Source: Polyangiaceae bacterium (GTDB lineage Bacteria > Myxococcota_A > Polyangia > Polyangiales > Polyangiaceae). Taken from it: a stretch of 46,925 nucleotides of DNA. A program made the position numbers and the translations under genes. Where the stretch lies: NCBI GenBank assembly GCA_020848455.1, contig JADLAB010000251.1:1-46925 (forward strand). Direction: 5' to 3'. The notes beneath the pieces were generated by a model that saw only the letters and a list, made by a program, of their open reading frames with translations, was not told where the DNA came from and did not search any database. Position 1 is the first letter of the stretch, and every line of letters begins with the position of its first letter. Shown here piece by piece: positions 1 to 46,925 of the stretch.

Positions 1-15
1 GTGCCCGGCTGGTGA

Positions 16-1461
16 ATGATGGCCGCGATGAAGCGCCCGCGACCGACCATCCACTTCGTGAGCCTCGGCTGCCCCAAGAACCGGGTCGACAGCGAGGTCA
101 TGCTCGGCGTGGCCGCCGACGCGCGCTACGAGCACGTGGACGATCCGGCGCGCGCCGAGGTCATCGTCGTCAACACCTGCGGCTTCATCGGCGCGGCGAA
201 GAAGGAGTCGGTCGACACGATCCTCGAGATGGCCGAGCACCGGCGCGCCGGGCGCTGCACGAAGCTGGTCGTGGCCGGCTGCTTGTCGCAGCGCTACCCG
301 GAGGAGCTCGCCGCCGGCATGCCCGAGGTCGACCACTTCCTCGGCTCGAGCGACATGCTGAAGCTTGGCGAGGTGCTGCGCGGCCGGGCCGAGCGCATGC
401 TCGTCGGTCACCCGGCCGACTGGGTGGTGCGCGCCAGCGACCCGCGCGCGCTCTCCGGGCGCGTCGGCTCGGCCTGGGTGAAGCTCGCCGAGGGCTGCAA
501 CCGCACCTGCGCGTTCTGCGTCATCCCCGAGCTCCGCGGCAAGCAGCGCTCGCGCACGCCGGACGACGTGGTGCGCGAGGTCGAGGAGCTCACGGCGCGG
601 GGCGTGCGCGAGGTGAACCTCGTGTCCCAGGACACCGTCGCCTACGGCCGCGATCTGCCCGGCGGCGCGAGCGCCGAGGCCCGCCTCGCGCCGCTCGTCC
701 GGCGCGTGGCCGACGTGCCGGGCGTGCGCTGGGTGCGCCTCTTCTACCTCTACCCCGAGAAGCTCGATCCCGAGCTCGTCGAGCTCGTCGCCCACCACCC
801 GCGTGTCCTTCCCTACGTCGACATGCCGCTGCAGCACGCCGCCGACGCCATGCTGCGCCGCATGCGCCGCGGCCACGGGGGCGCGCGCCTGCGCCGCCTC
901 GTCGACGAGCTCCGGCAGAAGGTCCCCGGCCTCACCTTCCGGACGGCGTTCATCGTCGGCCACCCGGGCGAGAGCGCCGCCGAGTTCGAGGAGCTGTGCG
1001 ACTTCGTGCGCGCGGCCGAGTTCGAGCACCTCGGCGTCTTCCGCTACTCGGACGAGGAGAGCGCGGCGAGTCACGCGCTCGACGCCAAGGTCCCGGCGCT
1101 CGTCGCCGCCAACCGCTGGCGCCGCCTGATGGCCATCGGACGGCGCATCGCCGCGCGCAAGAACGCCGCCTTCGTGGGGCGCGAGCTCGAGGTGCTGGTC
1201 GAGGGCGCGAGCGAGGAGCACGAGCTCGTGCTCGTCGGCCGGCACCGCGGCCAGGCGCCGGAGATCGACGGCCAGGTGTTCCTGTCGGGTGGCGCCGAGC
1301 TCGACGCGCCCCCGCGCGCCGGAGACCTCGTGCGGGCGCGCGTCACGCAGGCGACCGACTACGACCTCGCGGCGGGGCTCGTGTCCGTCGAGCCGCGCGA
1401 CCGCCCCGCCGGCACACGCGCGCGGGGGCGCACCCTGCCGGTGCTGCGCGCGGGCGCCTGA
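16..1461 (+). CDS. rimO: Ribosomal protein S12 methylthiotransferase RimO
   Basis: Radical-SAM enzyme that adds a methylthio group to the conserved aspartate of ribosomal protein S12. The 481-residue product has the N-terminal UPF0004 domain with its three cluster cysteines (SLGCPKN near residue 19, VNTCGF near 55, AGCLSQ near 89), then the radical-SAM motif CNRTCAFC at about residues 161-168, and a C-terminal TRAM-like region from about 395. The motif VNTCGFI and the SLGCPKNRVDSE start favour RimO over MiaB. Starts at 16, 19 and 28 are all possible; 28 gives the tightest fit to the family (MKRPRPTIHFVSLG). A TGA at 13-15 directly abuts the first ATG and may end an upstream gene lying outside the window. 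Confidence 0.96.
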   Translation: MMAAMKRPRPTIHFVSLGCPKNRVDSEVMLGVAADARYEHVDDPARAEVIVVNTCGFIGAAKKESVDTILEMAEHRRAGRCTKLVVAGCLSQRYPEELAAGMPEVDHFLGSSDMLKLGEVLRGRAERMLVGHPADWVVRASDPRALSGRVGSAWVKLAEGCNRTCAFCVIPELRGKQRSRTPDDVVREVEELTARGVREVNLVSQDTVAYGRDLPGGASAEARLAPLVRRVADVPGVRWVRLFYLYPEKLDPELVELVAHHPRVLPYVDMPLQHAADAMLRRMRRGHGGARLRRLVDELRQKVPGLTFRTAFIVGHPGESAAEFEELCDFVRAAEFEHLGVFRYSDEESAASHALDAKVPALVAANRWRRLMAIGRRIAARKNAAFVGRELEVLVEGASEEHELVLVGRHRGQAPEIDGQVFLSGGAELDAPPRAGDLVRARVTQATDYDLAAGLVSVEPRDRPAGTRARGRTLPVLRAGA

Positions 1462-1489
1462 GACGCCCGGCCCCGGGCCCCCGGCGGCG

Positions 1490-3313
1490 TCAGCGCCGGA
1501 CGAGCGCCTCGAGCTCCGGTCTCAGGTTGTCGAGGGTCATGAGCGTCATCGTCACGTCCGCGCCGTCCCGCGCCTGGAGCGCCGCGCGCAGCATCTGCAC
1601 GAGCGACACGGCCTCGATCACGAGTGGGTCGCGGCGCAGCTTGTCGCGCAGCGAGCCCACCAGGCGCTCGACGTCGTAGGCGAGCTTCTCGGCCTTCTGG
1701 AACAGGGCCGCCTCGTCATCGTTGCGCCTCGTCTCGGTCGCGCGCCGCCCGGACGCCTCGGCCATCGCGCGCACCTCCTCGCGCGTGAGGCCGCTCTTGG
1801 CCACGACGCGCAGCGACTGCTCCCGCCCGGTGTCGCGATCGCGGGCGCTCACCTTGACGATCCCCTCCTCGTCGACCGTGAACGTGACCTCGACGGCGTG
1901 CTCGCCGGCCCGTCCGCGCCGCAAGCCCTCGAGGGCGAGCTCGCCGAGCCGCTCGTTGTCCGCGGCGCGCGGCCGTCCGCCCTGCAGCACCACGAACTGC
2001 ATGTGCTCCTGGTCGTCGTAGCTCGTGGTGAACAGCTCCGTGCGGCTCGCCGGCACGGGCGTGTTCTTGGCGATGAGCTCGTCGAAGCGCTCGTAGGCAT
2101 CCATGAGCCCGATGGCCTGCGAGGTCACGTCGCGCAGCCGCACACCTGGCGTGGCGCCGGACGCGGCCGCCGTGCCGAGCGCCGCGGCGTGGATCGCGGC
2201 GCCGAGGGCCACGGCCTCGTCGGGGTGGACGGCGCTCGAGGGCGCGCGGCGAAAGAAGCTCCGCACCGCGGCGTCGATGCGCGGCATGCGACTCATGCCG
2301 CCCACCAGCACCACCTCGTCGATGGCCGAGGGGGCGAGCCCCGCCTCGCCCAGGACTTCCTCGCAGCACACGAGGGTGCGCTCGACGAGATCCTTCGTGA
2401 GCTCCTCGAAGGCCTGGCGCGCGAAGGTGCGCCGGAGGTGCAGCCCCTCGCCGCTCGCGCGCGTCGCGACGAGCGGCAGATCCACCTCGGCCTCGAGGGC
2501 CGTCGACAGGGCGCGCTTCACCCCCTCGGCGCTCTCCTTCAGGCGCTGCAGCGCCGTGCGGTCGGCGCGCAGATCGATGCCGTGCTCGACCGCGAAGCCC
2601 TCGATGAGCGCGTCCACCACGCGCTCGTCGAAGTCCTCCCCGCCGAGGAAGCTGTCGCCGCCGGTGGCGAGCACCTCGCAGTCGGCGCCGCGCACGCGCA
2701 CGACCGAGATGTCGAAGGTGCCGCCCCCGAGGTCGTAGATCGCGATGCACTTGTCGACGCGCCGCCCGAAGCCGAACGCCAGGGCGGCAGCGGTCGGCTC
2801 GTTGATGATCCGCAGGACGTCGAGCCCCGCGATCGCGCCGGCGTCGCGCGTCGCCTGCCGCTGGTGGTCGTTGAAGTAGGCCGGCACCGTGACGACGGCG
2901 CGATCGACGGGCACGCCGAGGTGGGTCTCGGCCGCGAGCTTCAGCTGCTGCAGGATGAGCGCGGAGAGCTCGGGCAGCGAGAAGGCGCGCCCGCGCAGCT
3001 CGACACGCACGTCCTCGTGCGGCCCCGGCAGGAGCGCGTAGCTCGCGCCGCGTGCGGTGCGACGCGTCTCGGGCGCGCTCCACTGGCGCCCGATGAGGCG
3101 CTTCTGCGCGTGGACCGTGTGCTCGGCGTTGGTGACCGCCTGGCGCTTGGCCTCGCGCCCCACGAGCAGCTTGCCGGCCGCCGTGATCGCCACCACCGAG
3201 GGCGTCGTGAGCTCACCCTTGTTGGGGATCACGACCGGCGTGCCGTCGCAGAGAACCGCCACGCAGGAGTTGGTGGTGCCGAGATCGATGCCGACGACGG
3301 GACCGCTGCTCAT
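1490..3313 (-). CDS. DnaK-like Hsp70 chaperone (isolated paralogue)
   Basis: A 607-residue Hsp70. The N-terminus GIDLGTTNSCVAV is the phosphate-1 motif of the actin-like ATPase; IYDLGGGTFDISVV (phosphate 2) and VVLVGGMSRMPRID (adenosine-binding) follow. The substrate-binding beta domain and a helical lid occupy roughly residues 385-607. It is shorter than canonical DnaK (about 640) and the C-terminus ends in charged helix without the EEVD-like or acidic DnaK tail. The start at 3313 (MSSGPVVGIDLG) is chosen because the ATPase motif begins nine residues later. No grpE, dnaJ or CIRCE element is adjacent, so this is probably a specialised paralogue. Myxococcus xanthus has such paralogues (SglK, StkA) affecting social motility and exopolysaccharide; the nearby pilin cluster makes a similar role conceivable but unproven. 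Convergent with rimO, 28 bp between stops. Confidence 0.94.
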   Translation of the reverse strand: MSSGPVVGIDLGTTNSCVAVLCDGTPVVIPNKGELTTPSVVAITAAGKLLVGREAKRQAVTNAEHTVHAQKRLIGRQWSAPETRRTARGASYALLPGPHEDVRVELRGRAFSLPELSALILQQLKLAAETHLGVPVDRAVVTVPAYFNDHQRQATRDAGAIAGLDVLRIINEPTAAALAFGFGRRVDKCIAIYDLGGGTFDISVVRVRGADCEVLATGGDSFLGGEDFDERVVDALIEGFAVEHGIDLRADRTALQRLKESAEGVKRALSTALEAEVDLPLVATRASGEGLHLRRTFARQAFEELTKDLVERTLVCCEEVLGEAGLAPSAIDEVVLVGGMSRMPRIDAAVRSFFRRAPSSAVHPDEAVALGAAIHAAALGTAAASGATPGVRLRDVTSQAIGLMDAYERFDELIAKNTPVPASRTELFTTSYDDQEHMQFVVLQGGRPRAADNERLGELALEGLRRGRAGEHAVEVTFTVDEEGIVKVSARDRDTGREQSLRVVAKSGLTREEVRAMAEASGRRATETRRNDDEAALFQKAEKLAYDVERLVGSLRDKLRRDPLVIEAVSLVQMLRAALQARDGADVTMTLMTLDNLRPELEALVRR

Positions 3314-3399
3314 CGGCGGCTCTCGAGCTCGGTCGTCGGCATCGCGGCTCTGGCATAGCATCCGGCCGCGACGCCGGGGAGCCCCACGTGGTCATCGCC

Positions 3400-3417
3400 G
3401 TTGACAGGGTAGTCAAC
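3400..3417. promoter_or_regulatory. Inverted repeat GTTGAC-N6-GTCAAC, possible operator
   Basis: Perfect 6-bp arms (3400-3405 and 3412-3417) separated by AGGGTA, in the 193-bp divergent region between the DnaK-like gene and the lipoprotein gene. The left arm also contains TTGACA, so it could overlap a -35 element. A GTGCTAGG stretch at 3463-3470 looks like a -10 region for the plus-strand gene but is about 58 bp from that TTGACA. Function is inferred only from symmetry and position. Confidence 0.3.
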
Positions 3418-3506
3418 CATGTTGGCCGTCGCGCGCGCGCGCCCCGCCGATATCGGGCATTTGTGCTAGGGCATGGTTCGTGCTTCCGACTGGCCCAGTG
3501 GCTCCC

Positions 3507-3905
3507 ATGTCTCGCCTCCGCTGGCTCGCCTCGCTCGCCCGGCGTCTCCGGGTGCTCGGCGTGCTCGGCGTGCTGGGTCCCGCGGCGTGCCTGAGCCCGA
3601 CGCTGCCGCTGCCCCCTCCCGAGGCCCCCGACTACCTCACCGCGGCGGCGGAGCCGGGCGTCTGGCGCATCGGAGGCACCGCGACGGCCGGCGCGATGGT
3701 GCTCGTCCGCAACGAGCGCACGGGCGTCATCGTCGGCGTCGAGGACGCCGACGGCAGCTACCTCGTCACGGTCGAGGCCGAGCGCTGCGACACGGCGAGC
3801 GTGTTCGAGGTCCTCGGCACGCACGCGAGCGAGTCGACCTACTTCATCGTGCGCGAGACCGTGAACGGCGTGCCGCAAGACGCGCCCTGCACCGCTCCCC
3901 CCTGA
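3507..3905 (+). CDS. Small predicted lipoprotein, carboxypeptidase-regulatory-like fold
   Basis: 132-residue protein starting MSRLRWLASLARRLR, with a basic N-region, a hydrophobic stretch (VLGVLGVLGPAAC) and a cysteine near residue 24 that could be lipidated, although proline at -3 makes the lipobox weak. The rest is a small beta domain: GGTATAGAMVLVRNERTG then EDADGSYLVTVEA, a pattern like the DADGSY turn of carboxypeptidase-regulatory/transthyretin-like domains. Probably envelope-located. An upstream in-frame start at 3480 exists but would put nine unneeded residues before the signal. It lies 121 bp upstream of the sigma54 regulator on the same strand. Function unknown. Confidence 0.72.
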   Translation: MSRLRWLASLARRLRVLGVLGVLGPAACLSPTLPLPPPEAPDYLTAAAEPGVWRIGGTATAGAMVLVRNERTGVIVGVEDADGSYLVTVEAERCDTASVFEVLGTHASESTYFIVRETVNGVPQDAPCTAPP

Positions 3906-3991
3906 GGCGTGTGTCGACAAGAGGCGGTCCGCTCGAGCTCGAGCGCGTGCGCGTGCTCGCGTCCGTGCCCGTGCCGCGCGCCGGCGAGCTG

Positions 3992-4021
3992 TTGCCCTCC
4001 CTGCGGCGACCGGAATAGATT
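3992..4021 (+). promoter_or_regulatory. Candidate sigma70-type promoter for the response regulator gene
   Basis: TTGCCC at 3992-3997, 18 bp spacer, TAGATT at 4016-4021. The ATG of the regulator is at 4027, so transcription would begin at or next to the start codon and the message would be leaderless or nearly so. There is no well-spaced Shine-Dalgarno sequence, which fits this reading. Called by eye from consensus match. Confidence 0.4.
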
Positions 4022-4026
4022 GCAGC

Positions 4027-5496
<1,470 letters not shown>

Positions 5497-5531
5497 TTCT
5501 CAGTTTTCAGTTTTCAGTTTTCAGTTGTCGG
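5497..5531. repeat. Heptamer tandem repeat TTTTCAG
   Basis: Starts at the base after the regulator stop codon: TTCTCAG (5497-5503), TTTTCAG three times (5504-5524) and a decayed TTGTCGG (5525-5531), all in 7-bp register. It is strikingly AT-rich against its surroundings. The following 50 bp contain GGTCGGG and GACCGACCGG, similar to the repeat-like DNA after hoxW. It is likely an intergenic repeat and might influence the end of the regulator mRNA. Confidence 0.8.
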
Positions 5532-5715
5532 GTCGGGCCGGCCTTCGGGTCGACCGACCGGACCAGAGCCGGCGCCGCTCACGCGAGCCGCCGTGTGGGC
5601 GCGGCTCGCACCTGGGATCGGGAAACGGACCACGGGCCCTCGCGGAAGTGGCGGGGTGGGAGCGCGGCGGATAGCATCAGGGTGGACGCGATTCGTCAGC
5701 TTCCTGCTCCGGCGG

Positions 5716-5730
5716 TGACAAAGTTTGTCA
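5716..5730. promoter_or_regulatory. 15-bp perfect palindrome, candidate activator binding site
   Basis: TGACAAA-G-TTTGTCA, 7-bp arms around a central G, 121 bp upstream of the first pilin start and about 87 bp upstream of the sigma54-like element. That distance suits an enhancer for an NtrC-type activator. Each arm contains TTTGTC, reminiscent of the TGTC-containing sites reported for Pseudomonas PilR. The assignment to the neighbouring regulator is inference. Confidence 0.45.
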
Positions 5731-5816
5731 GCGACGTGCAGCCGTCGGAGCGGGAGGGCGGGCGAGGCGCGCGGATCTCCGTTGGAAACGATGCGTACGG
5801 GGTGCCGGAGCGAGCC

Positions 5817-5831
5817 GGCACGGCGCGTGCT
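5817..5831 (+). promoter_or_regulatory. Candidate sigma54 promoter for the pilin cluster
   Basis: GGCACG, then GCGCG, then TGCT: GG (5817-5818) and GC (5829-5830) are separated by exactly 10 bp, matching the -24/-12 consensus except for the leading T and one T at -15. A caveat: transcription would start near 5842, only about 10 nt before the ATG and downstream of the AGAAAGG ribosome-binding sequence at 5835-5841. It could be fortuitous, and it overlaps an inverted repeat at 5802-5821. Confidence 0.3.
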
Positions 5832-5851
5832 TTCAGAAAGGCGGTTCGACC

Positions 5852-6400
5852 ATGGCGACACGACGAAGGACCTCTCGGAGACTCCGCCGTGGCTTCACGA
5901 TGGTCGAGCTGCTCGCAGTGGTAGCCATGATCGGCATCCTGGCGGCCATCGCGGTCGTCGGGTACCAGAAGTACTTTCGCGCGTCCTTCATCGGCGAGGC
6001 CAAGGACGTCGTGGGCGCGATCCGGACCGCGCAGACCCTCTACAAGTCCGAGACCCTCGGCTACCTCAACTGCTCGGGCTCGGTCACGAACTGGTATCCG
6101 GCGGCGCCGGACGGCAAGCCGCGCCACTTCAACAACCCGGGTCACGCGAACTACGACTGCTGGAAGCAGCTCAACGTCGTCACGGACGCGCCGACCCGCT
6201 TCGGATACTCGGTCGTGGCCGGCGCACCGGGCCAGCAGGTCCCGGCACCGAGCACGCTCCAGAAACCCCAATGGCCGACGACGACCGAGCCCTGGTTCAT
6301 CGTCCAGGCGGCCGGCGACCAGAACAAGAACGGCGTCTTCAGCTACGTCCTGTCCTCCTCGTTCAGCGGTGAGCTGTACGTGGAGAACGAGTACGAGTAG
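5852..6400 (+). CDS. Type IV pilin-like protein 1
   Basis: 182-residue class III signal protein. A short basic leader (MATRRRTSRRLRRG) ends at G14, the prepilin-peptidase site, followed by FTMVELLAVVAMIGILAAIAV, the hydrophobic helix with conserved Glu at mature position 5. The globular part has two cysteines (LNCSGS and YDCWKQ) that may form a disulfide. Near the C-terminus it has AAGDQNKNGVFSY and it ends LYVENEYE, features shared with the next genes. First of four pilin paralogues on one strand behind the PilR-like gene. A ribosome-binding-like AGAAAGG precedes the ATG by 10 nt. Whether it or the next gene is the major pilin cannot be told. Confidence 0.93.
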   Translation: MATRRRTSRRLRRGFTMVELLAVVAMIGILAAIAVVGYQKYFRASFIGEAKDVVGAIRTAQTLYKSETLGYLNCSGSVTNWYPAAPDGKPRHFNNPGHANYDCWKQLNVVTDAPTRFGYSVVAGAPGQQVPAPSTLQKPQWPTTTEPWFIVQAAGDQNKNGVFSYVLSSSFSGELYVENEYE

Positions 6401-6443
6401 CCGCCGCATCATCGGCGGCGGGACCGGCGCGACCGGTCCCGCC
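6401..6443 (+). promoter_or_regulatory. Two overlapping hairpins between pilin genes 1 and 2
   Basis: Begins right after the pilin 1 stop. Hairpin A pairs CCGCCG (6401-6406) with CGGCGG (6413-6418). Hairpin B is a perfect 11-bp stem, GGCGGGACCGG (6417-6427) with CCGGTCCCGCC (6433-6443), loop CGCGA. They share bases 6417-6418, so full forms of both cannot coexist. There is no T-tract, so this is not a classical terminator; it may stabilise or attenuate the pilin mRNA. Confidence 0.55.
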
Positions 6444-6468
6444 CGCCACGAACGGAGAGACGGACACC

Positions 6469-7086
6469 ATGAAGAAGGCGATTTCGAGACTGCGCAGAGG
6501 CTTCACGCTCGTGGAGCTCATGATTGTCGTGGCGATCATCGGCATCCTGGCCGCCCTGGCCATCTACGGCGTCAGCCGCTTCCTCAGCTCCTCGAAGTCG
6601 GGTGAAGCGAAGGACGGCGTCGGCGCCATCACGCGCTTCAGCATCGAGGCCTTCCGCCGCGGCGCGACCCCGGCCGAGGCGCTCGGCGAGGGCTCGAGCG
6701 GAACCGGCACCTCGCACCAGCTGTGCGAGACCGCCGCTGCGCCGGTGCCGGCCAATATCACCGCCGTGAAGGGTACGAAGTACCAGCCGAACACCGCCGA
6801 CGGCAGCGACTACAAGACCGGCGACGCCACCGGCGGCTGGAAGTGCCTGCGCTTCGAGCACAGCCAGCCGACGTACTACCAGTACATGTACACCAAGGCC
6901 GCGAGCTGGACGGGCATCGCTGGCATCCCCGCCATCACGGCCACCGACTTCGAGGCCGCTGCCAAGGGCGACGTGAACGGCGACGGCGTGACCTACTCGA
7001 CGTTCGCGCGCGTCGGCCGGCAGACGGCCGGCGGCGACGACATCAAGACCGACACCCAGCTCTACGTCGAGAACGAGGCCGAGTGA
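6469..7086 (+). CDS. Type IV pilin-like protein 2 (PilA-type)
   Basis: 205-residue pilin with the most canonical processing region of the four: MKKAISRLRRG then FTLVELMIVVAIIGILAALAI, cleavage expected after G11 and Glu at +5. Two cysteines (HQLCETA, WKCLRF) are in the globular domain. The region KYQPNTADGSDYKTGD is shared with pilin 3 (KYQPNSAEGQDFNTGD), showing recent common origin. The C-terminus has AKGDVNGDGVTYSTF and ends LYVENEAE. A GGAG ribosome-binding sequence lies upstream in the 68-bp spacer after pilin 1, which also holds two competing hairpins. Its length is close to M. xanthus PilA (about 208), so it is the best candidate major pilin. Confidence 0.94.
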   Translation: MKKAISRLRRGFTLVELMIVVAIIGILAALAIYGVSRFLSSSKSGEAKDGVGAITRFSIEAFRRGATPAEALGEGSSGTGTSHQLCETAAAPVPANITAVKGTKYQPNTADGSDYKTGDATGGWKCLRFEHSQPTYYQYMYTKAASWTGIAGIPAITATDFEAAAKGDVNGDGVTYSTFARVGRQTAGGDDIKTDTQLYVENEAE

Positions 7087-7090
7087 CGCA

Positions 7091-7771
7091 GTGACCGAAG
7101 TCGCGGCTCGCTCCGCACGCATCGGCGCTCGAGCCCCGCGAGGGGACCGGGCGCCGTGCGCCATTTGCGGGGCGGGCGCGCGGCGCCGCGGCTACACGCT
7201 CGTCGAGGTCATGCTGGTCATCGCGATGGTGGGCATCATCGCGGCGCTCGCCATCTACGGCGTGTCGCGCCAGGTGGCGAGCTCGCGCACGGCCGAAAGC
7301 AAGGACAAGATCCGGCTCATCTGCGAGGCCGCCGTCAAGACCTACGTCCAGGACCGCACGCGCGACGTCAACGTGCTGCTCCCGGGCGCCTTCTCGCAGA
7401 TGAAGAACCGCGTGCTCTGCGGCAGCTCGAGCTGGGTGCCCGACGACCTCACCAAGGTCAAGAGCTGCAAGAAATACCAGCCGAACAGCGCCGAGGGGCA
7501 GGACTTCAACACCGGCGACTGGTTGAACGGCTGGCGCTGCCTGCACTTCGACATCAGCGACCCCATCCACTACCGCTACAACTACAGCCTCAACGACGGG
7601 GACTGGTCGGGGACGATCTCGGGCGCGGGCGCCCCCGCGTGGTTCGTGGCGCGCGCCGAGGGCGATCTCAACGGCAACGGCGTCCCCTCGCGCTTCCTGC
7701 GCGGCGGCGTGGTCGAGAACGACGAGGTGCGCGTCACGAGCGCGCTCTGGGTCGAGAACGAGACGGACTGA
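7091..7771 (+). CDS. Type IV pilin-like protein 3 with long leader
   Basis: 226-residue pilin paralogue starting at GTG 7091, four bases after the pilin 2 stop. The prepilin site is RRRG then YTLVEVMLVIAMVGIIAALAI, with G34 at -1 and Glu at +5; the 34-residue leader is much longer than the 11-14 residues of its neighbours and carries a CAIC cysteine pair. I found no in-frame ATG, GTG or TTG closer to the cleavage site. The globular part has CKKYQPNSAEGQDF, WRCLHF and the conserved AEGDLNGNGVPSRF, and it ends LWVENETD. Probably a co-transcribed minor subunit of the same filament. Confidence 0.9.
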   Translation: MTEVAARSARIGARAPRGDRAPCAICGAGARRRGYTLVEVMLVIAMVGIIAALAIYGVSRQVASSRTAESKDKIRLICEAAVKTYVQDRTRDVNVLLPGAFSQMKNRVLCGSSSWVPDDLTKVKSCKKYQPNSAEGQDFNTGDWLNGWRCLHFDISDPIHYRYNYSLNDGDWSGTISGAGAPAWFVARAEGDLNGNGVPSRFLRGGVVENDEVRVTSALWVENETD

Positions 7772-7825
7772 GCGCGGCCCGGCGCGGCTGGCGCCGAGGG
7801 GCGTGCCGTGCTCGAGTAGGCACCG

Positions 7826-8323
7826 ATGGCCCGGCAGTGGAGCGCCCTCGAGATCGCCGCCATCGTGGCGGTCGGCGGCAGCCTGCTCATGGTCGCCGTG
7901 CCGAGCTTCGTGCGCAACCTGGCCGCGTCGAAGCTCTCCGAGCCCGTCGACGGGCTCGACCGGCTGGTGCGCAACGCCCTCGTCTACGCCGAGGAGAAGC
8001 CCCAGGACATCAGCTTTCCGCCGTCGGCGCCGCTCACGCCGCCCGAGGTGCCGCGCGGCAAGGCCGAGAGCGACGCGCCCGAGCTCTGGGAGCACAAGAC
8101 CTGGCAGGCGCTGAAGTTCCGCTTCGACGCGCCGCACTACTTCGCGTTCCGCTGGGACAGCGCCTTCGACCCGCAGACGGGCTCGATGCGCTTCGTCGCG
8201 ACGGCGCACGGTGATCTCGACGGCGACGGCGTGCTCTCGACCTTCGAGGTGCGCGGCGAGCGCCTGCCGGGCCAGCCGCCCCGAGTCGTACCGGGCATGT
8301 TCGTGGACCGCGAGATCGAGTGA
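7826..8323 (+). CDS. Pilin-like protein 4 lacking the prepilin peptidase glycine
   Basis: 165-residue protein with an N-terminal hydrophobic helix (MARQWSALEIAAIVAVGGSLLM). The LEI could be the remnant of the pilin TLVEL segment, but there is no glycine before it and almost no leader. The globular part resembles the neighbours: LKFRFDAPHYFAFRW parallels WRCLHFDISDPIHYRYNY, ATAHGDLDGDGVLSTFEV matches the shared C-terminal loop, and the protein ends MFVDREIE. It therefore belongs to the same family but may stay as an uncleaved membrane-anchored subunit. Its stop codon overlaps the next ATG by one base (TGATG), which implies translational coupling. Confidence 0.85.
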   Translation: MARQWSALEIAAIVAVGGSLLMVAVPSFVRNLAASKLSEPVDGLDRLVRNALVYAEEKPQDISFPPSAPLTPPEVPRGKAESDAPELWEHKTWQALKFRFDAPHYFAFRWDSAFDPQTGSMRFVATAHGDLDGDGVLSTFEVRGERLPGQPPRVVPGMFVDREIE

Positions 8324-9258
8324 TGGCGGCCTCGGCGCGCGAGCTCGGGCTGACGGCCGCCGCCGTCCTCGCCGCGGTCGGCGCGATCGCGCTCGTGCGC
8401 GCGCCCCTCTGGGCCACCGAGCGGCAGGTCAAGGAGCGCTACGACGTCTACGTGCTGCCGCCCCCGGACGAGCTCAAGGTGCTGGCGCTCGGCTACGACT
8501 CGGCCGTGGCGGATCTCATCTGGTCGCACGTCATGGTGGAGCAGGGCCTGCACACCGAGGCGCGCCGCCGCTTCGACAACCTCGGGAAATTCTACGACGC
8601 CCTGCACGCCCTCGACCCCACCTGGCGCCGGCCCTACCTCTTCGCCGAGACCTTGTTCACGTTCACGGTCGAGACGCCGCCCCTCGAGGACGTGCTGAAG
8701 GCGCGCGAGGTGCTCGAGCGCGGTGTGGCGGCTCGGCCGCTCGACGGCGAGCTCTGGGCCGATCTTGGCTACTACACGTCGTTCTACGCACCGCCGAGCT
8801 TCCTCGAGCCCGACCACCCCGAGCTCGCCAAGGCGTGGCGCGCGGACGGCATCCGCTTCCTCGAGCGGGCGGCCGAGCTCAGCGGCGGCAAGACCGAGGT
8901 CGGCTGGAGCGCGATCACGGCGGCCTCGGCGCTCTGGAAGAAGGGCGAGACCGAGGCGACGCTGCGCTTTCTGCGGCGCGCGCTCGCCGTCACCGAGGAC
9001 GAGAGCCTGCGGGCCTACATCCGGGCGCAGCTCGCGGCGCTCGGCGCGAGCACCGACCCCGCCATCGAGCGCGCCTTTTCCGCGCGCTACCAGCGCTTCT
9101 GGCCCTTCTTCGGGAAAGCGCGCGCCCTCTTGCTCGGGCCGCCGCGCGATCCCGCGCGCTGCGCAGGCGCGGGCCACGGCGCCGAGCCGGAGTGCGCGGC
9201 GAGCTGGCTCGAGTGGGCCGAGCGCGAGGGAGGGGATCCCTGGCTCGACGAGCCCTGA
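8323..9258 (+). CDS. Membrane-anchored helical-repeat (TPR-like) protein of the pilin cluster
   Basis: 311 residues. An N-terminal hydrophobic segment (LTAAAVLAAVGAIALVRA, about residues 10-27) probably anchors it, followed by YVLPPPDELKVLALGYDSAVADLIW and helical repeats with TPR-like spacing (LGKFYDALHALDPTWRRPY, REVLERGVAARPLDGELWADLGYY, AITAASALWKKGETEATLRFLRRAL). The ATG at 8323 overlaps the preceding stop; a GTG at 8320 is an alternative. By context it could be a pilus assembly or stability factor acting on the neighbouring pilins, as TPR lipoproteins such as PilF/Tgl do for secretins, but no lipobox is present and the sequence is not one I recognise as a named family. Confidence 0.78.
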   Translation: MAASARELGLTAAAVLAAVGAIALVRAPLWATERQVKERYDVYVLPPPDELKVLALGYDSAVADLIWSHVMVEQGLHTEARRRFDNLGKFYDALHALDPTWRRPYLFAETLFTFTVETPPLEDVLKAREVLERGVAARPLDGELWADLGYYTSFYAPPSFLEPDHPELAKAWRADGIRFLERAAELSGGKTEVGWSAITAASALWKKGETEATLRFLRRALAVTEDESLRAYIRAQLAALGASTDPAIERAFSARYQRFWPFFGKARALLLGPPRDPARCAGAGHGAEPECAASWLEWAEREGGDPWLDEP

Positions 9259-9279
9259 CGGCTCGCCGACGCGCCCGCG

Positions 9280-11328
9280 TCAGCCGCCCTCGCTCTCCTT
9301 GAAGGTGACGGCGACGGCCTTGTTCTCGCCGGCGGCCACGGTCACCGTGCGCTGCTTGCGACCGCGGGTCTTGTGGATGAAGGTCACGGTGTGCGGGCCC
9401 GGCTCGACCTGCTTGGTCTGCGGCACGAGGCCGAGCGGCTGACCGTCGAGGAGCACGTTCGAGGGCGGGATCGAGTTCATGCTGATCGTCGCCTTGCCAC
9501 CGCCCGCGGGCGGCGGCGCCTTGGCCGAGCTCGAGGCCGGCGGCGCGACCGTCGCGGCGCTACCCACGAGCGGCGGCTGGGCCTCGGGGGCCTGCTGCAG
9601 CTCGATGTTGACCGTCTTCTCGGGCTTGTCGTCGTCGAAGGCGAGCGTGTCCTTGAGGTCGGCGAAGCCCTTCTTGGCCGCCTCGAGCGTCCAGCGCTTC
9701 GAGGTGTCGAGCGTGCGCTCGATCTTGTTGTCGCGGGTCAGCCTGAAGTCGAGGATCTCGCTCTTGTTGTCGTCCTCGTTCGTGAGCTTGACGCCCGCGG
9801 CCGGGGTCACGAGCACGAAGGTGACCTTCACCTTGAGCAGCGTGAGGGCGATCTCGCCGAGGTCCTTCGTGGCCCCCGCGGCGACTTCGACCTCCATCTC
9901 CTTGGCGGCGAACTCCTTCGGCCCGACGAGCTTGATCTTCACCGTGCCGGGCTTGAGGTCCTTGAGCTCGTAGGGCTTGCCCTTCTCGAGGGTCGTCTTC
10001 TCGACGCCGTCGATGATGACCTTCACCCCGCCCTGCTTGCTGGCGAGCTTGATCGTCGCCGGCCCCGTCGCGGGCGGCGGCTGCGAGGCGACGGGCGGCG
10101 CCGTCTTCTCGGGCCCGACCGGGGCCGCCACGCCGATGTCGACCGTGACGGGCGTCTCGGCGCCGCTGTCGATCTGCACGTCGAGGACGCGCGAGCCCTT
10201 GTCCTTGGCGACGACCTTGACGTTGTACTTTCCGGCCTTCAGGTCCTTGACGGTGCAGGGCGTGTTGTCGCAGCGCCGCTGCCCCTCGATGTACACCTCG
10301 GCCACGTCGACGGGCGCACCCTGGTACACGACGTCGATGCGCAGCGCTCCGCCGCCCCCCTTGTCGCTGCGCAGGACCACGAACACGACCGCGATGATCG
10401 CGACCAGGGCGACGAGCGCGATGAGGTAGGGGACGGGCCCACGGCGCGCCTCGCCCGCCGCGGGGGGCGCCTGCCAGCTCGGCTCCTTCGGACGCGGCAT
10501 CGACGGCGGCGTGGGGGCCGGCGCCGGGATCTCGCGCGGCACCGGCGCGGGTGCCGGGATCTGCGCCATGACGGGCGGGGGCGCCGGGGTCGGCGCCACC
10601 ATCGGAACGGCCGCCGCCGTTCGGCCCGAGCCCTTGAGCAGCGCCGCGGCCATGCCGACGTTGCGCTTGGCGGTGTCGTCGGCGTCGACGCGCACCGCAC
10701 GGGGGCCCTTCGAGGCCTCGAAGCCCTGGAAGAGGTCGACGCTCTGCTCCGCGAAGACGTGCGTCGACTCCTCCTGATCGTCCCAGTCGAGGTCGGCCGT
10801 GGCAGCCCCGGGCAGGATGCTGTCGTCGTCGTCCTTGACCGCGATGGCGGGCGCTTCGCTCATGCGGGGCGAGCGCGACGGCGGGGGCGTCGGCTTCGGC
10901 AGCACGGCCGGAGCCGAGCCGCCGGAGCTCGGGGCGATCGGCAGGCTCGCGGGCCCGGGGCCACTGCCGCGGGCTGCGTCCTTGCTCGGGGGCGGGGTCG
11001 GCGCCGGCAGCGGCGTGGGAGCCGGGAGCGGAACGGGGCCGCCCGCCTCCTTGCCGCGACTCGGGACCTTCGAGGGCGGTGGGAGCGGTCGGCTCGCGGG
11101 CCCCATCGGGGTCGAGGTCGGCGGCGGGGGCAGCGGCTTGCTCACCGGTCCCTTGGCGGACGGCGGCGGCAGAGGTCTGCTGACGGGGCCGGACGGCGGC
11201 GGTGGGGCCATCATGCCCCCGCGCAGCGTGGCAGGCGCGATCGGTACCGGCTTCTGTGACCCGGCGCGGCCCTTTTTGGACAGCCCCTCGAAGACGTCGA
11301 GGTCGCTGCCACCCTTGTCATCCGCCAT
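9280..11328 (-). CDS. PEGA-domain single-pass membrane protein with proline-rich cytoplasmic region
   Basis: 682 residues. N-terminal MADDKGGSDLDVFEGLSKKG is followed by a long Pro/Ala/Ser-rich region (about 25-165) with repeats of the type GPVSRPLPPPS, then acidic DDQEESTHVFAEQSVDLFQGF near 195, a second proline-rich stretch, a transmembrane helix (PYLIALVALVAIIAVVFVVL, about 300-320) and beta-rich PEGA-like domains to the C-terminus (VKVIIDGVEKTTLEKGKPYELKD; SNVLLDGQPLGLVPQTKQVEPG). PEGA domains usually sit outside the cytoplasmic membrane and are thought to bind surface or peptide ligands. The N-terminal half may be a protein-interaction platform. It is convergent with the pilin cluster (21 bp between stops). 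Precise role unknown. Confidence 0.88.
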   Translation of the reverse strand: MADDKGGSDLDVFEGLSKKGRAGSQKPVPIAPATLRGGMMAPPPPSGPVSRPLPPPSAKGPVSKPLPPPPTSTPMGPASRPLPPPSKVPSRGKEAGGPVPLPAPTPLPAPTPPPSKDAARGSGPGPASLPIAPSSGGSAPAVLPKPTPPPSRSPRMSEAPAIAVKDDDDSILPGAATADLDWDDQEESTHVFAEQSVDLFQGFEASKGPRAVRVDADDTAKRNVGMAAALLKGSGRTAAAVPMVAPTPAPPPVMAQIPAPAPVPREIPAPAPTPPSMPRPKEPSWQAPPAAGEARRGPVPYLIALVALVAIIAVVFVVLRSDKGGGGALRIDVVYQGAPVDVAEVYIEGQRRCDNTPCTVKDLKAGKYNVKVVAKDKGSRVLDVQIDSGAETPVTVDIGVAAPVGPEKTAPPVASQPPPATGPATIKLASKQGGVKVIIDGVEKTTLEKGKPYELKDLKPGTVKIKLVGPKEFAAKEMEVEVAAGATKDLGEIALTLLKVKVTFVLVTPAAGVKLTNEDDNKSEILDFRLTRDNKIERTLDTSKRWTLEAAKKGFADLKDTLAFDDDKPEKTVNIELQQAPEAQPPLVGSAATVAPPASSSAKAPPPAGGGKATISMNSIPPSNVLLDGQPLGLVPQTKQVEPGPHTVTFIHKTRGRKQRTVTVAAGENKAVAVTFKESEGG

Positions 11329-11715
11329 GTTCTATCTCGAGCTCCTCACGGCCGGTGCGAGCACCGGTGCGCCGCAGTCTCCCGCCCCCCCGAAGACGTC
11401 GTGCCCGCGCGGACGGTCCGGCGAGCGAGTTCTGACGACGCACATCGGGGGTGGAGCGGGTAGCAAGTGGTCTCGCGGCGTTTGCACACCGCGCCCGCCA
11501 CGGCGCGAGCCCAGGCGACCGCCAAGAACGCGGGCGCGTGCTCCAGCCACGGCGAGCGCACAATCGTCTCTCGGCTGGAGTATAGGCGGAATCTCCTCCG
11601 GTCCGCCAGTCACCCGACCGCCCGAGCCCGGCGACGGGGCTCGCGCGGCGGTTTTCTGCGGCGCACGGGTCACCAGGCCCTCGGCGGTGGGCCGCCCCCC
11701 GTCGCTCGCGACGCG
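11329..11715. other. 387-bp intergenic region between two minus-strand genes
   Basis: No credible gene: short open frames here have no recognisable family or ribosome-binding site. It contains the palindrome CCGGTGC-GA-GCACCGG at 11352-11367, which overlaps the 10-bp self-complementary GCACCGGTGC (11361-11370), 24 bp upstream of the PEGA gene start. That may be an operator or leader hairpin. Confidence 0.5.
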
Positions 11716-14388
11716 CTACTGGGCGTCGCCCTTGGGCTTCTTGAAGTAGCGGATCCGCTGCGACTGGAGCGGATGCCACTCGCGCATCGGAACGATCGGG
11801 GTGTCCTGGAAGACGCGGCGGCCGCCAGGCACGGCAGCCTTGCGGTAGAGATGCACCACCGCCGGATCCGTGCGCAGCCGCTTCGGCCCCCCCGCGAGGT
11901 CCGTGTCGCCGCCGAGCGCCACGCCGAGGGTGCGCTCGAGCAGGAGCGGCGAGCGGACGCCCATCGCGCCGAGCAGCTCGACGAGCGCCTTCGGCGCGGC
12001 GCCGCCGGGGTCGAGGGCCTCGGCGTACACGAGCATCCCGCGCTCGTCCTGCACGCCGGCGGCCGCCGCGACCTTCGCGGGCGCCTTGTCGGGCTCGAGC
12101 CCCGACAGGAGCCGCACGGCGTGCGGCACCGGCGCGCTCGGCGCGACGGCGAAGGCGTCGGGCGAGACCCAGAGCGAGAGCTCGCCCCGCGCGCCCTCCG
12201 CGCCGGGGTCGATCGCCGCGACCACGCTCGGGCTCGCCGGACCACCCTGGGCCGCCGACGCGCTCGTCGTCAGCATGCGCGGATCGATCGCGAGCAGGCG
12301 CACCGTGCCGCCGCCCGCGAGCGGCGCCTCGCCGAGGGCGAGCGCGTACGGGAAGCCGTGCTGCGGCAGGCCCTTCACGCGCCACCCCGCGCCCTCCGCG
12401 ACGCCGGGCGGCGGCGGCCCCGGCAAGAGATCGCGCAGCAGCATGTAGAAGTAGTCGCGCGCCTCGCGCTTGATGTAGCGCGGGAAGTACATGAGCCCCA
12501 TGCCGGCGATGAAGCGCCGCCCGCGGAACTTCCAGCCCTCCATGTCGGGCACGTCGCCCTCGGCCTCGAGCTTCGGCCGCAGCTCCTTGCCGAGCGGCTG
12601 GAACTCGGCCGCCGGCTCGACGCGGTAGAACTCGAGCCCGCTGTGGCCGGCGTTCATGTCGAGCGCGAGACCGTAGCTGCAGCGCGCCTGGATCATCGCC
12701 TGGGCGAGCGCCTCGGGCGAGAGGTCGGCGCCGTAGAAGTAGGCGATGAACGACTCGGCGGTGAGGCACATGCCCGTGCGCACGGTGTGCGTCTTGTCGG
12801 CCCAGTCGGGCGGCGTCCCACCCCACCAGGTGCGCCCGTACGGGTTGAAGGTGCCGTCCTGCACGAGCACCGTCATGTTCTGCCGGTAGCTCATCATGTC
12901 GTCGGGGAGCGTGGGATCGTTCGGCCACGTGCCGAGCACGGTGCTGCCGTCGCGCAGCACGCCGACCGTCGCGGCGTAGGGCTTGGGCGGTAGGTAGATG
13001 ACCCCGTCGCTCATCATCCCGAACTCGCCGTGCTCCGCCTGGAACCCGGCGTTGCACGTCGCCGCCAGGCGCCGCAGCACCGACGGGTCGCGCGGCACCA
13101 TGCCCGCGCCCGTCTCGCCCGTGGCGCTCTTCGGCTCGGCGACGCCGGCCATCGTGTGGAGCTCCACCTGGCGCGGATCCCAGAGCGCGATGTAGACGAC
13201 GCTCTGCTTGCGCGTCCGGTCGGAGCGGATGAACGTGGTCGCGAACGCCGCCCCGAGGCCGGGCAGCGTGCGGATGGTGGGATCGTCCGTCTTCGGGTTC
13301 CACTCGCCCTCGCCCTGGAGGGCGGGCGTGACCCAGAGCTCGAGGGGCGGCGGGGGGAAGCCGATGTCGGGATCGACGGGCACCGCCTGCTTGACCGGCG
13401 CGAGCTCCTGCTCGTCGCCGATCTCCTCCGCGATCGACGCCTCGGCCGTCTCGCTGCTCGCGAAGTCGCCCGAGCTGCCGAACAGCGACAGCACCCGGAG
13501 GCGCACCTGCTTCAGGTACTGCGTGCCCTCCTCGCCGATCCACGACACGTCGCGCAGCCGGTCGGCGCTCCAGGTCTCGAGGTTGCCGGGCTTGGTCTCG
13601 ACGTACTCCTCGGCCTCGAGCCAGTCGGGCGTGCCCGTCGGCGCGGCGAGGTCGACGAAGCCGCGCCGGTCGTCGGCCGTCACCGACAGGCCGCGCTCGT
13701 CGAGCGTGAGCGACAGGGCGTGCGGGGCCGGCTCGACCGTGTAGGTGTAGCGGGCGACACCGCGAAACCGGCCCGTGTGCTGCAGGTTCGTCAGCGCGAT
13801 CTGCACCCGCTCGAGCCGCGTCAGCGGCTCGTCGCCGAGGGAGCTGCCGCGCTCGAGGTCGAAGAGCCGGATGCGGTTCGGGCGCGCGTCGTGGACGAGC
13901 GGCTGCTCGACGAACGCGAAGCGTCGGCTCGCGCCGCCGAGGCCCTGCGAGGTGACGGGGCGACCCTCGTCGACGGCGCTCGTCTCGGTGAGGTTGTAGG
14001 CGGTGCCGACGTCGAGCAGGACGCCCTCGGGCGAGAGCCGCGCATAGGCGAGGAACACGTCGTGGGGCTCGCCTTCGCCCGGCGCCGCACGCGCGACGAC
14101 CGGCACCGAGGCGACGAGCGAGCGCAGCGCGCCGAGCGGCGGGGCGTCGAGCCAGGCCACGCCCTCGCGGTCCACGACGAGCCCGCGCAGGCCGAGCTCC
14201 TCGGCGAGCGCGCTCGTGCGGTCGACGTCGCTCCGCACGCGGTGACCCGTCGTCACGACGAGCGCGAGCGCCGCTCCGGCGACCACCAGCCGGTAGCGGT
14301 GGCGACGCACGGGGCGCGCGCCCTCGTCGGCCGAACCGCCGCCGCGGTCGGCGCGGCTCTGCACGGTGATTTCCGGCACGACGCTCAC
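11716..14388 (-). CDS. Large membrane-anchored protein with phosphodiester-glycosidase-like (NAGPA) domain
   Basis: 890 residues from GTG 14388 (VSVVPEITVQSRADRG). A basic stretch precedes one transmembrane helix (YRLVVAGAALALVVTTG, about 30-47), so most of the protein is outside the cytoplasm. From about residue 440 comes TCNAGFQAEHGEFGMMSDG, then VLVQDGTFNPYG, RTGMCLTAESFIAYFYG (about 535) and YGLALDMNAGHSGLEFY (about 577), the order expected for phosphodiester glycosidase/DUF2233-type domains (NaGF, RTaiG, LDgG). The C-terminal 250 residues and first 400 residues match nothing I know. The open frame extends upstream to 14808, over the xth gene, but the sequence there has no protein-like character. 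Substrate unknown; cell-surface glycan or phosphodiester turnover is a guess. Confidence 0.82.
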   Translation of the reverse strand: MSVVPEITVQSRADRGGGSADEGARPVRRHRYRLVVAGAALALVVTTGHRVRSDVDRTSALAEELGLRGLVVDREGVAWLDAPPLGALRSLVASVPVVARAAPGEGEPHDVFLAYARLSPEGVLLDVGTAYNLTETSAVDEGRPVTSQGLGGASRRFAFVEQPLVHDARPNRIRLFDLERGSSLGDEPLTRLERVQIALTNLQHTGRFRGVARYTYTVEPAPHALSLTLDERGLSVTADDRRGFVDLAAPTGTPDWLEAEEYVETKPGNLETWSADRLRDVSWIGEEGTQYLKQVRLRVLSLFGSSGDFASSETAEASIAEEIGDEQELAPVKQAVPVDPDIGFPPPPLELWVTPALQGEGEWNPKTDDPTIRTLPGLGAAFATTFIRSDRTRKQSVVYIALWDPRQVELHTMAGVAEPKSATGETGAGMVPRDPSVLRRLAATCNAGFQAEHGEFGMMSDGVIYLPPKPYAATVGVLRDGSTVLGTWPNDPTLPDDMMSYRQNMTVLVQDGTFNPYGRTWWGGTPPDWADKTHTVRTGMCLTAESFIAYFYGADLSPEALAQAMIQARCSYGLALDMNAGHSGLEFYRVEPAAEFQPLGKELRPKLEAEGDVPDMEGWKFRGRRFIAGMGLMYFPRYIKREARDYFYMLLRDLLPGPPPPGVAEGAGWRVKGLPQHGFPYALALGEAPLAGGGTVRLLAIDPRMLTTSASAAQGGPASPSVVAAIDPGAEGARGELSLWVSPDAFAVAPSAPVPHAVRLLSGLEPDKAPAKVAAAAGVQDERGMLVYAEALDPGGAAPKALVELLGAMGVRSPLLLERTLGVALGGDTDLAGGPKRLRTDPAVVHLYRKAAVPGGRRVFQDTPIVPMREWHPLQSQRIRYFKKPKGDAQ

Positions 14389-14458
14389 CCGAACGCCTTG
14401 CCGGGTAGCACTGTTCCCGCCCGGTCGCCATCGCGCCGGGGCGCGTCGGCCGGGCGCC

Positions 14459-15235
14459 TCACCCGGCGGCGAGCTCGACCACGAGCGGGGCGTGGTCGCT
14501 CGGGCTCTTGCCCTTGCGCGCGTTGCGGTCGACCGCCACGGCGCGGCAGCGGGCGGCGAGGGCGGGCGAGCCGAGCGCGTGGTCGATGCGCAGGCCGTGG
14601 TTCTTCGGGAAGCCGAGCATGCGGTAGTCCCACCAGGTGTAGGCGACGCCGTCCGGGTGCAGCTGGCGGTACAGATCGACGAGGCCGAGCCCGACCAGGC
14701 GCCCGTAGGCGGCGCGCTCCTCGTCGCTGCACAGCACCTGCCCCCGGAACGCCTCGGGGTCGTAGACGTCGCGGTCGCCGGGCGCCACGTTGTAGTCGCC
14801 GCACACACACAGGAGCGGGTGGCGCGCGAGCGCGCGCTCGAGGTAGCGGGCGAGCCGCTCGAACCAGCGGAGCTTGTAGGCGTAGGCGTCCGAGCCGAGC
14901 GCGCCGCCGTTCGGCGCGTACAGGCACACGAAGCGCACCCCGTCGTCGAGGGTCGCCGCGGCGAGGCGCGCCTGCGGATCGTCGTCGCCGTCGCCGAGGC
15001 CGAGCTCGATCTCGTCGAGGCGGCCGCGGGCGACGATGGCCACGCCGTTGTAGCCCTTCTGGCCGAGCACGGCGGCGCGATAGCCGAGCGCCTCGAAGGG
15101 CTCGCGCGGGAAGCCCGACTCGACGGACTTGATCTCCTGCATGCCGAGCGCCGTCGGCTCGGTGGCCGCGAGCCAGGCCGTCACGCGCTCGGCGCGCGCC
15201 TTGATGCCGTTGATGTTCCAGGTCGCGAGCTTCAC
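14459..15235 (-). CDS. xth: Exodeoxyribonuclease III (AP endonuclease)
   Basis: 258-residue EEP-fold nuclease that cuts DNA at abasic sites and removes 3' blocks. Motifs run in the expected order: KLATWNINGIKAR (start), GMQEIKS with the metal-binding Glu near residue 35, KGYNGVAIV, VCLYAPNGG, CGDYNVAPGDRDVYDP, and the C-terminal KSPSDHAPLVVEL with the catalytic Asp-His. The GTG at 15235 is chosen because VKLATWNING is the conserved N-terminus; no upstream start gives family sequence. No good Shine-Dalgarno precedes it. Divergent from gatC, 97 bp apart. Confidence 0.93.
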   Translation of the reverse strand: MKLATWNINGIKARAERVTAWLAATEPTALGMQEIKSVESGFPREPFEALGYRAAVLGQKGYNGVAIVARGRLDEIELGLGDGDDDPQARLAAATLDDGVRFVCLYAPNGGALGSDAYAYKLRWFERLARYLERALARHPLLCVCGDYNVAPGDRDVYDPEAFRGQVLCSDEERAAYGRLVGLGLVDLYRQLHPDGVAYTWWDYRMLGFPKNHGLRIDHALGSPALAARCRAVAVDRNARKGKSPSDHAPLVVELAAG

Positions 15236-15296
15236 GGAGGCGCAGCATACAGCGGTGGGGCGCCGGGCGCCGCCCGCGCAGCCTCGAGCGGGAGGC

Positions 15297-15326
15297 CTGC
15301 CACTCGCGCCGGGCTCGTAGTAGAGG
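15297..15326 (+). promoter_or_regulatory. Candidate promoter for gatC
   Basis: CTGCCA (15297-15302), 18 bp, TAGAGG (15321-15326). The gatC ATG is at 15333, so transcription would begin essentially at the start codon. It is a weak -35 with a plausible -10, similar in placement to the elements ahead of the regulator and aminopeptidase genes. Confidence 0.3.
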
Positions 15327-15332
15327 TCGGGC

Positions 15333-15635
15333 ATGTCCCAGGCACCCGTGGACACCGCCGAGGTGCGGCGCATCGCGGAGCTCGCACGGCTCGAGCTCTC
15401 GGAGGAGGAGCTCGGGCGCATGACGCGCGAGCTCGGCGCGATCCTCGCGTACGTGCAGGAGCTCGAGGCCGTGGACACGAGCGGCGTCGAGCCGCTCGCC
15501 CACGTCGGGCGGCAGACGCTCGGCGTGCGCGCCGACCGAGAAGAGCCGTCTCTCGAGCCCGCCGTCGCGCTCGCCGAGGCGCCCCGCCCCCTCGGCGGCG
15601 GCTTCGGCGTGCCGGCTTTCGTGGACGAGGGCTGA
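15333..15635 (+). CDS. gatC: Asp/Glu-tRNA(Asn/Gln) amidotransferase subunit C
   Basis: 100-residue GatC, the small subunit that wraps GatA and GatB in the GatCAB complex, which converts Glu-tRNA(Gln) and/or Asp-tRNA(Asn) to the amidated forms. Family motifs: [17 protein letters not shown] at the start, [25 protein letters not shown] in the middle, and the final [15 protein letters not shown] matching the usual F-VP--- ending. Length is normal. gatA follows after a single base, so the two are co-transcribed. GatB is not in the window. Confidence 0.95.
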
Positions 15636-15636
15636 C

Positions 15637-17172
15637 ATGGCACGGGCGACGGACTCCACCCCGAGCACCAGCCTGACCGCACTCGCGGCCGCGGTGCGGA
15701 GCGGCGCCACGAGCGCCGAGGCGCTCACCGAGCACGCGCTCGAGCGCATCCGGGCACTCGACGGCGAGCTCGGGGCCTTCCTGCACGTCGCGGCCGACGC
15801 GGCCCGGGCCGAGGCGCGCGCGCTCGATGCCCGCCGGCGGCGCGGCGAGACGCTCGGCCCCCTCGCGGGCGTGCCGATCGCGCTGAAGGACGCGCTCTGC
15901 ACGCACGACCAGCCGACCACGGCGGGCTCGCGCATCCTCGTGCAGCGGCGCCCCGACGGGAGCGAGCACCCCTGGCAGCCCCCCTACGACGCGACGGTGG
16001 TCGCGCGCCTGCGCGCCGCGGACGCGGTGCTCATCGGCAAGACGAACCTCGACGAGCTCGCGATGGGCTCGTCGACCGAGAACAGCGCCTTCCGGCCCAC
16101 GAAGAACCCGTGGGACACGACCCGCATCCCGGGCGGCTCCTCGGGCGGCAGCGCGGTCGCGGTCGCCGCCGGGATGGCGCTCGGGGCGCTCGGCAGCGAC
16201 ACCGGCGGCTCCGTGCGCCAGCCGGCGGCGCTCACGCACGTCGTCGGCGTCAAGCCGAGCTACGGGCGCGTCTCGCGCTACGGCCTCATCGCGTTCGCCT
16301 CGAGCCTGGATCAGGTCGGCCCCTTCGCCGCCGACGTGCGCGGGGCTGCGGCGCTCACGGCGGTCGTCGCGGGCCACGATCCGCGCGACGCGACCTCCCT
16401 CGAGGCACCCGTGCCCGACTACCTCGCCGCCTGCGAGCGCGGCGTCGCCGGCCTGCGCATCGGCGTGCCGGAGGAGTACTTCGCGGCGGGGCTCGACCCC
16501 GAGGTCGAAGAGAACGTGCGCGCCGCGCTCGCGGCGCTCGCCGCGCAGGGCGCCGTCCTCCGACCCGTGCACCTGCCGCACACGCGCCACGCGGTCGCGA
16601 CCTACTACGTGATCGCCACGGCCGAGGCCTCGAGCAACCTGGCGCGCTTCGACGGCGTGCGCTTCGGCCTGCGGGCGGGCGAGCGCGCCGAGCTCGGGCG
16701 GATGTACGAGCGCACGCGCGGCGCGGGCTTCGGGCGCGAGGTCAAGCGCCGCATCATGCTCGGCACCTACGTGCTGTCCGCCGGCTACTACGAGGCCTAC
16801 TACCTGCGCGCGCAGCGCGTGCGCGCGCTCATCAAGCGCGACTTCGACGCGGCCTTCGCCGAGGTCGACCTCGTCGCGACGCCGGTCTCCCCGACCGTGG
16901 CCTTCCCGCTCGGCTCGCGCCTCGACGATCCGCTCGCGATGTACCTCGCCGACGTCTACACGCTGCCGGCCAGCCTCGCGGGCGTGTGCGCCGTGAGCGT
17001 GCCGTGCGCGCTCGGGCGCACGAGCGGGCTCCCGGTCGGGCTGCAGCTCGTCGCGCCGGCGCTCGAGGAGGCGCGGCTCTTCGCGGCGGCGGCGGCGTGG
17101 GAGGACGTGTCGCCCGGGCGCGGTCTCTGCCCGCCCGTCCACGCGCCCGCCGCGCCGATCGTGGCGCCGTGA
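15637..17172 (+). CDS. gatA: Asp/Glu-tRNA(Asn/Gln) amidotransferase subunit A
   Basis: 511-residue amidase-signature enzyme that hydrolyses glutamine and supplies ammonia to GatB. The Ser-cisSer-Lys triad is visible: Lys in [10 protein letters not shown] (about residue 83), the serine pair in [14 protein letters not shown] (about 165) and [12 protein letters not shown] (about 188-199). [21 protein letters not shown] is the diagnostic GatA segment, and [20 protein letters not shown] is also conserved. Length is slightly above the usual 485-490. The last bases GTGA overlap the start of the acetyltransferase gene, so the operon continues downstream. Confidence 0.96.
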
Positions 17173-17822
17173 GCGACGTCACCCCGTGCGTGGTCGTCGC
17201 GGCGAGCGCCGCGCACCGGGCGTGCCTCGCGGCGCTGTTCGCGGACACCGCGCACGCCTCGGCCGGCTGCTACTGCCGCTTCTGGCACTTCGAGGGCGAC
17301 GACAACGCCTGGCAGGCGCGCCTCGCCGAGCCCGACGCGAACCGGGTGGCCTTCGAGCGCGACCTCGCCGCGGGCGCGCCCGAGGCCGCCGGCCTCGTGG
17401 CCCTCGACGCCGACGGTCGCGCCCTCGGCTGGCTCAAGCTCGCCCCGAAGGCGGTGCTCGGCAAGCTCGCGACGCGACGCCCCTACCGCGGCGTCGCCTG
17501 CCTCTCCGGTGCGCGCGCCGCAGAGTCGGGCGTGCTCGTCATCGGCTGCGCGCTCGTCCTTGCGAGCGAGCGCCGGCGCGGTGTCTTCGCGGCGCTCGTC
17601 GCCGGCGCCGTCGGGCACGCGCGCCGTACCGGGGCGCACGCCGTCGAGGCGGTGCCGCGGCGCGCCCAGGGACCCGTGCGGGACGAGGAGCTCTGGACCG
17701 GCGTGCCGTCGGTGTTCGAGCGGCTCGGCTTCCGCGCGGTCGACGGCCACGAGGCCTACCCGGTGCTGCGGCTCGAGCTCGCTCCGGCGGGCGCCGGGGC
17801 GGAGGGCGCCTCCCGTGCCTGA
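17169..17822 (+). CDS. GNAT-family N-acetyltransferase
   Basis: 217 residues from GTG 17169, overlapping the gatA stop by 4 bp. The N-terminal [24 protein letters not shown] contains the CxCRFW signature found in a subgroup of GNAT proteins. The acetyl-CoA fold is suggested by [19 protein letters not shown] (strands with the usual G-x-L), [31 protein letters not shown] (the pyrophosphate-binding loop and helix, with an ERRRGV motif in place of RGxG) and the late [13 protein letters not shown]. Substrate unknown. It lies between gatA and truB, but no functional link to tRNA is evident beyond co-transcription. Confidence 0.85.
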
Positions 17823-18789
17823 CGACAGCGCCACGCGGCGCGGACACGGCGTGCTCGTCGTCGACAAGCCGCCCGGCATGACGAGCCACGACGTCGTCGC
17901 GCGCGTGCGGCGCGTCGTCGCCGCGGAGCTCGGCGGCAGGGCCGGGCGCCGCCGCGGTGGCCTGCGCGTGGGCCACGCCGGAACGCTCGATCCGCTGGCC
18001 TCGGGCGTGCTCGTCGTGATGCTCGGCGAGGCGACCAAGCTCGCGCCCTGGCTCACCGCCGACGACAAGCGCTACGAGACCACGGTCGTGCTCGGCGTGG
18101 GCACCGACACGCTCGACGCCGACGGCACGGTGGTCGCGGTGCGCGAGCTCCCGGCGTGGCTCGGGGACCCCGACGAGGCGCGCGCGCGGCTCGAGGCCGT
18201 GCTCGACGTCGAGCGCGCCCGCACGCGCCAGCATCCGCCCGCCTACTCGGCCATCCAGGTCGGAGGCGTGCGGGCGCACGCGGCGGCACGCGCCGGCGCG
18301 GAGCTCGAGCTCGCACCGCGCGAGATCGCCGTGCGCACGGTCGCGCTCACGGCCATCCGGCGCGCCGGCGACCACGCGGAGCTCGAGCTCGAGCTCGCGG
18401 TGAGCAAGGGCTACTACGTGCGCGCGCTCGGCCGCGACCTCGGCGCCGCGCTCGGGCTGCCGGCGCACCTCGTCCGGCTGCGGCGCACGGCGAGCGGCGC
18501 GTTCGCGCTCGCGGAGGCCGTGACCCTCGACCGCCCAGGCGCCGAGCTCTGCGCGGCGCTCCGCCCGACCGCGGAGGCCGCGCTCCGCGCCTTGCCACGG
18601 GCCGAGCTCACGGCCGACGGCGTGCCCCGCGCGCGCCAAGGCAAGCTCCTCGAGCTCGCCGACTTCGCCGCCCCGCCCCCGAGCGGCGGGCCGAGCGCGT
18701 GGGTCGGCCCCGACGGCGAGCTCGTCGCGGTCGGGGAGCGCGACGAGGCCCACGCGCGCGTCGTGCGGGGCTTCGGGACCGGAAACTGA
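17815..18789 (+). CDS. truB: tRNA pseudouridine(55) synthase
   Basis: 324-residue TruB, which makes pseudouridine 55 in the T-loop of tRNAs. GVLVVDKPPGMTSHDVV opens the protein, GHAGTLDPLASGVLVVMLGEATKL carries the catalytic Asp at about residue 58, YETTVVLGVGTDTLDADG follows, and QHPPAYSAIQVGG and KGYYVRALGRDLG are the other family motifs. The C-terminal extension from about 250 resembles the small TruB C-terminal domain. Start GTG 17815 is preceded by GGAGG at 17801-17805 and overlaps the acetyltransferase gene by 8 bp. In many bacteria truB neighbours rbfA/infB; here it has moved next to gatCA. Confidence 0.95.
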   Translation: MPDDSATRRGHGVLVVDKPPGMTSHDVVARVRRVVAAELGGRAGRRRGGLRVGHAGTLDPLASGVLVVMLGEATKLAPWLTADDKRYETTVVLGVGTDTLDADGTVVAVRELPAWLGDPDEARARLEAVLDVERARTRQHPPAYSAIQVGGVRAHAAARAGAELELAPREIAVRTVALTAIRRAGDHAELELELAVSKGYYVRALGRDLGAALGLPAHLVRLRRTASGAFALAEAVTLDRPGAELCAALRPTAEAALRALPRAELTADGVPRARQGKLLELADFAAPPPSGGPSAWVGPDGELVAVGERDEAHARVVRGFGTGN

Positions 18790-18905
18790 CCGGGATGGCG
18801 CGCGGCCATCCACAAAAAACAACTTAGTTCTGAATACTTATGACGCTTCGCTGCCCGCGGCGTGACCCGCGGCCGGCACGCCCGCCCCGGGGCGCAGCGT
18901 CGCAT
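18790..18905. other. Intergenic DNA with hairpin and AT-rich patch
   Basis: After truB comes a 6-bp inverted repeat GATGGC-GCGCG-GCCATC (18795-18811) and then about 30 bp that are very AT-rich (18812-18841, with a run of six A). On the plus strand the tract after the stem is A-rich, not T-rich, so it is not a normal terminator for truB. An open frame could start at ATG 18840, but the encoded residues before 18951 look unlike the family. Confidence 0.4.
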
Positions 18906-18934
18906 TTGCGCCAGGGCGCCCGGGTGGCTACATT
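18906..18934 (+). promoter_or_regulatory. Candidate sigma70 promoter for the CorC/CNNM gene
   Basis: TTGCGC (18906-18911), exactly 17 bp, TACATT (18929-18934). Transcription would start near 18941, giving a short leader before GTG 18951. This supports starting the gene there and not at ATG 18840. Confidence 0.45.
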
Positions 18935-18950
18935 CGAGCCGGACTTGAAC

Positions 18951-20459
18951 GTGGACGAAGCACCGATAGCCGCGCCGCTGCTCGCCGCGGCGGCGATGGC
19001 GTGCATCGGCGCGCTCTTCGCCTGTGCAGACACGGCGTTGACCTCGCTGACGGCTGCGCGGCTCGAGGCATTGACCCAGCAGGCGGCGACCGAGGGGCGT
19101 CGCAAGGCGCTCCTGCGGGTGACCGCCAAGCGCCGGACGATCCACGCCCGCTACCTGCTCGGCAGGCTCCTCAGCTCGGTGCTCGCCGTCGGCTCGTTCT
19201 GCTGGTGGGCGTTCCGGACCGAGGCGTCCCTGGCGCTGCGCCTCGGGCTCTCCGCCGCGGCGCTGCTCGTGCTGGCGGCGCTCTACGAGACCGCGACGGC
19301 GCTCGGTCGCAGCGCGGCGGACTGGGTGGTGCCGACGGCAGCGCGCATCCTGCGCCCGCTCGAGCTCGTGCTCGTGCCGCTCGCGGAGAGCACGGCCGCC
19401 CTGAGCCGGCTCGTCGTGCGCCGGCAGGTCCCGAGCGGCTCGGCCGACGCGCGCGTGACCGAGGCCGAGGTCGAGATCATGGTCGAGCACGGCGAGAGGA
19501 GCGGCGTGCTCGAGCAAGAGCCGGCCGAGCTCATCCGCAACGTGCTCGAGTTCTCGGAGCTCACGGCGCGCGACGCGATGGTGCCGCGCACCAAGGTGGT
19601 GGCCATCGAGCTCGCCACGCCGCTCGACGAGGTGCTGCGCACCGTCGTCGAGTCGGGGCACTCGCGCTACCCGGTCTACGACGGCCGCATCGACGACCTC
19701 GTCGGGCTCCTCTACGCGAAGGACCTCTTCCGGCTCATCCAGCGCGGCCGCACGCTCCCGCCGAGCGCGGCGCTGCCCGAGGTGGGGCCGGGCTCGGTCG
19801 ACGCCCACGACGCCGAGAGCTGGCTCGCCGAGCACGCGGGCCGGGCGTCCGACCCGGTCGTCTCGGTCGAGGAGGCCGATCGGACGCCGCTGCCGCCGCT
19901 CGCCGCGCTCCACGCGCCGACCCTGCGCGACCTCATCCGCACGCCCATCAACTTCGTGTCGGAGTCGCAGCCGCTGTCGAGCCTGCTGCGCGGGATGAAG
20001 CTCAAGCGGCAGCACCTCGCGGTCGTCGTGAACGAGTTCGGCGGCATGAGCGGCATCGTCACGCTCGAGGACGTGCTCGAGGAGATCGTCGGCGACATCG
20101 AGGACGAGTCGGACGCCGAAGAGGAGGCTCCCATCGTCGACGTCGGGGGCGGACACCTCGTGGCGGACGCCTCCGTGCTGCTCGACGACCTCGGCAGCTA
20201 CCTCGGCATGGAGCTCGATCCAGAGGGCGAGTACGACTCGCTCGGGGGCATGCTCGTCGAGCGCTTCGGCCGGGTGCCCGAGGTCGGCGCACACCTGAGT
20301 GCCTACGGCCTGCACTTCGAGGTGCGCGCCGCCGACGAGAAGCGTGTGGAGCAGGTGGGTATCACGCGCGAGCCGCCGCGCCCGCTCGGCGACCCGGACG
20401 CCGCCGTGGAGTCCGGGCCGTCACCGGCCCTGCGGCACGAGGACCGCGACGTGAGCTGA
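18951..20459 (+). CDS. CNNM/CorC-type membrane protein with CBS pair
   Basis: 502 residues from GTG 18951. The N-terminus has three or so hydrophobic helices (PLLAAAAMACIGALFACADTAL; LGRLLSSVLAVGSFCWW; LSAAALLVLAALYETATAL) of the CNNM/DUF21 type. Then VTEAEVEIMVEHGERSGVL and TARDAMVPRTKVVAIEL lead to a CBS pair (SRYPVYDGRIDDLVGLLYAKDL; VVNEFGGMSGIVTLEDVLEEI) and a CorC_HlyC-type C-terminal domain (YDSLGGMLVERFGRVPEVG). Such proteins are linked to divalent-cation transport or homeostasis. Unusual here is an insertion of about 60 residues between the two CBS halves (roughly 270-325). GTG 18951 fits the promoter at 18906-18934; TTG 18945, GTG 18924 and ATG 18840 are alternatives. Confidence 0.88.
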   Translation: MDEAPIAAPLLAAAAMACIGALFACADTALTSLTAARLEALTQQAATEGRRKALLRVTAKRRTIHARYLLGRLLSSVLAVGSFCWWAFRTEASLALRLGLSAAALLVLAALYETATALGRSAADWVVPTAARILRPLELVLVPLAESTAALSRLVVRRQVPSGSADARVTEAEVEIMVEHGERSGVLEQEPAELIRNVLEFSELTARDAMVPRTKVVAIELATPLDEVLRTVVESGHSRYPVYDGRIDDLVGLLYAKDLFRLIQRGRTLPPSAALPEVGPGSVDAHDAESWLAEHAGRASDPVVSVEEADRTPLPPLAALHAPTLRDLIRTPINFVSESQPLSSLLRGMKLKRQHLAVVVNEFGGMSGIVTLEDVLEEIVGDIEDESDAEEEAPIVDVGGGHLVADASVLLDDLGSYLGMELDPEGEYDSLGGMLVERFGRVPEVGAHLSAYGLHFEVRAADEKRVEQVGITREPPRPLGDPDAAVESGPSPALRHEDRDVS

Positions 20460-20480
20460 CCGAGGACGCCCGGTCGGGCG

Positions 20481-21737
20481 TCAGCCGCCGGAGCCCGTCG
20501 CCGCGGCGGCGGGTCCGCCGCTCGAGCGCGCCTGGCCCATGAGCTCCTCGCCGGCGCGCTTGGCGAGCGCAGCGGTGATGTTGGAGTTCAGCTTGATGAG
20601 CCCCTCGACCTCCTGGCCGGGGATGCCCTTGCCCTCGAGCGCCTGGAGGATGGCGCCGAGGTTGATGGTCGCCTGGCGCTTGAGGCTCTGGATGGTCGTG
20701 CACTGCGCGCCCGGAGGCGGGGCGGCCGGCGGCGTCGACTGCTTGGCCTGGTCCTTGTCGAACTCGGTCGCGCAGGTCGGCACGGTGTTGAGATCGACGG
20801 GTACCCCGATCGCCTTCTCGCCGAGGATCTCGCCCTTGGCCCAGCGCTCGGCCTCGTAGTTCTTCTCGTTGCCCTGATCGTCGATGCGCACGAGCGCGAG
20901 CGTGTTGGGCCACGCCTCACCGACCGCGAAGGGGGTCGTGACCTTGACGAGCTCCGCCACGGCGCCCTTGTCGCTCTTGTTGAACGACACGGCGAAGTGG
21001 ACGGTGGGCTTCTCCTTGTCGGCCACGTAGGCGGCGAAGTCCTTCTGGAACGTCGCCATGTTGAGCAGGCCGACGACCTTGTCGCGGGTGGACTTCACGT
21101 CCTCGATGGCCTGGCCATAGCGCAAGAGGACGCCGGCCTGGTCGCCGAGGCCGGCGAGCCAGCGCGGCTGCAGGCGGGTCATGTCGAAGGGAATCGAGAC
21201 CCCCTTGATGGTCTCGACGAGGTCCTTCGGGTACTTGTCGGCGCGCAGCTGCTTCTGCGCCTCCTCGACCGCGGTGCTGAGCGCGATGAGCGCGTCCTTG
21301 TCGCGCTCGACCATCACGGCGACCTGCGCGGCGCCGCTGCGCTCCTCCTTCGCGACGTCGCCCTTGCTCTTGGTCATGCCGAGGCCGAAGCCCACGCCGC
21401 CGCCCGCGGCGAGCGTCAGGAACGACACGATGAAGACGCGCACGCGCCAGCGCTTGCGCTCCGCGAAGATCTCCTCGCCGACCTCGACCTTGATGGTCTG
21501 CTGCTCGGCGCTGACCTTCTTCTCGGGCTCCGGGGCGGGCGCGAAGGGCCCCGGGATGAGCCCGGGCGGCGGCATGATGCCGCCGGGACCGGAGAGCACC
21601 TTCGGCGGCGGCACGCTCCCGCGCGGCGCCGGCGGGAAGGCGGCATCGCCCGCCTCGCCCGGCGCGGCCGAGCGCACGGTGCTGAGGCGGGCCTTGAGGT
21701 CGATCTTGCGCTTCTTTGGCTTGTCTTCTTCCGACAT
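20481..21737 (-). CDS. Single-pass membrane protein with proline-rich cytoplasmic tail
   Basis: 418 residues, start MSEEDKPKKRKIDLKARL at 21737. A basic and proline-rich N-terminal region (to about 105; PRGSVPPPKVLSGPGGIMPPPG) precedes one transmembrane helix (VRVFIVSFLTLAAGGGVGFGLGM) and an extracytoplasmic alpha-helical domain (RDKDALIALSTAVEEAQKQLRADKYPKDL, then long helices to the C-terminus). Two cysteines (TCATEF, GAQCTTI) could be disulfide-linked. The architecture parallels the PEGA protein at 9280-11328, but the outer domain is helical. I recognise no named family. It has a good promoter at 21788-21817 and is convergent with the CorC-type gene (21 bp). Confidence 0.82.
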   Translation of the reverse strand: MSEEDKPKKRKIDLKARLSTVRSAAPGEAGDAAFPPAPRGSVPPPKVLSGPGGIMPPPGLIPGPFAPAPEPEKKVSAEQQTIKVEVGEEIFAERKRWRVRVFIVSFLTLAAGGGVGFGLGMTKSKGDVAKEERSGAAQVAVMVERDKDALIALSTAVEEAQKQLRADKYPKDLVETIKGVSIPFDMTRLQPRWLAGLGDQAGVLLRYGQAIEDVKSTRDKVVGLLNMATFQKDFAAYVADKEKPTVHFAVSFNKSDKGAVAELVKVTTPFAVGEAWPNTLALVRIDDQGNEKNYEAERWAKGEILGEKAIGVPVDLNTVPTCATEFDKDQAKQSTPPAAPPPGAQCTTIQSLKRQATINLGAILQALEGKGIPGQEVEGLIKLNSNITAALAKRAGEELMGQARSSGGPAAAATGSGG

Positions 21738-21787
21738 CGATGCCTCGGTGCGCGGGCGCGGCAGAGCGATCCGCGGACATTTGGCCG

Positions 21788-21817
21788 ACGTTAGCGGCCG
21801 GACGCCCGCAGTGTCAA
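21788..21817 (-). promoter_or_regulatory. Sigma70-type promoter of the 20481-21737 gene
   Basis: On the minus strand: perfect -35 TTGACA (21817-21812), 18 bp spacer, TAACGT (21793-21788). Transcription would start near 21781, leaving a leader of about 44 nt before the ATG at 21737. This is one of the best consensus matches in the window. Confidence 0.6.
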
Positions 21818-21941
21818 CGTGCTGCCACGCCGGACGGCGCGAAGCGCGCGGGGTGCAAAAGGGCTCGACCGCGTCGCGCCGCCGCGGTAGCCGGGTCGGC
21901 GCCGCGGCCGAGCGACCGCGCGCGCTCCTCTGGAAGCACCG

Positions 21942-22892
21942 ATGTGGACCCAGCGACTCGTGCAGAGCGCCGACGGCACGACGCTCCGCGCCTACGCGGC
22001 AGGCGTGGCGCGCGCCACCACCGTCCGAGGTGGCGTACCGGCGGACGGCAGCGCCAAGCCGGGCGTCGTCGTGTGCCCGGGTCTCGCGGGGGGCCACCAC
22101 GCCTTCACGCCGCAGGTGCGCTATCTGGGCGACCGGCTGCGCTTCGTCAGCTGGGACTTTCGCGGACTGCACCCGATCCGGCCCGAGGAGGCAGCGGCCG
22201 CCGGCGGGCCGTGCGCGGCCGTCGGACGCGAGATCGACTGCTCCATCGACCGGCAGGTGGACGATCTCTTCGCCGTGGCCGCGGCCGAGGGCCTCGACCG
22301 CCCCGCCGTCGTCGGCTGGAGCATGGGCGCGCAGGTGGCGCTCGAGGCCTACCGGCGGCGCCCCGACGCGGTGCGCTGCCTCGTGCTCATGAGCTCGACC
22401 GGCCGGCGCCCCTTCGAGTCGCTCACGCGCGGCTCGGCGAGCGCGCGTGCGATGACGGGCCTGCTCGCGCTCGCCCGGCGCGGTGAGCGGCGCACCGCCG
22501 CCGCGCTCGAGCACGTGCTCCGGCGCGGCGACGTCGCGCGCTGGGTCGCCCGGGTGGGGCTCGTCGCGGCGTCCGCGGACCCGCTGGCCTTCCGCGAGCT
22601 CGTGGCGCACGCCCGCGACCTCGACGCCGCCGCGTACCTGCGCACGGCGCTCTGTGCCGCCGAGCACGACGCGAGCGACATGCTCGCCAGCGTGCGCGTG
22701 CCCACGCTGGTGATCTCGGGCGAGCACGACCCCTTCACGCCGCCGGCCCTGGCCCAGCAGCTGGCGCGCAGCCTGCCCCTGAGCGAGATCCTCATCGTGC
22801 CGCGCGGCCGGCACTACCCGACCCTCGAGCACCCGGAGCTGCTGAGCCTGCACCTCGAGCGCTTCTTCTGCGAGGTCGGGCTCCTTCGCTAG
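21942..22892 (+). CDS. Alpha/beta hydrolase
   Basis: 316-residue single-domain hydrolase. Triad residues are visible: nucleophile Ser in VVGWSMGAQVAL (about residue 127), Asp in LVISGEHDPFTPPA (about 266) and His in VPRGRHYPTLEHPELL (about 289). The oxyanion region is VVVCPGLAGGHHAF and the following strand is FVSWDFRGLH. A cap of helices occupies about 150-235. Substrate cannot be deduced. GGAAG is a plausible ribosome-binding sequence just upstream of ATG 21942. Transcribed divergently from the preceding membrane protein. Confidence 0.9.
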   Translation: MWTQRLVQSADGTTLRAYAAGVARATTVRGGVPADGSAKPGVVVCPGLAGGHHAFTPQVRYLGDRLRFVSWDFRGLHPIRPEEAAAAGGPCAAVGREIDCSIDRQVDDLFAVAAAEGLDRPAVVGWSMGAQVALEAYRRRPDAVRCLVLMSSTGRRPFESLTRGSASARAMTGLLALARRGERRTAAALEHVLRRGDVARWVARVGLVAASADPLAFRELVAHARDLDAAAYLRTALCAAEHDASDMLASVRVPTLVISGEHDPFTPPALAQQLARSLPLSEILIVPRGRHYPTLEHPELLSLHLERFFCEVGLLR

Positions 22893-22999
22893 GCAGCGCG
22901 GCGGCCCGGCGCACGGCCGGCGCGTGGGGCACCGCGCGCGAGGTCGTTTCCTTCGGCGGCCGGCTGCCCTAGGCTCTACGCCTCGGCACGGGGTCTCGC

Positions 23000-23266
23000 A
23001 TGACGAACACGCATCTGCTTTGGATGGCGGCGGGGGAGGGCGCGAGCGGCTCCGCCCTCGAGCATCTCGGGATGACGGCGCTCTCGTCGCTCGTCTTCGT
23101 GGCCATCGGGCTCGTCGTCTTCGCGCTCGCCTTCTGGCTCATCACCAAGGTGTCGCCCTTCTCGATCCGCAAGGAGATCGAGGAGGACCAGAACGTGGCG
23201 CTGGGCATCGTGATCGGCGCCGTCATCATCGGCCTGGCGATCATCATCGCCGCCGCCATCGGCTGA
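23000..23266 (+). CDS. DUF350 small membrane protein
   Basis: 88 residues with two transmembrane helices (SLVFVAIGLVVFALAFWLI and VALGIVIGAVIIGLAIIIAAA). The linker KVSPFSIRKEIEEDQNVALG is the DUF350 signature, in which the charged EIEEDQN sits between the helices. DUF350 proteins occur in many proteobacteria; their role is not established. Unlike other instances known to me it is not next to a polyamine or potassium-channel gene but precedes an aminopeptidase by 85 bp. Start ATG 23000 precedes the hydrophobic region sensibly. Confidence 0.9.
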   Translation: MTNTHLLWMAAGEGASGSALEHLGMTALSSLVFVAIGLVVFALAFWLITKVSPFSIRKEIEEDQNVALGIVIGAVIIGLAIIIAAAIG

Positions 23267-23315
23267 GCGGCGCACACGGCTGTGCGGCGGGGGCCCGCGG
23301 CCGCCCGAATGACCC

Positions 23316-23344
23316 TTGACCCGACGTGCGCAGGCGCCCAGAGT
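23316..23344 (+). promoter_or_regulatory. Candidate promoter for the M1 aminopeptidase gene
   Basis: TTGACC (23316-23321), exactly 17 bp, CAGAGT (23339-23344), then 7 nt to the ATG at 23352. Transcription would start at or beside the start codon, implying a leaderless message. The -35 is good and the -10 moderate. Confidence 0.45.
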
Positions 23345-23351
23345 CGCCGGG

Positions 23352-26087
23352 ATGACTCGCGTTTCGGCGCTGGCTGGGCTCATCGGTGCGGCGGCGCTCG
23401 CGCTCTCGTGCGCCGCGTCGACCGATCTCACGGTGCCGCCTCCGAAGGTGCACCCGAGCTTCACCATCGCGATCCCCGAGCCGCTGCCGAGCGGGCGACT
23501 GCCGGGCCTCGCGTTGCCCAAGCGCTACGAGCTCGCGCTCGTCGTCGACCCCGCGGCCGAGCGGTTCTCGGGCGAGGTCGTGATCGACGTCGTGCTTCCC
23601 AGGGACACGCCCGTCGTGGTGCTGCACGCCGCCGAGCTCGACATCTCCCGCGCCGAGGCGCTCGTCGGCGACGAGCGGATCGCGCTCGACCACAAGGCCC
23701 GCCGGGCCTCCAGGGCGACGACCGAGGAGGAGGAGCTGCTGCTCGTCGCGCCGCGGCCCCTGCCCGCCGGCCCGGCGCGCCTGCGCCTGGTGTACACGGC
23801 GCCGCTCGCCGACCGGCTCACCGGGCTCTACCGCGTGAAGGAAGGCGACGCGTGGTACGCCTTCACGCAGCTCGAGCCGGCCGACGCGCGGCGCGTGCTG
23901 CCGTGCTTCGACGACCCGGCCTACAAGACGCCGTTCGACGTGTCCGTGACCGTGCCGCGCGGCCTGCGCGCCTTCGGCAACGGGCCCGAGTCCGAGCTGC
24001 CGGGCGGCGGCCCCAACGTGACCTACCGCTTCGCCACCACGCCGCCGATGCCCACGTACCTGCTCGCCCTCGCGGTCGGTCCGCTCGAGGTGCGCAAGGG
24101 CCCGACCGTGCCCGGCAGCACCGTGCCGCTGCGCCTGGTCGCCGCCAAGGGCAAGACGGCCCTCGGCGGTGCGGCGCTCGAGGTGGCCGCCGAGGAGCTC
24201 GGCATCCTCGGCGACTACTTCGCGCGTCCCTACCCCTACGACAAGCTCGACCTCGTCGCGGTGCCCAACTTCGGCGCCGGAGCGATGGAGAACGCCGGGC
24301 TCATCACCTTCCGCGAGGAGATCCTGCTGTCCGACCCGAAATCGGTGTCGGCCGCGACCCAGCGCCGCCTCGCGGCCACCGTCGCGCACGAGCTCGCGCA
24401 CCAGTGGTTCGGCAACCTCGTCACGATGCAGTGGTGGGACGATCTCTGGCTCAACGAGGGTTTCGCGACCTTCATGGAGACGGTGGTCGCCGACCGCTAC
24501 AAGCCCGCGCTCGGTGCGGGCCTCGAGCTCCTGTTCGACACGCACGGCGTGATGGACCTCGACGCGCTCTCGTCGGCGCGCGCCGTGCGCCAACCGGTGC
24601 GCGACGCCGCCGAGGCCGACGAGGCCTTCGACGGCATCACCTACGTCAAGGGCGCCAGCGTCATCGGCATGCTGCGCGCCTGGCTCGGCGACGAGGCGTT
24701 CCGCGCCGGCCTGCGCGAGTACCTCGCGGCGCACGAGTGGGGCTCGGCGACCGCGCAGGATCTGTTCGCCGCGCTCGCCAAGGCGAGCGGCAAGGACGTG
24801 AGCAGCGTGGCCACGACCTTCCTCGACCGCCCCGGCGTGCCGCTGGTGCGCGCGGAGCTGCGCTGCGAAGCGGGCAAGCCGCCGGCGGTCGCCCTGTCGC
24901 AGCGCCGCTACGCCGCCCGGCCACAGCCCTCGACCGACGCGGCCACGTGGCACATCCCGGTGTGCGTCGAGTGGGGCGACGCGCGCGGCAAGCCCGGCGG
25001 CCGCGACTGTGGCCTGCTCGCCGAGCCGTCGACGACGCTCGTGCTGTCGTCGCCCGCCGGCAGGGCCTGCCCCGACTGGATCAACCCGAACGCCGACTAC
25101 CGGGGCTACTACCGCTTCTCGCTGCCGAGCGCGGGGCTCGGCGCGCTCGAGCGCGCGGCGAGCCGCGGCGACGCGCGCGCCAAGGTGGGCTTCCTCGGCA
25201 ACGCATGGTCGCTCGTCGAGGCGGGCGAGCTCGGCGCGGAGCGGCTCCTCGACATGCTCCTCGCCGCCAAGGGCGAGCGCGAGCGCGGCGTCGTCGAGCA
25301 GGTCATCGGGCTCCTGACGCGTGTGTCGGATACGCTGGTCGAGCCCGGCGCGCGCGCCGCGTTCCAGGCCTACGTGAGCGCCATCCTGCTGCCCACCGCC
25401 AAGCGCCTCGGCTGGGACGTGCGCCCGCGCGACAGCGAGGACGAGCGGCTCCTGCGCCACGCGGTGCTCGAGGCGCTCGGCGCGCTCACGGCCGACCCCT
25501 GGATGCTGCGCGAGGCCGAGAGCCGCACCCGCGCCTACCTGCAGAACCCGAGCAGCGTGGACGCCGACGCAGCCGCCATCGCGGTGCGCGTGGCCGCGCA
25601 CGCCGGCAGCCCGGAGGCGAGCTACGACGGGCTCCAGAAGCTGCTCTCGAGCGCGTCGTCCCCCGAGCACCGCGTCAACGCCGTGCGCGCGCTCGGCAGC
25701 TTCGCGGACCCGGTGCTGCTCACCCGCACCTTCGACCTCGTGCTGTCGGGCGGGATCCGGGCGCAGGACGCGATGTACGTGCTGCGCTCCGCGGTCGTGT
25801 GGCCCGACACGCGCGAGCGCTTCGTCGACTGGTTCGCGCGCCACCTGCCGGAGCTCGCCGAGAAGCTCCCCGGCTTCGCCGTGTCACGCATGATGGCGGC
25901 CGTCACCGGCGTGTGCGACGAGCAGCGCAAGAACGCCCTCGAAGCGGCGCTGCGGCCCGAGGTCGACAAGCTCGGCTTCGGGGAGCGGCGCCTCGGCGAG
26001 GCGCTCGAGCGGGTCGGGCTGTGCATCGATCTGCGCGCGCGCCAGGCACCGGCCGCGAGCGCCTACCTCGGCAGGCGCCGCTTCTGA
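23352..26087 (+). CDS. M1-family zinc aminopeptidase, predicted lipoprotein
   Basis: 911-residue gluzincin of the APN/ERAP type. The N-terminus (MTRVSALAGLIGAAALALSC) is a lipoprotein-like signal with Cys near 20. The beta-sandwich domain follows, then the substrate-anchoring GAMEN motif (about 309-313) and the zinc site HELAHQWFG (about 346-354) with the third ligand Glu in WLNEGFATFME. The C-terminal half (about 590-911) is the helical ERAP1_C-like domain. Length is typical. It is expected to trim N-terminal residues from peptides outside the cytoplasm, perhaps for nutrition, consistent with a peptide-consuming lifestyle. The start is placed at MTRVSALAG because it gives a complete signal peptide. 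Confidence 0.94.
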   Translation: MTRVSALAGLIGAAALALSCAASTDLTVPPPKVHPSFTIAIPEPLPSGRLPGLALPKRYELALVVDPAAERFSGEVVIDVVLPRDTPVVVLHAAELDISRAEALVGDERIALDHKARRASRATTEEEELLLVAPRPLPAGPARLRLVYTAPLADRLTGLYRVKEGDAWYAFTQLEPADARRVLPCFDDPAYKTPFDVSVTVPRGLRAFGNGPESELPGGGPNVTYRFATTPPMPTYLLALAVGPLEVRKGPTVPGSTVPLRLVAAKGKTALGGAALEVAAEELGILGDYFARPYPYDKLDLVAVPNFGAGAMENAGLITFREEILLSDPKSVSAATQRRLAATVAHELAHQWFGNLVTMQWWDDLWLNEGFATFMETVVADRYKPALGAGLELLFDTHGVMDLDALSSARAVRQPVRDAAEADEAFDGITYVKGASVIGMLRAWLGDEAFRAGLREYLAAHEWGSATAQDLFAALAKASGKDVSSVATTFLDRPGVPLVRAELRCEAGKPPAVALSQRRYAARPQPSTDAATWHIPVCVEWGDARGKPGGRDCGLLAEPSTTLVLSSPAGRACPDWINPNADYRGYYRFSLPSAGLGALERAASRGDARAKVGFLGNAWSLVEAGELGAERLLDMLLAAKGERERGVVEQVIGLLTRVSDTLVEPGARAAFQAYVSAILLPTAKRLGWDVRPRDSEDERLLRHAVLEALGALTADPWMLREAESRTRAYLQNPSSVDADAAAIAVRVAAHAGSPEASYDGLQKLLSSASSPEHRVNAVRALGSFADPVLLTRTFDLVLSGGIRAQDAMYVLRSAVVWPDTRERFVDWFARHLPELAEKLPGFAVSRMMAAVTGVCDEQRKNALEAALRPEVDKLGFGERRLGEALERVGLCIDLRARQAPAASAYLGRRRF

Positions 26088-26132
26088 CGGGCGCGCAACC
26101 ACGCGACCTCGCACCTCGACGACGGAGCAGCC

Positions 26133-26552
26133 ATGATCGTGTTCCAGAAGATCCTGACCATCGAGACCCGGCCCCGCTCGCTCGTCGACATCACGCCGGA
26201 GCTCGTCGCGGCGGTGACGGAGAGCGGCGTGCACTCGGGCACGTGCGCGGCGTTCATCGAGCACACCTCCGCGAGCCTCGTCATCCAGGAGAACGCGGAC
26301 CCGGCCGTGCAGCGCGACCTCGCCCGCTGGTTCGACAAGCTCGCCCCCGAGGACGCGAGCTGGGAGCACGACACCGAGGGCACGGACGACATGCCGGCCC
26401 ACGCGCGCAGCGCCGTCACGCGAACCTCCGAGGTCATCCCGGTGGTGCGCGGTGAGCTTTCGCTCGGCATGTGGCAGGCGGTGTACGTGTGGGAACATCG
26501 CCACCGCGGGCTGCGCCGGCGGGTGCACCTGACCATCATGGGCCTGAGCTGA
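26133..26552 (+). CDS. YjbQ/UPF0047 family protein
   Basis: 139-residue protein of the YjbQ family, a small beta fold. Signature segments: SGVHSGTCAAFIEHTSASLVIQENADP, WEHDTEGTDDMPAHARSAVTR with the conserved acidic/histidine cluster, and the C-terminal GELSLGMWQAVYVWEHRHRG. Members have been reported to have weak thiamine-phosphate synthase activity, but the physiological role is unclear. A GGAG lies just upstream of the ATG. It probably follows the aminopeptidase in the same transcript (45 bp gap), with no obvious functional tie. Confidence 0.93.
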   Translation: MIVFQKILTIETRPRSLVDITPELVAAVTESGVHSGTCAAFIEHTSASLVIQENADPAVQRDLARWFDKLAPEDASWEHDTEGTDDMPAHARSAVTRTSEVIPVVRGELSLGMWQAVYVWEHRHRGLRRRVHLTIMGLS

Positions 26553-26649
26553 AGTCTCGCGCCGAGGCGCGAGGGCGCAAGGGCGGACGACGGGCGCCGT
26601 CTACCCCTGTCCACCGCGTCGCAGGCCGTCGCGGCCTGGCCCTCGCTAT

Positions 26650-26678
26650 GGCTATAGCTATTATCTATAGCTATAGCC
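26650..26678. repeat. AT-rich perfect palindrome between convergent genes
   Basis: GGCTATAGCTAT (26650-26661), loop TATCT, ATAGCTATAGCC (26667-26678): 12-bp perfect arms. It is 8 bp beyond the kinase stop codon and about 98 bp beyond the YjbQ stop. Neither side has a T-tract, so it is not a standard intrinsic terminator, but it could act as a bidirectional transcription or mRNA end signal. Its base composition is very unlike the surrounding DNA. Confidence 0.8.
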
Positions 26679-26685
26679 AATAGCC

Positions 26686-28353
<1,668 letters not shown>

Positions 28354-28382
28354 GGCCCAGGCGGTGTGGGGGACGTGCCGTC

Positions 28383-28412
28383 AATATACGCGGCGCACCG
28401 ACGGGCACGCCA
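28383..28412 (-). promoter_or_regulatory. Candidate promoter of the kinase gene
   Basis: On the minus strand TATATT (28388-28383) is a strong -10 for this GC-rich DNA; TGGCGT (28412-28407) at 18 bp is a weak -35. Transcription would begin near 28376, about 22 nt before the ATG at 28353. Confidence 0.4.
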
Positions 28413-28459
28413 GAGCGTGTTGGCGCAGGCCAGCCCGCTTCCGCCCTACCCACCGCGGC

Positions 28460-29455
28460 TCACATCGCGCCGCGCAGCCGCAGGCCTCCCGGCAGGAGCT
28501 CGAGCGCGAGCGAGCGGATGGCCGGCGCGCGCCCCTCGACCGGCGCGTCCGTCGCCGCCCCGCCCGGGGGGTCGAGGATCATCCAGACCGCACCACCCGC
28601 GAGCGCGAGGCCGCCCACGACGAAGCTCACCGTCGAGGCATGGCCGAGCCCGCGCGCCGACGTGGCGAGGCTCTCGTTCTCGGGGGCGCAAGGGCTCGAC
28701 GGGCACAGGTCCTTGAGCTCGCTCGCCTTGCCGAGCGCGGCGACTCCGGTGCCCGTGCCGACCGCGAGCCCGAGCGCACCGAGCCCGAAGAGCGCCGCCG
28801 GGCCGATGACGTTCGCCGCGACGCCGCCGCCCGGGCTGGGCTCGTCGGTGGGGGGTGCGAGCGGATCGGGAGCCCCCACGCCCTCGAGGCTCACGCGCTC
28901 GTGCTGGCCGTCGGCGAGGCGGAGCTTGCGCTCGACGCCGGGGTGGCCGGGGCCCTGCACCGCCACCCTGTGATCGCCGGGATCGAGCTCGACGCGCTTG
29001 CCGAAGGTCGCCGCCACGCCGTCGACGGTGAGCGAGAGCCCCGCGCTCGACCCGCTGGCGACGACCACCGTGACGCCGGCGATGCGCGCCTCGAGCGCGG
29101 CCTTCTCGGTCCGGGCGGCCGCCTGCGCCTCGCGGAAGGGCGCCGGCGCGTCGTCCGCGATCTGCTCGGCGAGGAGCCTCGCGTAGTGCTCGCGCGCCGC
29201 CAGCAGGGCGCCCAGCTTGTCCTTGCAGCGCGCCATGAAGAGCAGGTGCGGCGGCGCGTGCACGATGCCCTCCGCCTTCGAGAAGCGCTCGAAGGCCTCC
29301 GCGTAGCGCTCGGTGTTGAAGAGACCGAGCCCCTCGTCCGCGAGGCCGCGCGCCGCCTGCCGCTCGGCGGGCGAGGGCCCGCCCGGTTGGCCGAGGGACG
29401 GGGAGGCCGCGAACGCGAGCGCGGACGCCAACAGAGCCGCCGAGAGCCAGCGCAT
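28460..29455 (-). CDS. Secreted/envelope TPR-like protein with C-terminal membrane helices
   Basis: 331 residues. The signal peptide is MRWLSAALLASALAFAASPSLGQ. It is followed by a TPR-like helical pair (ERQAARGLADEGLGLFNTERYAEAFERFSKAEGI and LLFMARCKDKLGALLAAREHYARLL), a PEGA-like beta segment (TVDGVAATFGKRVELDPGDHRVAVQ) and two hydrophobic helices (GPAALFGLGALGLAVGTG; SFVVGGLALAGGAVWMI). This layout is common among Myxococcota proteins that accompany Ser/Thr kinases, and here the kinase gene lies 106 bp downstream on the same strand. The start at 29455 is fixed by the signal peptide; TATCGT at 29467-29462 lies only 6 nt upstream, so the message may be leaderless. Function unknown. Confidence 0.85.
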   Translation of the reverse strand: MRWLSAALLASALAFAASPSLGQPGGPSPAERQAARGLADEGLGLFNTERYAEAFERFSKAEGIVHAPPHLLFMARCKDKLGALLAAREHYARLLAEQIADDAPAPFREAQAAARTEKAALEARIAGVTVVVASGSSAGLSLTVDGVAATFGKRVELDPGDHRVAVQGPGHPGVERKLRLADGQHERVSLEGVGAPDPLAPPTDEPSPGGGVAANVIGPAALFGLGALGLAVGTGTGVAALGKASELKDLCPSSPCAPENESLATSARGLGHASTVSFVVGGLALAGGAVWMILDPPGGAATDAPVEGRAPAIRSLALELLPGGLRLRGAM

Positions 29456-29531
29456 GGCGACACGATACCCCGTTTCGCGCCCGCGAGGCGGCCGAGCGAA
29501 CGCGCGCCGGCTGCGGCCGGGCGCGGCCCGC

Positions 29532-31121
29532 TCACAGCTCGACGGCGACCACCCGGGCGATGTTCGGGAACGCGCGTAGCTCGGCCACGAGGCCGGCCGG
29601 CACGACGTGGTCGAGCGTCCAGAGCGAGATCGCGTCGTCGGCGGAGGCCTTGCCGAGGAACACCGACGCGACGTTGATGCCCGCCGTGCCGAGCGCCGAC
29701 CCGAGGTAGCCGATGACACCCGGCCGGTCCTTGCTGGTGACGACCAGCGCCGTGCCCGCGAGGCGCGCCTCGATCCCGAAGTCGCCCCAGCGCACGAGGC
29801 GCGGGGAACGGTCGCCGCCGAGCGTGCCGGCCGCGACGCGCTCCTCGCCGGCCTCGCCGCGCACGCGCACGATGACCTGCGAGGCGTAGGGGCCGGCGGG
29901 CTGGCTCGACTTCAGCTCGCGCACCGCCATGCCGCGATCGGCCGCGATGTGCGGCGCCGAGATGTGGTTCACGGGCACGTGCAGGAAGTGCGTGAGCACA
30001 CCCCCGAGCGCCGCGGCCGTGATGGCCGCGGTGCTGAGGCCGGCCGGCTCGCCCTGGCACTCGACCTCGATGGTGCGCGGCGTCACGCTCTCGACCTGCG
30101 CGAGGAAGCGCCCGAGCCGCTCGGCCAGGTCGAGCCACGGCGCGAGCCGCGGCGCGAGCTCCACCGGCACCGAAGGAGCATTGACGGCGTTCTTCACCTC
30201 GCCGCTCTTCAGGAAGGCGAGCACCTGGTCGATGATCTCGATGGCGACCCGCTCCTGCGCCTCCGACGTGGACGCACCGAGGTGCGGTGTCACGACCACC
30301 CGCTCGTGGCGCACGAGCGGCGAGCCCTCGGGCGGGGGCTCGTCCACGAACACGTCGAGGGCGACGCCGCCGATGTGCCCGCTCTCGAGCCCGCGCAGCA
30401 GGGCCGCCTCGTCGTAGATGCCGCCGCGCGCGCAGTTGACGAGCAGCACGCCCTTCCTCAGCTTGGGCACCACCGCGTCGTTCACGAGCGCGCGGGTCGT
30501 CGCGGTGAGGGGCGTGTGCACCGTGATGACGTCGGCCTCGGCCCAGAGCGTGTCGAGCGTCACGAGCTCGACGCCGAAGGACGCGGCGCGCTCGGCCGAG
30601 AGCACCGGATCGAAACCGACCACGCGCATCTGCAGGCCGCGCGCCCGATCCGCCACGATGCGCCCGATCGTCCCGAGGCCGACCACGCCAAGGGTCTTGC
30701 CGGCGAGCTCGCGCCCCTCGAACTTCTTCTTCTCCCACTTGCCGCCCTTCAACGACGCGCTCGCCTGCGGTACCCACCGCGCCAGGCTCAGCATCAGGGC
30801 CAGGGTGTGCTCGGCCGTGGTGACCGAGTTGCCCGTCGGGGTGTTCATGACGACGATGCCGCGCTTGCTCGCGGCGGGGACGTCGATGTTGTCGACGCCG
30901 ATGCCGGCACGCCCGATGACCTTGAGGTTTCGGGCGTGCTCGAGCACCTTGGCCGTGACCTGGGAGCCGGAGCGCACGACGAGACCGTCCGCGTCGCCGA
31001 TGGCCTCGGCGAGGGCCGCTTCCTTGAGCCCGGGCTTGTAGTCGAGCTCGAAGCCCTCGGCGGCCCGCAGACGCGCGAGACCCTGCTCGCTCAGCGCGTC
31101 GGAGACGAGAATCCTCGGCAT
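29532..31121 (-). CDS. serA: D-3-phosphoglycerate dehydrogenase
   Basis: 529 residues, the long type-1 form. It oxidises 3-phosphoglycerate to 3-phosphohydroxypyruvate, the first step of serine synthesis. RILVSDALSEQGL starts the nucleotide/substrate domain; GRAGIGVDNID, the NAD-binding GVVGLGTIGRIVADRA (near 145), NCARGGIYDEAAL and the catalytic HLGASTSEAQ follow. The intervening ASB domain occupies about 315-450, and the C-terminal ACT domain (about 455-529, RPGVIGYLGSALGTAGINVAS) suggests feedback control by serine. GGGAGC precedes ATG 31121. The small lipoprotein gene ends 20 bp upstream and is probably co-transcribed. Confidence 0.97.
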   Translation of the reverse strand: MPRILVSDALSEQGLARLRAAEGFELDYKPGLKEAALAEAIGDADGLVVRSGSQVTAKVLEHARNLKVIGRAGIGVDNIDVPAASKRGIVVMNTPTGNSVTTAEHTLALMLSLARWVPQASASLKGGKWEKKKFEGRELAGKTLGVVGLGTIGRIVADRARGLQMRVVGFDPVLSAERAASFGVELVTLDTLWAEADVITVHTPLTATTRALVNDAVVPKLRKGVLLVNCARGGIYDEAALLRGLESGHIGGVALDVFVDEPPPEGSPLVRHERVVVTPHLGASTSEAQERVAIEIIDQVLAFLKSGEVKNAVNAPSVPVELAPRLAPWLDLAERLGRFLAQVESVTPRTIEVECQGEPAGLSTAAITAAALGGVLTHFLHVPVNHISAPHIAADRGMAVRELKSSQPAGPYASQVIVRVRGEAGEERVAAGTLGGDRSPRLVRWGDFGIEARLAGTALVVTSKDRPGVIGYLGSALGTAGINVASVFLGKASADDAISLWTLDHVVPAGLVAELRAFPNIARVVAVEL

Positions 31122-31141
31122 GGCTTGCTCCCGCGCGTGAC

Positions 31142-31561
31142 TCAGTTGTTCACGCCCTGGCTGAAGATGACGACGTCCGAGGGCTGCGCCGCGGCGCTGT
31201 CGCTCTCGGCCGTGATGATGAGCTCGAAGGCGGTCATCGGCACGCTCGCCTCCTTCAGCTTGCCGACGCGGCTACCCTCGTCGTACTCGAGCGCGCCGAC
31301 GCGCTGCCACGGTGCCTTGGGCGTCCGTGCCCACACGACGAACAGGGAAGAGCCCCCCTTGACGCGATCCGGCGGCGCGAGGTGCTCGGCGTCGACCGTG
31401 AGGCGCGTCATCGAGGCCCCGCTGTCCACACGCGCCACGATCTCCGCGTCGGCGTCCGGCGCCTTCTCGCCGCCACGCAAGGTGTACGTGAGAGGGCCGC
31501 CGCAGGCCGCGAGCGTGGAGAGGGCGAAGACGGCAGTGAGGGCGATCATCTTGGCACGCAT
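31142..31561 (-). CDS. Small lipoprotein of unknown function
   Basis: 139 residues. The signal MRAKMIALTAVFALSTLAAC has a good lipobox (LAAC) with Cys at 20. The mature part is a predicted beta-sandwich (TYTLRGGEKAPDADAEIVARVDSGASMTRLTVDAEHLAPPDR, VVWARTPKAPWQRVGALEYDEGSRVGKLKEASVP, FELIITAESDSAAAQPSDVVIFSQGV), rich in short strands. It has GGAGG 7 nt before the ATG and a good promoter at 31621-31649. It precedes serA by 20 bp. No named family recognised. Confidence 0.88.
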   Translation of the reverse strand: MRAKMIALTAVFALSTLAACGGPLTYTLRGGEKAPDADAEIVARVDSGASMTRLTVDAEHLAPPDRVKGGSSLFVVWARTPKAPWQRVGALEYDEGSRVGKLKEASVPMTAFELIITAESDSAAAQPSDVVIFSQGVNN

Positions 31562-31620
31562 GAGAACCTCCAAGAGGTGCGGGGTGGTGCGGACCGGTAG
31601 GGGCCCGCGAACGCGCCTGG

Positions 31621-31649
31621 CATATACCGCCGGCCGCCCGAGCCCGCAA
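31621..31649 (-). promoter_or_regulatory. Sigma70-type promoter of the small lipoprotein and serA
   Basis: On the minus strand TTGCGG (31649-31644), exactly 17 bp, TATATG (31626-31621). Transcription would begin near 31614, leaving a leader of about 53 nt that includes GGAGG before the ATG at 31561. Confidence 0.6.
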
Positions 31650-31867
31650 CCGACCTCGACCGGGCCGCGCGGGCGGCGGCGCCGCGCGCGGTAGATCCGC
31701 CGGGACGCGCCCGCGACGGCGCGCCAAGCCTCACGTAACGGCGGGTACGCTGGCGCGACCGCCGCGACCGACCCGCGCGCCCGACCCGCGCCGCGCGAAA
31801 CGGCGCCCCCCGCGGGCGCGTGCGTGCGCACTTGCACTCCGCGTGGGATCCGCGCTCCCGCTTCGGG

Positions 31868-31894
31868 GCCCGAAGCCTGGCGCCCGAAGCCTGG
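31868..31894. repeat. 13-bp direct repeat GCCCGAAGCCTGG, two copies
   Basis: Copies at 31868-31880 and 31882-31894, one base apart. The first copy overlaps the stem CTTCGGG/CCCGAAG at 31861-31875. The repeats lie 31 bp beyond the stop of the Asp/Arg-rich protein gene. Confidence 0.7.
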
Positions 31895-31924
31895 AGCCAC
31901 ATCACGCTGGAGCCGAGCTCTCTC

Positions 31925-32818
31925 CTAGAACGTCACCCCGCCCCCGAAGATGATGTTGTGAGTCAGAAGGACGTTGGTCTTGGCGTGGATGTCCGCGCAG
32001 AAGGGCTGAACGTACACGAGACCGCGATCGCCGAGGACGATGCGCAGCGAGGTGCCGATCTGCACGTTGAACGCGTGGGCGTCGCCGCTCTGGTTGATGT
32101 ACCCATACCCGAGCTGCACGGTAGGGGTGATGTAGATCCCCATGTCGGCGATCGGCCCGATGTCGTACCAGAACTTGAGCCCCGGCTCGGCGCGGAACGG
32201 CCCCCCGAAACCAAGGTCCGTCGCGAGCCCGAGCGCCGGCCCGGAGCTGTCGCCCGAGAAGTGGTAGCCGATCTCGAACTGGAGCATGAACTGCGTGTCG
32301 CCGCGGCCGCCGCGGCAGCCGAGCCCGAAACACCTGCCCGGCCCGTAGTAGTAGCCACCCCGACCCTCGAGCAGGATGGAAGGACCGAAGCCACCGGCGA
32401 AGAACCAGGGCCGCGTGCCGGGCCTCAGGATGTCGCCGCCGTCGGAGCCGCCGCCATCGTCGCTGTCGCGGTCGCGGTCGCGTCGTGCGCGCTCGCGCTC
32501 GCGCTCGCGCCGCTCGCGGTCCCGGTCCCGGTCGTCGTCGCGGTCGCGGTCGCGGTCGCGGTCCTGGTCGTCGTCCCGATCCCGATCCCGATCGGCGTCG
32601 TCGTCCTTCGGCTGGGGCTGGCCGCGGAGCCGGGCCTTGCATTCCTCGATCTGCTCGTCGGCCCGGCACCCGAGCCGAGCATGACACTCGGCCTGGGTCT
32701 CGATCACCATGCAATCGGTGGGCGGCGGGTTCTGCGCCAATCCCGGCGCAGAAAAGGCGAGCACGGCGCCGGCGCCGCTCAGGCCCACCCATAGAATCCC
32801 GGGGCGGCTGCTATGCAA
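31925..32818 (-). CDS. Outer membrane protein with Asp/Arg-rich low-complexity segment
   Basis: 297 residues from TTG 32818, chosen because GGAGG lies 6 nt upstream. The signal peptide is VGLSGAGAVLAFSAPGLAQ (residues about 10-30). Four cysteines follow (DCMVIETQAECHARLGC; EECKARL). Residues about 69-117 are almost only Asp, Arg and Glu in alternating DRDR patterns, followed by a Gly-rich region and then a C-terminal half with alternating hydrophobic strands (QFMLQFEIGYHFSG; GIYITPTVQLGYGYI; TSLRIVLGDRGLVYVQPF) ending FGGGVTF. A final Phe after a barrel-like pattern fits an outer membrane beta-barrel. The start of an open frame at 32887 adds no family-like sequence. Function unknown. Confidence 0.8.
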   Translation of the reverse strand: MHSSRPGILWVGLSGAGAVLAFSAPGLAQNPPPTDCMVIETQAECHARLGCRADEQIEECKARLRGQPQPKDDDADRDRDRDDDQDRDRDRDRDDDRDRDRERRERERERARRDRDRDSDDGGGSDGGDILRPGTRPWFFAGGFGPSILLEGRGGYYYGPGRCFGLGCRGGRGDTQFMLQFEIGYHFSGDSSGPALGLATDLGFGGPFRAEPGLKFWYDIGPIADMGIYITPTVQLGYGYINQSGDAHAFNVQIGTSLRIVLGDRGLVYVQPFCADIHAKTNVLLTHNIIFGGGVTF

Positions 32819-33010
32819 GGCAATCCTCCATGTGCTCGCACGAAGGGCCCGTGCCGAGCGTTCGCACGACCGTCGGCATGGTCGCACGTATCGGCAGTCG
32901 ACTCAACGTTGCCGCGCTGGCCCGGACCCGGGCACCCGGGCGCCTTGGCGCCTTGGCGCGCGACTCTTCGAAGCGGCGCCGAGGTCGCCGCACCCGCGCC
33001 CCGGCCGGCG
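32819..33010. other. Intergenic region upstream of the outer membrane protein gene
   Basis: 192 bp between two minus-strand genes. It contains a short tandem octamer (GCGCCTTG twice, 32942-32957) and no clear promoter or gene. Confidence 0.4.
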
Positions 33011-34957
33011 TCACGGCACCAGGCTGAAGTCGCAGTCGCCGTTCGGCGTGCCGGTCGTGCAACCGGTCGGCACGACGATGCTCGGCGCCCCGGCGAGGAC
33101 CGATTGCAGGAACGCCACCATCTGCTCGCGGGCCGCGCGACCGGCGGGGGTGTCGCGCGCGGCAAAGCCGTGGATGTCGAGCTCGTCGGGCCCCGCCACG
33201 CGGTACTGCATGAGGCCCGTCGCGCCGAGCGCCGCGTCCACCTGCTCGAGCGCGGGGATGTCGACGAGGACGGGCCGCACGAGCTCCGCCCGCGCGGCCA
33301 CGCCGAGGAGCTCCGTCACCATGTTGGGGACGATCGGATCGCCGATGCTCTCCTGCACGAGCGCCACGGGCGACGCGGCGCCGCGACGACCGGCCCAGAC
33401 GGCGCCGTCGACCACGTCCCAGATGCTCTGCGACTCGAGCAGCGCGAGGTAGAGATCGAGCTCGCTCGGGTAGCTCAGCCGCAACACGGGCACGAGGCTC
33501 TGCCACATGCTGCCCGCGGCCAGGAAATGCGTCCAGCCCGCGCCCGGCACGTTGAGCACCGCCGCCGTCACGGCCTCGTCGACGCTCGCGTGGACGAGGC
33601 CCATGGACCCTCCCAGCGAGCCGCCGCCCACGAAGACCGCCGCGACGTCGGGGCGGCGACCGGCCACCGGGCTCGGCACGCCACCCACGCTCGCCGCGGC
33701 GAGCACGTCACCGAGCAAGCCGCCGAGCGCCCGCTGGATCGCAGCCTCGTCGGCGAGAGCCTGGAGCAAGTACGACGACGCGCGGTCCGCGCCCGTGTAC
33801 ATGTGCCCGAGGCCGAGCAGCGTGCCGGCCGAGGCCGTGTCGTGCCAGCCCGTCCATTGGATCGACACCTTGCCGATTCCCGCCCCCGCCAGCTCCTCGT
33901 CGAGGAGCGCATCGTGCACGTTGCCGCCATTGCCGTGGCCGTACATCAGAATGGCGTAGTCGCCCTGGCCCTCGGGAATCGCGACACGAAACGGCGCGTC
34001 GTGGACGCCGACCGCGATGGGCTCCCCGTCACCGCCGAGATGCGGCGCGCCATCGTCCGCCAGGAAGGCTGGCAGGCCGGTCAGGCGCCCCTCCACGACG
34101 AGCGCCACGGGCGAGACGCCGGGAGCGGCCGAGTCCACGGTGACCGCGACGGCGTTCGTGTCGACGGCCTCGAGAGCGGCCGCGCGCATCGCGAGCAGCC
34201 GCTCGGTCGCGTCGCCCTCCGAGCGGGTGCTGAAGTCCCAGACGCGCAGCACGCGCTCGGGCGCGATGCCCACCTCGGCGAGGAGCGCGCGCGTGGGTGC
34301 GTGGTAGGCGCGCAGGCGCGCGTCGGCCTCGGTCTCGGGGCTGCGCAGGCCGAGCGCCGTCCGGGCCGCCTCGGACGGCGCGGGCGTGCTGCCATCGAGG
34401 GTTCGGAGCGAGTCGAGCACGACGACGACGTAGTCGCTGTTCGGTGCGAGGGGCTCGCGCGGCAAACCGTAGACCAGCGTCTCGGGCGGCTCGCCGGCGC
34501 CGCGTGTCACCTGTGCGAGGTGCAGGGGCACGCGCTCGCCGCGCCGGGGACTCCCGGGCTCCGCGACGACGAGCAGCATCGGCGCATCGGCGCTCGACGC
34601 GAGGCTCGCCGCGTCGATCGCGTCGGAGAACCCGGCGACGAGCGGCGTCACGATCGAGTAGCCATCGGCCCGGTCGAGCGCGGCCGGATCGTCGGCGATC
34701 TCGAGCGACGAGGCGTCCACGTGCAGGCGCAGGCCGGTCGGCGTCGCCGGGTCGGCCACGGTGAACGTGCTCGACGGCCACGGCAGCAAGCAGCGCGTGG
34801 GATCCAGGGCGTCGCAGGGCGCCGACAGGGGCGTTCGGTCGCCGGCGAGTCGATCGGGGAAGGTAGGCAGGCCCGCGTCCTCGCCACCACAGGCCGGCAG
34901 GCCCAGGGCACCCAGAACGACGGCGGCTGCGAGCGAGCGACGCGGCGAGGTCGACAT
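33011..34957 (-). CDS. Lipase-like lipoprotein (alpha/beta hydrolase fold)
   Basis: 648 residues. The signal MSTSPRRSLAAAVVLGALGLPAC has a lipobox-like LPAC, Cys near 23. The mature N-terminus has PCDALDPTRCLLPWPSSTFTV and GLRLHVDASSL, a pattern found in bacterial lipases of the VolA/virulence-factor-lipase type. The C-terminal half has an alpha/beta hydrolase pattern: AILMYGHGNGGN (oxyanion), VFVGGGSLGGSMGL with GxSxGG (nucleophile Ser about residue 445), and a final IHGFAARDTPAG. Probably secreted and anchored on the outer membrane. The start at 34957 is chosen for the signal peptide. Substrate not determinable. Confidence 0.82.
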   Translation of the reverse strand: MSTSPRRSLAAAVVLGALGLPACGGEDAGLPTFPDRLAGDRTPLSAPCDALDPTRCLLPWPSSTFTVADPATPTGLRLHVDASSLEIADDPAALDRADGYSIVTPLVAGFSDAIDAASLASSADAPMLLVVAEPGSPRRGERVPLHLAQVTRGAGEPPETLVYGLPREPLAPNSDYVVVVLDSLRTLDGSTPAPSEAARTALGLRSPETEADARLRAYHAPTRALLAEVGIAPERVLRVWDFSTRSEGDATERLLAMRAAALEAVDTNAVAVTVDSAAPGVSPVALVVEGRLTGLPAFLADDGAPHLGGDGEPIAVGVHDAPFRVAIPEGQGDYAILMYGHGNGGNVHDALLDEELAGAGIGKVSIQWTGWHDTASAGTLLGLGHMYTGADRASSYLLQALADEAAIQRALGGLLGDVLAAASVGGVPSPVAGRRPDVAAVFVGGGSLGGSMGLVHASVDEAVTAAVLNVPGAGWTHFLAAGSMWQSLVPVLRLSYPSELDLYLALLESQSIWDVVDGAVWAGRRGAASPVALVQESIGDPIVPNMVTELLGVAARAELVRPVLVDIPALEQVDAALGATGLMQYRVAGPDELDIHGFAARDTPAGRAAREQMVAFLQSVLAGAPSIVVPTGCTTGTPNGDCDFSLVP

Positions 34958-35149
34958 GGCAGGGCGGAGGCTAGCACGCCCCATCGAGCGCCTGGCGAGC
35001 GCGGCGGCGCCCGCGCTCGGGCGGCCGCCGGCTGCTCGGCGGCCGCCTCCGGCCACCGCGCCGTGCCCCGGTGACGTGTCCGCGTCGTCCAGCGGGTGCC
35101 GGTACGATCGTTGCTAACCGCCTTGCGGTCCCGTCCCCGAGGAGGTGCC
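34958..35149. promoter_or_regulatory. Divergent promoter region upstream of the hox operon
   Basis: 192 bp between the lipase-like gene (leftward) and hoxF (rightward). TACGAT at 35103-35108 could be the -10 for hoxF, but I see no good -35 at 17 bp. GAGGAGG at 35138-35144 is a strong ribosome-binding sequence for hoxF. No NtrC/HoxA-type sigma54 site was found. Confidence 0.35.
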
Positions 35150-36925
35150 ATGTCCCGCGATCTCGGCGGCATCCTGGCCAGACACCGGAACGACCCCACC
35201 CGGCTCGTGCAGATTCTGCGCGACGTCATGGAAGCGGACGGCTGGATCTCGCCGCCCGCCATCACGGCCTTGGCCGACGGGCTCGGGCTGCCGCGCGCCC
35301 GCGTCGAGGGCGTGGCCGGGTTCTACGCGTTCTTCGCCACCGAGCCGCGCGGGCGCTACCGCGTGCTCTTCAGCGACAACATCACCGACGAGATGGCGGG
35401 CAGCGTCGAGCTCCGTCAGCGGCTGCTCGACGCCTTCCACGTGCGGCTCGGCGAGGTGTCGCGCGACGGGCTCGTGAGCATCGACGTCACGTCGTGCACG
35501 GGCCTGTGCGACCAGGGGCCGGCCCTGCTCGTCAACGGACGGGCCATTCCGCGGCTCACGCACGCGCGCATCGGCGCCATCGCGGCCATGATCCGCGGCG
35601 GGGCGCCACTCACCGAGTGGCCCGACAACCTCTTCGAGATCCACGAGCACGTCGAGCGCCAGGACGTCCTCGTCACGACCCCGTTCGCGCCCGGCGAAGC
35701 GCTCGGCGCCGCCCTCGCGCGCGGCCCGGAGGCGACGCTCGGCGAGGTCGAGCGCTCGCTGCTGCGCGGCCGCGGAGGCGCCGGCTTCCCGACGGGCCAG
35801 AAGTGGCGGCTGTGCCGCGAGGCCCCGGGGGAGCGCTACGTGGTGTGCAACGCCGACGAGGGCGAGCCCGGCACCTTCAAGGATCGCTTCCTCCTCGCGC
35901 GCCACGCCGACCTCGTGCTCGAGGGCATGACCGTCGCGGCGTTCGCCGTCGGCGCGCAGAAGGGCTTGCTGTACCTGCGCGCCGAGTACCCCTTCCTCCT
36001 GCCCGGCCTCGAGGCAGCGCTCGCGCGCCGGCGCCGCGAGGGCCTGCTCGGCGAGCGCATCCGCGGGGCCGAAGGCTTCGACTTCGACATCGAGATCCAC
36101 GTGGGCGCCGGGGCCTACGTGTGCGGCGAGGAGAGCGCGCTCCTCTCGTCGCTCGAGGGTGAGCGCGGCATCCCGCGCAACCGGCCCCCCTACCCCGTGA
36201 CCCACGGCTACCTGCAGAGGCCGACCGCGGTGAACAACGTCGAGACGCTGGCCAAGGCGGCGCTGGTCGCCCGACACGGCGCGGACTGGCTGCGCTCCCG
36301 CGGCACGGGGCGCTCCACCGGCACGAAGCTCCTGTCGGTGTCGGGCGACGTCGCGCGCCCCGGGATCTACGAGTACCCCTTCGGCGTCGCCGTGAAGCAG
36401 GTGCTCGAGGACGCCGGCGCCCGGCGCGTGCAAGCGGTGCAGGTCGGCGGGCCGTCGGGCACCTTGCTCGCGCACAACGAGCTCGAGCGGCGCATCGCCT
36501 TCGAGGACGTGCCGTGCGCCGGGGCCTTCATGGTCTTCGACGAGTCGCGCGACATGATCGACGTGCTCCACAACTTCGCGCGCTTCTTCGCGCACGAGAG
36601 CTGCGGCTTCTGCACGCCCTGCCGGGTCGGCACGACCCTCGAGCGCCAGATGCTTTCGCGCATCACGAGCGGCAAGGGCACGCGCAAGGACGTGAAGGAC
36701 CTCGGCCACGTGGCGCGGCTCATGAAGGCCGCGAGCCACTGCGGGCTCGGGACGACGGCGGGCAACGCCGTGCTCGACGCCTTCGCGAAGTTCAAGCCGT
36801 CCTTCGACCGCCGGCTCGCGTCGCTCGACGTCTTGCCCGTGTTCGACCTCGACGAGTCGCTCGCCGAGGCGCGCGAGGTCACCGGCAGGGACGACGTCGG
36901 CGCACACTTCCCGGAGGAGCCATGA
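35150..36925 (+). CDS. hoxF: NAD-linked [NiFe] hydrogenase diaphorase subunit HoxF (HoxE domain fused)
   Basis: 591 residues. It carries electrons between NAD(H)/FMN and the hydrogenase module. The N-terminal 130 residues are a NuoE/HoxE-type thioredoxin-like domain (VEGVAGFYAFF, then SCTGLCDQGPALLVNG). Then come the FMN/NAD fold of NuoF: RGRGGAGFPTGQKW, NADEGEPGTFKDR, GAYVCGEESALL, and the [4Fe-4S] motif ESCGFCTPCRVGT with the fourth Cys in SHCGLGTTAGN. In the NuoE-like part only the second cysteine pair (CTGLC) is evident; YRVLFSDN stands where the first pair normally begins. The start has GAGGAGG 5 nt upstream. First gene of hoxFUYHW. Confidence 0.95.
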   Translation: MSRDLGGILARHRNDPTRLVQILRDVMEADGWISPPAITALADGLGLPRARVEGVAGFYAFFATEPRGRYRVLFSDNITDEMAGSVELRQRLLDAFHVRLGEVSRDGLVSIDVTSCTGLCDQGPALLVNGRAIPRLTHARIGAIAAMIRGGAPLTEWPDNLFEIHEHVERQDVLVTTPFAPGEALGAALARGPEATLGEVERSLLRGRGGAGFPTGQKWRLCREAPGERYVVCNADEGEPGTFKDRFLLARHADLVLEGMTVAAFAVGAQKGLLYLRAEYPFLLPGLEAALARRRREGLLGERIRGAEGFDFDIEIHVGAGAYVCGEESALLSSLEGERGIPRNRPPYPVTHGYLQRPTAVNNVETLAKAALVARHGADWLRSRGTGRSTGTKLLSVSGDVARPGIYEYPFGVAVKQVLEDAGARRVQAVQVGGPSGTLLAHNELERRIAFEDVPCAGAFMVFDESRDMIDVLHNFARFFAHESCGFCTPCRVGTTLERQMLSRITSGKGTRKDVKDLGHVARLMKAASHCGLGTTAGNAVLDAFAKFKPSFDRRLASLDVLPVFDLDESLAEAREVTGRDDVGAHFPEEP

Positions 36926-37683
36926 GCGAGCCCACGCCGGCACCGGGCGACACGGCGCCCACCTTCTCCCTCGACGGCCACGACGTGCCCTTCGAGACGG
37001 GGCAGACCGTGCTCGCGGCCGCCCTCGCCGCGGGCCACTACATCCCGCACCTCTGCTACCACCCGGAGTTCGCGCCCCACGGCAGCTGCCGGGTCTGCAC
37101 CGTCAAGATCGACGGGCGCCCGACCGCGAGCTGCACCGCGGCGGCCCGTGCCGGGGCCGAGGTCGACTCGCGCAGCGACGAGGTGCTCGAGATGCGGCGC
37201 CGCCTCGTGCAGTTCCTGTTCACCGAGGGCAACCACTTCTGCCCGTCCTGCGAGCAGAGCGGCAGCTGCATGCTGCAGGCCGTGGGCTACGCGCTCGGCG
37301 TCACCAATGCCCACTTCAGCCCCCTGTTCCCCGACCGCCCCGTCGATGCGTCTCACCCGGACGTGCTGCTCGACTTCAACCGCTGCATCCTGTGCGAGCT
37401 CTGCATCCGCGCGAGCGCCGAGGTGGACGGCAAGCACGTGTTCGACCTCTCCGGGCGCGGCATCGACAAGCACCTGATCGTCAACGCGGAGTCGGGGCGT
37501 CTCGCTGACACGGCGCTCGCGGTCGAGGACAAGGCCATGAGCGTCTGCCCCGTGGGGGTCATCCTGCGCAAGCGGCGCGGCTTTCGCGTGCCCATCGGCG
37601 AGCGCCGCTACGACGCCGCACCCATCAGCGTGGTCGCGCTGCAGAAGAAGCCGCGCCCGAGCGCCGCGCCCAAGGAGGGCTGA
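36922..37683 (+). CDS. hoxU: NAD-linked [NiFe] hydrogenase diaphorase subunit HoxU
   Basis: 253-residue iron-sulfur subunit that links HoxF to the hydrogenase dimer, matching the N-terminal part of NuoG. The [2Fe-2S] ferredoxin domain has PHLCYHPEFAPHGSCRVCTV with a later Cys (SCTA). A His-liganded [4Fe-4S] site follows (GNHFCPSCEQSGSC) and then a ferredoxin-type [4Fe-4S] motif (CILCELC) whose fourth Cys is in SVCPVGV. Its ATG overlaps the hoxF stop (ATGA), so translation is probably coupled. Confidence 0.95.
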   Translation: MSEPTPAPGDTAPTFSLDGHDVPFETGQTVLAAALAAGHYIPHLCYHPEFAPHGSCRVCTVKIDGRPTASCTAAARAGAEVDSRSDEVLEMRRRLVQFLFTEGNHFCPSCEQSGSCMLQAVGYALGVTNAHFSPLFPDRPVDASHPDVLLDFNRCILCELCIRASAEVDGKHVFDLSGRGIDKHLIVNAESGRLADTALAVEDKAMSVCPVGVILRKRRGFRVPIGERRYDAAPISVVALQKKPRPSAAPKEG

Positions 37684-37684
37684 C

Positions 37685-38233
37685 ATGGCGGCCGAGAAGA
37701 AGAAGCTCCGTGTCGCGACCGCCTCGCTCGCCGGCTGCTTCGGCTGCCACATGTCGCTGCTCGACATCGACGAGCGGATCGTCGCCCTGCTCGAGCTCGT
37801 CGAGCTCGACCGCACGCCGCTCACCGACCTGAAGCGCGTCGGGCCCTGCGACCTCGGCATCGTCGAGGGCGGCCTGTGCAACGCCGAGAACGTGCACGTC
37901 CTGCAGGCGTTCCGCAAGAACTGCAAGGTGCTCGTGGCGCTCGGCGCCTGTGCCGTCAACGGGGGCCTGCCGGCGCAGCGCAACCACCTCGACATCCGCG
38001 ACTGCCTGCAGACCGTCTACCTGACCGGGCACCGCGTGCGACGCGGCTTCATCCCGAACGACCCCGAGCTGCCGCTGCCGCTCGACAAGGTGCACCCGCT
38101 GCACGACGTCGTGCGCATCGACTACTTCCTGCCCGGCTGCCCTCCGCCGGCCGACGCCATCTGGCAGTTCCTGACCGACCTCATCGCCGGTCGCACGCCG
38201 CAGCTCGGTCACGGGCTCATCCACTACGACTGA
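37685..38233 (+). CDS. hoxY: [NiFe] hydrogenase small subunit HoxY
   Basis: 182 residues, the short small subunit of group 3d hydrogenases, without a Tat signal peptide, so cytoplasmic. Cysteine ligands of the proximal [4Fe-4S] cluster are in LAGCFGCHMSLLD (the CxxC near residue 18), LGACAVNGG and FLPGCPPPAD. Starts one base after the hoxU stop. Partner of HoxH. Confidence 0.96.
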   Translation: MAAEKKKLRVATASLAGCFGCHMSLLDIDERIVALLELVELDRTPLTDLKRVGPCDLGIVEGGLCNAENVHVLQAFRKNCKVLVALGACAVNGGLPAQRNHLDIRDCLQTVYLTGHRVRRGFIPNDPELPLPLDKVHPLHDVVRIDYFLPGCPPPADAIWQFLTDLIAGRTPQLGHGLIHYD

Positions 38234-38271
38234 GGCGCAGCGCCGCCCGCCACCGCGCCCGAGGTACCGCC

Positions 38272-39750
38272 ATGTCGCTCCCGCTCGAGAAGGCCGACCA
38301 CCCCGAGAAGCTGCGCCGCATCGCCATCGACCCGTTGTCGCGCGTGGAGGGCCACGGCAAGGTGACCATCCTGCTCGGCGCCGACGACAAGGTCGAGCAG
38401 GTGCGCCTGCACATCGTCGAGTTCCGCGGCTTCGAGCGCTTCATCCTGGGGCGCCCGTACTGGGAGGTGCCGGTGATGGTGCAGCGCCTGTGCGGCATCT
38501 GCCCGGTGAGCCACCACCTGGCGGCGTCGAAGGCGCTCGACACCGTCGTGGGGGCGCGCGCGCTCACGCCGACGGCCGAGAAGGTGCGCCGGCTCATGCA
38601 CTACGGGCAGATCCTCCAGTCGCACGCCCTGCACTTCTACTACCTGTCCTCGCCGGATCTCTTGTTCGGCTTCGGCAGCGAGGTCGGCAAGCGCAACGTC
38701 GCCGGCGTGCTCGCCGCCTACCCCGAGCTCGCCAAGCAGGGCGTGCTCCTGCGCAAGTTCGGTCAGGAGGTCATCCGCGTGACGGCGGGCAAGCGCGTGC
38801 ACGGGACGGGCTCGATCCCGGGCGGCGTGAACAAGGCGGTCTCGCGCGCCGAGCGCGACGAGCTCCTGCGCCCGCTCGCCGACGTGCTCGCCTGGGCCGA
38901 GGGCGGGCTCGCGCTCGCGAAGAAGCTCTACGTCCGGCACCGCGAGACCTACGAGCGCTTCGGCGCCGTGCGCTCCAACGTGCTCTCGCTCGTGGGCGCA
39001 GGGGGCCGGCTCGACCTCTACGACGGCACGCTCCGGGCGCGCGACGCCGACGGCAAGATCCTCTTCGACGGGGTCGCGTGCGACCAGTACGACACCCTGC
39101 TCGAGGAGAACGTGCGCTCCTGGAGCTACATGAAGTTCCCCTTCATCGGCGCGCTCGGGCCCGAGCTCGGCTGGTACAAGGTGGGGCCGCTCGCCCGCGT
39201 GCAGAACTGCGACTTCATCGCGACCCCGGCGGCCGAGGCCGCCCGGCAGGAGTTTCGCAGCATGACGGGCGGCGCCATGGTGCACGCCACGCTCGCCTAC
39301 CACTGGGCGCGCATGATCGAGCTCGTGCACGCGGCCGAGGTCATCGGCGAGCTCCTCGGCGACGACGACCTCGGCGGCGACGAGCTCGTGGCGAGCGGGC
39401 CGCGCCAGAAGAGCGGCGTCGGCATCATCGAGGCCCCGCGCGGCACGCTCATCCACCACTACGAGGTCGACGCGCAGGATCTCGTCACGATGTGCAACCT
39501 CGTCGTCTCGACCACGCACAACAACCCGGTGATGAACGAGGCCATCCGCGCGGTCGCCCTCGAGTACCTCGACGGCCACGAGCCGACGGAGCCACTGCTC
39601 AACCACGTGGAGGTCGCGATCCGCGCCTACGACCCGTGCCTGTCCTGCGCCACGCACGCGCTCGGCAAGATGCCGCTCGTCATCCAGGTGCTCGATCACG
39701 CGGGCCGCGAGGTGGGGCGCGTCGCGCGCGACGCGGCAGAGCTCGCGTGA
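38272..39750 (+). CDS. hoxH: [NiFe] hydrogenase large subunit HoxH
   Basis: 492 residues carrying the NiFe active site. The N-terminal CxxC motif is QRLCGICPVSHHLA and the C-terminal motif is DPCLSCATH. After the conserved His there are 30 residues (ALGKMPLVIQVLDHAGREVG and 10 more), the extension removed by the HoxW protease after nickel insertion. SRVEGHGKV and RGFERFILGRP are group 3-type large-subunit segments. The ATG lies 38 bp after hoxY. Its stop overlaps the hoxW start by GTGA. Together with HoxFUY it forms the bidirectional NAD-reducing hydrogenase. Confidence 0.97.
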   Translation: MSLPLEKADHPEKLRRIAIDPLSRVEGHGKVTILLGADDKVEQVRLHIVEFRGFERFILGRPYWEVPVMVQRLCGICPVSHHLAASKALDTVVGARALTPTAEKVRRLMHYGQILQSHALHFYYLSSPDLLFGFGSEVGKRNVAGVLAAYPELAKQGVLLRKFGQEVIRVTAGKRVHGTGSIPGGVNKAVSRAERDELLRPLADVLAWAEGGLALAKKLYVRHRETYERFGAVRSNVLSLVGAGGRLDLYDGTLRARDADGKILFDGVACDQYDTLLEENVRSWSYMKFPFIGALGPELGWYKVGPLARVQNCDFIATPAAEAARQEFRSMTGGAMVHATLAYHWARMIELVHAAEVIGELLGDDDLGGDELVASGPRQKSGVGIIEAPRGTLIHHYEVDAQDLVTMCNLVVSTTHNNPVMNEAIRAVALEYLDGHEPTEPLLNHVEVAIRAYDPCLSCATHALGKMPLVIQVLDHAGREVGRVARDAAELA

Positions 39751-40247
39751 CGCCCCCGCCCTTGCTCGTGCTCGGGGTCGGCAACCCGTCGCGCGGCGAC
39801 GACGCGCTCGCGCCTCTCTTGCTCGAGCGCGCCGCGGTCGAGCTCGCACCGGCGCTCGCCCGGGGCGAGCTCGAGCTCCTCACGGACTTCCAGCTCCAGA
39901 TCGAGCACGCGCTCGATCTCGTCGGGCGCACGCGCGTGCTGTTCGTGGACGCGAGCGTGCGGGCCGCCGCGCCCTTCGAGGTCCTGCGCGTCACGCCGGC
40001 GCGCGACGCCTCCGCGACCACGCACGCGCTCTCGCCTGCCGCCGTGCTCGCGACGCACGCCGCGGTCGCCGGCCAGCCGCCCGAGGCCTGGCTCCTGGCG
40101 ATCCGCGGCGAGCGCTTCGAGCTCGGTGAGGGCCTGTCGGACGCGGCGCGCGAGAACCTCGCGGCGGCCGTGCAACACCTCGCGGCGCTCGTGACGGGCA
40201 GCACGGCGTGGGCGGCAGTCGGTCGAGAGGTCGTCGGTCGTCCGTAG
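39747..40247 (+). CDS. hoxW: Hydrogenase maturation endopeptidase HoxW
   Basis: 166 residues, HycI/HoxW-type protease that removes the HoxH C-terminal extension. LVLGVGNPSRGDDALAPLL is the family start with the nickel-binding acidic residue (D of GDDALAP), followed by FVDAS (second acidic metal ligand) and THALSPAAVL with the conserved His. Start GTG 39747 overlaps the hoxH stop. The last few codons lie in repeat-like DNA (from 40234), which makes the final GREVVGRP less reliable as family sequence. Confidence 0.93.
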   Translation: MTPPPLLVLGVGNPSRGDDALAPLLLERAAVELAPALARGELELLTDFQLQIEHALDLVGRTRVLFVDASVRAAAPFEVLRVTPARDASATTHALSPAAVLATHAAVAGQPPEAWLLAIRGERFELGEGLSDAARENLAAAVQHLAALVTGSTAWAAVGREVVGRP

Positions 40248-40320
40248 TCGGTGGCGGCGAGAAAAGCGTCCACTCGGCACGCCGGGCCGTCCGGGCCGAG
40301 AACCGCCAGCGGACGACCGA
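40234..40320. repeat. Inverted 11-bp repeat with degenerate heptamer-like DNA at the hox operon end
   Basis: TCGGTCGTCCG (40234-40244) and its reverse complement CGGACGACCGA (40310-40320), 65 bp apart. The interval and flanks contain further near-repeats (GGTCGAG, GGTCGTC, GGCCGTCCGGGCC, GACCGAAGACCG). It straddles the hoxW stop codon (40245-40247). It may form a stem ending the hox mRNA, and resembles the DNA following the heptamers at 5497-5531. Confidence 0.65.
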
Positions 40321-40357
40321 AGACCGCGAACGGACCAGGGACACCGACCTCTCGGGC

Positions 40358-40795
40358 TCACTCCTCGGGCGGCGCGAGACTCGCGTAGGCGATGTCGCCC
40401 GTCGGCCCGAGCGAGTCCGCGACTGCGGCGAGGGCGTCGAGCGCCGTGAGGATGCCGCGCAGCTCCCCCGCCTCGTTCACGACGACGACGCGGTGGATGC
40501 GCTGCTTGACCATGAGTCGCACGGCGAGGGCGAGCGAGTCGTTCGGGCGCACGGCGTAGACGGGGTCGCTCATGATCTCGGTGACCGGCGTCGCGTCGTC
40601 GGCCCGCAGGAGATCGGCGCGCGACACCACGCCGAGCACCTGCTCGCCGCGCACCACCGGCGCGCCGGTCACCTCGAGGTCGACGAGGATGGTCTTGGCC
40701 TCGCCGGCCGTCGCCGACTCCTCGATGACCCCGACGGCCTCGCTCATCACCTCCGAGACGCGCCGGTGCCGCTCCTCCGCCAGCTTGATCGCCAT
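40358..40795 (-). CDS. CBS-domain pair protein
   Basis: 145 residues made of two CBS motifs: ATAGEAKTILVDLEVTGAPVVRGEQVLGVVSRADLL and DSLALAVRLMVKQRIHRVVVVNEAGELRGILTALDAL. Such stand-alone proteins bind adenine nucleotides and regulate other proteins. The C-terminus is short (PTGDIAYASLAPPEE). It is convergent with hoxW, so no operon tie. Its own promoter was not identified. Confidence 0.9.
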   Translation of the reverse strand: MAIKLAEERHRRVSEVMSEAVGVIEESATAGEAKTILVDLEVTGAPVVRGEQVLGVVSRADLLRADDATPVTEIMSDPVYAVRPNDSLALAVRLMVKQRIHRVVVVNEAGELRGILTALDALAAVADSLGPTGDIAYASLAPPEE

Positions 40796-40813
40796 CGGGG
40801 GCGATTCTGACCG

Positions 40814-42028
40814 CTACGGGCCGGGGTCACAAGCCGCGTGCACGGGTCCCCCGAGGGTCCACGGCGCCAGCACCGCGGCGGCCTCGCACGCCACGCGCCC
40901 GCAACCGAGCACCCGCGCGAGCTCGGGCCGCGCGCGAAAGAGGGCCGTGGCGCGCAGATACGCGGGCAGGTAGACGCGCTCGCGCCCCAGGCCGCCGCCC
41001 CGGTGCGCCCGCGCGGCGACGCGCAGGCGCGCGGCGAGCGGGGCCCCCGTGTCGGCGAGGCTCTGCACCGTGTCGACGAAGGAGGCGCCCTCCTCCATGC
41101 GGCGCGCCGCCCGGTGCCGCAGGGCGAGCTCGCTGCGCCGGACGGCGTCGAGCCAGCCGGCCGCCTGCTCGAGTGCCAGCGCACGCCCCTCCTGATCGTC
41201 CGAGCCGCGGGCCGTGCCGCAGCCGAAGAGCCCGAGCGGAGCGGCGAGCGCGCGCTCGCGCGGGGCCGCGTGGCCGCAGAGCTCGTGGACGACGGTGCGC
41301 TCGGTGGCGCGCCGGCTGAGCCAGCGCCCGCGCTCGACGAAGACGACGCCCGGGCCCGTGGCGGCGAGCGCGGCCAGCCCCTCGACGGCGACCACGCGGA
41401 CGGCGAGCCGCTCGGCGCCGACGGCGGCGCGCAGGCGGTTGAAGAGCGAGCCCGGGTGGGCGGCGTCGTCGCTCCGCACGAGCTCGGCCGCGTCGGCCGT
41501 GCCCGGCGCGGGCGCGGCGCCCAGGCCACCGTGCGCCTCGGAGAAGTCGGCCGCGCCGAGCCACGCGTCCGCGAGCGCGTCCGCGCGACGGTCGAAGGCG
41601 TCGCGCGCTGCGAAGCGCCGGCGGGCGAGCGCGAAGAAGGCGGGGCGCCCGACCTGCTCGCAGAGCTGCGCCTCGAGCTCGAGCTCCTCGGCGCGCGCGG
41701 CGTAGAGCGCGCCGAGCGGGCCCGAGCCCGCGAGCCGGCTCGCGAGCTCGCCGAGCAAGCGGCGCACGGCGGCAAGCTCCGGCGCCGGCGCGTACGCGAA
41801 CGCGGGCGCCCGCTCGGCGCCCGACGCGAAAGCGCCGGCGAGCGCCTCGAGCTCGGCGCCGAGGTTCCTCGGGGTCGCACACCCGATGAGCCGGATGTGC
41901 GCCGCGGCGTCGCCGAGCACGCGCCGCGCCACGCGCTCCCAGGCCGGGATCGTGGGGCGCGGGAGCGGCGCGCTCGGGTCCGCCCGGTCGCACGCGACGC
42001 GGACCTGCGCTGCCGCGGCGCGGCTCAC
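40814..42028 (-). CDS. DUF1704/MATCAP-like putative metallopeptidase
   Basis: 404 residues from GTG 42028, overlapping the phoH stop by 4 bp. The core motif is VVHELCGHA (about residues 245-253), an HExxGH-type zinc site, followed about 25 residues later by SDDQEGRALALEQA, the QEG motif that gives the family its old name (QEGLA-motif protein). The human relative MATCAP is a tyrosine carboxypeptidase acting on tubulin; bacterial functions are unknown. The N-terminal 200 residues are helical. Residues for zinc binding appear intact, so it is probably catalytically competent. Translationally coupled to PhoH. Confidence 0.82.
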   Translation of the reverse strand: MSRAAAAQVRVACDRADPSAPLPRPTIPAWERVARRVLGDAAAHIRLIGCATPRNLGAELEALAGAFASGAERAPAFAYAPAPELAAVRRLLGELASRLAGSGPLGALYAARAEELELEAQLCEQVGRPAFFALARRRFAARDAFDRRADALADAWLGAADFSEAHGGLGAAPAPGTADAAELVRSDDAAHPGSLFNRLRAAVGAERLAVRVVAVEGLAALAATGPGVVFVERGRWLSRRATERTVVHELCGHAAPRERALAAPLGLFGCGTARGSDDQEGRALALEQAAGWLDAVRRSELALRHRAARRMEEGASFVDTVQSLADTGAPLAARLRVAARAHRGGGLGRERVYLPAYLRATALFRARPELARVLGCGRVACEAAAVLAPWTLGGPVHAACDPGP

Positions 42029-43344
42029 AACAGGTTCGCGGCGAGCTCCGCCAGCTCGCTGCGCTCGCCCTTCGCGAGCGCCACGTGCCCCGCGAGCCGC
42101 TCGCTCTTGAAGCGCTGTGCGGCGACCGACAGGCCGTTGCTCGCGTGGTCGACGTAGGGGTGGTCGATCTGGTGCGGATCGCCCGTGAGGATGACCTTCG
42201 TGCCCTCGCCGGAGCGGGTGATGATCGTCTTGATCTCGTGGGGCGTCAGGTTCTGCGCCTCGTCCACGATGAGGAACTGCTTCGGCAGGCTGCGACCACG
42301 GATGTAGGTGAGCGGCTCGACCTGGATGACGCCGTTCTCGACGAGCGGCAGGTAGGCGCGCGAATCGCGCCCGCCGCCAGCCGCGTGCGGGGTTTGCGTG
42401 AAGATGTACTCGAGGTTGTCGAAGATGGGCTGCATCCACGGGTTGAGCTTCTCGTCGACGTCGCCCGGCAGAAAGCCGAGGTCGCGTCCGAGTGGCATCA
42501 CCGGTCGGCTCACGAGCAGGCGCGTGTAGGTGTGGTCGATGGTCGTGCGGTGCAGGCCGGCGGCGAGCGCGAGCAGCGTCTTGCCCGTGCCGGCCTTGCC
42601 GAGCAGGCACACGAGGCGCACCGAATCGTCGAGCAACAGATCGAGCGCGATCGACTGCTCCTTGTTGCGCGGCCGGATCGACATGACGCCCTCGCGCGGC
42701 ACGCGCAGCGCCTTGACGACCTTGCCGTCGTAGCGCGCGAGCGCGGTGTGGCTGAGGGCCTGCTCGTTGCGCAGCAGCACGCCGGCGTTCGGGTAGAGGT
42801 CCGGGTGGCTCACGGTCGCGCTGCCCGTGGCGAAGAAGCCGTCGATGTCCGCGGGCGGGACCTGCACCTCGATCACCGACTTCTCGAGGTCGAGATCCTG
42901 GACGCGCGGGTTCTCGTAGGTCTGCGAGGCGACGCCGATGGCGTCGGCGCGGATGCGCAGGTTGGTGTCCATCGTGACGAACACGGTCGGACACGCCTTG
43001 TCGCGGTCGCGCACGTCGATGGCGGTCTGCAGGATCGCGTGGTCGAGCGAGTTCGAGTCGAGCCCGACGCCGAGCTCGTGGCGCCGCTTCGGGACGGCGA
43101 TCTGGAGCGTGCCGCCGCCCTTCAGCGGCACCTGCTGCGAGAGGCTGCCGTTCTGGCCGCGCAGCTGGTCGAGCACACGCGCCACCGTCCGGGCGTTGCG
43201 GCCCCGCTCGGTGCTCTCGCGCTTGAACTTGTCGATCTCCTCGATCGCGTAGATCGGGACGATGACGTTGTTGTCCTCGAACTTGAAGACCGCGTGGGGG
43301 TCGTGGAGGAGGACGTTGGCATCTAGGACGTAATTCTTCTTCAT
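42025..43344 (-). CDS. PIN-PhoH ATPase
   Basis: 439 residues of the PhoH2 type. The N-terminal PIN ribonuclease domain (about 1-135) has acidic residues in YVLDANVLLHDP, IEEIDKFK and VFVTMDTNLRIRA, consistent with metal-dependent RNA cleavage. The C-terminal PhoH ATPase has Walker A GKAGTGKT (about 248-255), LVSRPVMPLGRD and Walker B FLIVDEAQN. Such proteins act as RNA helicase/RNase or RNA-quality factors. The start ATG 43344 gives MKKNYVLDANVLLHD, the family N-terminus; no good ribosome-binding sequence precedes it. The next gene overlaps it (GTGA), linking the two functions. Confidence 0.93.
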   Translation of the reverse strand: MKKNYVLDANVLLHDPHAVFKFEDNNVIVPIYAIEEIDKFKRESTERGRNARTVARVLDQLRGQNGSLSQQVPLKGGGTLQIAVPKRRHELGVGLDSNSLDHAILQTAIDVRDRDKACPTVFVTMDTNLRIRADAIGVASQTYENPRVQDLDLEKSVIEVQVPPADIDGFFATGSATVSHPDLYPNAGVLLRNEQALSHTALARYDGKVVKALRVPREGVMSIRPRNKEQSIALDLLLDDSVRLVCLLGKAGTGKTLLALAAGLHRTTIDHTYTRLLVSRPVMPLGRDLGFLPGDVDEKLNPWMQPIFDNLEYIFTQTPHAAGGGRDSRAYLPLVENGVIQVEPLTYIRGRSLPKQFLIVDEAQNLTPHEIKTIITRSGEGTKVILTGDPHQIDHPYVDHASNGLSVAAQRFKSERLAGHVALAKGERSELAELAANLL

Positions 43345-43649
43345 GTACCGGGCGTCCGCGCCGCAGAGCTCGCGCCGGATCGGCCGGGCGCGAAGCGCGC
43401 GACCGCCCTCGGCCGCGCGCGTCGTGGCGAGGCGCACCGGGCGCCCGCCCCGAGGGCCCCGGGGAGCGGGTCGCGCGCACGTGCCGCTCCGACGACGCGT
43501 GGGCGGCGCGAGAGGGCAGCGCGGGCGGCTCGTGCCACCGCGGGGCTTCGGAGCTGTCCCTAGCACGGCACGGGCGCGGGGGACCCCCAATCCGACCGGC
43601 GCGCAGCGCCGCCGGCGCGGGGACCGGGCGCGCGGCGTGCGCCTGGGAC
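43345..43649. other. 305-bp divergent intergenic region
   Basis: Between PhoH (leftward) and the small basic protein gene (rightward). No gene is credible here. TGCTAG on the minus strand (43565-43560) is a possible -10 for phoH, with TTGGGG 19 bp upstream as a poor -35. Confidence 0.4.
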
Positions 43650-43678
43650 TTGAAAGGACGCGCGAAGCGAAGTAGAAA
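43650..43678 (+). promoter_or_regulatory. Sigma70-type promoter of the small basic protein gene
   Basis: TTGAAA (43650-43655), exactly 17 bp, TAGAAA (43673-43678). Transcription would begin near 43685, about 40 nt before ATG 43726. It is one of the two best promoter matches in the window and has no other gene to serve. Confidence 0.6.
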
Positions 43679-43725
43679 GCCAAACCCCGGTGCGGCACGA
43701 CCGCCCGAGTGGAGCAGGTGCGACG

Positions 43726-43842
43726 ATGTTCCTCATGATCGCGAAGCGACCGCGCAAGACCAACCGCACGAAGACGGCCCGCTATCGGGCCAAGCTCAAG
43801 GCGAAGAACAACCGCCGCCGCGCGGGCACGATCGCGAGCTGA
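43726..43842 (+). CDS. Very basic 38-residue small protein
   Basis: Reads MFLMIAKRPRKTNRTKTARY and 18 further residues rich in Lys/Arg, ending GTIAS. Fourteen of 38 residues are Lys or Arg and none is acidic. Codon third positions are G or C in 36 of 38 codons, as in true genes here, and a good promoter precedes it. A GGAG lies about 11 nt before the ATG; ATG 43735 (MIAKRPRK) is an alternative start. The composition recalls small ribosomal or nucleic-acid-binding proteins such as bL34 and bTHX, but I recognise no family. The likely target is RNA or DNA. A stem AGCGGC/GCCGCT (43848-43866) follows. Confidence 0.7.
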   Translation: MFLMIAKRPRKTNRTKTARYRAKLKAKNNRRRAGTIAS

Positions 43843-44101
43843 CCCGCAGCGGCCACGTCCGCCGCTCGGCTCGCTCTGCCTGCCGGCTCCACGCGAGTCA
43901 ACGCGAGTCTGCGCGAGCGAGCGCAGGCGCGCGTGCCATCACCCGTTGCGACGAGACCACCGCGGCGACGCGGAGACACGGGCGTAGCCGCGAGCCCGCA
44001 TCGTCAGGCGGCTCGTCCGCGGCACGCTCGGCGTCGCGGCGCCTCCTTGGCTCGGCTCGTTCCGCTTCCGGGCGGATCGGCCCAGGCACCCGCGCCGCGG
44101 C
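43843..44101. other. Intergenic region downstream of the small gene and mglA
   Basis: 259 bp between convergent genes. It contains a hairpin (43848-43853 with 43861-43866, no T-tract) and a degenerate decamer repeat ACGCGAGTCA/ACGCGAGTCT/GCGCGAGCGA at 43891-43920. No gene seen. Confidence 0.5.
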
Positions 44102-44692
44102 TCAGGCGCCGCTCTTCTTGAGCTCGAGGAACACGAGGCGCGCGACGGCCTTCAGCGTCTCGAAGACGCCCGTGCCGTCGCTGGCGACCGCCTCGAACTC
44201 CGGCACGCCGTCCGGGTTCAGGGACGCGCGCAGCTCCTCGACGCTCATCACGCTCGGCAGATCGCGCTTGTTGTACTGGATGACGTACGGGATCTTGTCG
44301 AGCGACAGGCCGTACTCGGCCAGGTTGACCCGGAGGTTGTCGAGCGATTCCTCGTTCGCGTCGGCGCGCGCGATCTGGCTGTCGGCCACGAACACGGCGC
44401 CGTCGATGCCCTTCAGGATGAGCTTGCGGCTGGCGTCGTAGAACACCTGCCCGGGCACGGTGTAGAGGTGGAAGCGCGTCTTGAAGCCGCGGATCTCGCC
44501 GAGCTCGAGCGGCAGGAAGTCGAAGAAGAGCGTGCGGTCGGTTTCGGTGGCGAGCGAGACCATCTTGCCGCGCGAGGTCGGCTTGGTCTTGTCGAAGATG
44601 AATTGCAGGTTGGTCGTCTTACCGCAGAGGCCGGGACCGTAGTAGACGATCTTGCAGTTGATCTCCCTCGCCATGAGGTTGATGAAGGTCAT
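44102..44692 (-). CDS. mglA: Ras-like polarity GTPase MglA
   Basis: 196 residues, close in sequence and length to Myxococcus xanthus MglA (195), the switch that sets the leading pole for type IV pili and gliding complexes. P-loop [11 protein letters not shown] (about 18-28), [14 protein letters not shown] (switch I), [22 protein letters not shown] (switch II, Thr78 in place of the Asp of classical small GTPases) and YNKRDLP (guanine specificity). The start [19 protein letters not shown] matches the family N-terminus. mglB ends 17 bp upstream, and MglB is its GAP. Confidence 0.97.
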
Positions 44693-44709
44693 GACGCGCG
44701 CTCCAGCGA

Positions 44710-45192
44710 TCAGTCGTTGAAGAGGTTGTCGATGTCTTCGTCGGTGATCTCGGCGAACGCTGAGCCACCCCCGGGCTCCGCGGACTTCTTGGCCATCTGT
44801 TCGAAGATCTCGACGAGCTCGTCGCTCGTCTTGCGCACGCGCAGCCGCACGAGGCCCAGGCTCGACTTGGCGTCGAAGATGACGACCAGGATGACCCGGT
44901 TGCCCACGAGCTGAATGTAGATGTGGGCGTTCTTGCCCTCGTGGAACTGCGTCGTGAACTCGTTCTCGCGCAGCAGCTTGGCCATCCCGCCCGTGGCCGC
45001 GATGTTGCCAGCCGTGAGGGAGGCGAGCGACGTCGCGTCCATGTTCTCGACCTCGCCACTCGAAGCGATGAACTGTCCGTTCTTGTCGACGACGAACACG
45101 CACTTCGCGTTGGCGGCCTGGACGAGCGCGCTCACGGATGTCTGGATCCGGTTGAGCTCCGCCTCGTACATCACCGTGTGAGGGTTGACCAT
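44710..45192 (-). CDS. mglB: MglA GTPase-activating protein MglB (Roadblock/LC7)
   Basis: 160-residue Roadblock/LC7 protein, the GAP that keeps MglA-GTP off the lagging pole. [16 protein letters not shown] starts the alpha1 helix, [42 protein letters not shown] is the roadblock core, and [25 protein letters not shown] completes the sheet. A charged C-terminal tail ([13 protein letters not shown]) follows. GGAGG lies just upstream of ATG 45192. Gene order mglB-mglA is as in M. xanthus. Confidence 0.96.
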
Positions 45193-45511
45193 CGTGCCTC
45201 CGCCCCTCTTTCCTCTTCTTGTCCGCCCGCGCTCGCGCGGTCGCTCCCCGACACCGGGTCCGGCCACCTCGCCGGAGCCAGTCGACTGGCCGCGAGCCGC
45301 ACCGCGACTCCGACCCGCCCGCTCGCAGCGGCGCGGGGTGCCGAGCACCCAGCCTTCAGTCTTCGATTCTCCCCGACGAGCAAGCCGCGAGGGCGGCCGC
45401 CGGGGTTCTTCGTTTTATCCGACCGGGTGCGGTGGAGCAAGGACCGCAACGAGGAGGAGCGCTTTTCCGGATCCGCGCCGCCAGGACCGGTAAGCTCGGT
45501 CGAAGCGCGCC
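45193..45511. promoter_or_regulatory. Divergent region between mglB and the Mrr-like gene
   Basis: 319 bp with no gene. It holds heptamer-register DNA CCTTCAG-TCTTCGA-TTCTCCC (45353-45373), a weak relative of the repeat at 5497-5531, and a T-rich patch near 45409-45419. No clear promoter could be chosen for either gene. Confidence 0.5.
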
Positions 45512-46090
45512 ATGGTGGTCCTCGCCGTCGCAGTCCTACCCTTTGTCGTCGGGCTCGTGCTCATCGCCGTCCTCGCGCGCTTCGCCCCCAACGTACCGCG
45601 CACGGCGCCCGGCGAGGCCACGGGCCCGGACGGGCGCCCCGAGCTCGACGTCCGGGACTTTGGCCGCACCGTGACGGACCTCGTCGCGGCGCTCGGCCTC
45701 GAGACCGGGTTCGCGAGCGTCGGAACCGGAGGCGTCGTCGAGATGACGCTCCGCGACCCGCGCCCGCTCGTCGGCGGGCGCATCCACCTGCACGCGACCC
45801 CGGTGCTCGACGGCGCGCTCGAGGCCGCCGACGTGCTCGGGTTCGCGGAGGCCGTGCGCGCCGACACGGGCGCCCACAAGGGCATCCTCATCGCGCTCGC
45901 CGGCTTCACGGACGAGGCCAGGAGCTCGGCCCAGGCCTCGCCCGCGCCGGTGGATCTCGTGGACGGCGCGGAGCTCGCCGAGCTCGTGGCGAGCCACCTC
46001 GATCCGGAGCGGGCCGCGGCGCTGTCCGCCTTCCGGGGCTTCGGACGCGGTTGCCGCGGCAGCGCGAGCGACGTACGCCCCGAGGCGTGA
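45512..46090 (+). CDS. Membrane-anchored Mrr-like (restriction-endonuclease fold) protein
   Basis: 192 residues. An N-terminal transmembrane helix (VVLAVAVLPFVVGLVLIAVLA) is followed by RDFGRTVTDLVAALGL, GTGGVVEMTLRDPRPLVGGRIHLHATPV, HKGILIALAGFTDEARSSAQ and VDLVDGAELAELVASHL, which follows the order of Mrr_cat domains (F..V..LL..LG, KGI.VA..GFT..A, VDG.eL). The catalytic positions, however, read E (VVEM) and HAT where active Mrr nucleases have D and (Q/E)xK. This suggests a catalytically inactive or altered fold. The stop overlaps the start of the glycosylase gene. Confidence 0.62.
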   Translation: MVVLAVAVLPFVVGLVLIAVLARFAPNVPRTAPGEATGPDGRPELDVRDFGRTVTDLVAALGLETGFASVGTGGVVEMTLRDPRPLVGGRIHLHATPVLDGALEAADVLGFAEAVRADTGAHKGILIALAGFTDEARSSAQASPAPVDLVDGAELAELVASHLDPERAAALSAFRGFGRGCRGSASDVRPEA

Positions 46091-46925
46091 CCGAGACGGC
46101 AGACATGCGGGCGGAGCTCGCCGAGCTCGTGCGGAGCGTGCGCGCGCTCGTCGAGATCACGGCCGACTCGGGTGCCGAGGGCCTGCCGGTGTCGCTCGAC
46201 CGAGGCGCCGGCCCGAGAGCGGCGGCGGAGCGCGACGAGCCGACCGCGACGGCGCGCATCGCGGCACCGGCGCCCACCCCATCCTCGCCAGCTCTCGCAC
46301 CGCTCGCGCCGCTCGCACAGCCCACACCCCGGCCGGCCGCCGCGCCGCCACGCCCGGCCGAGGCGGCCCGCGAGGAGCGGCCCGCGCCGGCCGAGACCAC
46401 GAGCCCGAGCGGGGTCCCGCTCGCGGAGCGCACCCGACGCCTCGACGCGCTCGCGGCCGAGGTGGCGCGCTGCACCCGCTGCCCGCTCGCGGGCGCGCGC
46501 ACCCAGACGGTGTTCGCGCGCGGCACGCCCGCCGCGGAGCTCGTGTTCGTCGGCGAGGGCCCGGGCGCCGACGAGGACGCGCAGGGCCTGCCCTTCGTCG
46601 GCAAGGCGGGACAGCTCCTCGACCGCATGATCCAGGCGATGGGCTCCGCGCGCGACGAGGTTTACGTCTGCAACATCGTCAAGTGCCGGCCGCCCGGCAA
46701 CCGCAAGCCGACACCGGAGGAGATGGCCGCGTGCGCGCCCTACCTGCGCACGCAGCTCGAGGTCATCGCCCCGCGGGCCGTCGTCGCGCTCGGCGCGACC
46801 GCGGTCGAGGGCCTGCTCGGCTCGTCGGGCGGCATCACGCGCCTGCGCGGCAGCTGGAAGCTCTACCTCGGCCGCGTGCCGGTGATGCCGACCTTCCACC
46901 CGGCCTACCTGCTGCGCTCGCCCGA
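46087..46925 (+). CDS. Uracil-DNA glycosylase, family 4 (partial, runs off the window)
   Basis: Open to the last base; 279 codons are visible and the C-terminus is missing. After an N-terminal helix (MRAELAELVRSVRALVEI) comes a Pro/Ala-rich linker of about 85 residues, then the iron-sulfur UDG domain: RCTRCPLAGARTQTVF (first two cluster Cys), VGEGPGADEDAQGLPFVGKA (uracil-binding motif), VCNIVKCRPPGNRKPTPEEM, CAPYL and FHPAYLLR (second catalytic motif). It removes uracil from DNA. GTG 46087 overlaps the preceding stop by GTGA; ATG 46105 is an alternative start. Confidence 0.92.
   Translation, partial: MTETADMRAELAELVRSVRALVEITADSGAEGLPVSLDRGAGPRAAAERDEPTATARIAAPAPTPSSPALAPLAPLAQPTPRPAAAPPRPAEAAREERPAPAETTSPSGVPLAERTRRLDALAAEVARCTRCPLAGARTQTVFARGTPAAELVFVGEGPGADEDAQGLPFVGKAGQLLDRMIQAMGSARDEVYVCNIVKCRPPGNRKPTPEEMAACAPYLRTQLEVIAPRAVVALGATAVEGLLGSSGGITRLRGSWKLYLGRVPVMPTFHPAYLLRSP

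Follow-up and report, generated by a model that had tools for sequence, protein, structure and literature searches.

bL34 and bS21 are small, basic, helical ribosomal proteins, and mS38 and eL41 are the mitochondrial and eukaryotic analogues of a further small ribosomal protein, bS22. A precedent comes from a study of the Borrelia ribosome, in which the genetically non-annotated proteins bS22 and bL38 were discovered (PMC10618245). In that study, bS22 is presented as a single basic helix of about 30–35 amino acids that is often unannotated and belongs to the ribosomes of particular lineages, and the authors expect bS22-type proteins in more species (PMC10618245). bL37 and bL38 are likewise small proteins, known to date from particular lineages only, and bL38 is said in the same text to contain beta strands (PMC10618245).

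We analyzed a 46,925-nucleotide contig of a Polyangiaceae bacterium (JADLAB010000251.1 of assembly GCA_020848455.1, hereafter the window) and found that positions 43726–43842 are a genuine gene for a 38-residue basic protein. This small ORF belongs to a Myxococcota small-protein family, defined in the present analysis by a core motif together with ORF length, that is unrepresented in Pfam or NCBIfam; none of the members scanned had a significant model in either collection, and we found no description of the family in the open-access PMC literature, most subscription papers lying outside that scope. A protein that is near-universal among the sampled genomes of a large bacterial order and occurs in many other Myxococcota, yet is matched by neither Pfam nor NCBIfam, represents a gap in the parts list.

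The protein resembles bS22 in being small, basic, predicted to form a single helix, and limited to a lineage, and it may bind the ribosome as bS22 does. It differs from bS22 in that no sequence relation between the two was found. The bS22 model (COX24_C, PF08213) detected a Corynebacterium control and matched none of the 116 genomes sampled from the class, although a divergent bS22 might escape it; the small ORF had no match to PF08213, and comparison of profile A3, built from 40 family members, with three actinobacterial bS22 sequences gave a score of 11.1 on one aligned column, within the range of shuffles, which reach 13.1. Homology to bS22 is therefore unsupported by either the PF08213 search or the profile comparison. 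With bL37 and bL38 it shares small size and restriction to particular lineages, but it lacks a match to any solved chain at E ≤ 10, a threshold at which a query of this length may go undetected, and its predicted single helix differs from the beta strands of bL38. The structure searches comprised two profiles run against 177,635 distinct PDB sequences, many bacterial ribosomes included, neither of which gave a match at E ≤ 10, and two relatives run as single queries, one without a match at E ≤ 10 and the other with a single match to residues 63–83 of bS20 (E = 5).

The small gene and its conservation

The gene lies on the forward strand (43726..43842, +) and its 38 codons, followed by TGA, translate as MFLMIAKRPRKTNRTKTARYRAKLKAKNNRRRAGTIAS. 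Our recount agrees with the composition given by an earlier, sequence-only reading of this DNA: lysine or arginine occupies 14 of the 38 residues, aspartate and glutamate are absent, and 36 of 38 codons end in G or C, a third-position bias that counts for little by itself where the DNA is so rich in GC. An alternative 50-residue form could start at the in-frame GTG at position 43690, but the alignment of relatives starts at the ATG at 43726 and not at this GTG.

Searching with the single peptide matched 39 of 59 relatives at E ≤ 1e-3, weaker matches of that search being intermingled with noise. Profile A3, applied to the whole class, detected the family in 57 of the 58 sampled genomes of the order (weakest E = 4.9e-8), the sole genome missed being 88% complete (G023); extra matches per genome at the loose cut-off of this search were weak, with E about 0.001 and above. 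A phylum-wide search with profile A2 (E ≤ 0.05) recovered the family in 205 of 377 genomes, among them 68 of 71 genomes of the order (33 of 35 from the same bacterial family as the window and 35 of 36 from the remainder; G023, G375, and G386 were missed), almost always with one match per genome.

These matches correspond to intact reading frames. All 40 loci of one fetched batch were intact small ORFs whose in-frame start codon lay no more than a few codons from the match. The same held for all 30 loci of a second set (17 of them read as the reverse complement) and for 34 of 35 in a third, where the exception (L102) runs off the contig end. The 75 members from the order all begin with ATG, are 35–50 amino acids long, and average 41% lysine plus arginine with zero to two acidic residues. 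Positions M1, R10, R14, R19, K27, and R31 are invariant in alignment A1 (29 sequences), members of the order begin with M[FY][LIV] in alignments A1 and A3 (MFL in the window), and the core R-x-[KR]-[STC]-x-R-x-x-A-K-x-K-x-K, within an ORF of about 35–50 amino acids, takes the form RTKTARYRAKLKAK in the window. In a genome of the same genus (G001) the ORF differs from that of the window at 2 of 117 nucleotides, both synonymous third positions, and ungapped comparison of the flanks finds 91 of 110 upstream positions alike and 28 of 80 downstream, so that similarity collapses past the stop codon. Because the reading frame is conserved to this extent by both peptide and profile searches, the ORF is beyond what chance would produce. 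The proposal of the sequence-only reading that this is an overlooked small protein is strongly supported, with frame, start, stop, promoter, and ribosome-binding site conserved across relatives; frameshifts or loss of the frame, which that reading had named as grounds for abandoning the proposal, were looked for in relatives and not found.

Promoter, ribosome-binding site, and 3' flank

Upstream of the gene stand a −35-like hexamer, TTGAAA (43650..43655, +), and 17 nt after it a −10-like hexamer, TAGAAA (43673..43678, +), a motif that is kept upstream in relatives. The sequence-only reading had placed this TTGAAA-N17-TAGAAA element about 40 nt before the gene; the element is present as described, but it ends 47 nt before the ATG. 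A strict consensus scan of the window called no sigma-70 site at this position, and the window's promoter is unremarkable from its own sequence alone, its weight coming from relatives. We found TTG-N3-N17-TA in 57 of 75 upstream regions of the order (regions of up to 110 nt, from related and non-independent genomes of which some are near-identical, such as L036–L038), compared to a mean of 2.0 and a maximum of 6 in 300 composition shuffles, which supports the earlier description of the promoter as good. When TA is followed by A, C, or G, a 17-nt spacer occurs in 49 of the 75 regions and each spacer of 12–16 or 18–22 nt in one to six; spacer sequences vary widely, indicating that it is the arrangement that is conserved and not merely the DNA. 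The same promoter element precedes rpsT, a known ribosomal gene: it is present in 9 of the 20 rpsT upstream regions that could be read (mean of shuffles 0.33), these being 20 of a set of 30 from which ten were dropped for an unrecognized start or, in L144, for having less than 110 nt upstream. Beyond the order, TTG-N3-N17-TA was not enriched (2 of 25 upstream regions, shuffle mean 0.5).

A candidate ribosome-binding site, GGAG, lies at 43711..43714 (+), and 48 of the 75 members of the order, all of which entered this test and the folding test, carry a GGAG/AGGA-type motif between −20 and −4 (shuffles: mean 8.6, maximum 15). At the other end of the gene, the stretch of 75 nt starting at the stop codon forms more stable structure than its shuffled versions do (mean z −1.68, with 31 of 75 below −2), compared to a mean z of −0.16 with 3 of 75 below −2 for a control of 75 upstream nt; shuffles in the promoter, Shine-Dalgarno, and folding tests alike keep base composition only and not dinucleotides. 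Several downstream flanks in relatives read as terminator hairpins, and in the window's own 3' flank the scan found no terminator and folding was ordinary (z −0.88). Taken in combination, the promoter, Shine-Dalgarno-like motif, and 3' folding results indicate that the gene forms a transcription unit of its own, read from a housekeeping-type promoter, and its expression may be constitutive and high-level.

In ten relatives (L006, L018, L019, L031, L184, L185, L199, L205, L206, and L208) the −10-like hexamer ends only 7–10 nt before the ATG, so the mRNA there would be leaderless or nearly so.

Neighbourhood and reach beyond the order

The gene is flanked in the window by a divergent PIN-PhoH (PhoH2-like) gene (42025..43344, −), which exceeds the Pfam cut-offs for PhoH and PIN_4 and scores 271 bits on the NCBIfam PhoH2 model, below that model's cut-off of 680. 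On the other side is a convergent gene for a probable MglA-like small GTPase (44102..44692, −; Pfam Arf, 23.7 bits versus a cut-off of 22.3), which adjoins an MglB-like roadblock protein gene (44710..45186, −; Pfam Robl_LC7, 63.3 bits; NCBIfam MglB, 86 bits, below its cut-off of 200). Among 20 relatives fetched for neighbourhood comparison, drawn from the 59 of the single-peptide search, 13 of 16 from the same family have MglA/MglB homologues no more than about 5 kb away from the small gene, as the window does, compared to 0 of 4 from other families of the order. Their orientation and spacing vary: the small gene may be convergent with mglA, downstream of it (gaps of about 260–800 nt), or separated from it by other genes. 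Beyond the order, the small gene is accompanied either by malQ and a TIGR04552-type gene or by an acyl-CoA dehydrogenase gene, pyrF, and tgt, most of these neighbours being named by eye. Proximity to mglBA is best read as inherited gene order, because in this sample the linkage is confined to the family and the neighbours of other groups are unrelated to it; conserved neighbours are rejected on the same grounds as a clue to function.

Two further arrangements were observed among relatives. In two genomes of one genus, the small gene is preceded, at a distance of about 40 nt, by a tRNA-Phe gene of the same strand (L029, 1645–1719, −; L032, 1644–1718, −), which suggests that the two share a transcript in these genomes and gives a small hint of a link between the small gene and translation. 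In one group outside the order (L088, L100, L105, L107, L116, L117, L118, and others), the small gene sits in a conserved order between TIGR04552-family and malQ-like genes, the former being a model match for the L088 copy and the latter named by eye.

Weak matches outside the order turned out to be small ORFs of other Myxococcota that carry the same core, and it is mainly this core that these relatives hold in common. The degenerate pattern N-[KR]-[ST]-x-R-x-[RK]-A-K-L-K-A-K occurs at 35 places in a species-level genome collection, an exact and strict scan that says little about divergent forms elsewhere. The titles of these records name Myxococcota, Myxococcales, Polyangia, Deltaproteobacteria, Proteobacteria/Pseudomonadota or 'bacterium' metagenome-assembled genomes (MAGs), and in one case Klebsiella pneumoniae. 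This last record (L118, CAMBIK010000108.1) is probably a mislabelled MAG; it carries a deltaproteobacterial or Myxococcota-type small gene along with that gene's usual neighbours.

Within the class, the A3 search found members in families f17, f18, and f69 and only noise-level matches in families f14–f16, f19, and f20, where the small protein is absent or unrecognizable; it would thus not be indispensable to myxobacterial ribosomes generally. An origin from a mobile element was rejected, since the peptide had no match at E ≤ 1 among 72,556 plasmid and 50,697 phage records and 40 members searched against PHROG gave nothing below E = 0.05. A known RNA element at this site was likewise rejected, the Rfam match being chance-level (E = 0.5).

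Relation to ribosomal proteins and possible role

Several small ribosomal proteins might have been replaced by the small protein or have given rise to it by splitting, but bS21, bS20, and bL34 are each encoded separately, and these candidates were rejected. In contrast to the small ORF, which neither Pfam model matches, canonical copies of bS21 (PF01165) and bL34 (PF00468) are found elsewhere in the same genome, on contigs C313 and C200; of the 6 matches to the former model and the 7 to the latter, none is the small ORF. The bS20 model (PF01649) has a single match in the genome, on yet another contig (C272), and does not match the small ORF. A full-length bS20 is encoded by 57 of the 59 relatives and by 20 of 20 distant carriers of the small gene, so bS20 has been neither split nor replaced. 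Distant members do contain a run that looks like part of bS20, N-K-x-[AS]-R-x-[RK]-[AS]-x-L (E = 5), but there is no profile similarity: against 17 bS20 sequences of relatives, A2 scored 9.1 (P 0.39) and A3 scored 7.0 (P 0.68), within column-shuffled bS20 controls that reach 14.0 and 15.3, respectively. For A2, a further control set, in which the columns of A2 were shuffled, comprised a reduced number of shuffles. Homology to bS20 is not supported by these comparisons. Judged by sequence, the small protein is a member of none of the bS22, bS20, bS21, or bL34 families, and with bS20, bS21, and bL34 present separately and bS22 undetectable it would be an addition to this set.

AlphaFold2, given the window protein and 17 relatives, predicts one helix at residues 16–37 following an extended N-terminal tail, with a mean pLDDT of 95 for residues 21–30, 65–74 for the tail, and 79 overall (pTM 0.42). 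We consider it probable that this is a small lineage-specific ribosomal or rRNA-associated protein, because it combines a basic tail with a basic helix, is mostly single copy and near-universal in the order, and has a promoter like that of rpsT. The earlier suggestion of a ribosome- or nucleic-acid-associated protein is plausible in this respect, agreeing with the composition, copy number, promoter, and predicted fold. By analogy, our best reading is that the protein may work like bS22, bL37, or eL41. The extended N-terminal tail (M[FY][LI]...KK.R) would thread into an rRNA groove, a candidate being one between rRNA helices, and the Arg/Lys-rich helix (core R-[NT]-[KR]-[ST]-x-R-x-R-A-K-L-K-A-K) would enter the groove with it; the bound peptide would neutralise phosphate charge and so stabilise the folded subunit or a subunit interface, in the way that bS22, bL37, and eL41 act in other ribosomes. 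More tentatively, and with somewhat more doubt than belief, we suggest that Myxococcota ribosomes carry a previously undescribed helix-plus-tail protein, about 40 residues long and without sequence relation to bS22, bL37, or bL38. It would fill a pocket that in other bacteria is empty or occupied by one of those proteins, and would have been lost or replaced in several sister families.

Some observations count against a ribosomal role. The PDB, with its many bacterial ribosomes, returned no significant match; several families of the same class have no recognizable member; the gene lies outside ribosomal-protein operons in the neighbourhoods examined; and the promoter pattern does not extend beyond the order. 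The unremarkable 3' flank of the window also counts against our best explanation. A rather unlikely alternative is that the same basic helix serves a nucleic-acid binder outside the ribosome, such as a small RNA chaperone, an RNase accessory protein, or a nucleoid protein, for which composition and helix are equally suitable. A divergent PhoH2-like RNA helicase/PIN gene adjoins the small gene in the window, in the same-genus genome, and in one other relative (3 of 21 loci), consistent with such a function, but the same clustering does not find this neighbour kept at the other 18 of 21, and a mostly single-copy gene with a narrow length range and an rpsT-like promoter better suits a stoichiometric ribosomal component.

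The remaining explanations fare less well. It is improbable that the protein derives from a canonical ribosomal protein, as a shortened paralogue or through splitting, with the C-terminal helix of bS20 as the foremost candidate: the segment SRGHIKRNKSARYRAKL of distant members resembles the bS20 C-terminal motif by eye and the only PDB match is to that region of bS20, but E = 5 is not significant, the profile scores fall within column shuffles, and nearly all the relatives and all 20 distant carriers retain bS20 at full length. The frequent proximity of MglA/MglB homologues in the same family could point to a functional partner of this adjoining polarity switch, which we regard as very improbable given that the linkage is missing from the four members of other families, that orientation and spacing vary, and that the neighbours differ outside the order. 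We give practically no credence to a chance ORF, and although this ORF is short and spurious ORFs are common in GC-rich DNA (42 of at least 30 amino acids over 5.4 kb), that reading is refuted by the frame, start, stop, and promoter that members of the order share. If the protein is ribosomal, as we favor, it adds a lineage-specific ribosomal protein, a kind so far seen in a handful of lineages, and the fact that it has been lost patchily inside a single class would make the gain and loss of small ribosomal proteins testable.

As a separate observation on bS20 itself, its C-terminus is divergent in the window's own genome (L153, G000:C272), where it reads PKKRAARLKARL, and in one relative (L154, G015:C6), where it reads PRKRASRLQGRL; in other families of the order the corresponding C-terminus is HRKTGSRYISRL.
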